In this document: positions 1-64,000 of the stretch, piece after piece | Layout of the letters: every line of letters begins with the position of its first letter | How positions within the stretch are numbered: the first letter of the stretch is position 1 | Assembly: GCF_963675165.1 (NCBI RefSeq) | Contig: NC_087378.1 | Span: forward strand, 8,242,809-8,306,808 | Length of the DNA stretch: 64,000 bases | From: Halichondria panicea | Lineage: Eukaryota; Porifera; Demospongiae; Suberitida; Halichondriidae | Direction of reading: 5' to 3' | Translations under genes and position numbers: made by a program | The notes under the pieces: generated by a model | Database searches by the model: none | Told to the model about the DNA's origin: nothing | The model's input: the letters and a program-made list of their open reading frames with translations, nothing else

Positions 1-1972
1 GAGTTGGTCTCTAGAGAGAGGGGCCTCCTTGAGTGTGGGGGCGGGGATCTGATCATGACCAATGAAGCTCATCACTAGGACATGCTTCTTGAGCAGGACT
101 ACCTCCGGACATGCCACGCCTCCTTCACTCAGCCTGCATGGGGAGGGGGGTGGTGTGAGCAACATGTAAAGATTGTGAATGGTGTTACTAATAAGTAGGC
201 AGGACTTAATCTGGTACCACAATGGATGCCAGATAACCTCCTCACCTCTTCAAGTTGTGCTTCTCTTTCTCTGCCCACAATTGGACTAGCTGTCTCGAGC
301 CCTGCTTCTTGTAGCGACCTTTGAACCTGTAGTCCTCCCGAATATAAGTATCTCTGTTTTTGAACTCATTGAGTGTTGTCTTGAACACCTTGACAGCACA
401 CTCCTCTGGCACACTGCGATCATCAGGTCTGCAGAAAGAGAGGGGAGCATTGTCATGACAGTACTTACTGTCCTACCATGTAATCACCAACCCTCCCTAT
501 GGCATGCTATTGGCCGGCTCCTCAAGCTAGCACTATAGTGTCAGGTATCACATGACTTACTTCCCACCCTTGGCATGATAGACACAGGCCTCCTTGCCAG
601 TGCTGATACAACCATTGACCTCCTCCAGTACTCCAGCATTCACCATCTTGAATAGCAAGAGTCTGGTCTTAGCATCCAGAGCTTGCTCCACTGTGGAGTG
701 CTCTTTCTTCTCATGAAGCCGCTGAGCCTAAGGAGGGGAGGGGGATCATGGTACATGTATAGGTACATGTAGGTGGAGAGATTCTAGCACTATACATGTA
801 ATTGTGCAATTAGCAAAAAAAACTTATAAATTAGCAGCAACAGTTAAAATGACACCCAAACAGCCACTCATTAACTACACAAACATGCTAAGCATGAACG
901 TACATATTTCTCCTCCTTTTGTGAGTGTGCACGTAAGGTGTTGAACACACTGTTGGGTAGTCTGAAGTCCTTGCTCTCATCGCTCATGTCTCCCGCTGGA
1001 AAGTCCGGGGGAAACTTCTCCATGTTCTTCACGTTCCTACGGCCACATATCTCTGGGTCGTGCTTGGTTGCCGTGCCAACAGAAACGCCTTTGGATCTTC
1101 GTCTGCTTTTAGAGGGTGTGGTTTCAGCAACACGTTCAAAATCTTCAACATCTTCGTCACTGTCATCGGGTGAGGGGCTGTCGTCATCGTCATGGAGATA
1201 CGAGTCAGGGAGGGAGCGATACTTCTCAAAGGACACGTGAACTACACAGAGATACACACACACAGTCAGTGTATGATAGTGGTCAAGTGGCGTGTGTAGT
1301 GTCAGACATGAGTAGCAACAAAGCCCTCCTCGCTTTCTTCAAGGAACAGTGGATTTTGTTTCTAAAGTAGCCCTATCCATTTAACTACCTGGCCACACAC
1401 ACACACACGCGCACACACAGAAGCTGATAATGTCACCACACACATACAGAAGCTGATGGTGTCACCTTTGTTGTGCTTGTTGTAATGCTTCTCCTCTGCT
1501 TTGATCCTGTGATCGTGTTCTCTATCAAACTCAAGCTGAAGCATCTGTGCCAGCATCACGTCAGAGTCAGTGTCAGAGGGAGCAGGGGTCATTGAGAGCA
1601 GCTTTAGAGGGGAGCCAGGTTGTCTGTGTGTGTGTGTGGGGGGGGCACCTTGATTACACCATATACAGTCCTTGTACAAACAGAAAATATAATTATAGCA
1701 GGTATATTTTGAGGATATAAATGTTTGTGGTTTTCGCTGATTATGCACGCCTATATAATATGCCTATATATAATCCCCCGACCCCCATTCCTTCCCTACC
1801 CCCACTCCGTAGCTTACCTTCCTTCTTCTCCGTCCTCCTGTGCTTGTATCTCTCTGGCCAGTTCCTCATCCATGACTGTGGCGAGGGAGCATGGGGGAGC
1901 AGCTACCACACTGGACCATGACCGTCCACCAATGGGGTCTCCAGGAGACAGCACTTTGAGACCTGCTTCCAT
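1..1972 (-). CDS. RIOK3: RIO kinase 3 (RIOK3), 5' part; gene runs off the left edge
   Basis: Atypical RIO-family serine kinase; RIOK3 in other animals acts in the cytoplasm on late 40S ribosome maturation and innate signalling. Six exons are readable on the minus strand: 1818-1972 (start ATG at 1972), 1466-1623, 904-1241, 561-727, 246-428 and 1-133 (cut by the window). Phases are consistent at every junction, giving about 378 codons. Seen: the N-terminal acidic segment with LAQMLQLEFDREHD, the family signature TKHDPEICGRRN, the nucleotide-binding loop GCISTGKEACVYHA, the lysine segment CAVKVFKTTLNEFKNRD and the hinge KKHVLVMSFIGHD. These match RIOK3 rather than RIOK1 or RIOK2. The catalytic loop and C-terminus lie outside the window. 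Both this gene and the next one (TTC39-like) are on the minus strand, 450 bp apart. Confidence 0.93.
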
Positions 1973-2425
1973 CCTAGATATGTACAAATTGACACGTATA
2001 AATAAGCTGACACCTGTAGCTAGCTAACTATGTACTAGAGCGTCTAGTTGAGGGAATGGATAGTACAGACTGCTCCGTGTGCTCTTTAATAGTGACAATA
2101 TTATTTTTACCTAGTCAGTTGGTTTCAGCAGCTGGTGCAATGGCTTTTCTTCAGTGGAGATCTTGCCTGGAGTGGTGCAATCAATTTCTAATTAACGCCC
2201 ACCATAAACATATTACATCAATCCTAATCCCATAACTGAGGGCGTTTATCAAACGGCGCTAATTATAAATAATTCGAGGGCGGTTATTATGCTATACTAA
2301 TGACCCCCTAATAAGAGGGCGTCCATTATAATTATTAATAGTGGTGATGAAAAACATGAACACAGTGCTTGCACACGAATAAAATACATTGCTCCATTCA
2401 AAACAGTTATAAAGATTCCATCCAT
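1973..2425. other. Intergenic AT-rich spacer with a degenerate inverted element
   Basis: No gene seen. About 2186-2335 holds opposed GGCG-containing pieces (TTAACGCCC near 2193, GAGGGCG near 2239, 2277 and 2316, GGGCGTCCATTATAAT near 2319), which look like a decayed foldback repeat. The RIOK3 promoter should lie here. Confidence 0.4.
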
Positions 2426-3411
2426 CTAGCCAGGAAGGTGGGATCTTGCAGAGTGCACTTTGAAGTTAAGCCGAGCCTCAAACTCATAACCACTGTACTC
2501 TCCCTGCATGAAGGACAATAACTGTGCTCAATTGAATATCAATACAAAGCTAAGAGGGGCTATTTCCATTCAGGTCCCAGGAAGTGTACTAACTAATGGG
2601 ACTCCACCATATATACATGTAGCTATATAGCATAACCTTCAACCACTGTCACTACAAGTGAAGCCCTCACAAAAGCACTATATACACACACACCACACAC
2701 ACACACACACACAAGGTAGTGACTTACACTAGCCAGATCCAGCATACGTCTAGCCCGAGAAAACTGGAGAAGAGAGGGATCGAGGGGATAAATAACAGTG
2801 ACATGTGTACAGGGTAAAGCATAATATGTACAATGTGCGCATACCTAGTGTTTACTGTGTGTACTGTACATACAATCATGTAGCATGGTGTGTCTCTCAC
2901 CTCTTTCTTGCCGATGTTGATCATGGCCATCTCGTAGATAGCAAATGAGAAGATGTGCTTGTCGTACTTGACAGCTTCCTCATGACGCAGAGACTCATGC
3001 AATATCTGTGAAAAGCACACAGTCAATAATATAGTTGCAAGCAAATCGATCAGCATAGTTACATTGCAGTACACCGTTTAAACATCCACTCTCTATAATT
3101 ACACAAGATGCAGACAGGTCTAGAGTTGTAGGCAAAATCAGTGACAATAGAACTCCATGATTAGACACTCACTGTTTCTGCCTCTGCAGCCTGACCCATT
3201 GTGTTGAGTAGGGCTCCTTTAAGCCACGCCCTCAATGCAACATGGAGGGGGGTAGCCCCTGGAGGGAGGGCAATGTTGAGAGTGTCCAGTAGCTGCTGTT
3301 TAGTGGACTGGCTACAGAATGGTAGAGCTCTCCACAGGTAGATGATCTCCACGGCCATGAGTCGAACCTCTAGAGCCATCAATGGAGTCTCACCTTTCTT
3401 GTACCAGGCAC

Positions 3412-3453
<42 letters not shown>

Positions 3454-6400
3454 TGTGTGTGTGTGTGGGCGTGTGTGTGTGTGTGTGTGCAGGTACGATT
3501 GTGTTGTTACTAACATAGAATGTTGAATGTGTATACACAATCATACGTGCCAATGAACAAGCTGTCATTGAATCAACATATGTTGCAATTACACAGAACA
3601 CTGTTGTGTGACTTACCCTACGTGAGCAAAACTTCTCGAGATTGTTGCTCCTCTTCTTGACCAGCTTGGTGCTCTGTAGGAAGAGCTCTCGTGATTGCTT
3701 CATGTCCCCAGACAAACCAGCCAACACTGAAAAAGCGGTTAGTGGAATAATGACACCGTTAGAATAAACAGACCACAATTGCACTCTACCAATTCACGTA
3801 ACTCTTCAAGCCTCTCAATACAATTAAGAGAATAGTTTACAGTTAGTGACACACGACTCACCAGCTGCAAGGTAAGCATAGAAACAGGCTGACCACCGTG
3901 TCTCATTCTTCAGCCTAATGTAGCAGGGCAGAGCTTCACCATACTCCAGCTGAAGGAAGTGGACCCAGCCTATAGTGGAGAGAACAATATCACTAAACAC
4001 TGAGTGGTAGTACAAGAGCACTAACTGTTGTTTAGATATCTACAGAGTGTAATACAAACAGTGAAGTGCTGAATTGCTTTTGTTTCAAATTGAGGACACT
4101 AAAGAAACTCCAAACAATGAACAAACAGAAGACCCATAACCATCACAGTATATATAGTGTGTACTCAGTGCACCTTTCTCATAGAGTATGATGTGCTCCA
4201 CTTCCCTCTGCTCACTGGCCAGAGCTGTCGCTGCTGTGTACACTTGTAGGGCTTGTGGCAGATCACTACGCAAGTACAGAACCTTCCCTCTGAAGTACAT
4301 GAAGAGAGGAGAGTTGGCATACTCAGTAGTGGCTGTGGCTAGCAGACGCTCAGCCTCGGCAGCACCAGCTTCTTCATCCTCCCCGTCCAGAGCAAAGAAT
4401 GGACGGATGATTGTGTGGTACCACAGCAGGGATATCCTGGAGCACAAGAGATTGCCTCAACAATCATGTATAAACTATTTGCTCCTGATAGTACAATAAA
4501 CTCTATCAATGCTCTACATGGCTGGGTTAAGCGTTGGTTACACAACACGTAACCTGAAAGGTGTTTCACAAACTGAGCGCCCACTGTGTACTATGACCCC
4601 CCCTAGGTACACCCACTCACCTGGCTAGAGGAGCCTTCATATCCTGACTATTACTGGAGAACTCGAGAGCCTCCAGTCCCACTCGCCTGTTGCCTGAGAA
4701 ACCAAACAGGTTGGCTAGCTTCATCAGTTTGGGTGGTATGAGGGAGAGAATGATGTTCATCAGCCCATAACCAAAGTAGATCCCTCCTCTCAGTCGAGAG
4801 TCTGCATGCTCGAGACTGGCAATATTCGTGTCTGGAACATCTGGAGCAAAATACCCCGAGGCTGATCTACGTCCGTTATTGGCTGGTTTGGGTTTCCCAT
4901 CGGTGGCATCCTGAGGAGGGAGGCGGGGTTAGTACTGTAAGAGCATCAAGGAGGGGGGCGGGGTTAGTACTGTAAGAGCATCGCTATCATGTATACAATA
5001 CTACCACTCAAGCTTTTGTATTCTGACATAAATTTTACACAATAAGAGAGAAATTAGAAAATGAATTCAACACCAACCAACCTGTGCTGCAGGCTTGTGT
5101 TCTGTGCTGCCATTGGTCGCCTCCACAGAGCTCTGCCCACCCTCTCCGCTGCTCAGCTCTGGACACACCTCGTCTTCCCCCACTGGACAAGTCTCTCCGA
5201 TACCCAGTGAAGAAAAACCCAGCTGCATTGCAGAGAGCGTTTCATTAACATCAGCTGCTGATGCTGCGATCTCTTCATCGTTAACTTCTCCGTCATCAAT
5301 TTTCCTATCATAGATGGATGTACCGACGTGTCTGTCAGTTGGTGAGAGGGTGCCTGTCTTTGAAATGGGAGAGGGACAGGAACACAACTCCTCCATTTCT
5401 TGGTAGACCTTTTCGTACGTTTTCCATGCCTTGCGTAGTAGGTAGCCACCTTTGACGTAGCTAGTGATGCCCTGCTTGAGGAATACTAGAATGGCCTCGA
5501 ACAACATACAGTCTGCAACGATGCATCGTCTCATGATTCTTTCGTGAGGGGTCAGTCGATCTTGTGGGGCAGGGCTACTGGAGAAGAAGGTGAATCTCTT
5601 CTGCTGGTGGGAGGTACAGAACGTTTTAGTGACCTCTAAACTCTTGCTAGCTTTGTCCATAGCATCTTCCTCGAATGACATCACAGCTCGCTACAGTGTG
5701 TGTGGGGTGTGTGTGGGTGTGTGGGTGGGTGGGGGGGGGAGTGGATGTACTCTACTCTTGGTAGTATATGAGGTTAAGTTGATATAATTATAGTACCTTC
5801 ACTTTCAAAGGATTTCTGCAGTAATAACTAGTGTTCAAGCTGGCGCTGTGCTAATGCCTCTCGCCATGTTTTTGCTTTCGCTGAAAAGTATTAGAGTGTT
5901 ATATTAGTTTCTATAATATTATTATCTATATAAAGTCACTGAGAAGAAAAGACTTATTTACATGCATCTATTGTTGTATTATGTAGCTTACTAGGACCTC
6001 AAGAAAGAAGAAAATTGATTCTTCCAGGATCTGTAGTTCAGTGTATATAATATCTAAGAAGAAAAGACCTGTGCACATGCATATTGTTATCTATATGGTA
6101 GTGTTTTGTGGCTTACCAGGCCTTCAAGACAAAGATGATTCTGCCAGGAGGATCTGGATCTGGATCTTGGATATTATTTTCTCACACATGGGGAATGAGC
6201 GCGCATGCGCATTACATCCCTAGGAATAATTAAAGGGTGTGTCCAAAGAGATCAATTTCACAAATGGCTACTGCTAGCTAGCTGTTTTAACAGATATTTT
6301 CTGAGTATTGTAGCTAACAAAAAGCTAGCGCTTTAGTGCAAGGCTAACTCATATGTTGAATAGAAAGTTTGTGCGGACAGATGATGCTATGAAAGATTCT

Positions 6401-7533
6401 GAAGAGACTGCAACAGCCTTCAATGTGAGTCAAACTAGCCATAACTCGAGAAAGAAGCTTTAGTTTGCAAATCCACGAATCATAATCCAAGAGAACGTGG
6501 CTAGAAGCCTATAGAAGCTGTTAGCTTTCGTCGCATTGCAACCGTTGAGCAGTTACAGCTGGAACAGACACACACACACACACACACAGTCAGCTTTACC
6601 GTATCCCTCGTGCGGCTACGCCTCGAGGCATAATTAACAATTAACAGTGATTACCACTCCACCAGGAGGGACAGCCAGCAGCTCATCCTGCCCACAATGC
6701 ATTGCTCCTATTCACACTCACCCACATCAGTACAAGGGTTCCCCAGCAACCACCCAACACCATTGACCAATCACTGTGTTGTGTGTAATGTATACACTTA
6801 CCACAAGCTGCACGAAACTGAACCCAACACTCAACTCTGGTCCAAGATTCCTGTGCATGAGATGGTGTGTGGTGATAATAGGTGACACACACACAACACT
6901 GGCAAAACATCAACCACTTATAACACAAGCAGACAGTATGCCAGGACACATGCTGCACACACACACGAACATTATTGCCATGTGATGAATGGACACTGTG
7001 GCGACAGGCCAACTGCTGAATACAAGGTGGAGACAAACAGGGCAATCTGTGGCCAAACTATCACCCAATTAATACAATGAATGTGGCTACATCAGTTTTT
7101 TACGGACAGAACCTAATAAACCAACGAGAATTGCACAATGTCACACATTCTAACTATTGTACTCCAGAGTATCAGGTATCCTAAAATGGTATCCATCTAG
7201 CTCAAGTGTCATGTGTATACTGACACACCCACACACACACCATGCATATCGTTAACAGTCTTCGCACAGCTCTACAGATCAGGAGTCACACTATTGTACA
7301 TTACAGGCTATCAGTGAGTCATACCTGGATACTCTGAACAGCTCCTCGGCTTGTTTTAACTCGCTGCACAGCAAGAGGCGCATGCCTTCGTGCGCTAACT
7401 GAACTCTCCGTAGCTCGCTCATCTCGCCTGGTAGAACACCACCTGAGTCTGTAGTCTCAATGCTTCCTTCTTGGGCTTGTTGGGCGGTGTTTGGTACGGC
7501 TCCATTTGCTTCCTGGCCACCACTAGAGGCCAT
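2426..7533 (-). CDS. TTC39/IML2-like tetratricopeptide repeat protein
   Basis: Member of the TTC39 (IML2/Mau2-like TPR outer-membrane) family; TTC39 proteins in vertebrates are linked to lipid and cholesterol homeostasis, mechanism poorly known. Eleven exons: 7325-7533 (ATG at 7533), 6802-6850, 5082-5690, 4621-4910, 4174-4436, 3862-3969, 3617-3726, 3173-3412, 2901-3005, 2728-2763, 2426-2503 (TAG at 2426-2428). They sum to 699 codons with every junction in phase. The 49-nt exon 2 was placed because it restores the family pattern before AVMSFEED. Family-like stretches are RGGIYFGYGLMNIILSLIPP, LARISLLWYHTIIRPFFAL, GWVHFLQLEYGEALPCYIRL and KHIFSFAIYEMAMINIGKKE. Residues about 150-240 hold an acidic, Ser/Glu-rich insert. 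Which TTC39 paralogue (A, B or C) cannot be said; the duplication is probably vertebrate-specific. Confidence 0.85.
5691..6801. repeat. Intron 2 of the TTC39-like gene, with an imperfect ~120-bp tandem duplication
   Basis: Large intron. Two related blocks, about 5935-6035 and 6052-6150, share AAGAAAAGAC, CATGCAT, TTGT, GTGGCTTAC and CCTCAAGA in the same order, so they are diverged tandem copies. A short (CA)n tract lies near 6570. No exon or RNA gene recognised. Confidence 0.4.
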
Positions 7534-7907
7534 TATCTTATGTATCTTGTATGTGTGTACTGTATGACTTGCAATAATTATGTTCGCGCATGCCCAGTAG
7601 AACCACCCACATGCTCATTCATTATGCATAGCAGCCACTCCCCCCTGTCTGCAAGCAAGCCTTGGAGCCTCCATAAAGAGATGTATGGCATGGCAGTGAC
7701 TCCCACCTCCACAGAAGACCCCACAGCAGGTAACAGCTTTAGTAGGAAGCTAGTTTGTTAGCCTAAAACTATTGTAGATCTATAACTATTTTGTGGCAAG
7801 CCTACTCTGACACCACCCACATACAATTACTGTCTTATCAGTGAATCTCTCTGCACTGTAACCTCACAGCTGAGTGTTTGAAAAAAGACACAAAATCAAA
7901 AGTAAAG
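7534..7907. promoter_or_regulatory. Divergent promoter between TTC39-like and MRNIP
   Basis: The two start codons point away from each other 374 bp apart. No TATA box at a fitting position; a bidirectional TATA-less promoter is inferred from geometry only. Confidence 0.4.
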
Positions 7908-9193
7908 ATGGTTCAAGAGTTTATGGTGTTGCGGTGCTACCAGTGTGAGACCTTCCAAGTACACCAGGTAAGGACTAACTAGCTCTACACACAACTATGA
8001 CCTACCTAACTAACCTACAGGTAAAGAAAGTGAATAAATGGAACTGCAAGTGTTGCAATGAGAAGCAGTCAATTGCCAAGGTAAGAGCAAGCTTTTATAA
8101 TGCTCACGTGACCTTGACTGTGCTTCTCTCCTCAGATGTACGGTAAAGGGAAAGCTGGAGACTGTCGGAAGCATGTTCAAAAGTTAAACATGATGCGTGG
8201 AGAGAGGGAACAGGACGAGGGGGTGACACTACTGGGTAGTCAACACCCTCCAGAGGATTATGCCAGCACCTTCTCACTGGACGAGGCAGGGAGGGGAGAC
8301 AAGAGGGTGAGCACACACACAATACACCAATTGTATTCCTTGTTGACCCCTATGATTATTATTACTGTTAGAAATCCTATACTATAGCAGTGGACAATAA
8401 GAATAACATGAATAATAGCAATTAACATTACAATGCACAGCATCCACTATTTATCCTGTCACACCCACACACACACACCCACACACACATAGCCGGACTA
8501 TCCGGTGGTGGTGGCAGGGAAGAGCAATGGTCGGAGCAAGTGGACCACTTTCATTGAGGTTCAAGACTCCGATGATGTGAGTACCCCATCTTGATTAGCA
8601 CTGTATGATTAAGAGTATGGTACTGTCTGTGTGTGTGTGTAGGAGGAGGGAAGTGATTCTTACACCACTGACAAGGCAGAGTTCGTACAAGCAAGCAAGA
8701 AAGTCAGAAGGTTAGTGGTGTAATGCCAGCTAGTAAACACTAAGTTTACTCCACACATAACAGGAGTGAATCAGACAGAGTGAGATCAAGACCAACAGAG
8801 GCAGCCAAATCCACTCCTTACTCAATGGTCAGTCAAGGAATGGAAAAGTTTCTCGATGAAAACACTCCCACCATCTCTCCCTCCAAGTCCCTCCACACCC
8901 TCACACACGAGAGCTATCGTCGCCTTGACGCTCCGAAGCCACACCCGTCTCCTCCCAATGATGTTCAGTCTCGCTCAATGTTTGACCTCCGCTCACACAG
9001 TTACCATGACAACATCGAGAGCATACGTCAGGATATAAGCCGATTCTCGAGATCTCCAGAGGAGCCTGCTGATATTCCGAAGACATCGTCTCGTTGGTCC
9101 AAGTTCATGTGCTCTGAGGAGGAGAATGGGGATGAGGGGGGGAGTGGGCGGAGTCTTATCGCCAGCAAGTCCACTGTGGAACAATCACCATGA
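7908..9193 (+). CDS. MRNIP: MRN complex-interacting protein (MRNIP)
   Basis: Homologue of MRNIP, a nuclear protein that binds MRE11-RAD50-NBS1 and supports DNA double-strand-break signalling and fork protection. Six exons: 7908-7967, 8021-8080, 8136-8306, 8493-8576, 8643-8710, 8764-9193; 873 nt, 290 residues, all phases consistent. The N-terminal zinc-ribbon-like module is clear: LRCYQCETFQVHQVKK, then KWNCKCCNEKQ (two CxxC pairs, residues about 9-35), followed by YGKGKAGDCRKHVQKLN, the family hallmark. The remainder is Ser/Pro-rich and probably disordered, with SSRWSKFMCSEEE near residues 255-267 matching the short W-containing motif family members keep near this region. It shares a divergent promoter with the TTC39-like gene. 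Confidence 0.9.
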
Positions 9194-9493
9194 CTTACAA
9201 TAATTCATTGTGTATCACATGCAACGTTGTGTTTGTGCCTCCCGCTATGACTGTGCATACACAAATAAGTTGATTTTTATTATGACCTCACAATGATCAT
9301 AATCACATGCATAATTAATTGTTTTGCACTGCACCTTATTAATCTATGTGACTGTGCATGTGCATATAAATGTTGCTGTTACTTGGAAATGGGAGAGGCT
9401 GCTGCTCACTGACTATAAATGTAAAATATGTAGGGACAGGAATGCATGCACTCCTGCATGGTATAGGATTATAGCAGCTATAGCTAAACAAGG
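9194..9493. promoter_or_regulatory. Spacer with TRAF-cluster upstream motif (copy for TRAF-A)
   Basis: The element GGAAATGGGAGAGGCTGCTG at about 9384-9403 lies 110 nt before the TRAF-A start. It is a variant of the box found before three other genes of the cluster (11211, 15865, 17521). Confidence 0.5.
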
Positions 9494-10794
9494 ATGAGTC
9501 AAGAAATAAACAATCCTACTGATCTGAAGAGCCAATCAAACAGTCACCAGGATGGATTTGAGATCTTCTTTGTGGAACAGCCTCCGAAAGAGCTACCACT
9601 GAAATGCTATATTTGCCTGGAACTACTCACTGACCCCTGTATCCTTGACTGTGACTGTGGGAGCAACTTCTGTAAAGTGTGTATTGAAAAGGTCAAGAAG
9701 AACCACTATCCTTGTCCCCTATGCCAGCAACAATTTACGACCATTTTCCCCAACAAGCAGCTACAGCGCACCCTCAATGGACTAATGACCCACTGTTCCC
9801 ACAGGGCGGATGGCTGCTCCTGGATGGACGAACTTGGCAAGCTCAAGCAGCACCTCAATCGAATGCCAACCAACGAGACAAGACTAGAAGGTTGTGGGCA
9901 CACTGATATATTGTGTCAGTACTGCAAGAAGTTCATTCCTCGTAAAGACCTGGAACTTCATATGGAGAAAAAATGTTTACTGGCCCCTGTTCTGTGCGAG
10001 TTCCGGTACGCTGGCTGTGAGGTAGAACTAACCCGGCAAGATATGGCCAATTATCTGAGAGATAGCATAATGGATCACATGACCTTCATGTCCCTCAAAC
10101 ACAGGGAGGAAGTTAGTGCATTAAAGAAAGAGAACCAACTTGTAAAACAAGAATGTGCTGATGTAAAGGGAGAAAACAAACGTTTGCAGTCCCAATTGGA
10201 TGTTGTAATAGTGAAACTCAAGACTCGACATCTAGAATGAAAAAATTTGAGATGCAATTGGATCACCAAGCTAGCGCTGTTGTCCCCCCTGTACAACCGT
10301 CGCCTCGGGCACCCCTAGTTGTTCCCCCTGTGCAACCACCTTCTTCTAAAGTACCTCCAGTGAGACTTGTGGTTACTAACGTAAAAGAACTCAGACAGCA
10401 GAGAGATAACTGGACTTCTAAACCATTTTTCTCGAGAGGTGGCTATAAGATGGTATTGAATGTTTACCCGTATGGTAATCAAGGTGGCTATGGCACTCAT
10501 CTTTCTCTGTACATCTATATCGTCAAAGGAGAGTACGACCAGCAACTGAAGTGGCCTTTCCTTGGGGAAGTAACAGTCACACTAGTGGACCAGAGACTGG
10601 GAAAACACACAACGGATACCCTACGCTACACTCGTGCTAACAGTAAAGAGGGTGCACGAAGGTTTAACAACACTCTTACTGGTGCATTGGGATGGAGCAA
10701 GTTCATTGAGTTGAAGTACCTCAATCCAAACTATTTGAAAGACGACTGCTTTGTGTTCCGTATAAACGATATCAAATATATGTTCATCAAATGA
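9494..10794 (+). pseudogene. TRAF-like gene A, frameshifted; lacks part of the TRAF zinc-finger array
   Basis: First of five tandem RING/TRAF zinc-finger/coiled-coil/MATH genes. The first frame (9494-10240) encodes the RING (CYICLELLTDPCILDCDCG then C..C..CPLCQQ, residues about 37-76), a shortened zinc-finger block and the start of the coiled coil. The second frame (to stop 10792-10794) encodes the rest of the coiled coil, a Pro-rich linker (VVPPVQ repeats) and the MATH/TRAF-C domain. Against paralogue C one T is missing near 10207, in the run GTTGT-AATAGTG, which alone explains the frame change. About 60 residues of zinc fingers present in B-E (the IPTHETETCPKKPY and HWLVCPQ region) are cleanly missing in frame. 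Either a recent pseudogene, an allele, or an assembly error. No intron. Confidence 0.8.
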
Positions 10795-11275
10795 TTTTAC
10801 CTGTCCATTTATATATTGCGTTGTGTTTGGTCATACTTAAAATTTTAATATTGCCAGTAATTTTTGCAAGACAGACTGAGTCTAGCCTGGAATTAAAGAT
10901 TGCCAATGCTGGGCTACATTGAGCTTATTTCTTTTTACAAATTGCTAGATCTAGTAGGCCTAGCAAGCTAGCTAAAGATTCTAGACTCGCAAACCGTCAC
11001 CTTTTTTGCAGGCAAACTGTTCGCCTGCAACAGTGAGGGCTTGTGAGTCTACGAGATTCTGGGCTGAGGTTAGCCTCCTTCACCGGCCACTTCCCTAGCG
11101 GGAAGTGCGGCCTGGGATCGAGGCTAGGCTGAGGTGAGCTTTCAGACCAGCCCCACCCCTCTTCTGCAGTAACTTTGTTGAGTGTTGAGTCAGCACTGTG
11201 GCTTATATTTGGAAGTGGGAGGGGCTGCTCAAAACAACATTTAGCCCTCGATTTAGCCTGATCAAAAAGACAAGG
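10795..11275. promoter_or_regulatory. Spacer and promoter of TRAF-B with shared upstream boxes
   Basis: Contains a likely polyA signal for TRAF-A (ATTAAA near 10893), a block GGCCTGGGATCGAGGCTAG at about 11109 (seen again near 13962), the box CTTTCAGACCAGCCCCACCC at about 11139 (again at 15800), and GGAAGTGGGAGGGGCTGCTC at 11211-11230, 65 nt before the start codon. Confidence 0.5.
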
Positions 11276-12787
11276 ATGAGTACTAGTCAAGAAAACCTTA
11301 ACCCTACTGATCTGAAAAGCCAATCATACGATGGATTTGAGATCTCCTTTGTGGAACAGCCCCCGAAAGAGCTACCACTAAAGTGCTCTATTTGCCTGGA
11401 GCTTCTCACTGACCCCTGTATCCTTGACTGTGACTGTGGGAGCAACTTCTGTAAAGTGTGTATTGAGAAGGTCAAGAAGAACGGCTATCCTTGTCCCCTA
11501 TGCCAGCAGCAATTTACCACCATCCTCCCCAACAAGCAGCTACAGCGCACCCTCAATGGGCTAATGATCCACTGTCCCCACAGGGCGGATGGCTGCTCCT
11601 GGATGGACGAACTTAGCAAGCTCAAGCAGCACCTCAATCGAATGCCATCCAACGAGACAAGACTAGAAGGCTGTGGGTTCACTGATGTGTTGTGTCAATA
11701 CTGCAAGAAGTTCATTCCTCGTCAATACATCCCTACACACGAAACTGAGACATGTCCCAAGAAGCCGTACATTTGTCAGTATTGTGGCCACTCCTCCGTC
11801 CCCGTTGACAACCACTGGCTTGTCTGCCCCCAGTTCCCTGTCCCCTGTCCATACGAGTGTGGAGAGAGACCCCAACGTCAGGGCCTCGAGCATCATATGG
11901 AGGAGATATGTTTGCAAGCCCCTGTTCTGTGTGAGTTCCGATATGCTGGCTGTGAGGTGGAGCTACCCCGGCAAAACATGGCCAATCATCTGAGAGACAG
12001 CATTGTAGATCACATGACCTTGATGTCCCTCAAACACAGGGAGGAAGTTAGCTCATTGAAGGAAGAGAACCAACTTGTAAAGCAAGAATGTGCTGATTTG
12101 AGAGAAGAAAATAATGCTTTGAAGCGCTGTTTCAGTGAACATGAAATCCAGTTGTTGAAAATTGAGAGTGAACAGAAGGCAAAAGCATTGAAGGAGAGCG
12201 TCACAGATGTGAAAACAAAAAGCGACTGTCAGTTTGATTTCGAGAACCAAATGGAAAGCTTAGAGCGTAAAGTTGATGACCTCACGTCAGAAAAAACTGC
12301 CACCTCATGTGTACAACCATCACCATTTAGAGTACCCATAGAACTTGTAGTTACTGGCGTCAAACAACTCAAACAGCAGGAGGAAGCTAAGTGGAAATCT
12401 CTATCATTTTACTCCAGAGGTGGCTACAAGATGGTGCTTGGAGTTTGCCAATGTAATCGATATGGCTTAGACTTTTCAATTGGTACTTATCTTTCTGTGT
12501 ATATCTTCATCATCCAAGGAGAGTACGATCAGCAGTTAAAATGGCCTTTCCTTGGGACTGTGACTATCACACTAGTTGATCAGAGAAGACCGGAAAAAGA
12601 CATTACAAAAACACTGGATTACACTCGTGAGAACTATGAAGAGGGTGCACAAAGGTTCAACAACACTCTTACCAATGGATTGGGATTGGAAAAGTTTATT
12701 GAGTGGAAGTACCTCAATCCCAACTATTTGAAAGACAATTGTCTTGTGTTCCGTATTGACGATATCGAATATATGTACAACTGGTAA
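11276..12787 (+). CDS. TRAF-like gene B: RING, TRAF zinc fingers, coiled coil, MATH
   Basis: TRAF-type adaptor and probable E3 ubiquitin ligase acting in cytoplasmic receptor or NF-kB-type signalling (family inference). 503 residues from ATG 11276, chosen because all paralogues begin with MSTS or a similar short start followed by NPTDLKSQS; an upstream in-frame ATG at 11198 would cut into the conserved promoter box. RING at residues about 35-72 (CSICLELLTDPC, CDCGSNFCKVC, CPLCQ); TRAF zinc fingers about 95-235; coiled coil about 245-345 (SLKEENQLVKQECADLREEN); MATH/TRAF-C about 355-500, with FYSRGGYKMVLGV, GEYDQQLKWPFLG and NCLVFRIDDIEYMYNW at the end. Single exon, intact. Confidence 0.9.
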   Translation: MSTSQENLNPTDLKSQSYDGFEISFVEQPPKELPLKCSICLELLTDPCILDCDCGSNFCKVCIEKVKKNGYPCPLCQQQFTTILPNKQLQRTLNGLMIHCPHRADGCSWMDELSKLKQHLNRMPSNETRLEGCGFTDVLCQYCKKFIPRQYIPTHETETCPKKPYICQYCGHSSVPVDNHWLVCPQFPVPCPYECGERPQRQGLEHHMEEICLQAPVLCEFRYAGCEVELPRQNMANHLRDSIVDHMTLMSLKHREEVSSLKEENQLVKQECADLREENNALKRCFSEHEIQLLKIESEQKAKALKESVTDVKTKSDCQFDFENQMESLERKVDDLTSEKTATSCVQPSPFRVPIELVVTGVKQLKQQEEAKWKSLSFYSRGGYKMVLGVCQCNRYGLDFSIGTYLSVYIFIIQGEYDQQLKWPFLGTVTITLVDQRRPEKDITKTLDYTRENYEEGAQRFNNTLTNGLGLEKFIEWKYLNPNYLKDNCLVFRIDDIEYMYNW

Positions 12788-12881
12788 TTTTTAGATGTGA
12801 TTGTGTACGTATTAATTTTGGTGATGGTCATTTTACATTTGCTTTGCTCACTAGCTACAATGTAATTTTGTAGCCTCTACA

Positions 12882-13294
12882 CAGGCTCTCCTTTTTCTGT
12901 TCTTTATCACAATCGTTCAATAAGATAAAATACTGTATTAATCGTTCAATGAGATAAAATACGGTATTAATTGGAGGAATAAAGAAAGAAATAGACGTAG
13001 AGTTAGGATAAGGCCACTCCAAGTGATACTCTGGTTTCTGGTCCACCGCCCGCATCAGATTTTATTCTATCTCATTATTGGATTTCTATCTCATTATTTC
13101 TACTACGCATGCGCAGAATGGTCCATGTGGTACAAAATAGTGTGATAATGATATTCATTTGCAAAATAATGAGATTCATAAGGTGAAATTGATAATGACA
13201 TAATGAGAAAAGCCGCCCGCCCGCATGCAATTAGAAAAACTTCAGGACCAGAAACCAGAGTGTCACTTGGAGTGGCCTAAAGGAGAGCCTGTAT
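12882..13294. mobile_element. MITE-like element with ~75-bp terminal inverted repeats
   Basis: The left end ACAGGCTCTCCTTT is the reverse complement of the right end AAAGGAGAGCCTGT. Further in, GGCCACTCCAAGTGATACTC and TCTGGTTTCTGGTCC (13013-13047) pair with GGACCAGAAACCAGA and GTGTCACTTGGAGTGGCC (13245-13280). The left arm is interrupted by ~115 bp (about 12897-13012) containing a short direct duplication (ATCGTTCAATAAGATAAAAT and a variant). No transposase. Confidence 0.65.
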
Positions 13295-13762
13295 CGGGAA
13301 GTCGCGTGAGGGTAGAAGGGTGGTAGAAGGGTGAAAATGAGCGTGGGCATGCTGAGCTAGAGATGTTGGACTGCCCACGCAGAGATCTATGACTAATAAA
13401 ACTTTGCCTCGTCTCGGCCATGGAGCCGTGTATCTGTCATGATCCCACTATAGCCAGCTATACCTTAGGCTTAGCTAGATGATCTACTAGTTATGTGTTC
13501 AGATTCTATCAGACTATCACCTTTTCTTGCATGCTATTATATAGTCTACTGATAGTATAGATCAAGAATAGCTTAGTCATCATTATCATATAGCAGGTAG
13601 CTACTGCCACCAGAGCTGGCCACGCTGGTTCTCTGATCTGACTTGCAGCACAGCTTGGTGGTTGTCTCAGTACAGTCTTATTAACTCTGAATGCGTGGGA
13701 GAATATCTTACGTCACGATTGTGGGCTACATATCGCCCATGTTCATAAAAATCCTTGTGGAT

Positions 13763-13834
13763 CACTAGTTGGGCGTGGCCCACCCTGGACGCGAACGTAC
13801 GTTCGCGTCCAGGGTGGGCCACGCCCAACTAGTG
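13763..13834. repeat. 72-bp perfect palindrome, no spacer
   Basis: Positions 13763-13798 are the exact reverse complement of 13799-13834, centred on GCGAACGT/ACGTTCGC. The short flank GTGGATCAC occurs in direct orientation on both sides. Confidence 0.95.
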
Positions 13835-14150
13835 GATCACGCGATTTCCCACACCAGGCCTTACTTTTTCTTAACTGTACGCCCATTTCTTTCTTTGCTG
13901 CCTCACTATGTCTTTCTTATGATTTTATGGATGAATAGTGACAACAGCAAGAAAAAGTAAGGCCTGGGATCGAGGCTAGTAATTTTGTGCAATGTTTCCT
14001 AAATTGGAAACACTTGTCATTCCCAGACCGATTTGTTTCTAAAATAACGCTAGGTAGATGTGCTAATCACATAAAAATATTATTCAGTGTTAAAAAAAAA
14101 AGCACGTGGCCACTTCTTAGATTTTGTAATCTGTAGTTTCGAGGACAAAG

Positions 14151-15653
14151 ATGAGACGTAGACAGAAAACTAGGACTAGGATGAGTACGAGTAGGAGTCA
14201 AGACAATCCTACTGATCTGAAGAGCCAATCATACAGTCACCAGGATGGATTTGAGATCTCCTTTGTGGAACAGCCTCCGAAAGAGCTACCACTAAAGTGC
14301 TCTATTTGCCTGGAGCTTCTCACTGACCCCTGTATCCTTGACTGTGACTGTGGGAACAACTTCTGTAAAGTGTGTATTGAGAAGGTCAAGAAGAACGGCT
14401 ATCCTTGTCCCCTATGCCAGCAGAAATTTACGACCATCCTCCCCAACAAGCAGCTACAGCGCACCCTCAATGGGCTAATGATCCACTGTCCCCACAGGGC
14501 GGATGGCTGCTCCTGGATGGACGAACTTAGCAAGCTCAAGAAGCACATCAATCAAATGCCATCCAACGAGACAAGACTAGAAGGCTGTGGGCGCACTGAT
14601 GTGTTGTGTCAATACTGCAAGAAGTTCATTTCTCGTCAATACATCCCTACACACGAAACTAAGACATGTCCCAAGAAGCCGTACACTTGTCAGTATTGTG
14701 GTCTCTCCTCTGTCCTCGATGACATCAGAGAAAAGCACTGGCTCGTCTGCCTCCATTTCCCTGTCCCCTGTCCATACGAGTGTGGGAAGAGACTCCAACG
14801 CCAGAGCCTTGAGCTTCATATGGAGAAAAAATGTTTGCTGACCCCTCTACAGTGCGGGTTCCGATATGCTGGTTGTGAGGTAGAGCTACCTCGGCAAGAC
14901 ATGGCCAATCATCTGAGGGATAGCATCGTGGATCACATGACTTTGATGTCCCTCAAACACAGGGAGGACAGAAAGGAAGTTAGTGCATTGAAGGAAGAAT
15001 GTGCTGATTTGAAGGAAGAGAACAAACGTTTGCAGTCTCAATTGGCTGTTGTTAATAGTGAAACTCAAAACTTGAAATTTAAAGTGGTAAAATTGGAGAT
15101 GCAATTGGATCACCAAGCTAGTGCTGTTGTTCCCCCTGTACAATCGTCGCCTCGGGCACCCCTAGTTGTCCCCCCTGTACAACCACCTTCTTCTAAAGTA
15201 CCTCCAGTGAAACTTGTGGTTACTGACGTGAAACAACTCAGACTCCTGAGAGATGACTGGACTTTTGAGCCATTTTACTCGAGAGGTGGCTACAAGATGG
15301 TATTGAATGTTTATCCGTATGGTAATCAATGTGGCTCTGGTACTCATCTTTCTGTGTTCATCCGTCTCGTCCAAGGAGAGTATGATCAGCAACTGCAGTG
15401 GCCTTTCCTTGGGAAAGTAACAGTCACACTAGTGGATCAGAGACTGGGAAGACACAAAACAGAGACATTGTACTACCATAGTTGGAGTAACTGTGGTGCA
15501 CGAAGGTTCAACACTCTTACTAATGCACATGGATGGGACACGTTCATTGAGCATAAGTACCTCCCTCCCAACTATTTGAAAAACGATTGCCTTGTGTTCC
15601 GTATTGACGATATCAAGTACACGACATCAAGCGATGAGAACTGGTTATTTTGA
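14151..15653 (+). CDS. TRAF-like gene C: RING, TRAF zinc fingers, coiled coil, MATH
   Basis: Intact intronless paralogue of gene B. The longest frame starts at 14151 (MRRRQKTRTR...); ATG 14181 (MSTSRSQDNPTDLK) aligns with the other genes and is the likelier start, giving 490 residues. Order: RING (CSICLELLTDPC...CPLCQQK), TRAF zinc fingers including IPTHETKTCPKKPY and HWLVCLHFPVPCPYEC, a short coiled coil, a Pro-rich linker with VVPPVQ repeats shared only with gene A, then MATH (FYSRGGYKMVLNVYPYGNQ, GEYDQQLQWPFLG). The C-terminus ends KYTTSSDENWLF instead of KYMYNW. Linker and coiled-coil sharing marks A and C as sister copies. It has no copy of the shared upstream GGGAGGGGCTGCTC box, so it may be controlled differently. 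Confidence 0.9.
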   Translation: MRRRQKTRTRMSTSRSQDNPTDLKSQSYSHQDGFEISFVEQPPKELPLKCSICLELLTDPCILDCDCGNNFCKVCIEKVKKNGYPCPLCQQKFTTILPNKQLQRTLNGLMIHCPHRADGCSWMDELSKLKKHINQMPSNETRLEGCGRTDVLCQYCKKFISRQYIPTHETKTCPKKPYTCQYCGLSSVLDDIREKHWLVCLHFPVPCPYECGKRLQRQSLELHMEKKCLLTPLQCGFRYAGCEVELPRQDMANHLRDSIVDHMTLMSLKHREDRKEVSALKEECADLKEENKRLQSQLAVVNSETQNLKFKVVKLEMQLDHQASAVVPPVQSSPRAPLVVPPVQPPSSKVPPVKLVVTDVKQLRLLRDDWTFEPFYSRGGYKMVLNVYPYGNQCGSGTHLSVFIRLVQGEYDQQLQWPFLGKVTVTLVDQRLGRHKTETLYYHSWSNCGARRFNTLTNAHGWDTFIEHKYLPPNYLKNDCLVFRIDDIKYTTSSDENWLF

Positions 15654-15900
15654 TTGTATTGTTAGGTTTGATTGATTATGATCTGCTGCCTGTTATTATT
15701 GTTCTCCTGTTGGATATTGAGTATCAAACAATGACTTTACAAAATTTAATTATATATAGTAGCTGTGTTTGAGCATAGATACACGTATCTATGGTTTGAG
15801 CTTTCAGACCAGCCCCACCCCCCTCTTCTGCTGCACTGACCAGTGGGGCTAAATAATTATACCTGGAAGTGGGAGGGACTGCTCAAAACATAACAAAGAG
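15654..15900. promoter_or_regulatory. TRAF-D upstream region with the two shared boxes
   Basis: CTTTCAGACCAGCCCCACCC at about 15800 and GGAAGTGGGAGGGACTGCTC at 15865-15884, only 36 nt before the ATG; the same two boxes in the same order lie before TRAF-B. Confidence 0.55.
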
Positions 15901-17406
15901 ATGAGTACCAGTCAAGAAACCCTTAACCCTACTGATCTGAAGAGCCAATCATACAGTCATCGCGATGGATTTGAGATCTCCTTTGTGGAACCCCCGAAAG
16001 AGCTGCCACTAAAGTGCTCTATTTGCCTGGAGCTTCTCACTGACCCCTGTATCCTTGACTGTGACTGTGGGAGCAACTTCTGTAAAGTGTGTATTGAGAA
16101 GGTCAAGAAGAACCACTATCCTTGTCCTCTATGCCAGCAGCAATTTACGACTATTTTCCCCAACAAGCAGCTACAGCGCACCCTCAATGGACTAATGATC
16201 CACTGTCCCCACAGGGCGGGTGGCTGCTCCTGGATGGACGAACTTGGCAAGCTCAAGCAGCACCTCAATCGAATGCCATCCAGCGAGACAAGACTAGAAG
16301 GCTGTGGGCACACTGATGTGTTGTGTCAGTACTGCAAGAAGTACATTCTTCGTAAAGACATCCTTACACACGAAACTGAGACATGTCCGAAAAAACCGTA
16401 CACTTGTCAGTATTGTAGCCACCCCTCTGTCCTCGATGACATCAGAGAGAACCACTGGCTCGTTTGCCCCCAGCTCCCTGTCCCCTGTCCATACGAGTGT
16501 GGGGAGAGGCCCCAACGTCAGGGCCTCGAGCTTCATGTGAACAAAAAATGTTTGCTGGCCCCTGTTCTGTGCGATTTCCGGTACGCTGGTTGTGAGGTGG
16601 AGCTATCTCGACGAGACATGGCCAATCATCTGAGGGATAGCATCGCAGATCACATGACCTTGATGTCCCTCAAACACAGGGAGGAAGTTAGCTCATTGAA
16701 GGAGGAGAACCAACTTGTAAAGCAAGAATGTGCTGATTTGAAGGCCAGTTTTGAGGCTGAAGTTCGGTTGCTGAAGATTGAGAGTGAACAGAAGATGAAT
16801 AATAGCCTCGCAGATGTGAGAAAAGATTGTTACATCAGTTTACAGTGTAATCTCGATGACCGCGTTGAAGAATTGGTGTGTCAAATGGATGACCTCAAGG
16901 CAGAGATACAGTCAGAGACGTCCCAAGCTGCCGCCTCATGTGTTCAGCCTTCACTGTGTAGAGTACCTCCTGTGGAAATTGTGGTTACAAACGTGAAACA
17001 TCTCAGACAGCAAAGAGATAACTGGACTTCTGAACCATTTTACTCGAGAGGTGGCTACAAGATGGTGTTGAAGGTTCTCCCGTATGGTGATCAAGATGGC
17101 TGTGGTACTCATCTTTCTGTGTACATCTATATAATCAAAGGAGAGTACGACCATCAGTTGAAGTGGCCTTTTTTGGGGCAAGTATCTATCACACTAGTGG
17201 ATCAGAGACTGGAAAGACATAAAACGAATGTAATGGCCGTCACCCGTGAGAACAGTGATAATATTGCACGAAGATACAACAACACTCTTACTGGTGGATT
17301 GGGATACCCCACATTCATTGAGTATAAGTACCTTTCCCCGAACTATTTAAAAGACGATTGCCTTGTGTTCCGTATTGACGATATCAAATACATGTACAAC
17401 TGGTGA
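15901..17406 (+). CDS. TRAF-like gene D: RING, TRAF zinc fingers, coiled coil, MATH
   Basis: Intact single-exon paralogue, 501 residues, start MSTSQETLNPTDLK. RING residues about 38-76; TRAF-type zinc fingers about 100-245 (CQYCKKYILRKDILTHETET, HWLVCPQLPVPCPYEC, CDFRYAGCEVELSRRDMANH); coiled coil about 255-340; MATH about 350-500 ending DDIKYMYNW. The zinc-finger and first coiled-coil parts are nearly identical to gene E (LKASFEAEV), while the RING is nearly identical to genes A-C. Likely function as for gene B: adaptor and E3 ligase. No catalytic residue is lost by eye; all RING Cys and the His-equivalent positions are kept as in the siblings. Confidence 0.9.
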   Translation: MSTSQETLNPTDLKSQSYSHRDGFEISFVEPPKELPLKCSICLELLTDPCILDCDCGSNFCKVCIEKVKKNHYPCPLCQQQFTTIFPNKQLQRTLNGLMIHCPHRAGGCSWMDELGKLKQHLNRMPSSETRLEGCGHTDVLCQYCKKYILRKDILTHETETCPKKPYTCQYCSHPSVLDDIRENHWLVCPQLPVPCPYECGERPQRQGLELHVNKKCLLAPVLCDFRYAGCEVELSRRDMANHLRDSIADHMTLMSLKHREEVSSLKEENQLVKQECADLKASFEAEVRLLKIESEQKMNNSLADVRKDCYISLQCNLDDRVEELVCQMDDLKAEIQSETSQAAASCVQPSLCRVPPVEIVVTNVKHLRQQRDNWTSEPFYSRGGYKMVLKVLPYGDQDGCGTHLSVYIYIIKGEYDHQLKWPFLGQVSITLVDQRLERHKTNVMAVTRENSDNIARRYNNTLTGGLGYPTFIEYKYLSPNYLKDDCLVFRIDDIKYMYNW

Positions 17407-17625
17407 TTCTTTCGCAATAATTCCTGTGTGTAGCTATTTGTGCTGTGTGATATGATTGGGTTCATGTGATTACAATGTACATAGAGTGGCAGCCATAGAG
17501 TTGCATGCGCTAGCTTAGTTGAAAGTGGGAGGGGCTGCTCAACGCTCAACCACGTGGACGCAGCTCAAGACAAGAAACGAAACAACACCTAGTACCTAGC
17601 CTAGCCTAGCCTGTACTACAATCTA
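17407..17625. promoter_or_regulatory. TRAF-E upstream region with GAAAGTGGGAGGGGCTGCTC box
   Basis: Box at 17521-17540, about 105 nt before the start; also CCACGTGG (E-box-like palindrome) at about 17550. Confidence 0.5.
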
Positions 17626-19050
17626 GTGATGAGTAGTCTAACCAGCAGCTCATATCATCACGATGGATTGCAGATCTCCTTTGTGAAGCAGCCTTCTCGA
17701 GAGCTCCAGCTAGAGTGTTCTATTTGCCTGCAACTGCTCACCGACCCATCTGTCAGCTGTGACTGTGGGAGCAGCTTCTGTAATCCATGCATTGAGTCTG
17801 TCAAGAGAAGACAAAATCCTTGTCCCCTGTGCAACCAACTATTTACCACTATTCTCCCCAACAAGCAGCTACAGCGCACCCTCAATGGGCTAACGATCCA
17901 CTGTCCCCACAGGGCGGATGGCTGCTCCTGGATGGACGAACTTAGCAAGCTCAAGCAGCACCTCAATCGAATGCCATCTGGCGAGACAAGACTAGAAGGC
18001 TGTGGGCACACCGATGTGTTGTGTCAGTACTGCAAGAAGTTCATTCTTCGTAAAGACATCCTTACACACGAAACTGAGACATGTCCGAAGAAACCGTACG
18101 CTTGTCAGTATTGCGGCCATTCGTCCATCTTCGATGACGTCAGAGAGAACCACTGGCTCGTCTGCCCCAAGCTCTCTGTCCCCTGTCCATACAAATGTGG
18201 GGAGAGGCCCCAACGTCAGGGCTTGGAGATTCACGTAAACAAAAAATGTTTGCTGGTCCCTGTTCTGTGTGATTTCCGGTACGCTGGTTGTGAGGTGGAG
18301 CTATCTCGACGAGACATGGCCAATCATCTGAGATATAGCATCGCGGATCACATGACCTTGATGTCCCTCAAACACAGAGAGGAAGTTAGCTCATTGAAGG
18401 AAGAGAACCAACTTGTAAAGCAAGAATGTGCTGATTTGAAGGCCAGTTTTGAGGCTGAAGTTCTGTTTCTGAAGATCGAGAGTGAACGGAAGTTGAATAA
18501 TAGCCTCGCAGATGTGAGAGGTGATAGCAACAACAGTGTACAGTTTGATCAGAAATCAGACACTCCATCAGAGCCTCCCCAAACTACCGTCGTGTGTGTC
18601 CAACCTTCACTGCTTGTGGAACTACTGGTCACTCGCATGAAGCAACTCAGGCGCCGACGTGTTGAGTGGACTTCTGAACCATTTTACTCGAGAGGCGGCT
18701 ACACGATGGTGCTGGGTGTGTACCCATATGGTAATCAAGGTGGCTATGGTACTCATCTTTCTGTGTACATCTACATCATCCAAGGAGAGTATGACCAGCA
18801 ACTAAACTGGCCCTTCCTCGGCACGGTGACTATCACACTAGTGGACCAGAGACTGGGAAGAAACAGAATGGATACCTTGTGCTACACTCGTGACAATAGT
18901 CAAGATGGAGCACGGAGATACAACAGCACCCTCACCAATGGATGGGGATGGGAGAAGTTCATTGAATTGAATTACCTTTCTTCGTACTATTTGAAGGACA
19001 ATTGTCTTGTGTTCCAAATTAACGATATACAATACAAGTACAACTGGTGA
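17626..19050 (+). CDS. TRAF-like gene E: divergent RING, TRAF zinc fingers, MATH
   Basis: Last gene of the tandem array, 474 residues, single exon, intact. The N-terminus and RING differ clearly from A-D (LQLECSICLQLLTDPSVSCD, CNPCIESVKRRQNPCPLCNQ; two residues shorter inside the RING), but from TTILPNKQLQRTLNGL onward the sequence is almost identical to the siblings, a sharp similarity boundary that suggests gene conversion or a chimaeric origin. TRAF zinc fingers about residues 95-235, coiled coil about 240-300 (LKASFEAEV shared with D), MATH about 325-474 (FYSRGGYTMVLGVYPYGNQ, QLNWPFLG, YKYNW end). Confidence 0.9.
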   Translation: MMSSLTSSSYHHDGLQISFVKQPSRELQLECSICLQLLTDPSVSCDCGSSFCNPCIESVKRRQNPCPLCNQLFTTILPNKQLQRTLNGLTIHCPHRADGCSWMDELSKLKQHLNRMPSGETRLEGCGHTDVLCQYCKKFILRKDILTHETETCPKKPYACQYCGHSSIFDDVRENHWLVCPKLSVPCPYKCGERPQRQGLEIHVNKKCLLVPVLCDFRYAGCEVELSRRDMANHLRYSIADHMTLMSLKHREEVSSLKEENQLVKQECADLKASFEAEVLFLKIESERKLNNSLADVRGDSNNSVQFDQKSDTPSEPPQTTVVCVQPSLLVELLVTRMKQLRRRRVEWTSEPFYSRGGYTMVLGVYPYGNQGGYGTHLSVYIYIIQGEYDQQLNWPFLGTVTITLVDQRLGRNRMDTLCYTRDNSQDGARRYNSTLTNGWGWEKFIELNYLSSYYLKDNCLVFQINDIQYKYNW

Positions 19051-19310
19051 TTACTATGTATCCAATGTTGTTGTGTAGATCACATGTGATTTGTTATGAT
19101 TGTCATACATACATACTGATTTGTTCATGCATCTTTCATAGTCACTTCCATATATCACTTATTCCTCATGTTCTGAGTTGATTCACAATTTCATTATCAT
19201 TCATCAAAATTCTTTTTATATATCCATGTAGTTGATTGTTGACAATAATAACTTATTTGAATTGGATGAGCAACAATGAACAGTACCATTAACTGTAATG
19301 AGTCAACTAG
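19051..19310. other. Convergent 3' spacer between TRAF-E and PRMT9
   Basis: AT-rich 3' flanks; no feature beyond likely polyA tracts. Confidence 0.4.
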
Positions 19311-22300
19311 CTAGCTTGATGACAGGGGATTGTTCAGTTCAAACCATACACAACTGTTTCTGACGACTGCATGAACTTTGACCTCCTCTCCATAGCTTAC
19401 AGGCACATCCTCTGATAGCAGGAACACGCTCTGGTGCCAGTGACCCTGATGAGGGGGCGTGTGTGTGGTGTGTGATGTGTGAGGGTATGTACTTTGAATG
19501 CATGGTACTAGTAATGACTCACAGAGTTGCATGTAGGTCCAGTATCCACGGTGATATCGCCATGGAGATGCATTCTGAACCAGTACACAATCCCAGTCAG
19601 TGTACCATCTTCAGTCACCCTCACTCTCAACATATGATCCATCTACACAGAGATGGTAGATACACAGGGATGCAATGGCAGTGACTTACATTGCAAGGGG
19701 CTTTCCCAGAGGTTAAAGTGCAGACGTGGGTGTCGTCGGAGAGACGAGTGTAGAGTACGGAGGTCAGATCAAGGTCAGTGTAGTGGCTGACCTGGTAGTG
19801 ATTCATGCTACAGGCCACATCAAAGCCGAGGGTGGGTAGAGTACCGAGGACAGAGGAGCATGCCCTGAGGGCAGGGGAGGAGATCAGGACCATGCACAGG
19901 GAGATGGAGGAGGGGAGGAACAAGGGGGAGTGGCTGGAGGAACTGGAGGGACAACAATATATGCATGCATCAATTCTATTAGACATTCACACACAAAATT
20001 TAGCTCATAGACTTCATACAGGGTAATATAGGTCAAAATAAATTGAAATACACCATACCTATTGTCAAGAGTATATGATAGAGGAGATAGTATATCGAAC
20101 GTAGGCATACTGTACATCAGATGTATGCGGAGAATAACGTGACTTCCTGTATCTGTCACAAGCTTGGAATTTGCACACTGACCAATCCAAGTGTGGGTGA
20201 TGTAATCTATCAAGAAAGTAGATTACATCACCCACACTTGGATGGGTTGATAGATTACATCACCCACGCTTGGATTGGTCAGTGTGCAAATTCCAAGCTT
20301 GTGACAGATACAGGAAGTCACGTTATTCTCCGCATACATCTGATGTACAGTATGCCTACGTTCGATACTCTCGCTATTGTAGCATCAAACAGCTATTAAA
20401 TGAAACTTTTTGTATTGAAATTGGATGTTTCCAACACAAGTTATGGCCCCTCAAAGTTAGCTATGAACAGGCCTGATTCTGGAAAATACACATAAAATTA
20501 TACAAGTACACACACATACCACAACGCCTCCAGCTCCTCCAGTATGCCAGTGTGCAATGTTCCTTGTGGACTGACCAGGTCACATACCACCACGTCCCAC
20601 ACTACTCCAGTCCGTACCAGCTCAGCTCCATTCCGGTACCGAACAGAGACCTGCTCTGTAAGTCCATTGCTATGGATGATCTCCTTCACAGCAGAGTGGT
20701 ACATGAGTGGCAGCTGGGACAACATCACGAAGTCAGCACCTAGGGAAGAGATAACATATCAACACCATAAGCAGCTATCCTCACCTTCCAGAGCAGCCAT
20801 GAGACCAAACAAAGAGAAGCCTTGTGAGACATCCAGCACTACACAGTGCGCCCCCTCACTAGCCTCACACATCACACACTCTTGAAGCACACTCCTCACA
20901 GCACTGGCGATGGCTCGCTGATAGGAGCTCATGTAGGCAGCATCGTTTAGTCGTAGTAGATCACCCCTCTCCACAAAACACACTGACGGCTCCATCCCAT
21001 TGGTCGATTCAGTCGCACTCTCCACACTCATTTCAAGACTGATATCTGTGCATGATGCACACACCCTCACAGGGTCACCCCCGTCCCTCACACAGATGGG
21101 TGTGGCTAACGGGAACACAGCCTGGTCCCACGAGGTGTCCCCAGAGGGGGCGGTGTTGATGGAGTGGGTGTGGTCTAGATTGAGGGTGAACCAGATAGCG
21201 AGAGCGTCTCCTATCCCCTCGGCTGTGATGGGGAGAGAAACATGTCTGGAGGAGGGCAGGGGAATCTGCACAGAGGTCAAATCAATGGAGCTTAGTCAGT
21301 CACAACAAGCTCTGTTGTTGTGCGTCCTCATCAAACAACTAACGCCTAGAAAGATAATCTGTTTTGAACTATAATTAAATATAGGCTCCCATTAAGTATC
21401 TTAATTCTTTGTTTGTAACTACAGTGCTCCAACCAAAGAGAGTAGATTTCTACAGGTCAATTGAAGCAGACTCCAGGAAATTTAATTGTCACAATGTTAT
21501 GAAGCTAGCCATCAAATCATCAAAGCAATCAGCTCACTTTTGGATGAGTGAAGTCGAAGTGTAGAGCTGTGGTGGTGTGACTGAGTTCCCTGTAGCCTCC
21601 TCTGATGCTAGTCAGCCTCTCACAAGAGTACGGCTCTCGGACCAGCTGGAGAGGGGTGTGGCTATTGGGACGATATCCTCTTCGAGGGCGTCCACTGAGT
21701 GAGGAGGCACAACAAGAGCCCTCTAGTCTGACACTCTCCACACCCACTCCACCCACGCACGAACAGAGGAGTCTGGACACAAAATAACATCATAACAAGA
21801 AATTAAATATTATCCTCTACAAAAACATTAATTAATTATTGGCACAGTATAATACTTGTACAAAGCCTATTATATTTTATTCTATACATGTAGCTGTACC
21901 TGGTTTGTTTTCTGATCTCAGGGCATTCAATGAGCGTCACATAAACTGCAGCACCACACGGGATCACATGACCACCAGCCTCTCTCTGATTGGTTGGCGC
22001 TCCCTGTTGTCTTGGTAACAAAAGCTCGGCCCATGCATGTCTCAGAGAGGGAATAATCCATTCCCCCAATAGGCCCGCATCCACTGTTTCTGTGACAACT
22101 AGCGACACTCTGAGCAACAGGAAATAATAAGAGTTCAATTATTGAAGACCTCACCTTTTGGGAAGTGTGCGAGGGATTGTGATACTGGTGGATGGACGAT
22201 TGATGACAGAGACTTGTCCCTCCATCCCATTGGTCGATATAATATCACATGACATGGTTGCAAAGGTCTCGTTGAGCTCACAGGCGTACACACACTCAGC

Positions 22301-23165
22301 ACCAGACCGCACAGCCATCATGCTGTGAGGGAGAATGGTCTGGTGTTTTGTATTTGAGTACTAGAGTTGGCTTTGTAACTAAAGTTCTGGTGATCCAAAT
22401 TCAACGATTTTATGATTTTCTGAAAGCTAAGAAGGGGCCTGTTCAGATGGTATGCTTAAATCACAAATTTGAAATGGACCATAATTTCCTATTTTCGGGG
22501 ATTGTCAAAAACAGGCTGAAAATAGACTTTTGATTTTAAGGCCCTATCTTAACGAACTCATTGTAAGGTTACAAAAAATCATAAAATTAACTTTATTGGA
22601 CCAACGGAACTAAAGTTATGGCCTTTTAACATACACATACATGTGTGTACCTGAGTAGTCCCGTTCCAGACCCAATATCAAGTACTGTACACTGAGGGAT
22701 GGTCCGCACTGTGCTGTTGATGGCTCTGAAGTAAGTGGAGTTCCTTGTCAGGTCATTGAGCATCTTGAAGTGCCAACGATGTACCAGTTGTTGATTCAGA
22801 GTAGCCATGTTCTCACGTGCTAACAGACAGTAGGGGTCAAGCGTGAGTGAGGCGTTTAGATAGAGCCCTGCCTCCTTTAGTGCTCCTTCATTGAGACACT
22901 TGGTACCCAACACTGCAGTCACAAGAGGGTCTGTAGAGTAGAGGGTGTGTACTGAGTGCACTAGTCTACGGAATAGAGGGGAGGAGGGGCCTTGGGCTTG
23001 CAGCATCTCATCCAGCACTTTAGACAGAGCCTCAAGAAGGTGAGGTTTGATGGTGTCCTTGCATGATGGCCATCTGATGGCTGCCTGTATGTATCTCTCC
23101 AATGCCTCCTGACACTGACCACCCCTGAGGGCCCTCACAGCATCAGATAACACTAGCTCCATCAT
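19311..23165 (-). CDS. PRMT9: Protein arginine methyltransferase 9 (PRMT9)
   Basis: Arginine methyltransferase that in vertebrates makes symmetric dimethylarginine on SF3B2 and tunes splicing. Nine exons: 22651-23165 (start ATG 23165), 22155-22322, 21900-22109, 21538-21772, 20785-21265, 20520-20739, 19690-19942, 19523-19642, 19311-19445; 778 residues, all phases fit (vertebrate PRMT9 about 845). N-terminal TPR-like helices (residues 1-140); methyltransferase motif I VLDIGSGTGLL (about 160-172); ACELNETFATM; double-E loop TETVDAGLLGEWI (about 238-250); the second, degenerate methyltransferase half begins with VLDVSQGFSLFGLMAALEG in exon 5. The acceptor of exon 7 (19942) has an alternative AG nine nt downstream in the same frame. 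Intron 6 carries a large inverted repeat, intron 1 a dispersed foldback repeat. Head-to-head with SPAG1. Confidence 0.9.
20093..20367. repeat. Long near-perfect inverted repeat in PRMT9 intron 6
   Basis: About 20093-20213 is the reverse complement of about 20247-20367 with very few mismatches (e.g. AAGTGTGGG against CCCACGCTT). The ~33-nt spacer holds a third partial copy (GATTACATCACCCACACTTG). Folds as a ~120-bp stem. Confidence 0.9.
22350..22620. repeat. Dispersed foldback repeat family, copy 1 (PRMT9 intron 1)
   Basis: Arms TTATGATTTTCTGAAAGCT (near 22408) and AAATCATAAAATTAACTTTA (near 22577), with a GGCCTGTTCAGATGGTATGC inner segment. Same family at 27718, 31965, 32590, 56120 and 63010. 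Confidence 0.75.
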
Positions 23166-23341
23166 CCATTGCAGTCTTTTTCATTAATAGGTCCACATGG
23201 GTTAGATGGTAATCATCGTCAATGTAAACTCACCTACCTTGTCAATTTCGATGACACGCCGCGGTTAAGAAGCAAAGCGTCCACGTGTCGCGACCATTTC
23301 CATACTAAGCAACGACGCTAGCTAGCTATAAACCAGGAGAG
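23166..23341. promoter_or_regulatory. Divergent PRMT9/SPAG1 promoter
   Basis: Starts are 176 bp apart. Contains CCACGTGTCGCGACC (E-box and CGCG) at about 23281. No TATA box. TTTCCATACTAAGCAAC near 23297 resembles an RFX X-box but has too wide a gap. Confidence 0.45.
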
Positions 23342-24713
23342 ATGGACTACATGGACCCTTACTGCTACAACCCCATCCCTGGTACAGACGTTCCTCTTGA
23401 CCACATGGATTACGGCTACGTGAGCAGCTGCAGCGACTCTACTGAACTGGGCAAAATACTCAAGATTCTAAGGTGAGGGGGCGTGGGTCTGTAGCTAGCT
23501 GCATCCTTGAAATTGAAACAGAGTTGGTAAAGTACTGAGCACTCATACCCCAGGTCTGGGAAGGAAGGTCATTATCCTGAGTTGATAGCTCATACAGAGA
23601 AGAGGCTAGGAGAGGTGGACCCCAGCAAGTAAGCTAGCTGTGTGTGTAGACAGTGTGCTCATGTGTTGTGTGTGTATGTGCAGCAAACTACTCATTTCAA
23701 CCAAAGCTGCTCAGAGGACCAACGATCTATCTTATGAGGAATCTATTGCAATCAACAAGGACATGGAGGTCTGTACACACCACACACACACACACCACAC
23801 ACACACCACACACACCCACACAGGACTGGACTGAGAACATTCGCAGCGTCTCTGGTTCAAGTAATAATGGTAACGATGATGACAAGTCCCTCCCTCCAGT
23901 CAGGAAGGTCACATTCACCAACCCCAAGGAACAGGTACATGTTCTGGCACCCCACACCACACACACACACCATAATGTCCCTGTCCAGGTTCAACCCTCC
24001 GATGCTAAGCCAAAAGGAGAGAGAATAAAGTCGTTCGATTTCGACGCCTGGTCAAAGTTTGATGGGGAGAAGGAGGCAGCAAAGGTTGACAGTGAAGAGC
24101 CACAGGTGTCCGCCACAATACAGGACAAGCCCAACATTCCCAGCCAGCTCTCAAAGAAAGGTACAGGAATAAACAGATTGTGTGCTCATGCCATCGATAG
24201 GAACTGTTAGCTCACTATAGTTTGTTATTATGACAGCCTATGAGCATGTATGACAGCCTATGAGCATGTATGACAGCCTATGAGCATGTATGACAGCCTA
24301 TGAGCATGCTACAATGATAATTATTATGTATTATAATTATGTCTTCATAGAGCTTGCTCTGACGACTGCTGAGAAGGAGCGGATGGCAGACAAGGAGAGG
24401 GAGAAGGGAAACGAGGTATCATGTGATTATTCTCCCATGTCATGTGACTGATAACGTGTATGATTGCTGTAGGCATTTCGTGCTGGAGATCTGGAAGAGG
24501 CTTTGGCTTATTACTCTCGGAGTATTAACTTTAACCCCTCAGTAGCTGCGTACAACAACAGAGCCCTCACTGGTGAGCCAAGAGTTAACCAATGCCTTGT
24601 GTTCACCCACCACCACCTCACAGAGATTAAACTGAAGCGCTTCCAAGCTGCAATGGAGGACTGCACTCAGGCTCTCAAAGTGGAGCCCTCTAATACAAAG
24701 GGTAAGTAAGCCA

Positions 24714-24744
<31 letters not shown>

Positions 24745-25504
24745 GGTGAGTTCACGGAAACCGGGCGACGACCCAACTTCCCGTTTGGTTGATTAAGTTT
24801 TTTGTAGAATCAGAATGGCTGAAATATTACACTACGCTACATGTAATTGTGGTTTTTCTGTTTGGCAATTCTCTGTTGCAAGTGCACTCAATCCACAGTA
24901 CTATCTCAACCCGGCCATGTAAGAACAAGAGTTCATTGATAAGAATTAATGATGTGTAAATGACATTAACTGTTCAATTTTGGTATGATATTATGCAATA
25001 CAAGTCTCTACACAGCGTTTAACCAGTGTGATAAGAAGTTTACACCCACCCCACACACACCACACAGCTCTGTTCCGCCGAGGGACGGCCTACTCACAGC
25101 TGGGCAAACTTCACCAGGCAGCCACTGACTTTGAGAGGGTCCTGCACTTTGAACCCAACAACAAGAAAGCTCAGCAAGAGCTCAACGCTGTGCGTAAAAA
25201 ACTAGCCGAGAATGGAGGTCAGAAAGACAATAAGAAGACTGGCCGCAGGATACAGATTGAGGAGGTTGAAGAAAAGGAAGAGAAGACTGCGGAAACCATC
25301 ACCCCCACGAATACCGTCCCCCCTCCCGTCACTAAGACCACACCCCCAAAGGTCACGAAGGAGTCACCTCCATTGCCAGGTCGAGTACAAACTCTCAAAG
25401 AGGAGGGCAACAAGTTGTTCCAAGCTGGTCAGTATCCCGGGGCTCTGGACAAGTACACCAATGCTGTGGCTATTCTGCGCTCTGAGGGTAAGCACACACA
25501 CACA

Positions 25505-25574
<70 letters not shown>

Positions 25575-28500
25575 AATAATATTGTTCTGCTCAATTACTG
25601 TCGTAAAAGCGAAAAATTGAAATAATTAGACCATGCCATACAGTCTATTAGTTAAAATCCTGCTTAACTACACACTACTGCTATTATCAACCCCCTCACA
25701 CACACACTCAGGTAAATGGCAGGAGAGCAATCTCTCCATGTTGCTCAACAACCGAGCAGCTAGTCAGCTCAAGCTGGGGAACTGCCCTGCGTGTATAGTG
25801 GACTGCACAGAGTCTCTCTCCCTGGTGGTGGTCAACAAGAAGGCTCTCATGAGAAGAGGGAAAGCATTTGAACTACTCGAGAAGTAAGCTTGTCATTCAT
25901 AGTCTTTGTGTTTGGCCCAGTTTTTAGTGTTTAATAATCCACTCCATTCTTAGGCTATAAAAGAGGCAAATTTATTTGAAATTGAGGATTAAAAATGCCA
26001 TCACTTTAAAAATTCTTGAGTCTAACGATTTCCTCCCCCCTCCACTAGATACAAGCAGGCTTACAATGACTACCAGCTAGCTCTGGCTATAGACCGCTCC
26101 CTCCCTCAAGCCTATGAGGCATCATCCAGAATAGTGAAAGTATTAAGAGATATGGACGGTTTCAACTGGAGGGACAAGTTACCCGTGTGTCCTGAGGCAG
26201 AGAGGATCAGGGAGGAGCTTCAGAGGACCACAGCCTCTAGTACTCCATCAAATAGTGTTGATATCAGCAAGGCCCAGCCGACTGACAATGTCGATGTTGC
26301 TAAGGAACAGCCGACTGAGAATGAAGTTGTTGCTAAGGAACAGCCTACTGACAATGCCAAGGAAAAGCCGACTGAGAATGAAGTTGTTGCTAAGGAACAG
26401 CCTACTGACAATGCCAAGGAAAAGCCGACTGAGAATGAAGTTGTTGCTAAGGAACAGCCTACTGACAATGCCGATGTTGCTAAGGAACAGCCGACAAACA
26501 GTGGCGATGTTGCTAAGGAAGAGTTTAACTTGTTAGCAGATAATAACGACAACGGGGATTCCCCCTCACCAGAAAGTGCTGACACAGCAGATGTCTCTTC
26601 AGTACCAGAGTCCACACCAGAAAGTGCTGACACAGCAGACGCCTCTTCAGTACCAGAGTCCACACCAGAAAGTGCTGACACAGCAGACGCCTCTTCAGTA
26701 CCAGAGTCCACACCAGAAAGTGCTGACACAGCAGACGCCTCTTCAGTACCAGAGTCCACACCAGAAAGTGCTGACACAGCAGACGCCTCTTCAATACCTG
26801 AGTCCACACCAGAAAGTGCTGACACAGCAGACGCCTCTTCAGTACCAGAGTCCACATCCAGTGATGTGTCCACTGATTCAAGTGCATCTGTTGAGGACGA
26901 GATGACCTCTGACCCCATCATCAATACAACCTCTCCAGTGTCCCACACTAAGGTATAGCTTTGAGCATGTCCAGTAGTTGTACATGAAAATGGCTGATTT
27001 GCTTTATACAGGTGACCCAGTCCACACAGCCTGTTCCCTCTACGCGTACGGCAAGTCCCCCAAGTTCAAAGGTCAAATACGATGATCTACTGTCCCCGGA
27101 AGAGAAGTTTGAGAAACACAAACTGAAGGGAAATGAGCACATAAAAAAAGTGAGGGTGGCATGAGAAATAATAATTATGTGTGTGTCAAGTTAGACTGTG
27201 TTATGAGTTCATCTATTGTGTTTATAGGGAGAGTATGTGGAGGCCCTTCGTTACTACAACATGTGTGTGAGTGTGAGCCCCGGGAGTGTGGCGGGCTATA
27301 CCAACAGGGCTCTCTGTCACCTCAAGCTCAACAGTGTGCGTACTGTCAAATACTTGTCATAATATATGTACCTTAAACTCTATGTGTGTATTTAGACTAT
27401 TATTTTATTATAGGGATTGGCACCACTTTTGTAGCTTTTTATGACTGTATAATTATTATTAGATTTAAATATAATAATTATTGCTCGCCAAACTAATACA
27501 TGTTATGTGATCTGACCACCTGCTCCCTGTCACAGCCACGCAGTGCAGAGGGGGATTGTAACAAAGCTCTCTCCAAAGAACCTGGTAATGTGAAGGCCCT
27601 CTATCGCAGGGGACTGGCTAGAAAGGTAGGCCAATACTCATTGCTATCTCTTATACATGTACATGTAGCCTGTACCAAGAGTAAGAATGTTGTACATGTA
27701 ACAGTGTTTGACTAACTCTGCTATCAAAATAATGGTTTGGGACTCTTTCAGCTGCCAAAACTTGAATTCCGTGGATCTAATTTCAACGATTTTCTGCTTT
27801 TCTGAAAGCTTAGAAAGAGACCTTTCAAATGGTGTCTTTTTCGTGAAAAAATTCATATTTGAGAGATAAATGTATTTGCCAATTAATTTTGGCCAGACCA
27901 TGGTCCAAGGGCGAAAAATGACAAATTATGGCCCCGACAAAATGTTGGATTTAAACACATCATTTGAAAGATCTCTTTCTCAGCTTTCAGAAAATCATAA
28001 AATGTTTGACACTGGATCAACGGTACTAAAGTTATGGCTGTTCAAAGATGTTCAACTGCACAACGTTGTGCCTATACATAATTGTAATTGATTGCAATTG
28101 CTCTATTATAAGCACTCTCTCATAATATTGGCCCACCCCCTGCAGGCTCTTGGTCGCTATGCTGAGTCAGTACGGGACCTCCACCTCCTCCTCACCATTG
28201 ACCCTGACAACCCACCTGCCAAGAAAGAGTTGGGTGAGACCAAGCAGCTCTGGGAGAAGCAGCTGCGTGAGATACAGGCCCGCACCGTCGCCAAGGACAA
28301 GCGACCAGAGCGAAGGAATTCCAAATCAAAGAAGGGTAAGTATTAAACTATCCTCTATCCCGTACAGTGTGTCAATTTATGCATGTACACCAACTGTACC
28401 TTCCTCAAGCCATAGTGCCTTTGCTCATCAGATGATTCCCTTCCCTGAATAGCTATAATTATAGCTGGCTTGAACCTTGAACCTAACCCCCCTTCTCCCA

Positions 28501-30614
28501 CAGGTGGTGGACCCAGGACAGCCTCCCAGAGGTCACCTGCATCTGGTGGCAATAATGGAGCTCAGAAACCACCAACTAAAGAAGAATTGGACAAGTTTCA
28601 GAAGCTGCTGAAAGAGTTGGAGGCCTCCAAAGATAAAATAGAGCAGCTGTCCAAGTCTGGGGGGCCGATGTGGGGCAATGGTGTGGAGGGACCAGGGGGA
28701 CTTCCCTTCACTGGAGCACCCCCTCCAGGGAAATCCCCTAATGGGAGCAGGAAGACGGCTAAACCAGCAGCAGCCAAGGCCGGAGGGAACTCCCCCTCTG
28801 CTAGTAAACCAAAACCAAAAACAAAGAAAGTACCGAAAAAACCTCCGAAAATGATGACGAAATCCGAGCCTCAACCTGAAGAGAGGTCAGAGGTCAAAGG
28901 ACACCCATCGCCAGAGGAGGTTAAGAGTTCTCCCGTTACTAAGGGGAAGAGAATTGTCATTGAGGAGATCCATAGTAGTGACGATGAGTTGACCACGTCC
29001 CCTACACCGGTAGAGGACACGCCCCCTTTGAAGGAGGACAGTGCAGAGACTGAGTCACCACCACCATCACTGGTAAGAGTGTACAGACCGTGTGGGCGTG
29101 TACTACGCATGTACTGTAACACTTGCTTCCCCAGCATTTTTCCGATTTTTTTCCTATAATGTACAGATAATTGTTTTACGAGGAATTATGTTTCTAGTAT
29201 AATAATCATCTATTCCTGTTCCGCCCACTCATTTACCCCCTCCTACACTGTTCCGCCCACTCATTTACCCCCTCCTACAGAGTTCCCCGTTTGAGTTTGT
29301 CCAGCGATGGAATGCAATCCCACGGACAGCCAAGAGTTCAGAGTACGCCCGTCTCCTTGAGGCCATCCCTCCCTCCAGTCTTCCCAGTGTCATCACTAAC
29401 AAACTAGATGCTGTCATGCTCACCAACGTTATCAGGGCCATGGACAAACAGTTCGTGCCTCGAGGTACCGTCAGTAGCTGCGTGTGTACTCTGTATAGTT
29501 GTCTGGTGTATGGTGGACTATATGGATGGCCCCACCCACTTGTTAGATCCACTGCTCAAGTTATGTAACTTCTGTTGCAGTTGGCCACATTCATGTGTGT
29601 GCTACTACTGGGGCTTCGGAGCGGGAGGTAGCATCTGCGCACTGGTCGGGACTCCGACTTAACTGGGATCCAGTTACTGGCTATGACTCTAGCTTGCGCA
29701 GAAGGTCGGGACGCCGGCCGAACTACTTTTTTTTTTACTTAGTTTGCATGATCATAGATTAAGGAAAGAGTCGAAACATCTAAGTTATCGGAAACTGTCT
29801 GTGTTGCCAGCCCAACAAGTTGTATGGCTGTTAAAAGCAAATCTAGACCTTCCAAGCCCTTTACAATGAATGCCCTTTGCTGGTATAGTTGTAGGCAAAA
29901 TTAATGACAAATCAGTTGTTGTGAAGTTGCTATAGAGGATACAAAGTTTGTTGTCCCTATTCTATCGCAGTTCTAGCAATAGAATAGGGACAACAAACTT
30001 TGTAATTTGTAAGTAGTGTACTGTGTCACATAATAACTATGGTCTCAAGTATTGTATGGAACTGCAAGCTAAGCAGCAGATTATTCTTAAGGCCACCATA
30101 CACCAGGCAACTTTCATACAACAGATTGTACAACCATTGTAGGCAATGAATTGCCTGGTGTATGTGGTGGCCTTTATTTGCTTCAACCCTGCATGCTTAT
30201 TTCATGTTCACTCTCCTGTGCAGGCAAGTACGAGTTGTGTGCTGATATTCTGACTAGTCTGAGTGAGGTGCCACGGTTTGGTATGGTGTCCATGTTCATG
30301 GGACCACAGGAGAAGTCAGGTGACAGTTAGAGTGTGGTATGCTAGCTATAATAGAGGTGGCTATATATATGCAGTATGTAATCAGCTACACCCCCTCTCC
30401 CCTCCCCCCCCCTCCCACGTTGTTACTACCTCCCCCCCACGGTGTTACTAACCCCCTCTCCCCCAGTATTACTAGCTAACCCTCCCCCCTCCACAGTGTT
30501 ACTAACCTGCCTCTCTCCCTTGCAGACCTGAATCATGTGCTGGCAGCATTGTCCTCTGCTAAGGAGGTACCCAATGCAAGGATTGAGCACATCAAACAAG
30601 TGTACAGCCTCTAA
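23342..30614 (+). CDS. SPAG1: Sperm-associated antigen 1 (SPAG1), dynein axonemal assembly factor
   Basis: Cytoplasmic TPR co-chaperone for preassembly of axonemal dynein arms, with HSP90/HSP70 and R2TP. Nineteen exons (first 23342-23472, last 30526-30614) sum to 3777 nt, 1258 residues, all junctions in phase; human SPAG1 is 926. N-terminus: PIPGTDVPLDHMDYGYVSSC and ILRSGKEGHYPELIAHTEKR as in SPAG1. Three TPR clusters: about 205-330 (EKGNEAFRAGDLEEALAYYS), 375-490 (EEGNKLFQAGQYPGALDKYT) and 800-930 (LKGNEHIKKGEYVEALRYYN). The C-terminal RPAP3_C domain (FEFVQRWNAIPRTAKSSEYA...) ends QVYSL. The extra length is mainly a linker between TPR clusters 2 and 3 with two coding minisatellites (about 539-740) and a basic/acidic Ser-rich stretch in exon 16 (28504-29072). 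The gene converges on WDR35, another cilium gene, 165 bp away. Confidence 0.95.
24236..24309. repeat. 20-bp tandem repeat in SPAG1 intron 5
   Basis: Unit TATGACAGCCTATGAGCATG about four times, nearly perfect. Confidence 0.95.
25495..25572. repeat. (CA)n microsatellite directly after the SPAG1 exon 9 donor
   Basis: About 38 CA units starting a few nt after the GTAAG of exon 9 (exon end 25487). Confidence 0.95.
26260..26870 (+). repeat. Two coding minisatellites in SPAG1 exon 11
   Basis: First array (about 26260-26515): units around VAKEQPTDN / AKEKPTENEV, about 60 nt, repeated with deletions. Second array (about 26568-26855): a 48-nt unit encoding TPESADTADASSVPES, about six copies, almost identical at DNA level. 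Both keep the reading frame. Confidence 0.95.
27718..28045. repeat. Dispersed foldback repeat family, copy 2 (SPAG1 intron 14)
   Basis: Arms include TTTTCTGAAAGCTTAGAAAG (near 27797) and CTCAGCTTTCAGAAAATCAT (near 27979); centre has GACCATGGTCC. Confidence 0.75.
29465..30223. other. SPAG1 intron 17 with two hairpins
   Basis: Hairpin 1: TACAAAGTTTGTTGTCCCTA (about 29939) pairs with TAGGGACAACAAACTTTGTA (about 29984). Hairpin 2: AAGGCCACCATACACCAGGC (about 30090) pairs with CCTGGTGTATGTGGTGGCCT (about 30155), resembling a ~90-bp MITE. No exon seen. Confidence 0.75.
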
Positions 30615-30778
30615 ACTGAAACACTCAATCATCACATGCATGAGTCTGTTGGCTTGCTTTTGAAGCTTGTTATAATTTATTATGACTTATGATTGTGTTT
30701 ATAATTATCAAGTGATAAATGCATGCCAACAGTTTACGTTTAAAGTTCAAAATCATGCGACGTAATGTTTCATTGTTC

Positions 30779-33687
30779 CTATGTGTAGCTGAGTATGGGG
30801 GTGTGGCATAGGGGACAGTTGGATCGACCTTTGACCTCGTTAAAGTAGGCCCTGTGTTTGCAGGTGGAGCACATCCATGACTGGTAGTCAAGGAGAGGTT
30901 GACCCGTTGCTAGGCACACAGGGAACTTGGAGTCACAGCTAGGACACGTCGACACCCTACACAAGAGAAAGGGGAGGGGCTTAGCATGGGATACCATACT
31001 TGCATAGCTATCGGTATTGCATACAATTGTATGAAAATGTGCAGTAGAACAAGATGGCATTAGACAGTACACATAATCATGTTAGAATGTTGACTCACCA
31101 TTCTCTGACCTGTGAGCCACAACTGGGGCACTCTAGAATATTCTCTCGTGAATCCTTTGGAGGATGACTGCACATAACACACACACACACACAGTCAATA
31201 TCTGTCAGACAACAACTACCACAGCAAACTGCACACACACACACACACACATTCTACACCCACTATATACACACCCACGCACACTCCTCACACTCCTCAC
31301 TTGACAAACAGCTCCATGGCGAGGTCCTGATAGGCTGCCCCTCCCTCCACCAAACTCTCCAGCTTGATGAACGCTTTAGAGCAGACAGCAAATGCCCCGG
31401 CAGAGCTACTGCACAGAGCCAGGAGACAGTACACGTCAGCCACTGGGAGAATGTCCTCATACTCAGGTAGACAAATAGCCTGCACGCAAGTGAGGGGGGG
31501 GGGGGAGTTAGGAGCCTGATACTGGTACACAAGTACAGTCAGACTAATAATTATACACTTCTTTACTAATCAACGGGGCCCATAATTATACGCATCCTGC
31601 AATACTACAGTTCACTGGTGTCTCACTGTTGCGAGTGCGTCTTCGGGGTTTCCAGAGTGGAGCTGTTGCTGAGCCAGTAGATAGTAGTGATATGCCTCTG
31701 CCCCCCTCCAGGGGTTGTCCAGGAGTGCTGACTCGGCAACACTGGAGTAATCCTCAGCAAGCAAATCTTGTAGCGTTGACATCACCTGATCAGATCACAT
31801 GATTATATCAGATGATTAGCATCCAGGTAATGTGACATACCTCTCCCTTCCTGTCTCCGCTGGAGCTCATCTTAGCTGTCTGTTGAGTTGTCCGTGTGTG
31901 CACGTGGTGCTCCTCAATCTGTATGTATAATAAATAGTCAACAATTTAACTCTTACATGTAGTTATTGCAATTTTGGGCCTATTTTCATGGGCCTATGGC
32001 CTATAATTATAGCCCATGGTATTTTTTCAAAAAATTAATGATAAATTATGGCCCATTCCAAATTTGAGAATTGAGCATACCATCTGAAAGAGCTCCTTCT
32101 AAACTTTCAGAAAATCATAAAATAGTTGAAAATGGGCCATCAGAACTCTAGTTACAGAGCCAAATCTATCACAGTTACGTGTGTGTGTGTGTGCGCTGAC
32201 ACTCACGAGGAGAGCTGCAAGGACGTAGATCTTCTTGATCTTGAGAGGAGAGAGTGATTGTACTGTGGCCTCTCGTGCAACCTTCATGAGCAACTGAGCT
32301 CCTGACATAAAGCGATGGGCTTTGCGATACCTGGGTACTGGGGTCAAGGACAATACACATCATTAAAAGGGGGGGGGGGAGATAATTATAATTGTCTAAG
32401 GATACAGTTCTATGGCACTGAGAATCTTGTCATCCTTGAGGAGGTGTGTGGCGTACTGTGCCATGAGAGAGTCCACATCTACAGTTTGATGATGGGCCTT
32501 GGCTAACTCCACAGCACGACTCCACTAGAGGGAGGAGGGTACAGTGAGTGGATATCTGGTGTGTTGTACGTATACATAGCATTAAATGAAGCGTCTTTGA
32601 ACGGCCATAACTTTAGTTCTGTTGGTTCAATAACGTTAATTTTATGATTTTCTGAACGCTTAGAAAGAGGCCTTTCAGATAATGTGTTAAAATCAAAAGT
32701 CTATTTTTAACCTGTTTTTGATAAAAGACCATGGGCTATATATAACCCACGGTCTTTTCCCAAAAATAGGAAATTATCGCTCATTCCAACCTTGATTGAG
32801 CATACCATCTGAACAGGCTCCTTCTAAGCTTTCAGAAAATCATAAAATCGTTGAATTTGGACCATCAGAACTCTAGTTACAGAGCCAACTCTAGTACTTG
32901 TTGTGGTTGCAATGACATACGTACATGTAAGGGATAGTGCAGTATACCTGGTTGAGTTGCACACATGCATCGATGGCCTCCTTGGTCTGCCCTGCCTTGA
33001 GGAAGCAGCTCACAGCCACCTCACTCATACCCACTGTCACAAACATACCACCCAGGTCCTACAGAGGGTATACAAACATGATGGAGCTAACCCTCCCAGT
33101 AGCTAGTGTACTCACTGGTAACAGTGTGTGGTTGTCTGGCAGTCCACTGGCCAGTGTCTCCAGAGCAGGGTAGTCCTCCAACAGGTAGTAACAGTGGGCC
33201 AACCTCTTCTGGTTAGCTCCCTGACTGTAGTAGGTCACAGCAGTCTTCCACTTCTGCCGATCAGCGTAATAATCCCCCATTGCATTCCATGCCTCTCTCA
33301 GCTGAGTGTCATCACCTGCACACAAGAGGGGGGGAGGAGTATGATGATATTAGAATATTAATGTAATAGACTTCCTAATAACACATGCTAAGCAAATGAG
33401 GCTACAGTATCATGCTCTACACAATGTACAGTGTACGTGCGTGCGTACCAACTTCCCCAGTCTTGAGCAGCTGCACAACTTTGAACCAGTCTCCTAACTT
33501 AGTCCGCATCTCAATGGCCAGGTCCCTGCACACACACACACATATACTGACCACACCCACTATACAAGGGGGTGGGGCATACCTGCGGTCCATGTAGAGG
33601 TAGGTTTTCTCAGCCTCCTCAAACTTGTGGAAGAACGAAGCCACTTCAGCTTTCTGTTTATCCTCTGACTAGAGCGTGTGTGTGTGG

Positions 33688-33721
<34 letters not shown>

Positions 33722-35458
33722 GTTAGCAAACACTGCACTTACGTCTAATTTCCTGAGTCTCTTGACAAACTTGATTCCCTGATAATCACCACATCGTACG
33801 AATGCTTTCTCTGCCATCTCCAGTTCAAGACTCTCCAGCGAGGACTCCGCCAACAGTCGCCTGTAGAAGGGGGCAGGGTCAACTGTACAGTATAGCATTA
33901 TAATGATATTCATGAGCCAACAGTATTCATAGAAGTATTAAGAACACAGTGGGTGTTGGAATGTTTGAGAGCTATAAAAGGCCGTGTTGTGCATTCAAAG
34001 TGCTGGCTAAGTTAAGTGGCTACTTCGTTTCTACTGAAATACACGCGGTTAATCGTTGGATTATTCCGGGCTTGTTTCCCAACCCCATAACCACTGACGC
34101 ACTCCAGCTTTTTTTTTCACCCTCACAACACACACACACCACACAATGTTTTTCAGAGTGTCCCCAGGGCTTAGTTAGAGAGCTGTGCTTTAGTCTCACC
34201 AGAGTCTTGGGTGAGGGTTGTCCTCAATGAACTGGTAGGCATCTCCAATACTCACTTTCTTGAGGAGGTCTCGAGTATCTCGCAGGGACTACAATAATGA
34301 TGGGACACAATAGTGAACCATGCTATCAAACAGGCCCATGCATTATCAAGGTTATATACATGTACTTTTTTCGAGAATTAAAAAAACAATCACTGATCAT
34401 TAATTAGATAGGACTTTCAAATTAAGAGCTACAAAATTCATCTATTAAATATCCCAACTCAAGTTATGAGCACAAGCCCAATTCGGACCAATGTCCATAT
34501 ATGCTCTTTCTTTGCACATGAGAATTAACAACATTTTTTAATCCAAAAGTAATCAATCCCTAGCCACCAGGCAGGAGTACACAGTACACCCATCACTACG
34601 TAGACTACCACTGTATAACACTGACCTTGATGTCTAGGTCCACCACGAGGTCATCTCCCGGGTTCTCAGGATCCTTCATAACCTCGTCCAGGAGAACAGA
34701 CCGCACCTCCATTGACTCAAATGAGCAGATATGACCAGAGCTCACCACGGGCTCCTGACAAGAATAAGTATAGTATTACACCATGAACAAGGAACTGTGT
34801 TTCTAGGTATATATCTCTCTCTCCTCTCTCCTCTCTCCTCTCTTCTCTCTCTCTCTCTCGTGGTGCTACAGTACGGTGGGTGTGGTCTTACCTCTGGATC
34901 AACCCCTCTGAATATATACATCCGTGTCTTCTCCATGATGGCAAACAGATCAGGGTTGTCCTATTAAGGCATAGATGCAAACAAGGGATAGATAAAGAAA
35001 GGTCATGCAGTTTTGGTATATGTAGTATACCAAATAATTACGGACACCATTTATATACGTGTATTTGGTAACTGACCTCCGACCACTTGAGGTTCCACAC
35101 TTCCTTCCTCTCCAGTGGTAGTTTATCTCCCCTCAAGATGTCCATGAGACACAAGATGCCGTGGATGTCAATGATAGCCACCTTACTGCACAGAGGGAGT
35201 ATAAACACAACGATAGTTACTGCTAGCGTGTTCACTGTAGTTAAATAATCTATTCCTAGAATTAAGATAGATCATTAAACTATTTGCTGAGCAATATAAT
35301 TATATTGATACTACTCACGATGAGTCAGAGTTCAGTGCGATGGACTGTGGTCTGCAACTGGCCACATGTCTACTCTCCAACATTGCCTTGGGCAGTGTGT
35401 ACACTTGCACAATACCAGACCCTCTAGCCTGTGTGTGTGTGTGTGTGGGTGGGTGTGT

Positions 35459-35491
<33 letters not shown>

Positions 35492-38400
35492 AGGGGCTCA
35501 CCAGGACCAGCCTCTTGTCAGTGGCACACACAGCGCAGATAGGATCATCCGTTACCTGCACACACAGTACGTACAGTAAGGGAGTGGATGGACATACACA
35601 CACTCACGTCCTTGGCAAGGTTAAAGTCCAGCTTGGGAGGGTTTTTAACGAGGGGATGTTTCTCCACATGAATAACAACATCTTCCCCGGCCTCCCCCCT
35701 CCGAGAGGTCACGTGGGTCAACTTGGAGGTGGCCAGACGTGAGGTGGTCCTATAGTGCCATACATACACCGCACACTCACTAGATGCTATTATGTGCGTA
35801 TGAGAGATGGCCACAAACTTGGGCTCTGCAGAGAAGGGAGAAAGATTAGTGGAATAATTATCATTATTTTGGCTAGTAGACATGTACCCATTTTGATGTA
35901 TTTAGTGTCGACAGGAGTGCCCAGGGCATTGCACAGTAGGAGAGCATGCTGCAATAGAGAAAAACTATAATCTGTGTGTGGTGTGTCTCCCTACACCCCC
36001 CACCCCCTCCACACACACACACACCACCACCACCACCCCCTCCACACACACACACCACCCCCTCACCGGCCCTCCACATACACACACACCACCCCCTCAC
36101 CCCCTCCACACACACACACACACCACCCCCTCACTTGTCCAGGCTCATCCTCAAGTCTTGTGAGCAACACACAGAAGTCCTTACAGGAGGAGATGGTGAT
36201 GAGATTCCTCACTGACTTGGCATGCTTCTCTCCAGTGCGAGTGTTCCAGAAGATCACACAATGCTCCACTTTGTCCGGCTTACGAAATGAGTAGACCAGA
36301 GTGTCAGAGAAGTAGCCCCACTGGTAGTCATGACGAATATTGGCAAAATAGATGAATGATCCCACAGCCAATGCTACACGGAGTCCAGTCCCCTCCCACG
36401 TCAGCCCAGATAGCTGGCGACCAGGGACCTTGAGAGTATGCAGGTGCTGTATACAGAGGAGGAGGTGGTTATACTAGCCTAGTATAGACACAGTACACTG
36501 CCAATCTTACCTGTCCAAATGTGCTGTAGAACTGCACACAGGAGAGCTCTTTGCCGTCCTGGAAACGCTGAGCCCCAGCAAAGGCTAGGATTGCCCCACA
36601 GCGGTTCCATCTCACACACGTTACCTTCGTCATGTTGGTCTCTACCAGAATAGGGTCTGGAGGAGGTTCAGAGAGTCTTAAGATCCTCAATAATGTATAT
36701 AACACTTGTTGCTAGCTCAAGACAATATCAGCTAGGTGTTTAATTGAACAAAGAATATCCATAAATTTATAGTATGTGGAATATCTATGGGATGTGTTTT
36801 ATCACTCAAGTCTTCATTGTAAAATATTCAAACCAACATTAGATATAATTATCATGCACATTACAACAGAAGACCCCTCACTACGCCCACCCACTACACA
36901 CACATACACACACCCACTACACACACTCACGCCCACTACACACACTCACGCCCACTACACACACTCACTGTGGTCTAGTTCGTGTCTCTTAAGCTCGGCA
37001 CGGCCATTGTCATACACGATGGCCAGACAGGGACAGTTGGGCTCCACATAGCCAGAGCTCCCATTGTACCACTCCACTCCCACCAGCTTCACCAGTCCAG
37101 TTACATTGCTCAAGCAGTGAATCATCATCTTAGACTGAGAAGGGAGGGTACAATAGTCAACACATTAACTCTGGGCCAGTCTGATCAGTCCAAACTAATA
37201 GTGACACAACGCCATTGACTCACATTGAAGCTGCCATGACTGTCGTAGATGTGTACCTCTCCCTTGCTGTTACCAAAGAGGATGACCTTACCCTCTGGAG
37301 ACCATTGGACATTGGTGAGTGTCATTCCCTTGATCTCCTTACCCCAGAGTCTGTTACCATCCACACCACCGACTATCACTGCACCTACACACACACAAGT
37401 ACACACAGCATCCAATAATTGCCAAAATTTGGAAGAATACAATTTTTGGTACTGCCTAAAATTCAAACAGGTCCACCCACCATCCTCATAAACGATGCAT
37501 ATCTTGGAGCCCTCTTTGTTCCAACACATGTCTCGTACAATGCTCTTGTTTCTGTTGTTGATCATCTCCTCGTACCAGAGTCCCTTGTAGAGCATCCACA
37601 CGATGATGAGTCCATTCTGATCACTGGAGGTGAGGCGGTCGTGAGTCTCATTCCACGTCACCACATACAAGGACCCTCCTGGAGAAAGGAGAAGGGGAAT
37701 CAATGAAATAATTAAACCACAAAGTACAATCTGCCCACCTCATTGCAGTGAGGTCGTTGATTGAATAAACTGTTTTTGATTGAAAACACAAACCCTTGTA
37801 AATTATCCGCTTTACCTCGAGACTGTCCTAGCAGCCAAGCTGATTTCAAGCGTTACCCAGTAGGTTAAATGTGGATAGTTTTCAGGCAAGTTGCATAGTC
37901 AAATGATGTGGTTAGCGGGATAGTAACCACGACTACACACACACACATGACTGAATTATCTACCACATACATGTTCCAGAGTTGATCGAACCATGAATGC
38001 AGAAGGGGACGTCAAGTACATTAGCTACAGATGGTACATCAAAGTCAATGTAATTTTTCCATGCATTCTGGAATGTGTTGTTAATGTTACATGTAAGTGC
38101 CGGTGAAAAAGATGTGCCATCTGTAGCCACCTATCTAATGGTTCCAACTACTACAGTCTGGAACATCAAAGTTAGTTTGTCACCTAATGCTAATGACAAT
38201 CCCAATCACATTTCTAGGTGGTCTGAAAGGTACTTCATCTCCCCATGGCACATCTTAATATCACTCACATTCCAGAATGCATTAACAAACGCCATTGACC
38301 TTGATGTGTCATAGCTACACCATTAGCTCTAATTAATACTCAGACTGTAATATTGGAACACCATTAGAGAAGAGAATGCAGAGCGGGCTTAGCTACGATG

Positions 38401-41228
38401 GTAGGTGTAGGGCTCCTAAAGCATGCGTGTAACTTTATATCTTAAGTAATGTCCATGCACACAATGTATAAGGATGTTACGTGCAGTTATCCCAGAAGCT
38501 TATAAAAGGAGTTGTGTTACACTTTATCTTCATTCAACTCAACGGATGGTTACATGCATGATGGCTACTAACATACGAGCACTGCAGACTATCAGCTTCT
38601 TGCTGATGCTAGCAATCACTGTGAATGCTAGGGTGGTTCCAGAGCAAGTACGAGGACAAGAAGACAATGGGGAAATGTCGAGAAAGTTTCTTTACGATAT
38701 CAAACAAGGAAGTATCGATCAAATGAAGAATGAAATATTGGCGCTGCTACTGAATGATCAAGAAACTATAGCTCAAAGCCTCTTTGAAGAATACCTCGAC
38801 ATTCCAAAGAAAGAGATGGACCCTGCATACAGACCTAGCACTGAAACCAGAAGAAGCTCAAGCTCAAGATGGCATGTACAATCCAGATCTCTTTGAAGGA
38901 AACCTCAAGATTTCAGATAAACAGATAAAGGCTGTGTACGGAACGTCTTCATAAGTAAGAAAAGTGACTTGTGTTCAAATAGTTAAGCTAGGTTATCCTA
39001 ATTATGCATTGGATCAAATGTATAACTATTATGCTTCATTTGTACAGAATAGTTGCATGTACACTGTAAGCTGTATACACTCCCACACTGTGAGCCACAC
39101 TCCCACACTGTGTTGGTAGGCAAGTTCACACTAGCAAGGGGCATTTTAAAATATCAATGAACTACTAGTATACTCCCGAAAAAGTATACACTATCAGGCC
39201 ACCCATTGTTGCTCCAATTTAGAAAACCTCAAGTCTATAATTATTATGTACGTTAATGCAGGCTGAGCTTCAGAAGGCTACAAGCGTCAATGCGCTGCTA
39301 TGGGCTGGCGGAAAAGTCTACTACGAAATGGACCCAGACTTAGTTCCAAATTTTCTGCAAACTATCATACGAGAGGCAATGGACGAATATGAGCAACACA
39401 CGTGTCTCAAGTTCTACCTTAAAAACTCTAGGAGTACACAGTTTATTCGTTTTCAATATACTTCGGACGGGTGTTATTCTACTTTGGTTGGGAAAGAGGG
39501 CGGTATACAAACAATCAATATAAATATAGGTTGTGCAGAGCATAGTGGACTTTTACATGAAATCGGTCATGCGATCGGTTTTTGGCATGAGCAAAGTAGA
39601 CCGGACAGAGACAACTACCTTACGATAAACTGGGACAATATCGAAGCAGGCCAGGTATCTGATTATCAATTTGAATTACGGCACGAAGTTGATTACCGGG
39701 GTGAAGAGTACGACTATGCTTCAATTATCATTATGACGTGTACGCCTTCAGCAAGAATGGACAGCCCACAATGGCCGTTAACAATTTGGTTAGATACCGG
39801 CAACAAGGACGCCCTCATCTTGGAATTCCATGGTTTGGGTTAAAACACCTTAGTGCGGGTGACATCAGGCAGGTGAATAAAATGTACAAGTGCTACAACC
39901 CATACGGTTTCTGGGGATTGATAAATGTTCATGTATATAAAGCGACTGGGCTACCTAAGGGCACGTACTATGCCCAAATAACTGCTTATGGCACCTACGG
40001 TACAAAGAAGATCTATGAATCACGAGACTCCGAGAATAATTCTCCAGCTGTCTATACATGGGAGGATGGGTTTTCAATCTCATATTTTATATCAGCCTGG
40101 CGTTACTTCGAGATAAGGATAAAGAATTTGCAGGGGGAAGATGTGATTGGTCGGCAAACCATATGGATAGAAAAATCAAGAGAAAAAGTTGAAGATGCGT
40201 ACTGTATGAAAGATGAGCAAGATCAGAATCGCAACAAATGTGTCTTTTTCAACTACGAAATCAAGGGATTTTAAAATATAACGAACAAGTATTATGTCTT
40301 ACTTACTGTATTATAGGCTGACACTTGATTGCTAGTAGTCATGAACTATTCAACATGTAGACTGAACTCCAGTTAGAGTAGAGTATAAAACAGATGTTGT
40401 GTTTAGAGTGTATGGAAATAATGTTCCAGTTTGCATGGTTGTCACTCTGTTAGGTATTCCTAGAAGTACGTACATGTGGCTCAGTGTACGTGCACACACT
40501 GTAAGCTATAATTAGGAATCTCTAAAAATGGTAATACTCTCGCTAATCCAAATAGCTTGTTCAGATTAGTGAAGGGGAGGAGTGTAGTTACACACGATAG
40601 TGATGTGTATGCACAACTCACTAAGTACAGTAACTCTTATACACCTATCAATGTGTCGCCCCACTCCCCCCCCCCCCCCGGGAGGGGTCGGGCTAACATG
40701 GGGGATTTGACCATACCTCAGATCAAATTCCCCCTGGTGGGGGAAGGATTCTGTGTTCAAATCCCCAAGTCAACAGGGGGTTTTTGAGCCCCAAGCAGTT
40801 GCACACGTCAAAACAGGTTATAAAAGCAGCCTTTACTACGCAAAACCAGGTCAAATCCCCCATGGCAAATATTTCAGGTCAAATTAGAGTCAAATTCCCC
40901 CGTATGTCCCGGGGGGGGGGGATAGTGGGGCAACATGTTGATAGGTGCATTATCTACACGTACCGTTGTGTCCCTCGAGGGTCTGGTTCATGGAGAGGTT
41001 ACTAGGGGCAGCAAGACCCTTGAGTTTAGCATCCTTGGAGGCCAGTGTCTCCAGTTGTAGTACCTTGAGTAGTCCATCCTCCCCACCACACGCTATCCAA
41101 CCCTTGCTACTGTGCCATGAGATGGTTGCCAGGGCAGAGTCATTAGGGATAGCAATCTAACAAAGGGAACTCTAAAGGAAGTATGCATGTAGGATCCATC
41201 TCACCTTCTTACTCAGATAGACTAGCAT
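30779..41228 (-). CDS. WDR35: WD repeat protein 35 (WDR35/IFT121), IFT-A subunit
   Basis: Component of the IFT-A train for retrograde ciliary transport and membrane-protein entry into cilia. Exon 1 is 41205-41228 (MLVYLSKK), exon 2 40964-41156 ([14 protein letters not shown]...[17 protein letters not shown]...[21 protein letters not shown]), exon 3 starts about 37682 ([30 protein letters not shown]), then about 24 more short exons down to the last, about 30779-30957 (TAG at 30779-30781). Order: N-terminal WD40/beta-propeller repeats ([35 protein letters not shown]), then TPR-like helices ([48 protein letters not shown]), and a C-terminal zinc-binding end ([26 protein letters not shown]). Intron 2 (about 3.3 kb) contains an astacin gene on the other strand. 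Exons 1-2 also exist as a second copy at 46716-46980, so the promoter in use is uncertain. Confidence 0.93.
31965..32165. repeat. Dispersed foldback repeat family, copy 3 (WDR35 intron)
   Basis: Shorter copy; ends CTAAACTTTCAGAAAATCAT and CCATCAGAACTCTAGTTACA; centre GGGCCTATGGCC / ATAGCCCATGG. Confidence 0.7.
32590..32890. repeat. Dispersed foldback repeat family, copy 4 (WDR35 intron)
   Basis: Best-preserved copy: left arm ATTTTATGATTTTCTGAACG (near 32638), right arm AGCTTTCAGAAAATCATAAA (near 32827); centre AGACCATGGGCTATA against ACCCACGGTCTTTT. Confidence 0.8.
33670..36135. repeat. Short (CA)n/(GT)n and C/A-rich tracts in WDR35 introns
   Basis: GT-rich tracts at about 33672-33722 and 35430-35490, and a CACACC/CCCTCC-rich tract at about 35993-36133; each lies next to an intron boundary. 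Confidence 0.85.
37683..38500. other. WDR35 intron 2, proximal part; one arm of an inverted repeat
   Basis: About 38055-38190 is the reverse complement of about 42090-42225 (e.g. GTTCCAACTACTACAGTCTG here, CAGACTGTAGTAGTTGGAAC there). No WDR35 exon lies here: exon 3 connects in phase directly to exon 2 at 40964. Confidence 0.7.
38501..38508 (+). promoter_or_regulatory. TATA box of astacin gene 1
   Basis: TATAAAAG within AGAAGCTTATAAAAGGAG, exactly 45 nt before the ATG at 38546; the same box at the same distance precedes astacin genes 2 and 3. Confidence 0.75.
38546..40274 (+). pseudogene. Astacin-C2 metalloprotease paralogue 1 (broken)
   Basis: Secreted M12A (astacin) zinc endopeptidase-like gene on the opposite strand inside WDR35 intron 2. 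Exon 1 (38546 to about 38954) codes a signal peptide ([17 protein letters not shown]) and a propeptide; exon 2 starts at about 39263. The zinc site [19 protein letters not shown] is intact, followed by an astacin-like core. Breaks against paralogue 3: a +1 change in exon 1 near 38838, a G-to-T-type change making TAA just before the exon 1 donor (about 38952), and a frame change near 39727 that destroys the Met-turn (SIMHY expected). The C-terminal 150 residues (frame 39738-40274) form a C2-like domain ([36 protein letters not shown]). Probably a pseudogene unless the breaks are assembly errors. Confidence 0.75.
40275..40641. other. Duplicated spacer, copy 1
   Basis: About 40530-40641 (GCTAATCCAAATAGCTTGTT, GAAGGGGAGGAGTGTAGTTA) is repeated almost exactly at about 46600-46706, upstream of the second WDR35 exon copy in map order. 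Confidence 0.8.
40642..40954. mobile_element. ~310-bp MITE inserted in duplication copy 1, TTAT target duplication
   Basis: Ends ACACCTATCAATGTGTCGCC and GGCAACATGTTGATAGGTGC are inverted repeats, each followed inward by a C or G run. Copy 2 of the duplication at 46700-46712 reads CTCTTATCTCACG without the element, while copy 1 has CTCTTAT before and TTATCTACACG after, so TTAT is duplicated. Confidence 0.85.
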
Positions 41229-41560
41229 GGTGTGGCCCTCAGATCATACACTCATACAATGCTGGCATGGAGGTTCTGTACACTGTCAGCTAGAGGTCGT
41301 CTGTGAAGCTACCATGGCTACTATCAGGCAGATCCGCCCCCTTTCATCGCACATCCAGTGAGGGTCGTTGTTAGAACAAACTTCACTGCTGCAACAGCTT
41401 TTTCCTATAGACGACCTTTCTGCCGAGTTTTCACTTTTATAAGGGAAATAGGTTTCGCTTTCAGTTAATTATTATAAAAGCGAAAACATGGCCTGGGATC
41501 AGCTGTAGTATACATGACTTGTAGTAATTATTTTTTTACACACAAACGGCTAAACCACTA
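41229..41560. promoter_or_regulatory. WDR35 copy-1 5' region with an X-box-like site
   Basis: GCTACCATGGCTAC at 41308-41321 (minus strand GTAGCCATGGTAGC) differs at one specified base from the RFX X-box pattern GTNNCCATGGNAAC. It lies about 80 nt upstream of the WDR35 ATG. The segment about 41239-41325 is absent from copy 2. Confidence 0.5.
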
Positions 41561-41840
41561 TATATGCACACAATATCTAAGAGTCACTCTGAGTCTCATG
41601 TCGTCATGATAACTGGTGGATTGTTGTGATTGTGTTCAGCCTCTATCTCAACACCCCCTGAACTGGTGGTATCCTCTCCTCTGGGGGGCTGCCAATGTCA
41701 ACTGGGCCTCTGCGGGGGGGTTACTGTTCTCATCGTCACAAAGACCCGCCCCCCTGTGCCATTCACAGCCTCAACTGTAGGGACACAAGTAGTTCCAATC
41801 ACACATGCACACACAGTGTCCATCTCATTAGCATGAGCGG
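41560..41840 (-). pseudogene. Truncated duplicate of the BLOC1S5 3' part
   Basis: Matches the last exon end and the following exon of BLOC1S5 (50636-51235) with internal deletions: GTGTTCAGCCTCTATCTCAA, CCCCTGAACTGGTGGTATCC, GGGGGGCTGCC, then AAAGACCCGCCCCCCTGTGC and CAGCCTCAACTGTAGGGACA. It ends with GTGTCCATCTCATTAGCA, which belongs to exon 3 of the full gene (about 51820), so introns and the (CA)n tract are missing. Confidence 0.8.
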
Positions 41841-42422
41841 ATAAAAGATGCATGCATGCACAAGAGTGGAATGTACTGATGGCTATAAAAGGCCGTATTG
41901 TGCATGAAAAGTGCTGGCTAAGTCAAGTGGCTATACTTTGTTTCTAGGTAACAACTACACATGTGACTTCCATGCATCACAGTATTCCGTGCTGAGTAAG
42001 ACTGACAGGCTTTGATGTTACAGACCAGAAATGTGATGGGGTTCAGTTTGATAGTCGCTACTACTATATCCATCACAAGCAATTAGCATTACGTGACAAA
42101 CTAACTTTGATGTTCCAGACTGTAGTAGTTGGAACCATTAGATAGGTGGCTACAGATGGCACATCTTTTTCACCGGCACTTACATGTAACATTAACAACA
42201 CATTCCAGAATGCATGGAAATGACTTTGGCGTCATTATTATTCACTACTGACTATACCTAATTCCACCCACCTAATTGCAGACTCCTCGGCATGCAATGT
42301 AACTGTATAACTCTGTTGTAATGTCCATCGTGTACAACTTTGATCTAAGGATAGTAATTCAATTTTTGTCAGAAGCTTATAAAAGGAGTGGTGTTACATT
42401 TCATCTTCATTCAACTCAACGG
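41841..42422. promoter_or_regulatory. Astacin-2 upstream region; inverted-repeat arm and TATA box
   Basis: About 42090-42225 is the second arm of the inverted repeat paired with 38055-38190. About 41881-41945 (GCTATAAAAGGCCGTATTGT) repeats a block at 33971-34030 in a WDR35 intron. TATAAAAG at 42378-42385, 45 nt before the astacin-2 ATG. Confidence 0.65.
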
Positions 42423-43958
42423 ATGGTTACGTGCATGATGGCTACTAATGTACGAGCACTGCAGACTGTCAGCTTCTTGGTGATGCTAGCAATCATTGTG
42501 AATGCTAGGGTGGTTTCAGAGCAATTAGGAGAGCAAGAAGACAATGGGGAAATGTCGAGAAAGTTTCTTTACGGTATCAAACAAGGAAATATCGATCAAA
42601 TAAAAAAAGAAATGTTGGCGCTGTTACTGAATGATCAAGAAACCAATGCTCAAGCTCCCTCGCAATTACAAAGCCTTTTTGAAGAAGACCTCGACATTCC
42701 AAAGAAAGAGATGGACCCTGCAACTAGCAAACCAGAAGAAGCTCAAGCCCAAGATGGCATGTATAGTTCAGACCTCTTTGAAGGAGACCTCGACATTCCA
42801 CAGGAAGAGATAGACGCTGCGTACGGAACATCTTCAGAAGTAAGTCAAAAAATTAAGTGACTTGCATGTAAATGTGTTCAAGATACCTTTTAGTTTAACG
42901 TTATCATACGCATTAATTGTGTAATCTTCATAATTATATTCAGGCCACCTGTTGTTGAGAAAAGCTCCACTGCAACAAGTCTATATGTACATAATTATGT
43001 ACTTTACTGCAGGCTAAGCTTCAGAAGGCTACAAGTGACGTCAATAAACTATGGGAACAAGGAGTCGTCTACTACGACTTTGATATCTCAGTTCCAAATT
43101 TTCTGCAAAATATTATACAAGGCGCAATGGACGAATATGAGCAACACACGTGTCTAAAGTTTGAGCTTAGATCCCCTACAGCTACTTGGACTACACAACA
43201 ACATATTACTTTCAAAAGCTCCGGCCAATTTTGTTCTTCTAACTCGGTTGGGAGAGCGATTGATTACATGCAGAAAATTAATCTTCTGAGACTAGGTTGA
43301 GCAAAGTAGACCGGACAGAGACAACTACCTTACAGTAAACTGGAACAACATCGAAGCAGGCAAGGCATATCAATTTGAATTACGCCACAAAGTTGATTAC
43401 CAAGGTGAAGAATACGACTATGCTTCAATTATGCATTATCCATAGGATGCCTACAGTAAGAATGGACAGTTCACAATGGCCGTTAACAATGACAATAGAT
43501 ACAAGAAACAAGGAAGCCCTACTATTGGGCATAGACCACACCTTAGTCCGGGTGACATCAGGCAGGTGAATAAAATGTACAAGTGCTACAACCCATCCGG
43601 TGACTGGGGAAGGCTACGTGTTCATGTAAAAAAAGCAACTGGGCTGCGAGTTTTTGGCAGGGACATATACTGTATCAAAATTACTGCCTATCACACTGAT
43701 GGAAAGGAAACGTATACATCAAGACAAGGAGTGTTTACTTATCCAGATGAATTTTCATGGGAAAATGTGTTTATAGCCAAATCGTATTATCAACACTGGC
43801 GTTACTTCGAGATAAGGATAATGTATGGGTGGAGAGATGTGATTAGTCGGCAGCAAACCATATGGGTCAAACCTCCAGGAGTGCCAATGAATGATTCGTA
43901 CTGCATGGCAGATGGGAATCACAACATTTGTGTCTACTTGTACTACAAAGTTTATTAA
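42423..43958 (+). pseudogene. Astacin-C2 metalloprotease paralogue 2, catalytic motif deleted
   Basis: Exon 1 (42423 to about 42839) is intact: signal peptide (ALQTVSFLVMLAIIVNA), propeptide with [10 protein letters not shown] and two FEGDLDIP/FEEDLDIP repeats. Exon 2 starts at about 43013 (AKLQKATSDVNKLWEQG) and reads to LRLG then TGA at about 43297. Against paralogue 3 a deletion there removes the whole HExxHxxGFWH zinc-binding segment and joins directly to GAGCAAAGTAGACCGGACAG. A further TAG follows MHYP at about 43444. The C2-like C-terminal part (about 43476-43958; GRLRVHVKKATGLRVFGRDI, ISRQQTIW) stays open. No protease activity can be expected. TATA box at 42378. Confidence 0.8.
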
Positions 43959-44499
43959 CAAGATTACTTAGCTCAGTCGCATACTCTTTATATATGCTGT
44001 AGCATTTTTTTAATTAGGCTGACTTGATTATGCATGGTTGTCACTCTGTTATAGGTATTCCTAGAAGTACGTACATGTGACTCAGTGTATATGCACACGC
44101 TGCATGTAAGCTTATATACTTTTGTCACCGTGTTCAGAGCACAGAGAATTAGCTACAAAAACTTTAAGCCTTGCTACTTGTGTACAGTTTTATATAGCAT
44201 ATAAGCTACTAGAAATGTGATGGGATGACTGGAGTAAACTACGTACACACACATGCATGATTAGCCTTACATGTTCCCGAGCTGTAATAGTTCTGAACCA
44301 TTAGATAAGAGAATGTAGGGAGGTAAGGTACATTAGCTATGGTAGGTGTTTACTCCTATGGTAGGTGTTTACTCCTAGGCATGCGTGTAACTTTATATCT
44401 TAATGTCCATGCACACAATGTATAAGGATGTTATGTGCAGTTATCCCAGAAGCTTATAAAAGGAGTGGTGTTACACTTCATCTTCATTCAACTCAACGG
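43959..44499. promoter_or_regulatory. Astacin-3 upstream region with TATA box
   Basis: TATAAAAG at 44455-44462, 45 nt before the ATG; the ~110 nt upstream of it (ATGCACACAATGTATAAGGA) are nearly identical to those before astacin 1, showing recent duplication. A 20-nt direct repeat (ATGGTAGGTGTTTACTCCT) occurs at about 44338. Confidence 0.65.
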
Positions 44500-46254
44500 A
44501 TGGTTACATGCATGATGGCTACTAACGTACGAGCACTGCAGACTGTCAGCTTCTTGCTGATGCTAGCAATCACTGTGAATGCTAGGGTGGTTTCAGAGCA
44601 AGTACGAGGACAAGAAGACAATGGGGAAATGTCGAGAGAGTTTTTCAAACAAGGACATATTGGTGATGGTGACATTGATCAAATAAAGAAAGAAATTTTG
44701 GCGCTGCTACTGAATGATCAAGAAACCAAAGCTCAAGCTCCCTCGCAATTGCAAAGCCTGAAGACCTCGACATAAAAAAAGAAGAAATGGACCCTGAATA
44801 CAGACCAACTAGCAAACCAGAAGAAGCTCAAGCTCAAGATGGCATGTACAATCCAGATCTCTTTGAAGGAGACCTCAAGATTTCAGATAAACAGATAAAG
44901 GCCGCGTACAGAAAGTTTTCAGACGTAAGAAAAGTGACTTGTGTTCAAGATACTTTTGTAGTAGGTATCATAATTATGCATTGGTTTATTATCTGTATAG
45001 CATATTTGCATGTACACTGTAAGCTATAATATTATACACTCCCACAACAATATATTGTGTTGGTAGGCAAGTTCACACTTGCAAGGGGCATTTTAAAAAA
45101 TCAATGGGAAAAAAGCTAAATTATATAGTGAGCTTTGACTGTAAACTAGCCGAAAAAGTATACCCGACTATTCAGGCCACCCATTGTTGTTCCAAAGTGT
45201 CCAATTAGAAAACCTCAAGTCTATATAATTATGTACTTTACTGCAGGCTGAGCTTCAGAAGGCTACAAGTGACGTCAATAAACTATGGGAACTAGGATAT
45301 GTCTACTACGACTTGGATGAATCAGTTGACTATCATACGCGAACTATCATACGAGGTGCAATGGACGAATATGAGCAACACACGTGTCTAAGGTTCTACC
45401 TTAAAACCCCTACAACTACTTGGATTACACAGTTTATTCATTTTCAAAGCAGCGACCGAGGGTGTTATTCCACCTCAGTTGGGCAAGCACTCAGTATGCA
45501 AACAATCAATCTTGACAGCATAGGTTGTGCTACGCATAGTACAGTTCTACATGAAATTGGTCATGCGATCGGTTTTTGGCATGAGCAAAGTAGACCGGAC
45601 AGAGACAACTACGTTACGATAAACTGGGACAATATCAAAGCAGGCAAGGAACATAATTTTAATTTACGCCACAAAGTTGATTACCAAGATGAAGAGTACG
45701 ACTATGCTTCAATTATGCATTATCAATTGGATGCCTTCACCAGAAGTTATCAGAAAACGTTGAGCATTAACAATTTTGAGAAATTAATTGAACAAGGATT
45801 CCCTGCTGTTGGGCACGGAGAACACCTCAGTCCAGGTGATATCAGGCAGGTGAATAAACTGTACGATTGTTATAACCCATCCGGTTACTGGGGAAGACTA
45901 CGTGTTCATGTACATAAAGCGACTGGGCTACCTTCTGACACGTACTATGCTGACGTGGCTGCTATTTACACTTACGGAACTACTGGTTATGGAGTGCAGT
46001 CGTTTCCATCAACAAAATTGTCCAATAATTATCCAGCTGACTATACATGGACATATGTACATACAACCGCTAATCAAAAAAACTGGCGCTACTTCAGGAT
46101 ATGGATAACGAATGAGGAGGGAGATACAGTGATTAGTCGGCAAACCATATGGATCAAAACTTCAGGAGTAAAAGTTGAAGATTCGTACTGCTTGAAAGAT
46201 GAGCAAGATGTGGAGCGCATGAAATGTGTCTACTTCAACTACGAAATCGTTTGA
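44500..46254 (+). CDS. Astacin-C2 metalloprotease paralogue 3; protease exon intact, exon 1 frameshifted
   Basis: Exon 2 (45247-46254) codes a full astacin domain: zinc site [19 protein letters not shown] (three His and the catalytic Glu present) and Met-turn SIMHY, then [20 protein letters not shown], followed directly by a C2-like domain (WGRLRVHVHKATGLP, TYYADV, WRYFRIWI, ISRQTIWIK) and a Cys pair at the end. Astacins are secreted or membrane zinc endopeptidases; joined to a C2-like domain this is an unusual architecture. Exon 1 (44500-44924) has the signal peptide and propeptide start, but against paralogue 2 seven nt are missing near 44768, so the frame closes (LQSLKTST then TAA). The downstream half of exon 1 is open in the shifted frame and enters exon 2 in phase. 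Functional status is uncertain; an alternative splice or an assembly error could rescue it. Confidence 0.75.
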
Positions 46255-46715
46255 AAAATAACAAACAAGAAATACGTTACTTACATTGTAGCTACCAAAC
46301 TCTGTAGCATTTATTTCAGCTGACTTAATTGTGTGTAGACAGTAGTTATGAAGTATTCAACGTGTGTATAGACTGAACTTCAGTAGAGCTCTCACATTCA
46401 TACGTTTCTGTTGCTATAGCTACATGAACGTAACAGCATAGCCTTATCAGTTTTAATTTGTTGCTAGTGTTTTTCAGAGTATAAAACATGTTGTGTTTAG
46501 CAAACGGTAATGGAAATGGTCAATCTGTTAGGTATTCCTATAACATGTGACTCAGTGTATATGCACATGCACATGCTAAGCTATAATAACCGGGTAATCT
46601 TACTTTCGCTAATCCAAATAGCTTGTTCAGATTAGTGAAGGGGAGGAGTGTAGTTACACACGATAGTGATGTGTATGCACAACTCACTAAGTACAGTAAC
46701 TCTTATCTCACGTAC
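46255..46715. other. Duplicated spacer, copy 2 (MITE-free)
   Basis: About 46600-46706 duplicates 40530-40641; it preserves the empty target site of the MITE. Confidence 0.8.
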
Positions 46716-46980
46716 CGTTGTGTCCCTCGAGGGTTTGGTTCATGGAGAGGTTACTAGGGGCAGCAAGACCCTTGAGTTTAGCATCCTTGGAGGCCAGTGT
46801 CTCCAGTTGTAGTACCTTGAGTAGTCCATCCTCCCCACCACACGCTATCCAACCCTTGCTACTGTGCCATGAGATGGTTGCCAGGGCAGAGTCATTAGGG
46901 ATAGCAATCTAACAAAGGGAACTCTAAAGGAGGTATGCATGTAGGATCCATCTTACCTTCTTACTCAGATAAACTAGCAT
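46716..46980 (-). other. WDR35: Second copy of WDR35 exons 1 and 2
   Basis: Exon 1 copy 46957-46980 ([11 protein letters not shown] at 46980) and exon 2 copy 46716-46908, same lengths (24 and 193 nt), same peptide, intact GT/AG sites (donors GTAAG and GTACG), differing by only a few bases from 41205-41228 and 40964-41156. It could serve as a far-upstream alternative first exon pair (9 kb intron containing three astacin genes) or be a dead duplicate. The upstream segment with the X-box-like site is missing here. Confidence 0.9.
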
Positions 46981-47242
46981 GCTGTGGCTCATAATTATTT
47001 TGCAGGCAGATCCACCCCCTTATTATTTTCACAAAGGGAATGGTCGTCTACGGGAAACAGCTGTAGCAAGGGAAGGAGGGTGGTTAGATTTTTGCTTCTC
47101 TGTCCCTCATGCAACCCGCGGCGTGTTATCAAGTTGAACAGCATAATTATGACAACAAAAATAATTACAAAATAAAAATGTAAAAAAGTTTGCACACACT
47201 GCACACATTGCACACATTGCACACATGATAAATTTCTGCACT

Positions 47243-50200
47243 TCACAACTCTGCATGAAGAGAGAGGAGTATAAAATGCACACAATTATTATTATTATTA
47301 TAGTACTCACCTTTTGCTAGAATACATATATTTTGTGCAAGTGACACATTTGATTGTCGGAGCATAACATCGACCAATATCTTGTAGGTGGCATTGAAAC
47401 CATTTTTCTCGTGCCACCTGTTCAAAACTTCTCGTGCACCATATTTTGCAGCGAATGGATCGGTTTTAATAGCAAAGATGTCAGTGGGGCTTAGTTCTAA
47501 GTCATCAGCCAGTATCTTCCAGTTAAAAATGTGTTCACTTAATGTTCTGAGTTTTTTTGGTGAGCATTCTCTTTCCAGGTCTTGCTGTGTAACACCAGTA
47601 CGTTGAATCAGATCATTGCATGTCACAGAGGTTGCAACTAGAAATGTGTTACACATACGGTAAATTAAGACACATGCACAATACCCAGAAAGTACCTTCA
47701 ACTGATTCACTCTGAGATGAGCGTGACGACAGGGAAGGAGATCTGGAAGGTGGAACTGATAGATTGAACTTTAGTCCGTCTGGGTTTGTTCCTCGAACTT
47801 CAAACGCACACTCCAGTGGTCGCAACCGCTCAGGAGTGCCATGGTTGCGTTGTATGGTTAGCACAATCCGTGGGGGGTAACTTAAGGTCATTTGTTTGTA
47901 TCTTTTATTCCTAAGCGGCAAATCAATGACATCTCGTTGGATCTGGACAATACATGAAGAACTTCAGTATGACATTGTGGATTATTAACTTACAACACAA
48001 GGGCTTATGGCTGGTGTGATGGTGGTGTCTTCAATGGTTTGGGGTATTGTAAGCTCAATCTCGTCTTCTGACAATTGGGTATGACACTGAATGTTCTCAA
48101 ATTCTTCACTTCCATACATCTTGCTCAGATAGGTTTCCAAACTCTACATTAATTTATAATCGTTAAATGTAACAATGTAAATTTTACCTTCTGGTAGACT
48201 TCATGATCTAAGGAAACTGCAAAGATGGCATGGCAAATTGGCAGGAGGACAACAGGCTTGTGAAGGCAGACCATATAGAAATTCTTCTGATCTATGGATT
48301 GATTCATTATGATGTGTACACTGTACATGTATATAGCGTAACATACTTCTCCTCTTGCGTCTTGCTAGTATTCCAAAGCAGAAGTGGCCCACATCCACAA
48401 CTACTTCCTGTTCTCCTGGCACAGTGTGAACTTCAGCAGAATCGTCTTGGACAAATTTCCATCTTGATACTTCATTACGAATGTCAGGTGTATCAAAACT
48501 GGTGAAAAAGGCAAGTTCATCTGCATCCTCGATAACGGCGAAAGTCTTTATTTTCAGCTGAACTTTTCTATGGAATACGCATGGTGGGTAGAGCAGGTAC
48601 ACAGGGCTAATTGGTACATAGCCACGACGCAGCTTAAAGGGCCCCTTCAAACAGGCCTAAACAGTTATGGGGACCGAATCGCCAGGAATGATAGCTTTCC
48701 GGGGGATGCTGACCGTGATTCCTTCTCCAATTATGACTGCACCGTCGTGATCAACTTGCTTTTGGGAACATGTTTTTGAAAATAGGACTCCAGGATAATT
48801 TAGCTTAACATCAGCAATATTCAGAACACTGAACTTAACATCACTTGAAGCTGCAAAAACAACTGAAAAACAAGTTTATAATAAATGTACACAGAATTAC
48901 CAATTGAAACAGGCTTTGCCCCATCAACAGAAGCCATTGAATCTGTGTCGCTAGCAGTACCGATCCCTGAGTCTGGCATGGTGGATGCTTGAGAGGAGAG
49001 CTTCCCAGAACTTGACTCGGAGGGTGCTGTGGCATCATCTTCATCAGTGTCGCTGCTATCAGAGGTATCAGAGGCCACTGTACGCTTGCGATGGTCGTTA
49101 CCTTCGTTACCTTCGCTATCTGAGTCAGAATCTGAAGGATACATTGGTGCCATTGAGTCTACTTCCACTTCTGATTCGTCATCTGATTGACAGGATGCAG
49201 TGGATGGTTCCTTTTCTTCATCGCTGCTAGAGTCAGAATCACTGCTGGGTAGGATGACTTCTTCATCAGAATCAGAGTCTGGATTTTGTAGGTCAACGTC
49301 AAAATCTGAAGCCATACTTTGTGTGAGGAACGTGCCAATTGTGGATCCAGTCGATACATGTGGTGTGCTTGGATTGATAACCATCTTTTTCTTAACTATC
49401 TTCTTCCGTACTTTTCTCGTCTGGGCCTGATTTCGTTGTAGAAGTTGTGGAGAAATAGCAGCTTGTGGAGGAATAGCAGCTTGTTGGTAGAAAATAATAG
49501 GAGGGATAAATGGTGGTAGCAAAGGAACCGTTGGATGAGGTGGTACAAATGGTTTGGCATTTGGATCTAATGGTTTGCGTTTGCGCTTGTGTTCAGATTT
49601 TCGGAATTTCGGATGAATGTATGGATAACGAACTAGGTCGTTGCAGTTAAAGCATCTGACATCTTGTGTAGCATGACACCTTTGATAGAATGTACGGTGG
49701 TCACATGTTTCGTTCTGACAAATGTAGCGGCCAATTCCAAACTCTAAATGCCGAGGAAGGGCATCGTATTTCACCTTACACTCATGGCAAGTAGACACAG
49801 CTTTGGTAATGAGAACTACTGTCCACCAGTAGCGATCACAATCTCCACAAGTCCAGTAAGTAAGTCATGTTTTGCCAGGGTAGCTTCGGTCAAGAGGTAA
49901 TTTGATTCAATGCCATCTTTGAGGATTTTGTCTTGATTAGTTTCTTTCATGATTTTCTGGGCTCTCTGTGAATCGCTTAAAACTTTTCGATCTGTGTTTT
50001 TTATTTTATGCTTGGTGAGAGATCCTCGCTGTAAAAACAACAAGAAATTTTATTTTTATATTTTTTATACATTAATAGTTTACCTGACAGAGTTCAAATA
50101 GTATCTGCTCTCTTGTAGAGACTATCTGGCTTCCAATGATTTCAATCCTGAGAATTCTACTTCTCATTTCTTGACATGTGATTTGTGATTGTGTGGACTT

Positions 50201-50432
50201 TCCAATTGCTTTACAGATAGCTGCGACTCGTTGGCTAGTCTGAGTGAGGTACTTTTCTCGTAAGTCCACACGTTCAATATATAACACCTGTGTATATAAT
50301 TATAACATAGATATATAAAGTATATAATACATACGTACGTACATGTAGATAGTATATAATACTGTTTATGTTGTACTATATTAGTAGATATACTGGACTA
50401 TAATTATGTACCTTTTGATTTCTTTTAGCCAT
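47243..50432 (-). CDS. SHFL (Shiftless)-like / ZU5 / Death-domain fusion gene, with one frame change and one in-frame TAG
   Basis: Nine exons: 50412-50432 (MAKRNQK), 50084-50287, 48901-50028, 48347-48850, 48188-48291, 47994-48143, 47696-47942, 47311-47637, 47243-47250 (TGA). The first three code a SHFL-like protein: REKYLTQTSQRVAAICKAIG, zinc ribbon (CGDCDRYWW, TCHECKVKYDALP, YICQNETCDH, CFNC) and the family tail INPSTPHVSTGSTIGTFLTQ, then a long Ser/Asp-rich linker. Exon 3 ends in phase 1 and exon 4 starts in phase 1 with a ZU5 domain (GEGITVSIPRKAIIPGDS, ACLKGPFKLRRGYVPISPVY), followed by a UPA-like stretch and a Death domain (KKLRTLSEHIFNWKILADDL, AREVLNRW) ending AKEL. Vertebrate SHFL blocks -1 ribosomal frameshifting and restricts RNA viruses; ZU5-Death tails occur in PIDD1/UNC5-type signalling proteins. 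Oddities: a -1 change is needed near 49855, and TAG at 48657-48659 interrupts ZU5. Without these, about 897 codons. Confidence 0.75.
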
Positions 50433-50640
50433 TGTCAATAAATAGATGGTAAAATTGAATGATGATAGACAAGTCTAGTCTTTTATATATCATGTAGATC
50501 TTGTCCAAATATAAATATATCTAAGGCTGATCCAGACCCACCCACTTTTATAAGAAAAAAATGGGAAAGGTCGTCGGCAGAACAAACTGTTTGCAAAGGA
50601 ATCACACACAAACCACTCTATAACATTATGCACACATTAT
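50433..50640. other. Spacer between the fusion gene and BLOC1S5
   Basis: AT-rich; about 50535-50600 (CCCACTTTTATAAG, GGTCGTCGGCAGAACAAACT) resembles parts of 41340-41440 in duplication copy 1. Confidence 0.4.
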
Positions 50641-52118
<1,478 letters not shown>

Positions 52119-52224
52119 TATTTTGTTCCTTTGTTTAGGTTCAAAAGTTTAAAGTTCAATTGTTTTTCTCGAAATTCTAGATAGAGTCCACCACATCCAA
52201 AATTTAACTGAAGCTGAAGAGAAG
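52119..52224. promoter_or_regulatory. Divergent BLOC1S5/CHRAC1-like promoter
   Basis: Only 106 bp between opposed start codons; no TATA box. Confidence 0.45.
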
Positions 52225-53346
52225 ATGTCTGCAAGCTCAACACCGATCATGGTTAAGAAACAGTCTACTGAGATGAAGCTCGTACATACGAAGGACAACA
52301 GACTTACCCCAAGCAAATCTCCATCTGATAACCGTGTCACTAAGATCATTAAGACCAGCCCCTCTGTTCCAAAGTCAGTTATTAGGGAACCACCTCCAAA
52401 ACAAGAGTCAGACATTACCTGTGCTAAACCCATCGTGATACCAACCATTCCAAACCTGCTGTCAATAATTAAAGGACAGTCAACGTTGTCTCAGTTCTTC
52501 TCTGGCACACTTCCGCCTCTCTCCTCTGCTCAACCCAGCAAGCCCAGGCCCATAATCCCTCAGCCTAAAAAGTCCACGGTCCATCCACACACATACTCCA
52601 CAACTTCTCAATCCAGCAAGATCCCTCCTACACACTCCACTGCTGCCCACTCCACAAGCACACACTCCACTGCCCCTCAGCGTACCAAGCCCATCATGAT
52701 GCACAACAACTTTTCAGTCTCCCAGAAGATTACACAGTCGACATTTAACTCGAATCCAAATCCATTTCAAAAGCACCAAAAGGAAATACCCTTAACAAAA
52801 AAGCCACTGACCCCCAAAAATAGAAAAGGGCACTCTAAAGCAAGCAGCTCTCTAGCACTGCCAACTGGAAGCAGCTCGAAGGACGAAGACACCCTCCAAC
52901 CTCCGAAGGCAAAGAAGGCCAAGATAACGAATGCCCCTGGTCTACCCATGTCCAGAGTCAGGACCATCATGAAAACACACGTCCAATCTAACCAGAACTC
53001 AGTGAATATTGGTCAGGAGTCAGTGGCTGTCATTGCAAGAGCAGCTGTGAGTGTGTGAGTGTGTGAGCTGTATCTGTGTTATATGGTGTTCTCTGTAGGA
53101 ACTGTTTATTGCTGAGCTAGGGAGACGATCTCAGAAACAAACCAAAGAAGAGAAGACAGTAACCTACACCCACTTAGGTGAGCCTTGATCTTGTGTTAGC
53201 CATATATTCATGTTCTGTACTCCACTACAGCCCAAGCTGTGCAGCAGAGCCAGGACATGCACTTCTTACATGCAGTGGTGCCCAAGAAAGTTCTAGCCAA
53301 AGACTATCTCACCCCGTCTTGTAATGGCGGTCATTCTACAGACTAG
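52225..53346 (+). CDS. CHRAC1: CHRAC1-like histone-fold protein with a long N-terminal extension
   Basis: Histone-fold subunit (CHRAC15/NF-YC-like) that pairs with POLE3/CHRAC17 in the ISWI chromatin accessibility complex. Three exons: 52225-53046, 53099-53177, 53231-53346; 338 residues, in phase. The C-terminal ~100 residues are the histone fold: LPMSRVRTIMKTHV, VNIGQESVAVIARAAELFIA, VTYTHLAQAVQQSQDMHFLH, VVPKKVLAKDYL, close to CHRAC1. The first ~235 residues are a Ser/Thr/Pro/Lys-rich, probably disordered extension not found in the ~131-residue human protein; it includes LLSIIKGQSTLSQFFSG, resembling a PIP-box-like QSTLSQFF motif. POLE4 is the alternative family member. Confidence 0.82.
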
Positions 53347-53686
53347 ACTGTTAATTATTGTACACACATTCTTTGTATTTATCAGTTAGTTGTGTTCGTT
53401 TATATATTTAAACAAATTGTTGGTGGTTTTTTGAGCAAATATAATCAGCTTTTGGTTAGTTTACTGTCCAGTCAACTGATATAATATACTGAAGCTCTAT
53501 CCACACCCTTTTCTTTCATTAACGGTAAAGATCATCCTACATCACCAGTAGCAATATTCTCTATCATGTACATGTCTTCAGTCTTGAATACTTTCATTTT
53601 AAACTGCACAACATAATTATAGTGGAACACATGGTAAAGAGGTGAGGGACAAGCAAAATAAAAAGATGATAGCTAGCTAGAGATGT
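53347..53686. other. Convergent 3' spacer between CHRAC1-like and PCLAF
   Basis: AT-rich 3' flanks, polyA-like AATAAA signal on the minus strand is not obvious; nothing else seen. Confidence 0.4.
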
Positions 53687-54127
53687 TCACTCGTCGTCAG
53701 TGTCACTGTTGAGCTGGGCAATGTCACCACTGAGTATGTGTAGGCCACTAGAAGAGCTCCCAGCTCCCTCCATATCAGCCGTGCCCTGTGTCTCATCAGG
53801 TACCAAGTCATTCTCAGAGAGGGATGTGTCGTCAGTGGACGAGCATCCTCTTGAAGACTCGCCCCCTCCAGACCCCATGAAGGCCTCCAGCCCTTTCTGC
53901 CACGAGGGCTTGGGCCAGATCTTGAGAGGGTTGCCTCCACAGCCAGTCTTCTTCTTGTTACTCGATGTGGGAGAAGCGGAGGACGATCGGGCAGTAGCTA
54001 GTGTCTTCCTGGGAGCCTTGGCAGCGACAGCTGTGTGTGGGAGGGAGGCACAGTCAAAACCACCTAGTAGCTAGTCTGATAGCTTACCTTTTCTGGCAGC
54101 AGCAGGATTGGCTCTTGTTCTGACCAT
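53687..54127 (-). CDS. PCLAF: PCNA-associated factor (PCLAF/PAF15)
   Basis: Small disordered nuclear protein that binds PCNA during S phase and controls translesion synthesis. Two exons, 54088-54127 (ATG 54127) and 53687-54030, 127 residues, in phase. It keeps the family start MVRTRAN, the basic AAKAPRKTLA segment (in vertebrates Lys15/Lys24 ubiquitination lies here) and GGNPLKIWPKPSWQKGLEAFMG, the PIP-box region (Q-K-G-L-x-x-F-M in place of the usual I and FF). The C-terminus is acidic (SDTDDE). Head-to-head with SLC25A32, 197 bp apart. Confidence 0.9.
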
Positions 54128-54324
54128 GGTGATACTCAAGAGAGTCTCTGGAACGTGTTCTTGACAGAATTAAAATAAATGGCAGAAATGTGCGGATAAG
54201 CTTCCCGCTAAATTTATTTCCCACCAGTAGGCCCGCACATGCGCAGTATAATAACAAGTTTAACCCGCTATCGAGGTATTTTTATGATAACCTCTTTGAT
54301 ACACAATAATAATAATAAATAAAG

Positions 54325-56009
54325 ATGGCTGATCCAGTAGCAGAGAAGGCACCATCTTTCCTCACTGGGATACAGTACGAGCACCTGGTGGCGGGGTTGA
54401 CTGGTGGGGTCACTGCTACACTCATCACTCATCCATTTGACCTCCTCAAACTGAGATTTGCAGGTGAATTGAGAGCCTACCAGTACCAGTGATTGTATTA
54501 TAGCAAGTATTTTGTGTACCTCAGTACATGATGGTGTTAACAAGACGGGGAGACCCAAGTACAGAGGAGTGCTCCATGCCATCAAGTCTGTCATCAGAGA
54601 TGATGGTGTATTGGGACTCTATAGGGTATGTGTCTATGAGTGCGCACACACACACACTGATACATTGCTATAGGGTATGTGTCTATGAGTGCGCACACAC
54701 ACACACTGATACATTGCTATAGGGTATGTGTCTATGAGTGCGCACACACACACACTGATACATTGCTATAGGGTATGTGTCTATGAGTGCACACACACAC
54801 ACACTGATAGGGAGCGAATGCTCATGTGTTCGGATCTGGTCTGTCCTGGGGTCTCTATTTCTTCTTGTAAGCCATTACACACCCACACACACACGCCCAC
54901 ATACACACACCCTCACACCCTCCCCCGTTATTGCAGCTACAATGCTCTCAAGTTCCACTTCCAGGCGGGGGATGTCAACCAACAGCTGAGTGCATCTTCC
55001 CATCTCCTCTGTGCCTCTCTCTCTGGTCAGTCCATCCTTACACACACTAAACTACAGAATAAACATGTCTTGTTTTTACTTTTTTTAGCAAGTTGTAACA
55101 TCCTAAAAGTAACTTGCAAAATTGTTTGGTTTTTTAGTTTAGCCTTTTGTCGAAAATTGACCTCAGTAGTATAAATTTTTCACAGCTTCTGTTTTATCTT
55201 CCTAATATGTAGTAGCTGCAATGTGTATAATGATACGCTATTATTGTAGCCTAAACTGTAAGTGCCCCCCCCCCCCCCCTTGTAGGTTCTGTCATACTGA
55301 CAATGACCAATCCGATCTGGGTTGTCAAGACACGACTATGCCTCAAGGACACTGACAGTGTACCAGAGCACATGCGCTACAAGGGACTCAGAGATGGTCT
55401 AGTTAACTTGTATCGTTATGAGGGTCTACGAGGTTGTTACAAGGGGTATTTCCCTGGTCTACTGGGCGTGTCTCACGGTGCACTGCAGTTCATGTTCTAT
55501 GAAGAACTGAAGAAGGCGTACTGCAATTATTATAATATACTGCTAACTACTAAACTGGTAAGTTGTCTTCAATAGTACTTGTCTTGTCTTACCCTCTCCT
55601 TGTTGTACAGGGTACATTGGAGTACCTAAGCATGGCTGCCATGAGTAAGGTGGTGGCTGCCTCCCTCACTTACCCCTTCCTTGTACTGAGGGCTAGACTA
55701 CAAGACCAGGACCAACGCTACACTAGTACACTCGACACGTTCAAGAGAATACTGAGGTGAGTCAAACACACACACAATATTACTACTGGTCATGTTCTTC
55801 CCTGCTCAGACACGAGGGGGTGAGGGGATTCTACAAGGGACTCTCCCCAAACCTCATTAAGTATGTCAATTACTGTATTAATAATCTGATATGTCTGTGT
55901 TCTTATTGACTTTTGCCCTCTGTCTCCCTGCAGGGTGGTCCCAGCTACATGCATCACATTCCTCATCTACGAGAACCTGTCAGCATACCTACTGGGACGA
56001 TGGAGATAG
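54325..56009 (+). CDS. SLC25A32: Mitochondrial folate/FAD carrier (SLC25A32)
   Basis: Six-helix inner-membrane carrier importing folate (and FAD) into mitochondria. Eight exons: 54325-54463, 54525-54625, 54811-54866, 54937-55025, 55286-55557, 55611-55756, 55810-55860, 55934-56009; 309 residues, in phase. Three carrier repeats with signatures HPFDLLKLRFAV, NPIWVVKTRL and YPFLVLRARLQDQ. The W in the second motif (PIWVVKTR) is typical of the folate/NAD/pyrimidine carrier subfamily; family matches are GSGLSWGLYFFFYNALK, GYFPGLLGVSHGALQFMFYEELK and FYKGLSPNLIKVVPATCITF. Intron 2 consists of a 49-bp minisatellite whose units repeat the exon 2 donor. Confidence 0.93.
54616..54810. repeat. 49-bp minisatellite spanning the SLC25A32 exon 2 donor
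   Basis: About four units of TATAGGGTATGTGTCTATGA followed by GTGCGCACACACACACTGATACATTGC. Each unit repeats the donor context ATAGG|GTATGTG; the last ends in the intron 2 acceptor ACTGATAG. Confidence 0.92.
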
Positions 56010-56679
56010 TGTAGCTAACTAACTGTGTGTGTGCATGTGATGTTCTTATGTCCTACAACTGTATTTATTTCCTTACTGCTTCTCTGTATTAATGAATTGC
56101 CATAACAAAAAAAGTATTGTAATCAATGGTTTGGGGACTCTTTCAGCTGCCATAACTTGAATTCCGTGGATCCAATTTCAACAATTTTATGATTTTCTGA
56201 AAGCTTGGAAAGAGATCTTTCAAATGGTGTCATCAAAGTTCATATTTGAGAGATTATCAATTTGGCCATACCATGGATAATAGCCCATGGTCCAAGGCCG
56301 AAAAATGACAAATTATGGCCCCGACAAAATTTTGGATTTAAACACATCATTTGAAAGATCTCTTTCTAAGCTTTCAGAAAATCATAAAAAAATTGACATC
56401 AGATCAATTTTACTGAAGTTATAGCTTTTCAAATTGTTCAACTAAAATCCCTCCATTTAATCAATGGTTCGAGGACTCTTTCAGCTGCCATAACTTGAAT
56501 GCATCTGTTATCCACTTCTTCTCCGTATTAATGTATTCAATGAATTACCACAATATTATTTTGTTTAATCGTCATGTTGCAAAAAGTATATATATATATA
56601 GGGTATATTATAGCAAAACAGACAAAGAGCAAATGACTCAGCAAACATTAAATGTTTGTATATAATTATTATACAGTGT
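56010..56679. repeat. Convergent spacer with dispersed foldback repeat family, copy 5
   Basis: About 56120-56430: arms TTTTATGATTTTCTGAAAGC (near 56183) and TAAGCTTTCAGAAAATCATA (near 56367), centre TTGGCCATACCATGG / CCATGGTCCAAGG. A truncated second copy follows at about 56460-56500. Closest to copy 2 in SPAG1. Confidence 0.75.
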
Positions 56680-59633
56680 TTAGTATCGCTCCTGTTGTCT
56701 TGGTTGCATCTTGTTAAGCTGCACACTGATCTGACGACCTTCAAAGTTGGTATCATCAAACATAGCTGCAGAGAAGAGGAGGAGATAGAACATAGCATAT
56801 CACATAAGACACAAACCTATCAACCACTAGCTAGTGTTCACACTATAGGCTCTGTAAACAAACCTATCAACCACTAGCTAGTGTTCACACTATAGGCTCT
56901 GTACACTTAGTCTACACACTGGAGGTCAATTAGAGAAGGTTTTCTGCTTATTCACTTTTAAAGAAATATACACGTAAAAGGTAGTTGATCACATGATATA
57001 CTAGAAGATCACATGACTTACAGACAGCATCGAGAGCCTCTGTGTGTGTGTTGTACCAGACCAGAGCCAGCCCCGAGGGTCGACCATCTTTGTTCATCTT
57101 GATCTCAGCTCGCTTGACTAGACCTGCCTTCCGGAACTCATCCTTGACCGTCTGCCAGTTGGTACCGAATGGCAACTGGAGGACACATAATTATCAGCAC
57201 ACACGCACGCACAAGGTACAGCACACACACACATGCGCACGCGCACGCACACACACGCACACGCACACGCACACGCACACGCACACACAAGTACTCTTGG
57301 GTACAGTCTACACTATTGTAAGTAGGTTACTATGATTAGTGTAACTGCCTTGCCACAGACTCACATTCTTGACAAACACGGAGGTGATTGTGAGGAGCTG
57401 CTCATCCTTCAACCCTGGACTGTAGCCACGCCTACTCTTGACCTCTGGGGGACTATAACCACGCCCACCTTTGACCTCTGGGGGACTGAAACTTCGCCTC
57501 CTCTCACGGCTTCTACTCCGACTGCGTGCCTCATAACGACTTTTCTCGTAACCACGGTGACGCTGTTCAGGGTAGCTTGACGATGGCCTAGACGGGATAT
57601 GACATCACTGTTTCCATGGGTACCATATAATAACAACAATACTCTCACCTGCGCTCTGATCTGCTGTAATAAGCTTCCTCTCTCTCCGGGGAGGAATAAT
57701 AACCTTCCTCTCGTCGGGAGTATCCCTTGCTGTGACGTGGGGGCGGAGAATGAGGGGGTGGGGAGTAACTGTAGTGACGAGTGGGCGGCTCAAAGGGACT
57801 GTGACTGCGTGGGCGGGGCTCACGGCGGCTGTGACCCTCGTGGTGATGTCTAGTACGCCCGCCCACGTGCTCGTGACGACTGTGCCCTTCGTGATGACGT
57901 GAGTGATGGCGGGAGTGATGATGATGGTCACTTCTCCGTGTGCTCTCCAGTGAGTCTGATATAGAGGAGAGCTTTAGTTTGAGGGGGTCAGGCTGGTAGG
58001 GGGACTTGGAGTCCTGGGGGGGGGGGGGGGGGCAGTACATGAATACACAGTATGGTAGGGGGACTTGGAGTCCTGGGGGGCAGGGGGCAGTACATGAATA
58101 CACAGTATGGTAGGGGGACTTGGAGTCCTGGGGGGCAGGGGGCAGTACATGAATACACAGTATGGTAGGGGGACTTGGAGTCCTGGGGGGCAGGGGGCAG
58201 TACATGAATACACAGTATGGTAGGGGGACTTGGAGTCCTGGGGGGGGGGCAGTACATGAATACACAGTATGGTAGGGGGACTTGGAGTCCTGGGGGGCAG
58301 TACATGAAGGCAATTATTTTTCTACTCAAACCTGTCTATCAACCCCTTAACTTACCATCCTGAGTTGCATAGGCCTGTCCATGAGCATCTGACCATGGAA
58401 CAAAGCTGAGGGAGAGTGACCAGTGGTTAGCATACACTGCAGTGACTATAACACTCACCGATAGCTTTGATAGCATCATCAGAGGTACTGTACTGGACCA
58501 CAGCTGCTCCCTTGCGTCCCTCCAACACCTCCACATCCACCACACGTCCAACCACTTTGAAGATATCCTTGAGCTTCTGCCACGTCACACTGTAGTCCAA
58601 CTAGAGCAGAAGCACGTTTAATCATAAATATTTGTGTCTTGTTCTACAAGTGTACACACACGCCCACTCACATTGTGTACAAACACAGTACACGCTGGGT
58701 CCCTGTGTGGGCGGCCCCTCCTGTTGTTAGCGTCACTGCTGCTGCTACTGTACTCCTGTGGCTTCTCTTCCCTGTCCCCAGGCGGACGAGCCTAAACACA
58801 GACCACCATGGCTAAACATGGCGGCACTCTTACTCATACTAATAATACCTTTCTCAGCTTCATGTTGCGATTATTCAGTACAGAATCGTTGTACTCCCGT
58901 AGTGCCCGTTCTGCTGACTCAGCATCACCGAACACAATAAGCCTACCAGAGTAACACATCCACACACGAACGACTACAATACACCCACACACAACCTTCT
59001 CCCTCCAAGGGCCAAAGAGCTTATCAGAAAAACAAAATCAGACCAACAAAATACACCAGATAATCAAACAACCACAAGACACTAAAAGCATATACGCCTA
59101 CAAAGCTCAGACTACACGAACAACACTTCAATCTGATTGGCTGACAGGAGACCAATACACGTACACGTACGTACAGTACACAAGCCGCTACCATGGCAAC
59201 CATAGCGGAGAGACAACACGGCTCCCACTCACCCAAATCCTTTAGAATAGCCATGAGAGTCTTTGAATATATCGCACTTCTCAATAGCACCCGCTGAAAA
59301 AAACACAACAAAACACATAATTAAAAAAAGCAATAATAATTTTAATACAAACTGCTAAAACAATAAAGTACCCTAAATATACAATTAACCTGAACACAGT
59401 AACGCTAACCTAACATGCTCACCTTTCTTGAGGTGGTCCCGCAACTCTTGCCAGGAGGTATCGTAATTCAAGTTAGCCACAAACAGAGTACGATCGTCGG
59501 CATCACCATCCCTGTCACCACCATGGTCCCTGGCCCTGTCACCACGGTCTCTACCCTCTCCACTGCGGGAACGCCGCATATTGTGGGATGGTATGTCGTC
59601 CAAACTACGATCCATAAAACGAGAATAAGACAT
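56680..59633 (-). CDS. Three-RRM RNA-binding protein, hnRNP M/Gbp2-like, with RS/His-rich linker
   Basis: Nuclear RNA-binding protein with three RNA-recognition motifs, likely in splicing or mRNA export. Ten exons from ATG 59633 to TAA 56680: 59423-59633, 59233-59293, 58849-58942, 58672-58791, 58459-58600, 58356-58405, 57649-58013, 57365-57587, 57022-57175, 56680-56765; 501 residues, all in phase. RRM1 about 48-120 (TLFVANLNYDTSWQEL, GYSKGFGLIVFG); RRM2 about 150-225 (VFVHNLDYSVTWQKLKDIFK, KGAAVVQYST); a long Arg/Ser/His/Pro linker about 230-410 (RHEHVGGRTRHHHEGHSRRE); RRM3 about 415-495 (SVFVKNLPFGTNWQTVKDEF, PSGLALVWYNT). Arrangement as in hnRNP M/MYEF2 and fungal Gbp2/Hrb1. Only 84 bp from LACTB2, divergent. 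Confidence 0.82.
58010..58310. repeat. ~62-bp minisatellite repeating the exon 7 acceptor of the RRM gene
   Basis: About five units of CAGTACATGAATACACAGTA then TGGTAGGGGGACTTGGAGTC and CTGGGG. On the gene strand each unit repeats CCCCAG|GACTCCAAGTCC, the exon 7 start. Confidence 0.93.
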
Positions 59634-59717
59634 CTCTTGAACACTGACAAAGAAGGTTGTATATTCAGTATTTCTAATTAGAGCGCGCCCAGGTTGGTTA
59701 CAAGGTCGAAGAACAAG
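59634..59717. promoter_or_regulatory. Very short divergent RRM gene/LACTB2 promoter
   Basis: 84 bp between opposed start codons, with GAGCGCGCCC at about 59681. Confidence 0.45.
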
Positions 59718-61937
59718 ATGTCTTCTTTAGTCAACCCAGCGCTCAAGATTCTTCCTAACGTGGAGCAGCTCTCTAGTCGAGTATGGCGTATCCTGGGGCT
59801 TAATCCTGGCAAGTTCACGCTGCAAGGGACCAACACTTACCTCGTGGGCACTGGAAATAAGTGGGTGGATATGGTGTGCATTATATAGGTCACACCACAC
59901 ACCTCCCACACCACACACCTCCCACACACACCTCCCACACCACTGCACACACACCACACATGTACAGGCGGATATTGATTGACACGGGAGAGGCCAACAA
60001 GCCCGACTATGTTAGCTTGTTGGGGGAAACACTATCTAAGCTGAATACAAGCATCACTAAGATCATCATCACACACTGGCATCACGACCATCTGGGCGGG
60101 GCAGTGGGTGTGGCCTCTATATGTCCAGGTAGAAGACCCTCCATTACCCTTGTGTATGTACGTGTTGCATATCGTCCCTCATGCATACAGACGCAGTGTT
60201 CTACAAGCTTCCACTGCCAGAGTCAAGTGGTGGTGGTAGGTACCCCCTGAGGCCTAGTACAGATCCAGACGCTGACCCTGCCAATCAGGCGTTGTACTCT
60301 GACCTTATGACGGAGACGAGTGATGGGGAGGTGCTGCACACAGAGGGAGCTACTCTGAGAGTGTTAGCCACCCCGGGTCACACGACTGATCACATGTCAC
60401 TAGTACTGGAGGAGGAGGGCTCCCTGTTCACTGGGGACTGTGTCCTAGGTCAGGGAAGCTCTGTAAGTGCTGAATGAAGAGACACTAACATATAATATAT
60501 AAGTTTCCACTACCCCACTCTCTCCCTTCCTCCCACTGCCCCACTCTCTCCCTTCCTCCCACTGCCCCACTCTCTCCCTTCCTCCCACTGCCCCACTCTC
60601 TCCCTTCCTCCCACTGCCCCACTCTCTCCCTTCCTCCCACTGCCCCACTCTCTCCCTTCCTCCCACTGCCCCACTCTCTCCCTTCCTCCCACTACCCCAC
60701 TCTCTCCCTTCCTCCCACTACCCCACTCTCTCCCTTCCTCCCACTACCCCACTCTCTCCCTTTCTCCCACTATAACTATAATAATGGCGTGCACACTATA
60801 AATTATTAGTAATAAAATCTCTGTTTAGAGTTTGCCTGCATGCTAATATATATATCTGTGCAGTTAATCCACGGAACAAGGCATTTGCTAGCTATAGAGT
60901 TTTAGTAGTTAGAGCCTGTGTTGTGCAGGTAGTGGTAGTTCAACTGTATACCCTCCCCCTCTGTTGTGCAGGCAGTGGTAGTTCAACTGTATACCCTCCC
61001 CCTCTGTTGTGCAGGCAGTGGTAGTTCAACCCTATACCCTCCCTCTCTGTTGTGCAGGTAGTGGTAGTTCAACCCTATACCCTCCCTCTCTGTTGTGCAG
61101 GTAGTGGTAGTTCAACCCTATACCCTCCCCCTCTGTTGTGCAGGTAGTGGTAGTTCAACCCTATACCCTCCCTCTCTGTTGTGCAGGTAGTGGTAGTTCA
61201 ACCCTATACCCTCCCCCTCTGTTGTGCAGGTAGTGGTAGTTCAACCCTATACCCTCCCCCTCTGCAGGTGTTTGAGGACTTTGGTAGCTACATGCAGTCA
61301 CTGTATCGACTGAGGGACCTCGTGCCCACCACCCTCTACCCTGGTCATGGTCCAGTGGTGATGGACGGACTGGGCAAGATCAACCAGTACATTGAACACA
61401 GGCTGGCCAGGGAGAAACAGGTAACTACTGACTCTACTCAACACGTACACCATTAATTTGTATCTACCTATTGTTTGTTCCGGGCAGGTTTTGGCTGAGC
61501 TCTCTAAGGAACCTGGTAATGGCCTGACCTCTATGGACGTTGTCATGGAGATGTACAAGGTGTGCTAACTTCTATTCATCCCAGCATCCACTGTAATTAA
61601 TATAATTACATGTACCGTGCTCATCCCACTACACGCTACACTCCTAATGTGTGCCCCCGCCCACACACCTTACATGCTACACTCCTAATGTGTGCCCCCG
61701 CCCACACACCTTACATGCTACACTCCTAATGTGTGTCCCGCCCACACACTACATGCTACACTCCTAATGTGTGTCCCGCCCACACACTACATGCAGGACG
61801 TTGACCAGAGCCTGTGGTTTGGTGCTGAGAGCAATGTCAAGCTTCATCTGTACAAGCTGCTCAACGAGGGGATGGTTACAAAGATAGAACTAGAAGACGG
61901 AACTGTAAAATGGAGACTAAAGCTCATCAAATTATGA
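59718..61937 (+). CDS. LACTB2: LACTB2, metallo-beta-lactamase-fold endoribonuclease
   Basis: Mitochondrial MBL-fold single-strand endoribonuclease in mammals. Six exons: 59718-59860, 59968-60128, 60191-60462, 61268-61420, 61488-61559, 61797-61937; 313 residues, phases consistent. ATG 59718 is the first in frame. Metal ligands are visible: [10 protein letters not shown] (HxHxDH), [19 protein letters not shown] and [29 protein letters not shown] is the typical N-terminus. The C-terminal winged-helix-like LACTB2 tail ([16 protein letters not shown]) is present. Introns 3 and 5 are mostly minisatellite. Confidence 0.95.
60505..60772. repeat. 27-bp minisatellite in LACTB2 intron 3
   Basis: About ten units of CCACTGCCCCACTCTCTCCC TTCCTCC. 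Confidence 0.95.
60917..61267. repeat. ~45-bp minisatellite at the LACTB2 exon 4 acceptor
   Basis: About eight units of TGTTGTGCAGGTAGTGGTAG TTCAACCCTATACCCTCCCC CTC. Every unit holds a pyrimidine tract plus GCAG, a copy of an acceptor site; the last, TCTGCAG, is the real one. Confidence 0.93.
61622..61796. repeat. ~40-bp minisatellite at the LACTB2 exon 6 acceptor
   Basis: Four units of TACATGCTACACTCCTAATG TGTGCCCCCGCCCACACACC; the last runs into the acceptor TACATGCAG. Confidence 0.92.
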
Positions 61938-62083
61938 TCAAACTGTTTTGTTGTTTGTGTCCGTTTGTTGTGGTATGTACATTGCTTATGTATGAGATCA
62001 CAATAAACATTTTTTAGAAGAAACCATTCAAGAAATTCCAATAGAAGTGATACAAAAATAAGCCATTAATATAATTGAAGTGG

Positions 62084-64000
62084 TCAGTTCAGTTCCATTT
62101 GTTTGAACTCTTTCCTCAACATGGAGACGTTATCCTTGTAGAGGACTGGGTCAGCCCTCACCACGGAGGAGTGGAGGGGCACTCGACCGTACACATTGAC
62201 AGCCATGTTCAAACATGCCACTCTCTCCTGATTGGTGCGTTGTAGGGTTGCCGTGGAGACTGCCTGGGGGGTCTTAGTGAAGGCTGTACGATGAGACACT
62301 TTGATTGGTCGTTTCCCCGTGATGTCAGCTACCAGACAATTGAGGACAATGTCGAGACAGTTAGTGTTTTGATTGGCCAGTTCCAGCAGACGAGGGGAGA
62401 GCTTCTCGTGGAGTAGGTAACCATAGTACCTGTGTGGGGGATTACTCTAATACTAACACATGATGGTGTTACTATACCAGAGTACAGAGGGGATACAGTA
62501 CAAAGATACCTCATAAAGCACAGGAGGGGGGGGGGCAGTACAAAGATACCTTATAAAGCACAGGGGGGGGTAAAGTTAATGACTTTGTTTACTGTACATG
62601 CACATTTCAAATACATTATTAGTGTACCTATTAGTACATGGCCTTATGGTAGTTGATCAAAGGTGGGGAATGTGGAGTTGTTGTCAATAGTATGTGCTAG
62701 CAGCATTAACTCACTTGTGGAAGAAGAGAATTCCTGAGAGCACTAGAGAGAAGTCGTTGCTTGGTTGGTCACTGTGGCCCCACTGTTCCCTCACCTCGTC
62801 CCAGTAATGGCTGTGAGCAACGTAGCCAATCAGACGATCACGAAACGACTGCCAAACAGCAAAACCAAACTCTACCTAGAGAGAGAGAAATCAACAATAA
62901 TTATAGAGGAAACCAACAACACATACAGTGACTTGTACAGTTGCATGGAAGCAACACACAAACTAAGAGACTCTTACAGTTCTAAATCTGCCGTAAGTAG
63001 TAAACACACACTACACACATTGGCTGTAACTGGAGTTCTGATGGTCCAAATTGAAGGTTTTTTGAAAGCTTAGAAGGAGCCTGTTCAGATGGTATGCTCA
63101 AATCACATAATTATTTGGAACAGGCCATAATTTCCTATTTTCGGAAAAATACTATGGGCTATAATTATATAGCCCATGGTCTTTTGTCAAAAACAGGTTA
63201 AAAATTGACTTTCGATTTCAACACACCATCTGAAAGGCCTCTCTCTAAGCTTTCAGAAAATCATAAAATTAATGTTATTGGACCAACGGGGTGAGTGTAT
63301 AGTTGGTTCACTCAATTCCCATCTTATATTGGGAATCTAACTCGCATTAGCCATCCATCCTTATCAAAATTCAATATTCATTCAATAATAGCAAGAATAA
63401 TGATTATGCTTCATTTAACGCTAAGTCCCCTGTACCTCATCGCTGTTGATCTCTGCCTCCTCTGTCAAGTGTAGGACAGCATCTGTCCGCACACTATCCA
63501 ATGGCCAGAACTGGTCCACGAGAGTACGGCCCTCACTCCTCACTACCCTCACAGGCACACTGAGAGGGGGCACATCCACACGAGGAGGTCCCGCCCCCAC
63601 CCATTGTACTATGACCTCCGCCAAATGAGCGGACGTGGAGAGAGATTTGATGAGACTGATTAGAGGGGCTGACTCGCGAGTGGCCGGGTGGGAACATGTG
63701 ATGATGACCGTGAACTGGTCCTGTGATGAGTGGGTGTGGTAGAAGGGGAAGGTGGGCGGGCGGGGGCTATAGGCTGGATGATACACTAGACCACCAGGAG
63801 ATTGGTTCCACACAAACCCTGGCCGAGGGATCACACGGTTCTGGAGGATCTGAGGAAATGAGAATAGAATTTAAAAATTTTTTTTCTTTGCATATAATTT
63901 TACATGGAGGACAATACATCATCAGAACTGTACAAGGGCCCACCTCTAGTGTTGTCATGACAACTCTCTCAACGGACTTGAAATATGTGTCCCAGATGAG
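62084..64000 (-). CDS. EXT1: Exostosin 1 (EXT1), 3' part; gene runs off the right edge
   Basis: Golgi heparan sulfate co-polymerase; the visible part is the C-terminal GT64 domain. Exons: about 63943-64000 (cut by the window; IWDTYFKSVERVVMTTLE), about 63435-63851 (ILQNRVIPRPGFVWNQSPGG, FTVIITCSHPA, LVDQFWPLDSVRTDAVLHL), 62716-62877 (VEFGFAVWQSFRDRLIGYVA, WDEVREQWGH, NDFSLVLSGILFFHK) and 62084-62431 (YYGYLLHEKLSPRLLELANQ, NCLDIVLNCLVADITGKRPI; end VLYKDNVSMLRKEFKQMELN). EXT1 rather than EXT2 or EXTL by the VWQSF, KVS and DPVLYKD segments. The position of the DXD metal site (DED in vertebrate EXT1) reads TEE here. Confidence 0.88.
63010..63295. repeat. Dispersed foldback repeat family, copy 6 (EXT1 intron)
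   Basis: Right arm TCTAAGCTTTCAGAAAATCA (near 63243), left arm TTTTTTGAAAGCTTAGAAGG (near 63058); centre ACTATGGGCTATAATT / TATAGCCCATGGTCTT. Confidence 0.75.

Follow-up and report, generated by a model that had tools for sequence, protein, structure and literature searches.

A Shiftless-type zinc ribbon ahead of ZU5 and Death domains in Halichondria panicea: a probably disabled gene and its relatives in the same genome

Can a single animal protein join a zinc ribbon of the Shiftless (SHFL) type to a ZU5 and Death signalling tail, and is such a protein made from the gene in which this combination was noticed? The question is raised by a gene on the reverse strand of a 64,000-nucleotide stretch of the genome of the sponge Halichondria panicea (contig NC_087378.1, positions 8,242,809 to 8,306,808), hereafter called the window. 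A first-pass annotation, made from the sequence alone, described it as one chain encoded by nine exons that all fit to the final TGA. The layout is, very probably, that of one chain, as judged from the gene models of the window and two relatives; the window gene itself, which belongs to a small gene family, was probably disabled recently. Taken as a whole, we lean towards an explanation that combines a disabled family member with a SHFL-ZU5-UPA-Death chain that would act as a switch similar to PIDD or NLRP1.

Gene layout and relatives in the same genome

The features of the window gene are collected in Table 1. With Pfam PF15135 (UPF0515; cut-off 29.8 bits) its SHFL part scores 61 bits at an E-value of 1.5e-16, and exon 8 reaches Pfam Death (PF00531) at 2.3e-6 with 28.1 bits against a cut-off of 22.6, both at the places assigned to them in the first-pass annotation. 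The junction between the end of exon 3 (48901) and the start of exon 4 (48850) has GT/AG sites and lies in phase 1 in the zinc-ribbon frame, and the TGA expected at the end of the last exon is present. Regarding the surroundings, a GT repeat of ~520 bases (window about 51243-51763) apparently lies within an intron of the upstream gene, an exon of a WDR35/TULP4-type beta-propeller gene (46708-46908, reverse strand, Pfam 4.8e-24) is found just downstream, and an astacin-type metalloprotease ORF occupies 45232-46254 of the forward strand (Pfam 9.2e-50).

Table 1. Parts of the nine-exon gene and the positions of its two breaks (window coordinates).
Feature	Position	Strand	Details
Nine-exon gene	50432-47243	-	GT/AG sites throughout; SHFL zinc ribbon, acidic linker, ZU5-type part, Death
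Exon 1, ATG start	50412..50432	-	GT donor; short first exon (6-7 codons) also in L019 and L020
Exon 2, N-terminal domain of unknown kind	50084..50287	-	GT/AG sites, open frame
Exon 3, SHFL part and acidic (Ser/Asp-rich) linker, in two frames	48901..50028	-	
Premature stop TAG ending the frame of exons 1-2	49816..49818	-	Preceded by a 22-base gap in the comparison with L019 and L020
SHFL-type zinc ribbon, CxxC-16-CxxC and further Cys pairs	49589..49849	-	Pfam UPF0515; match to 9kbo_A
INPSTPHVSTGSTIGTFLTQ motif, SHFL tail match	49319..49378	-	Profile alignment to 9kbo_A HPSNPHISSGSTVATCLSQ
Exon 4, ZU5-type domain	48347..48850	-	Equivalent exon of L019 reaches Pfam ZU5; 49% identity to L019
In-frame TAG within ZU5	48657..48659	-	Sense codon in both relatives
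His-Phe-Cys closing ZU5, at the position of the HF/S autocleavage motif	48378..48386	-	HFC in 3/3 copies
Exons 5-7, UPA-like stretch	47696..48291 (48188-48291, 47994-48143, 47696-47942)	-	GT/AG sites, open frames
Exon 8, Death domain (core 47354-47554)	47311..47637	-	Pfam Death 28.1 bits
Exon 9, frame end with TGA 47245-47243	47243..47250	-	Tiny last exon common to L019 and L020

A profile search of the window's own genome with UPF0515 (131 Mb, 39 contigs; 8/8 candidates scored) gave six matches, namely the window, C2:7.128 Mb, C1:17.395 Mb and three at C2:8.191 Mb. Two of these relatives share the nine-exon layout: L019 (C2, about 7.126-7.129 Mb), which lies on the same chromosome as the window, and L020 (C1, 17.395 Mb). 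L019 is open from ATG to stop over 855 residues, with nine GT/AG-spliced exons and no internal stop, and carries, in this order, UPF0515 at residues 89-282 (1.2e-21, 77.8 bits), ZU5 at 448-535 and Death at 767-832. Its ZU5 passes the cut-off of 21 bits narrowly (21.7 bits in the whole protein, 23.3 in the tail alone) and its Death match, at 17.8 bits, stays below the cut-off of 22.6; no family other than these three, and no leucine-rich repeats, were found in the whole-protein Pfam scan at E up to 1. In L020, exons 3-9 form an open frame of 800 codons, and the nine-exon model is out of frame because exon 2 (L020 4134-4338, forward strand) is 4 bases longer than that of L019. Over 731 codons the protein identity of L019 and L020 is 75%, and that of the window to either is 45-46%. 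The three remaining matches are neighbouring short SHFL-like ORFs of 136, 128 and 153 residues (C2:8191030-8192874; L021 4419-6470, reverse strand), about 50 kb from the start of the window, which score 32.7-33.1 bits with UPF0515 and show no second family over cut-off. The HMM search of the two halves that had been proposed as a check on the fusion finds all three families, SHFL, ZU5 and Death, and the outcome of the proposed checks mostly speaks for a fusion.

That the two halves belong to one gene is well supported by the gene structure of the three loci. Intron 3, which lies between the halves, measures 50 bases in the window, 257 in L019 and 88 in L020. In exon 4 of L019 and L020 the first in-frame ATG follows about 128 and 125 residues, respectively, and thus comes after the part matched by Pfam ZU5; window exon 4 has none. 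A ZU5-Death gene standing alone would then have no start codon before the ZU5 core, which, together with the short intron, makes one gene far likelier than two. Two adjacent genes, a SHFL homologue and a ZU5-Death gene, might nevertheless mimic a fusion: standalone SHFL-like ORFs are present in the genome, and retention of intron 3 in L019 would end the SHFL frame no more than 14 bases past the donor (the ORF ends at 4599 and the exon at 4613), which makes a SHFL-only product from L019 possible. Against this stands a junction common to three loci, and two genes appear very unlikely. As for the claim of one SHFL-ZU5-Death chain, the order is supported by the 855 residues of L019 and by the open exons 3-9 of L020, but not for the window copy, which is broken twice; a coupling of frameshift or viral-RNA recognition to death signalling, as put forward in the first-pass annotation, would be hypothetical.

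Two breaks in the window copy

The frame of the spliced exons 1-2 enters exon 3 and stops at 49816-49818, and the zinc ribbon is encoded in another frame, open only from 49864. The alignment attributes this early stop to the absence of 22 bases just before the first CxxC of window exon 3, bases that both L019 and L020 have. Between the frame opening of the zinc ribbon and its first Cys there is no acceptor AG in window exon 3, so splicing cannot join exons 1-2 in frame to the whole ribbon, and the first ATG of the zinc-ribbon frame in this exon, at 49384, lies behind the ribbon. The second break is the TAG at 48657-48659, without which the zinc-ribbon frame would be open from the ribbon as far as the final TGA. 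This stop cuts the ZU5 domain, and for this reason both halves, taken separately, fall below Pfam ZU5. A mere listing of GT..AG stretches of multiple-of-three length over this TAG gives 39, which is uninformative, and each of them would remove sequence around the TAG. The initial statement that all nine exons fit to the final TGA has thus to be withdrawn: interrupted twice, the window locus as sequenced cannot make the fusion chain by ordinary translation, and the copy is quite likely disabled.

Selection between the copies was estimated from a codon alignment of the open pieces (731 codons, leaving out exons 1, 2 and 9, the residues around both breaks and gapped columns) with our own three-taxon codon model of the window, L019 and L020. 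On the branch from the window to the L019/L020 node, which carries about 2.2 substitutions per codon, dN/dS is 0.25 (2dlnL 137 against 1); this branch includes the L019/L020 stem and the low value is therefore not specific to the window lineage. For L019 and L020 jointly dN/dS is 0.43 (2dlnL 45), and singly both are weakly below 1 (2dlnL 4.0 for L019 and 3.0 for L020); single blocks leave the L019/L020 value unresolved, e.g., 4.5 for the Death block of L020 with 2dlnL 0.2. This shows that most divergence between the copies took place under purifying selection. Of the 6579 single changes possible in the 731 aligned codons, 290 would create a stop, and with only one stop and one frame break seen, the figures suggest that the window copy was lost recently.

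Both breaks are read from one assembly only, in which a base or haplotype error is possible. Assembly or single-haplotype errors, with the gene intact in other reads or animals, could account for the presence of just one frame break and one stop among exons whose frames are otherwise open and whose GT/AG sites are kept. However, the copies differ by 22 bases at the first break, which is no homopolymer slip, and the other is a clean in-frame stop, so that errors are an unlikely explanation. Recoding, i.e., a -1 frameshift ahead of the zinc ribbon combined with read-through of the TAG in a copy that remains functional, would fit exons open from the ribbon to the TGA except for that one TAG, and an autoregulated copy is conceivable since SHFL is known to lower frameshifting and read-through (PMC8310280); yet the 49-base overlap of the two frames contains no slippery heptamer of the searched form, the canonical A_AAA_AAC that occurs in frame in exon 3 (49996-50002, reverse strand; probably chance in an A-rich stretch) cannot lead to the ribbon by a -1 shift at 50002 because a stop immediately before 49864 closes the zinc-ribbon frame, and the 22 extra bases and unbroken exon 3 of both relatives are the pattern of a plain deletion, which leaves recoding with hardly any probability.

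Comparison of the parts with known proteins

With a profile of the three copies, SHFL itself (9kbo_A, E 8e-16, residues about 87-260) is the only solved chain matched at E up to 1, and this match includes the tail HPSNPHISSGSTVATCLSQ. The CxxC-16-CxxC ribbon and a WW pair are kept in 3/3 copies, all of which fit the spacing CxxC-15/17-CxxC given for SHFL (PMC11055011), and additional Cys pairs across the domain known as RAA or -1PRF and a HPSNPHISSGST-like tail add to the likeness with SHFL/C19orf66 (UPF0515; 9kbo). In contrast to SHFL, the part is here embedded in a chain of 855 residues and followed by ZU5, a UPA-like stretch and Death, and three RNA-binding arginines are not kept. In human SHFL, mutation of R131, R133 and R136 reduces RNA binding and frameshift inhibition (PMC8310280, PMC9230503); at the equivalent places each of the three copies has 0/3 arginines; L019 and L020 have Lys at the equivalent of 133, and the window has it at the equivalent of 136. 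Over the 28 residues from the first Cys, the basic residues number 10 in human, 7 in L019, 8 in L020 and 4 in the window. A different study reported that RNA and ribosome binding required the Cys pairs and not the basic residues, the latter having mattered for Gag-Pol suppression (PMC11055011). With the arginines absent and the Cys pairs kept, docking of the SHFL part on ribosomes or RNA is plausible, and frameshift inhibition as in human is less so.

The N-terminal exon 2 matches no Pfam family over cut-off. In L019 and L020 it is suggestive of a KH-like fold, weak at best: the KH profile gives 8.0 bits for L019, 7.2 for L020 and -0.5 for the window, and hhalign of the three exon-2 rows against 16 KH stretches of the genome gives a probability of 35% and P 4e-4 (three controls, 0.57, 0.0088 and 0.59). 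A YdaS match of window exon 2, at 19.6 bits against the 30-bit Pfam cut-off, was taken as chance. Searches of the PDB gave nothing with exon 2 and only a homeobox at 0.14 with the three rows, and AlphaFold of exon 2 alone had a mean pLDDT of 45.3 and yielded no usable model.

With the tail profile (ZU5 to Death, three copies) 25 solved sequences are obtained at E up to 1. The death domain of THOC1 is a clear match (3.5e-6), followed by weak matches to FAS (0.01), RIPK1 (0.04), CRADD (0.08), FADD (0.16) and NRADD (0.42); two unrelated chains are also included (0.48 and 0.75), and no solved ZU5 is found among the matches at this limit. Pfam at E up to 10 recovers ZU5 in 2/3 and Death in 3/3 rows of the tail. 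There is no Pfam UPA match in the tail, and the UPA label refers only to the position between ZU5 and Death.

Elsewhere in the genome, ZU5 has 27 matches (80/80 candidates scored), which include L019 but not L020 or the window, and Death has at least 148 (150 of 503 candidates scored), which include the window but not L019 or L020. Loci on C14, C17 and C9 that have a related Death exon also carry a ZU5-like exon, and of four such exons chosen, those of L054 and L055 (C14) pass Pfam ZU5 and those of L049 (C17) and L056 (C9) do not. It is possible that these ZU5 and Death loci are the source of the tail. At the end of ZU5, HFC is found in all three SHFL fusions and F-S in the four chosen exons, two of which have HFS. 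PIDD cuts itself at HF/S, and CARD8 and NLRP1 do so at SF/S, reactions of a class in which the nucleophile can be Ser, Thr or Cys (PMC3210808).

A possible switch and its relation to known systems

The architecture resembles PIDD1 (LRR-ZU5-UPA-Death) in its C-terminal order of ZU5, UPA-like stretch and Death and in the HF that closes ZU5, and differs from it in that L019 has no LRR (Pfam, E up to 1) and that Cys stands for Ser after HF. With NLRP1 and CARD8 (FIIND-CARD) it shares a putative sensor part followed by a ZU5-UPA unit and a death-fold domain, as well as possible autocleavage, although here the last domain is Death and not CARD, the N-terminal part is of the SHFL type, and HFC is found versus SFS. 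A PIDD/NLRP1-like mechanism with a Shiftless-type sensor is put forward tentatively, as a reading with appreciable but limited chances. The protein would be a cytosolic switch in which RNA, ribosomes or RNA-binding proteins are the docking site of the SHFL part; its ZU5-UPA unit would hold a UPA-Death fragment, and perhaps free it by self-cutting at HF/C, and the Death domain would gather death-fold partners for an output of the caspase or NF-kB type. The window copy would have lost this function through the frame break in exon 3 and the stop in exon 4.

Alternatively, the tail may be structural, a scaffold like those of UNC5 or ankyrins, and the SHFL part a general adaptor in ribosome stress with no role in immunity or death. 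ZU5-UPA is indeed also present in UNC5b and ankyrins (PMC3210808), and SHFL has been suggested to take part in ribosome surveillance (PMC10747187). Nevertheless, the Phe of the autocleavage motif is kept here, where UNC5b has Leu (PMC3210808), and in this genome the Death exon is one member of a much expanded group, which renders a purely structural tail rather improbable.

Within the switch reading, a more specific variant to which we attach little probability can be formulated, in which the SHFL part is a bait for virus-coded factors directed at Shiftless, whether by binding, cutting or degrading it. Once the N-terminal part is lost, an already cut UPA-Death fragment would be set free and would kill the cell. 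NLRP1 and CARD8 free a death-fold fragment likewise, with other baits. A mammalian virus has been reported to antagonize SHFL (PMC13185607). If this tripwire variant were true, an antiviral effector and its own guard would be one protein.

Proteins in which Death, TRADD-N or ZU5 units are joined with RNA domains or variable sensing domains are already known from marine invertebrates (PMC8195603, PMC12909245), a likeness to the chain described here. Invertebrate TRADD-N proteins are fused to FIIND or UPA-ZU5, and others to RNA-handling domains (PMC8195603), and NACHT-ZU5 genes occur in early-branching animals (PMC12909245). The difference is that no SHFL is named among these fusions in the available portions of the two papers; in the sponge paper (PMC12909245) 'Shiftless' has 0 occurrences. 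Among the literature matches listed, no report of SHFL with ZU5 or Death was found; many journals lay outside the search, and a description may exist. Profile scans gave no relatives of the fusion in viral and prokaryote contig collections, whose viral and prokaryotic content makes this no evidence of absence in animals. The SHFL literature, as far as its available portions go, deals with vertebrates, a frog being the more distant species in one phylogeny.

With a SHFL core joined to a death-signalling tail in an invertebrate, the family would have a place in cell-intrinsic immunity beyond the interferon context. The fusion would add an RNA-linked sensor to the domains that are plugged into ZU5-UPA-Death, and it offers a direct test of whether recognition of the SHFL type triggers cell death.
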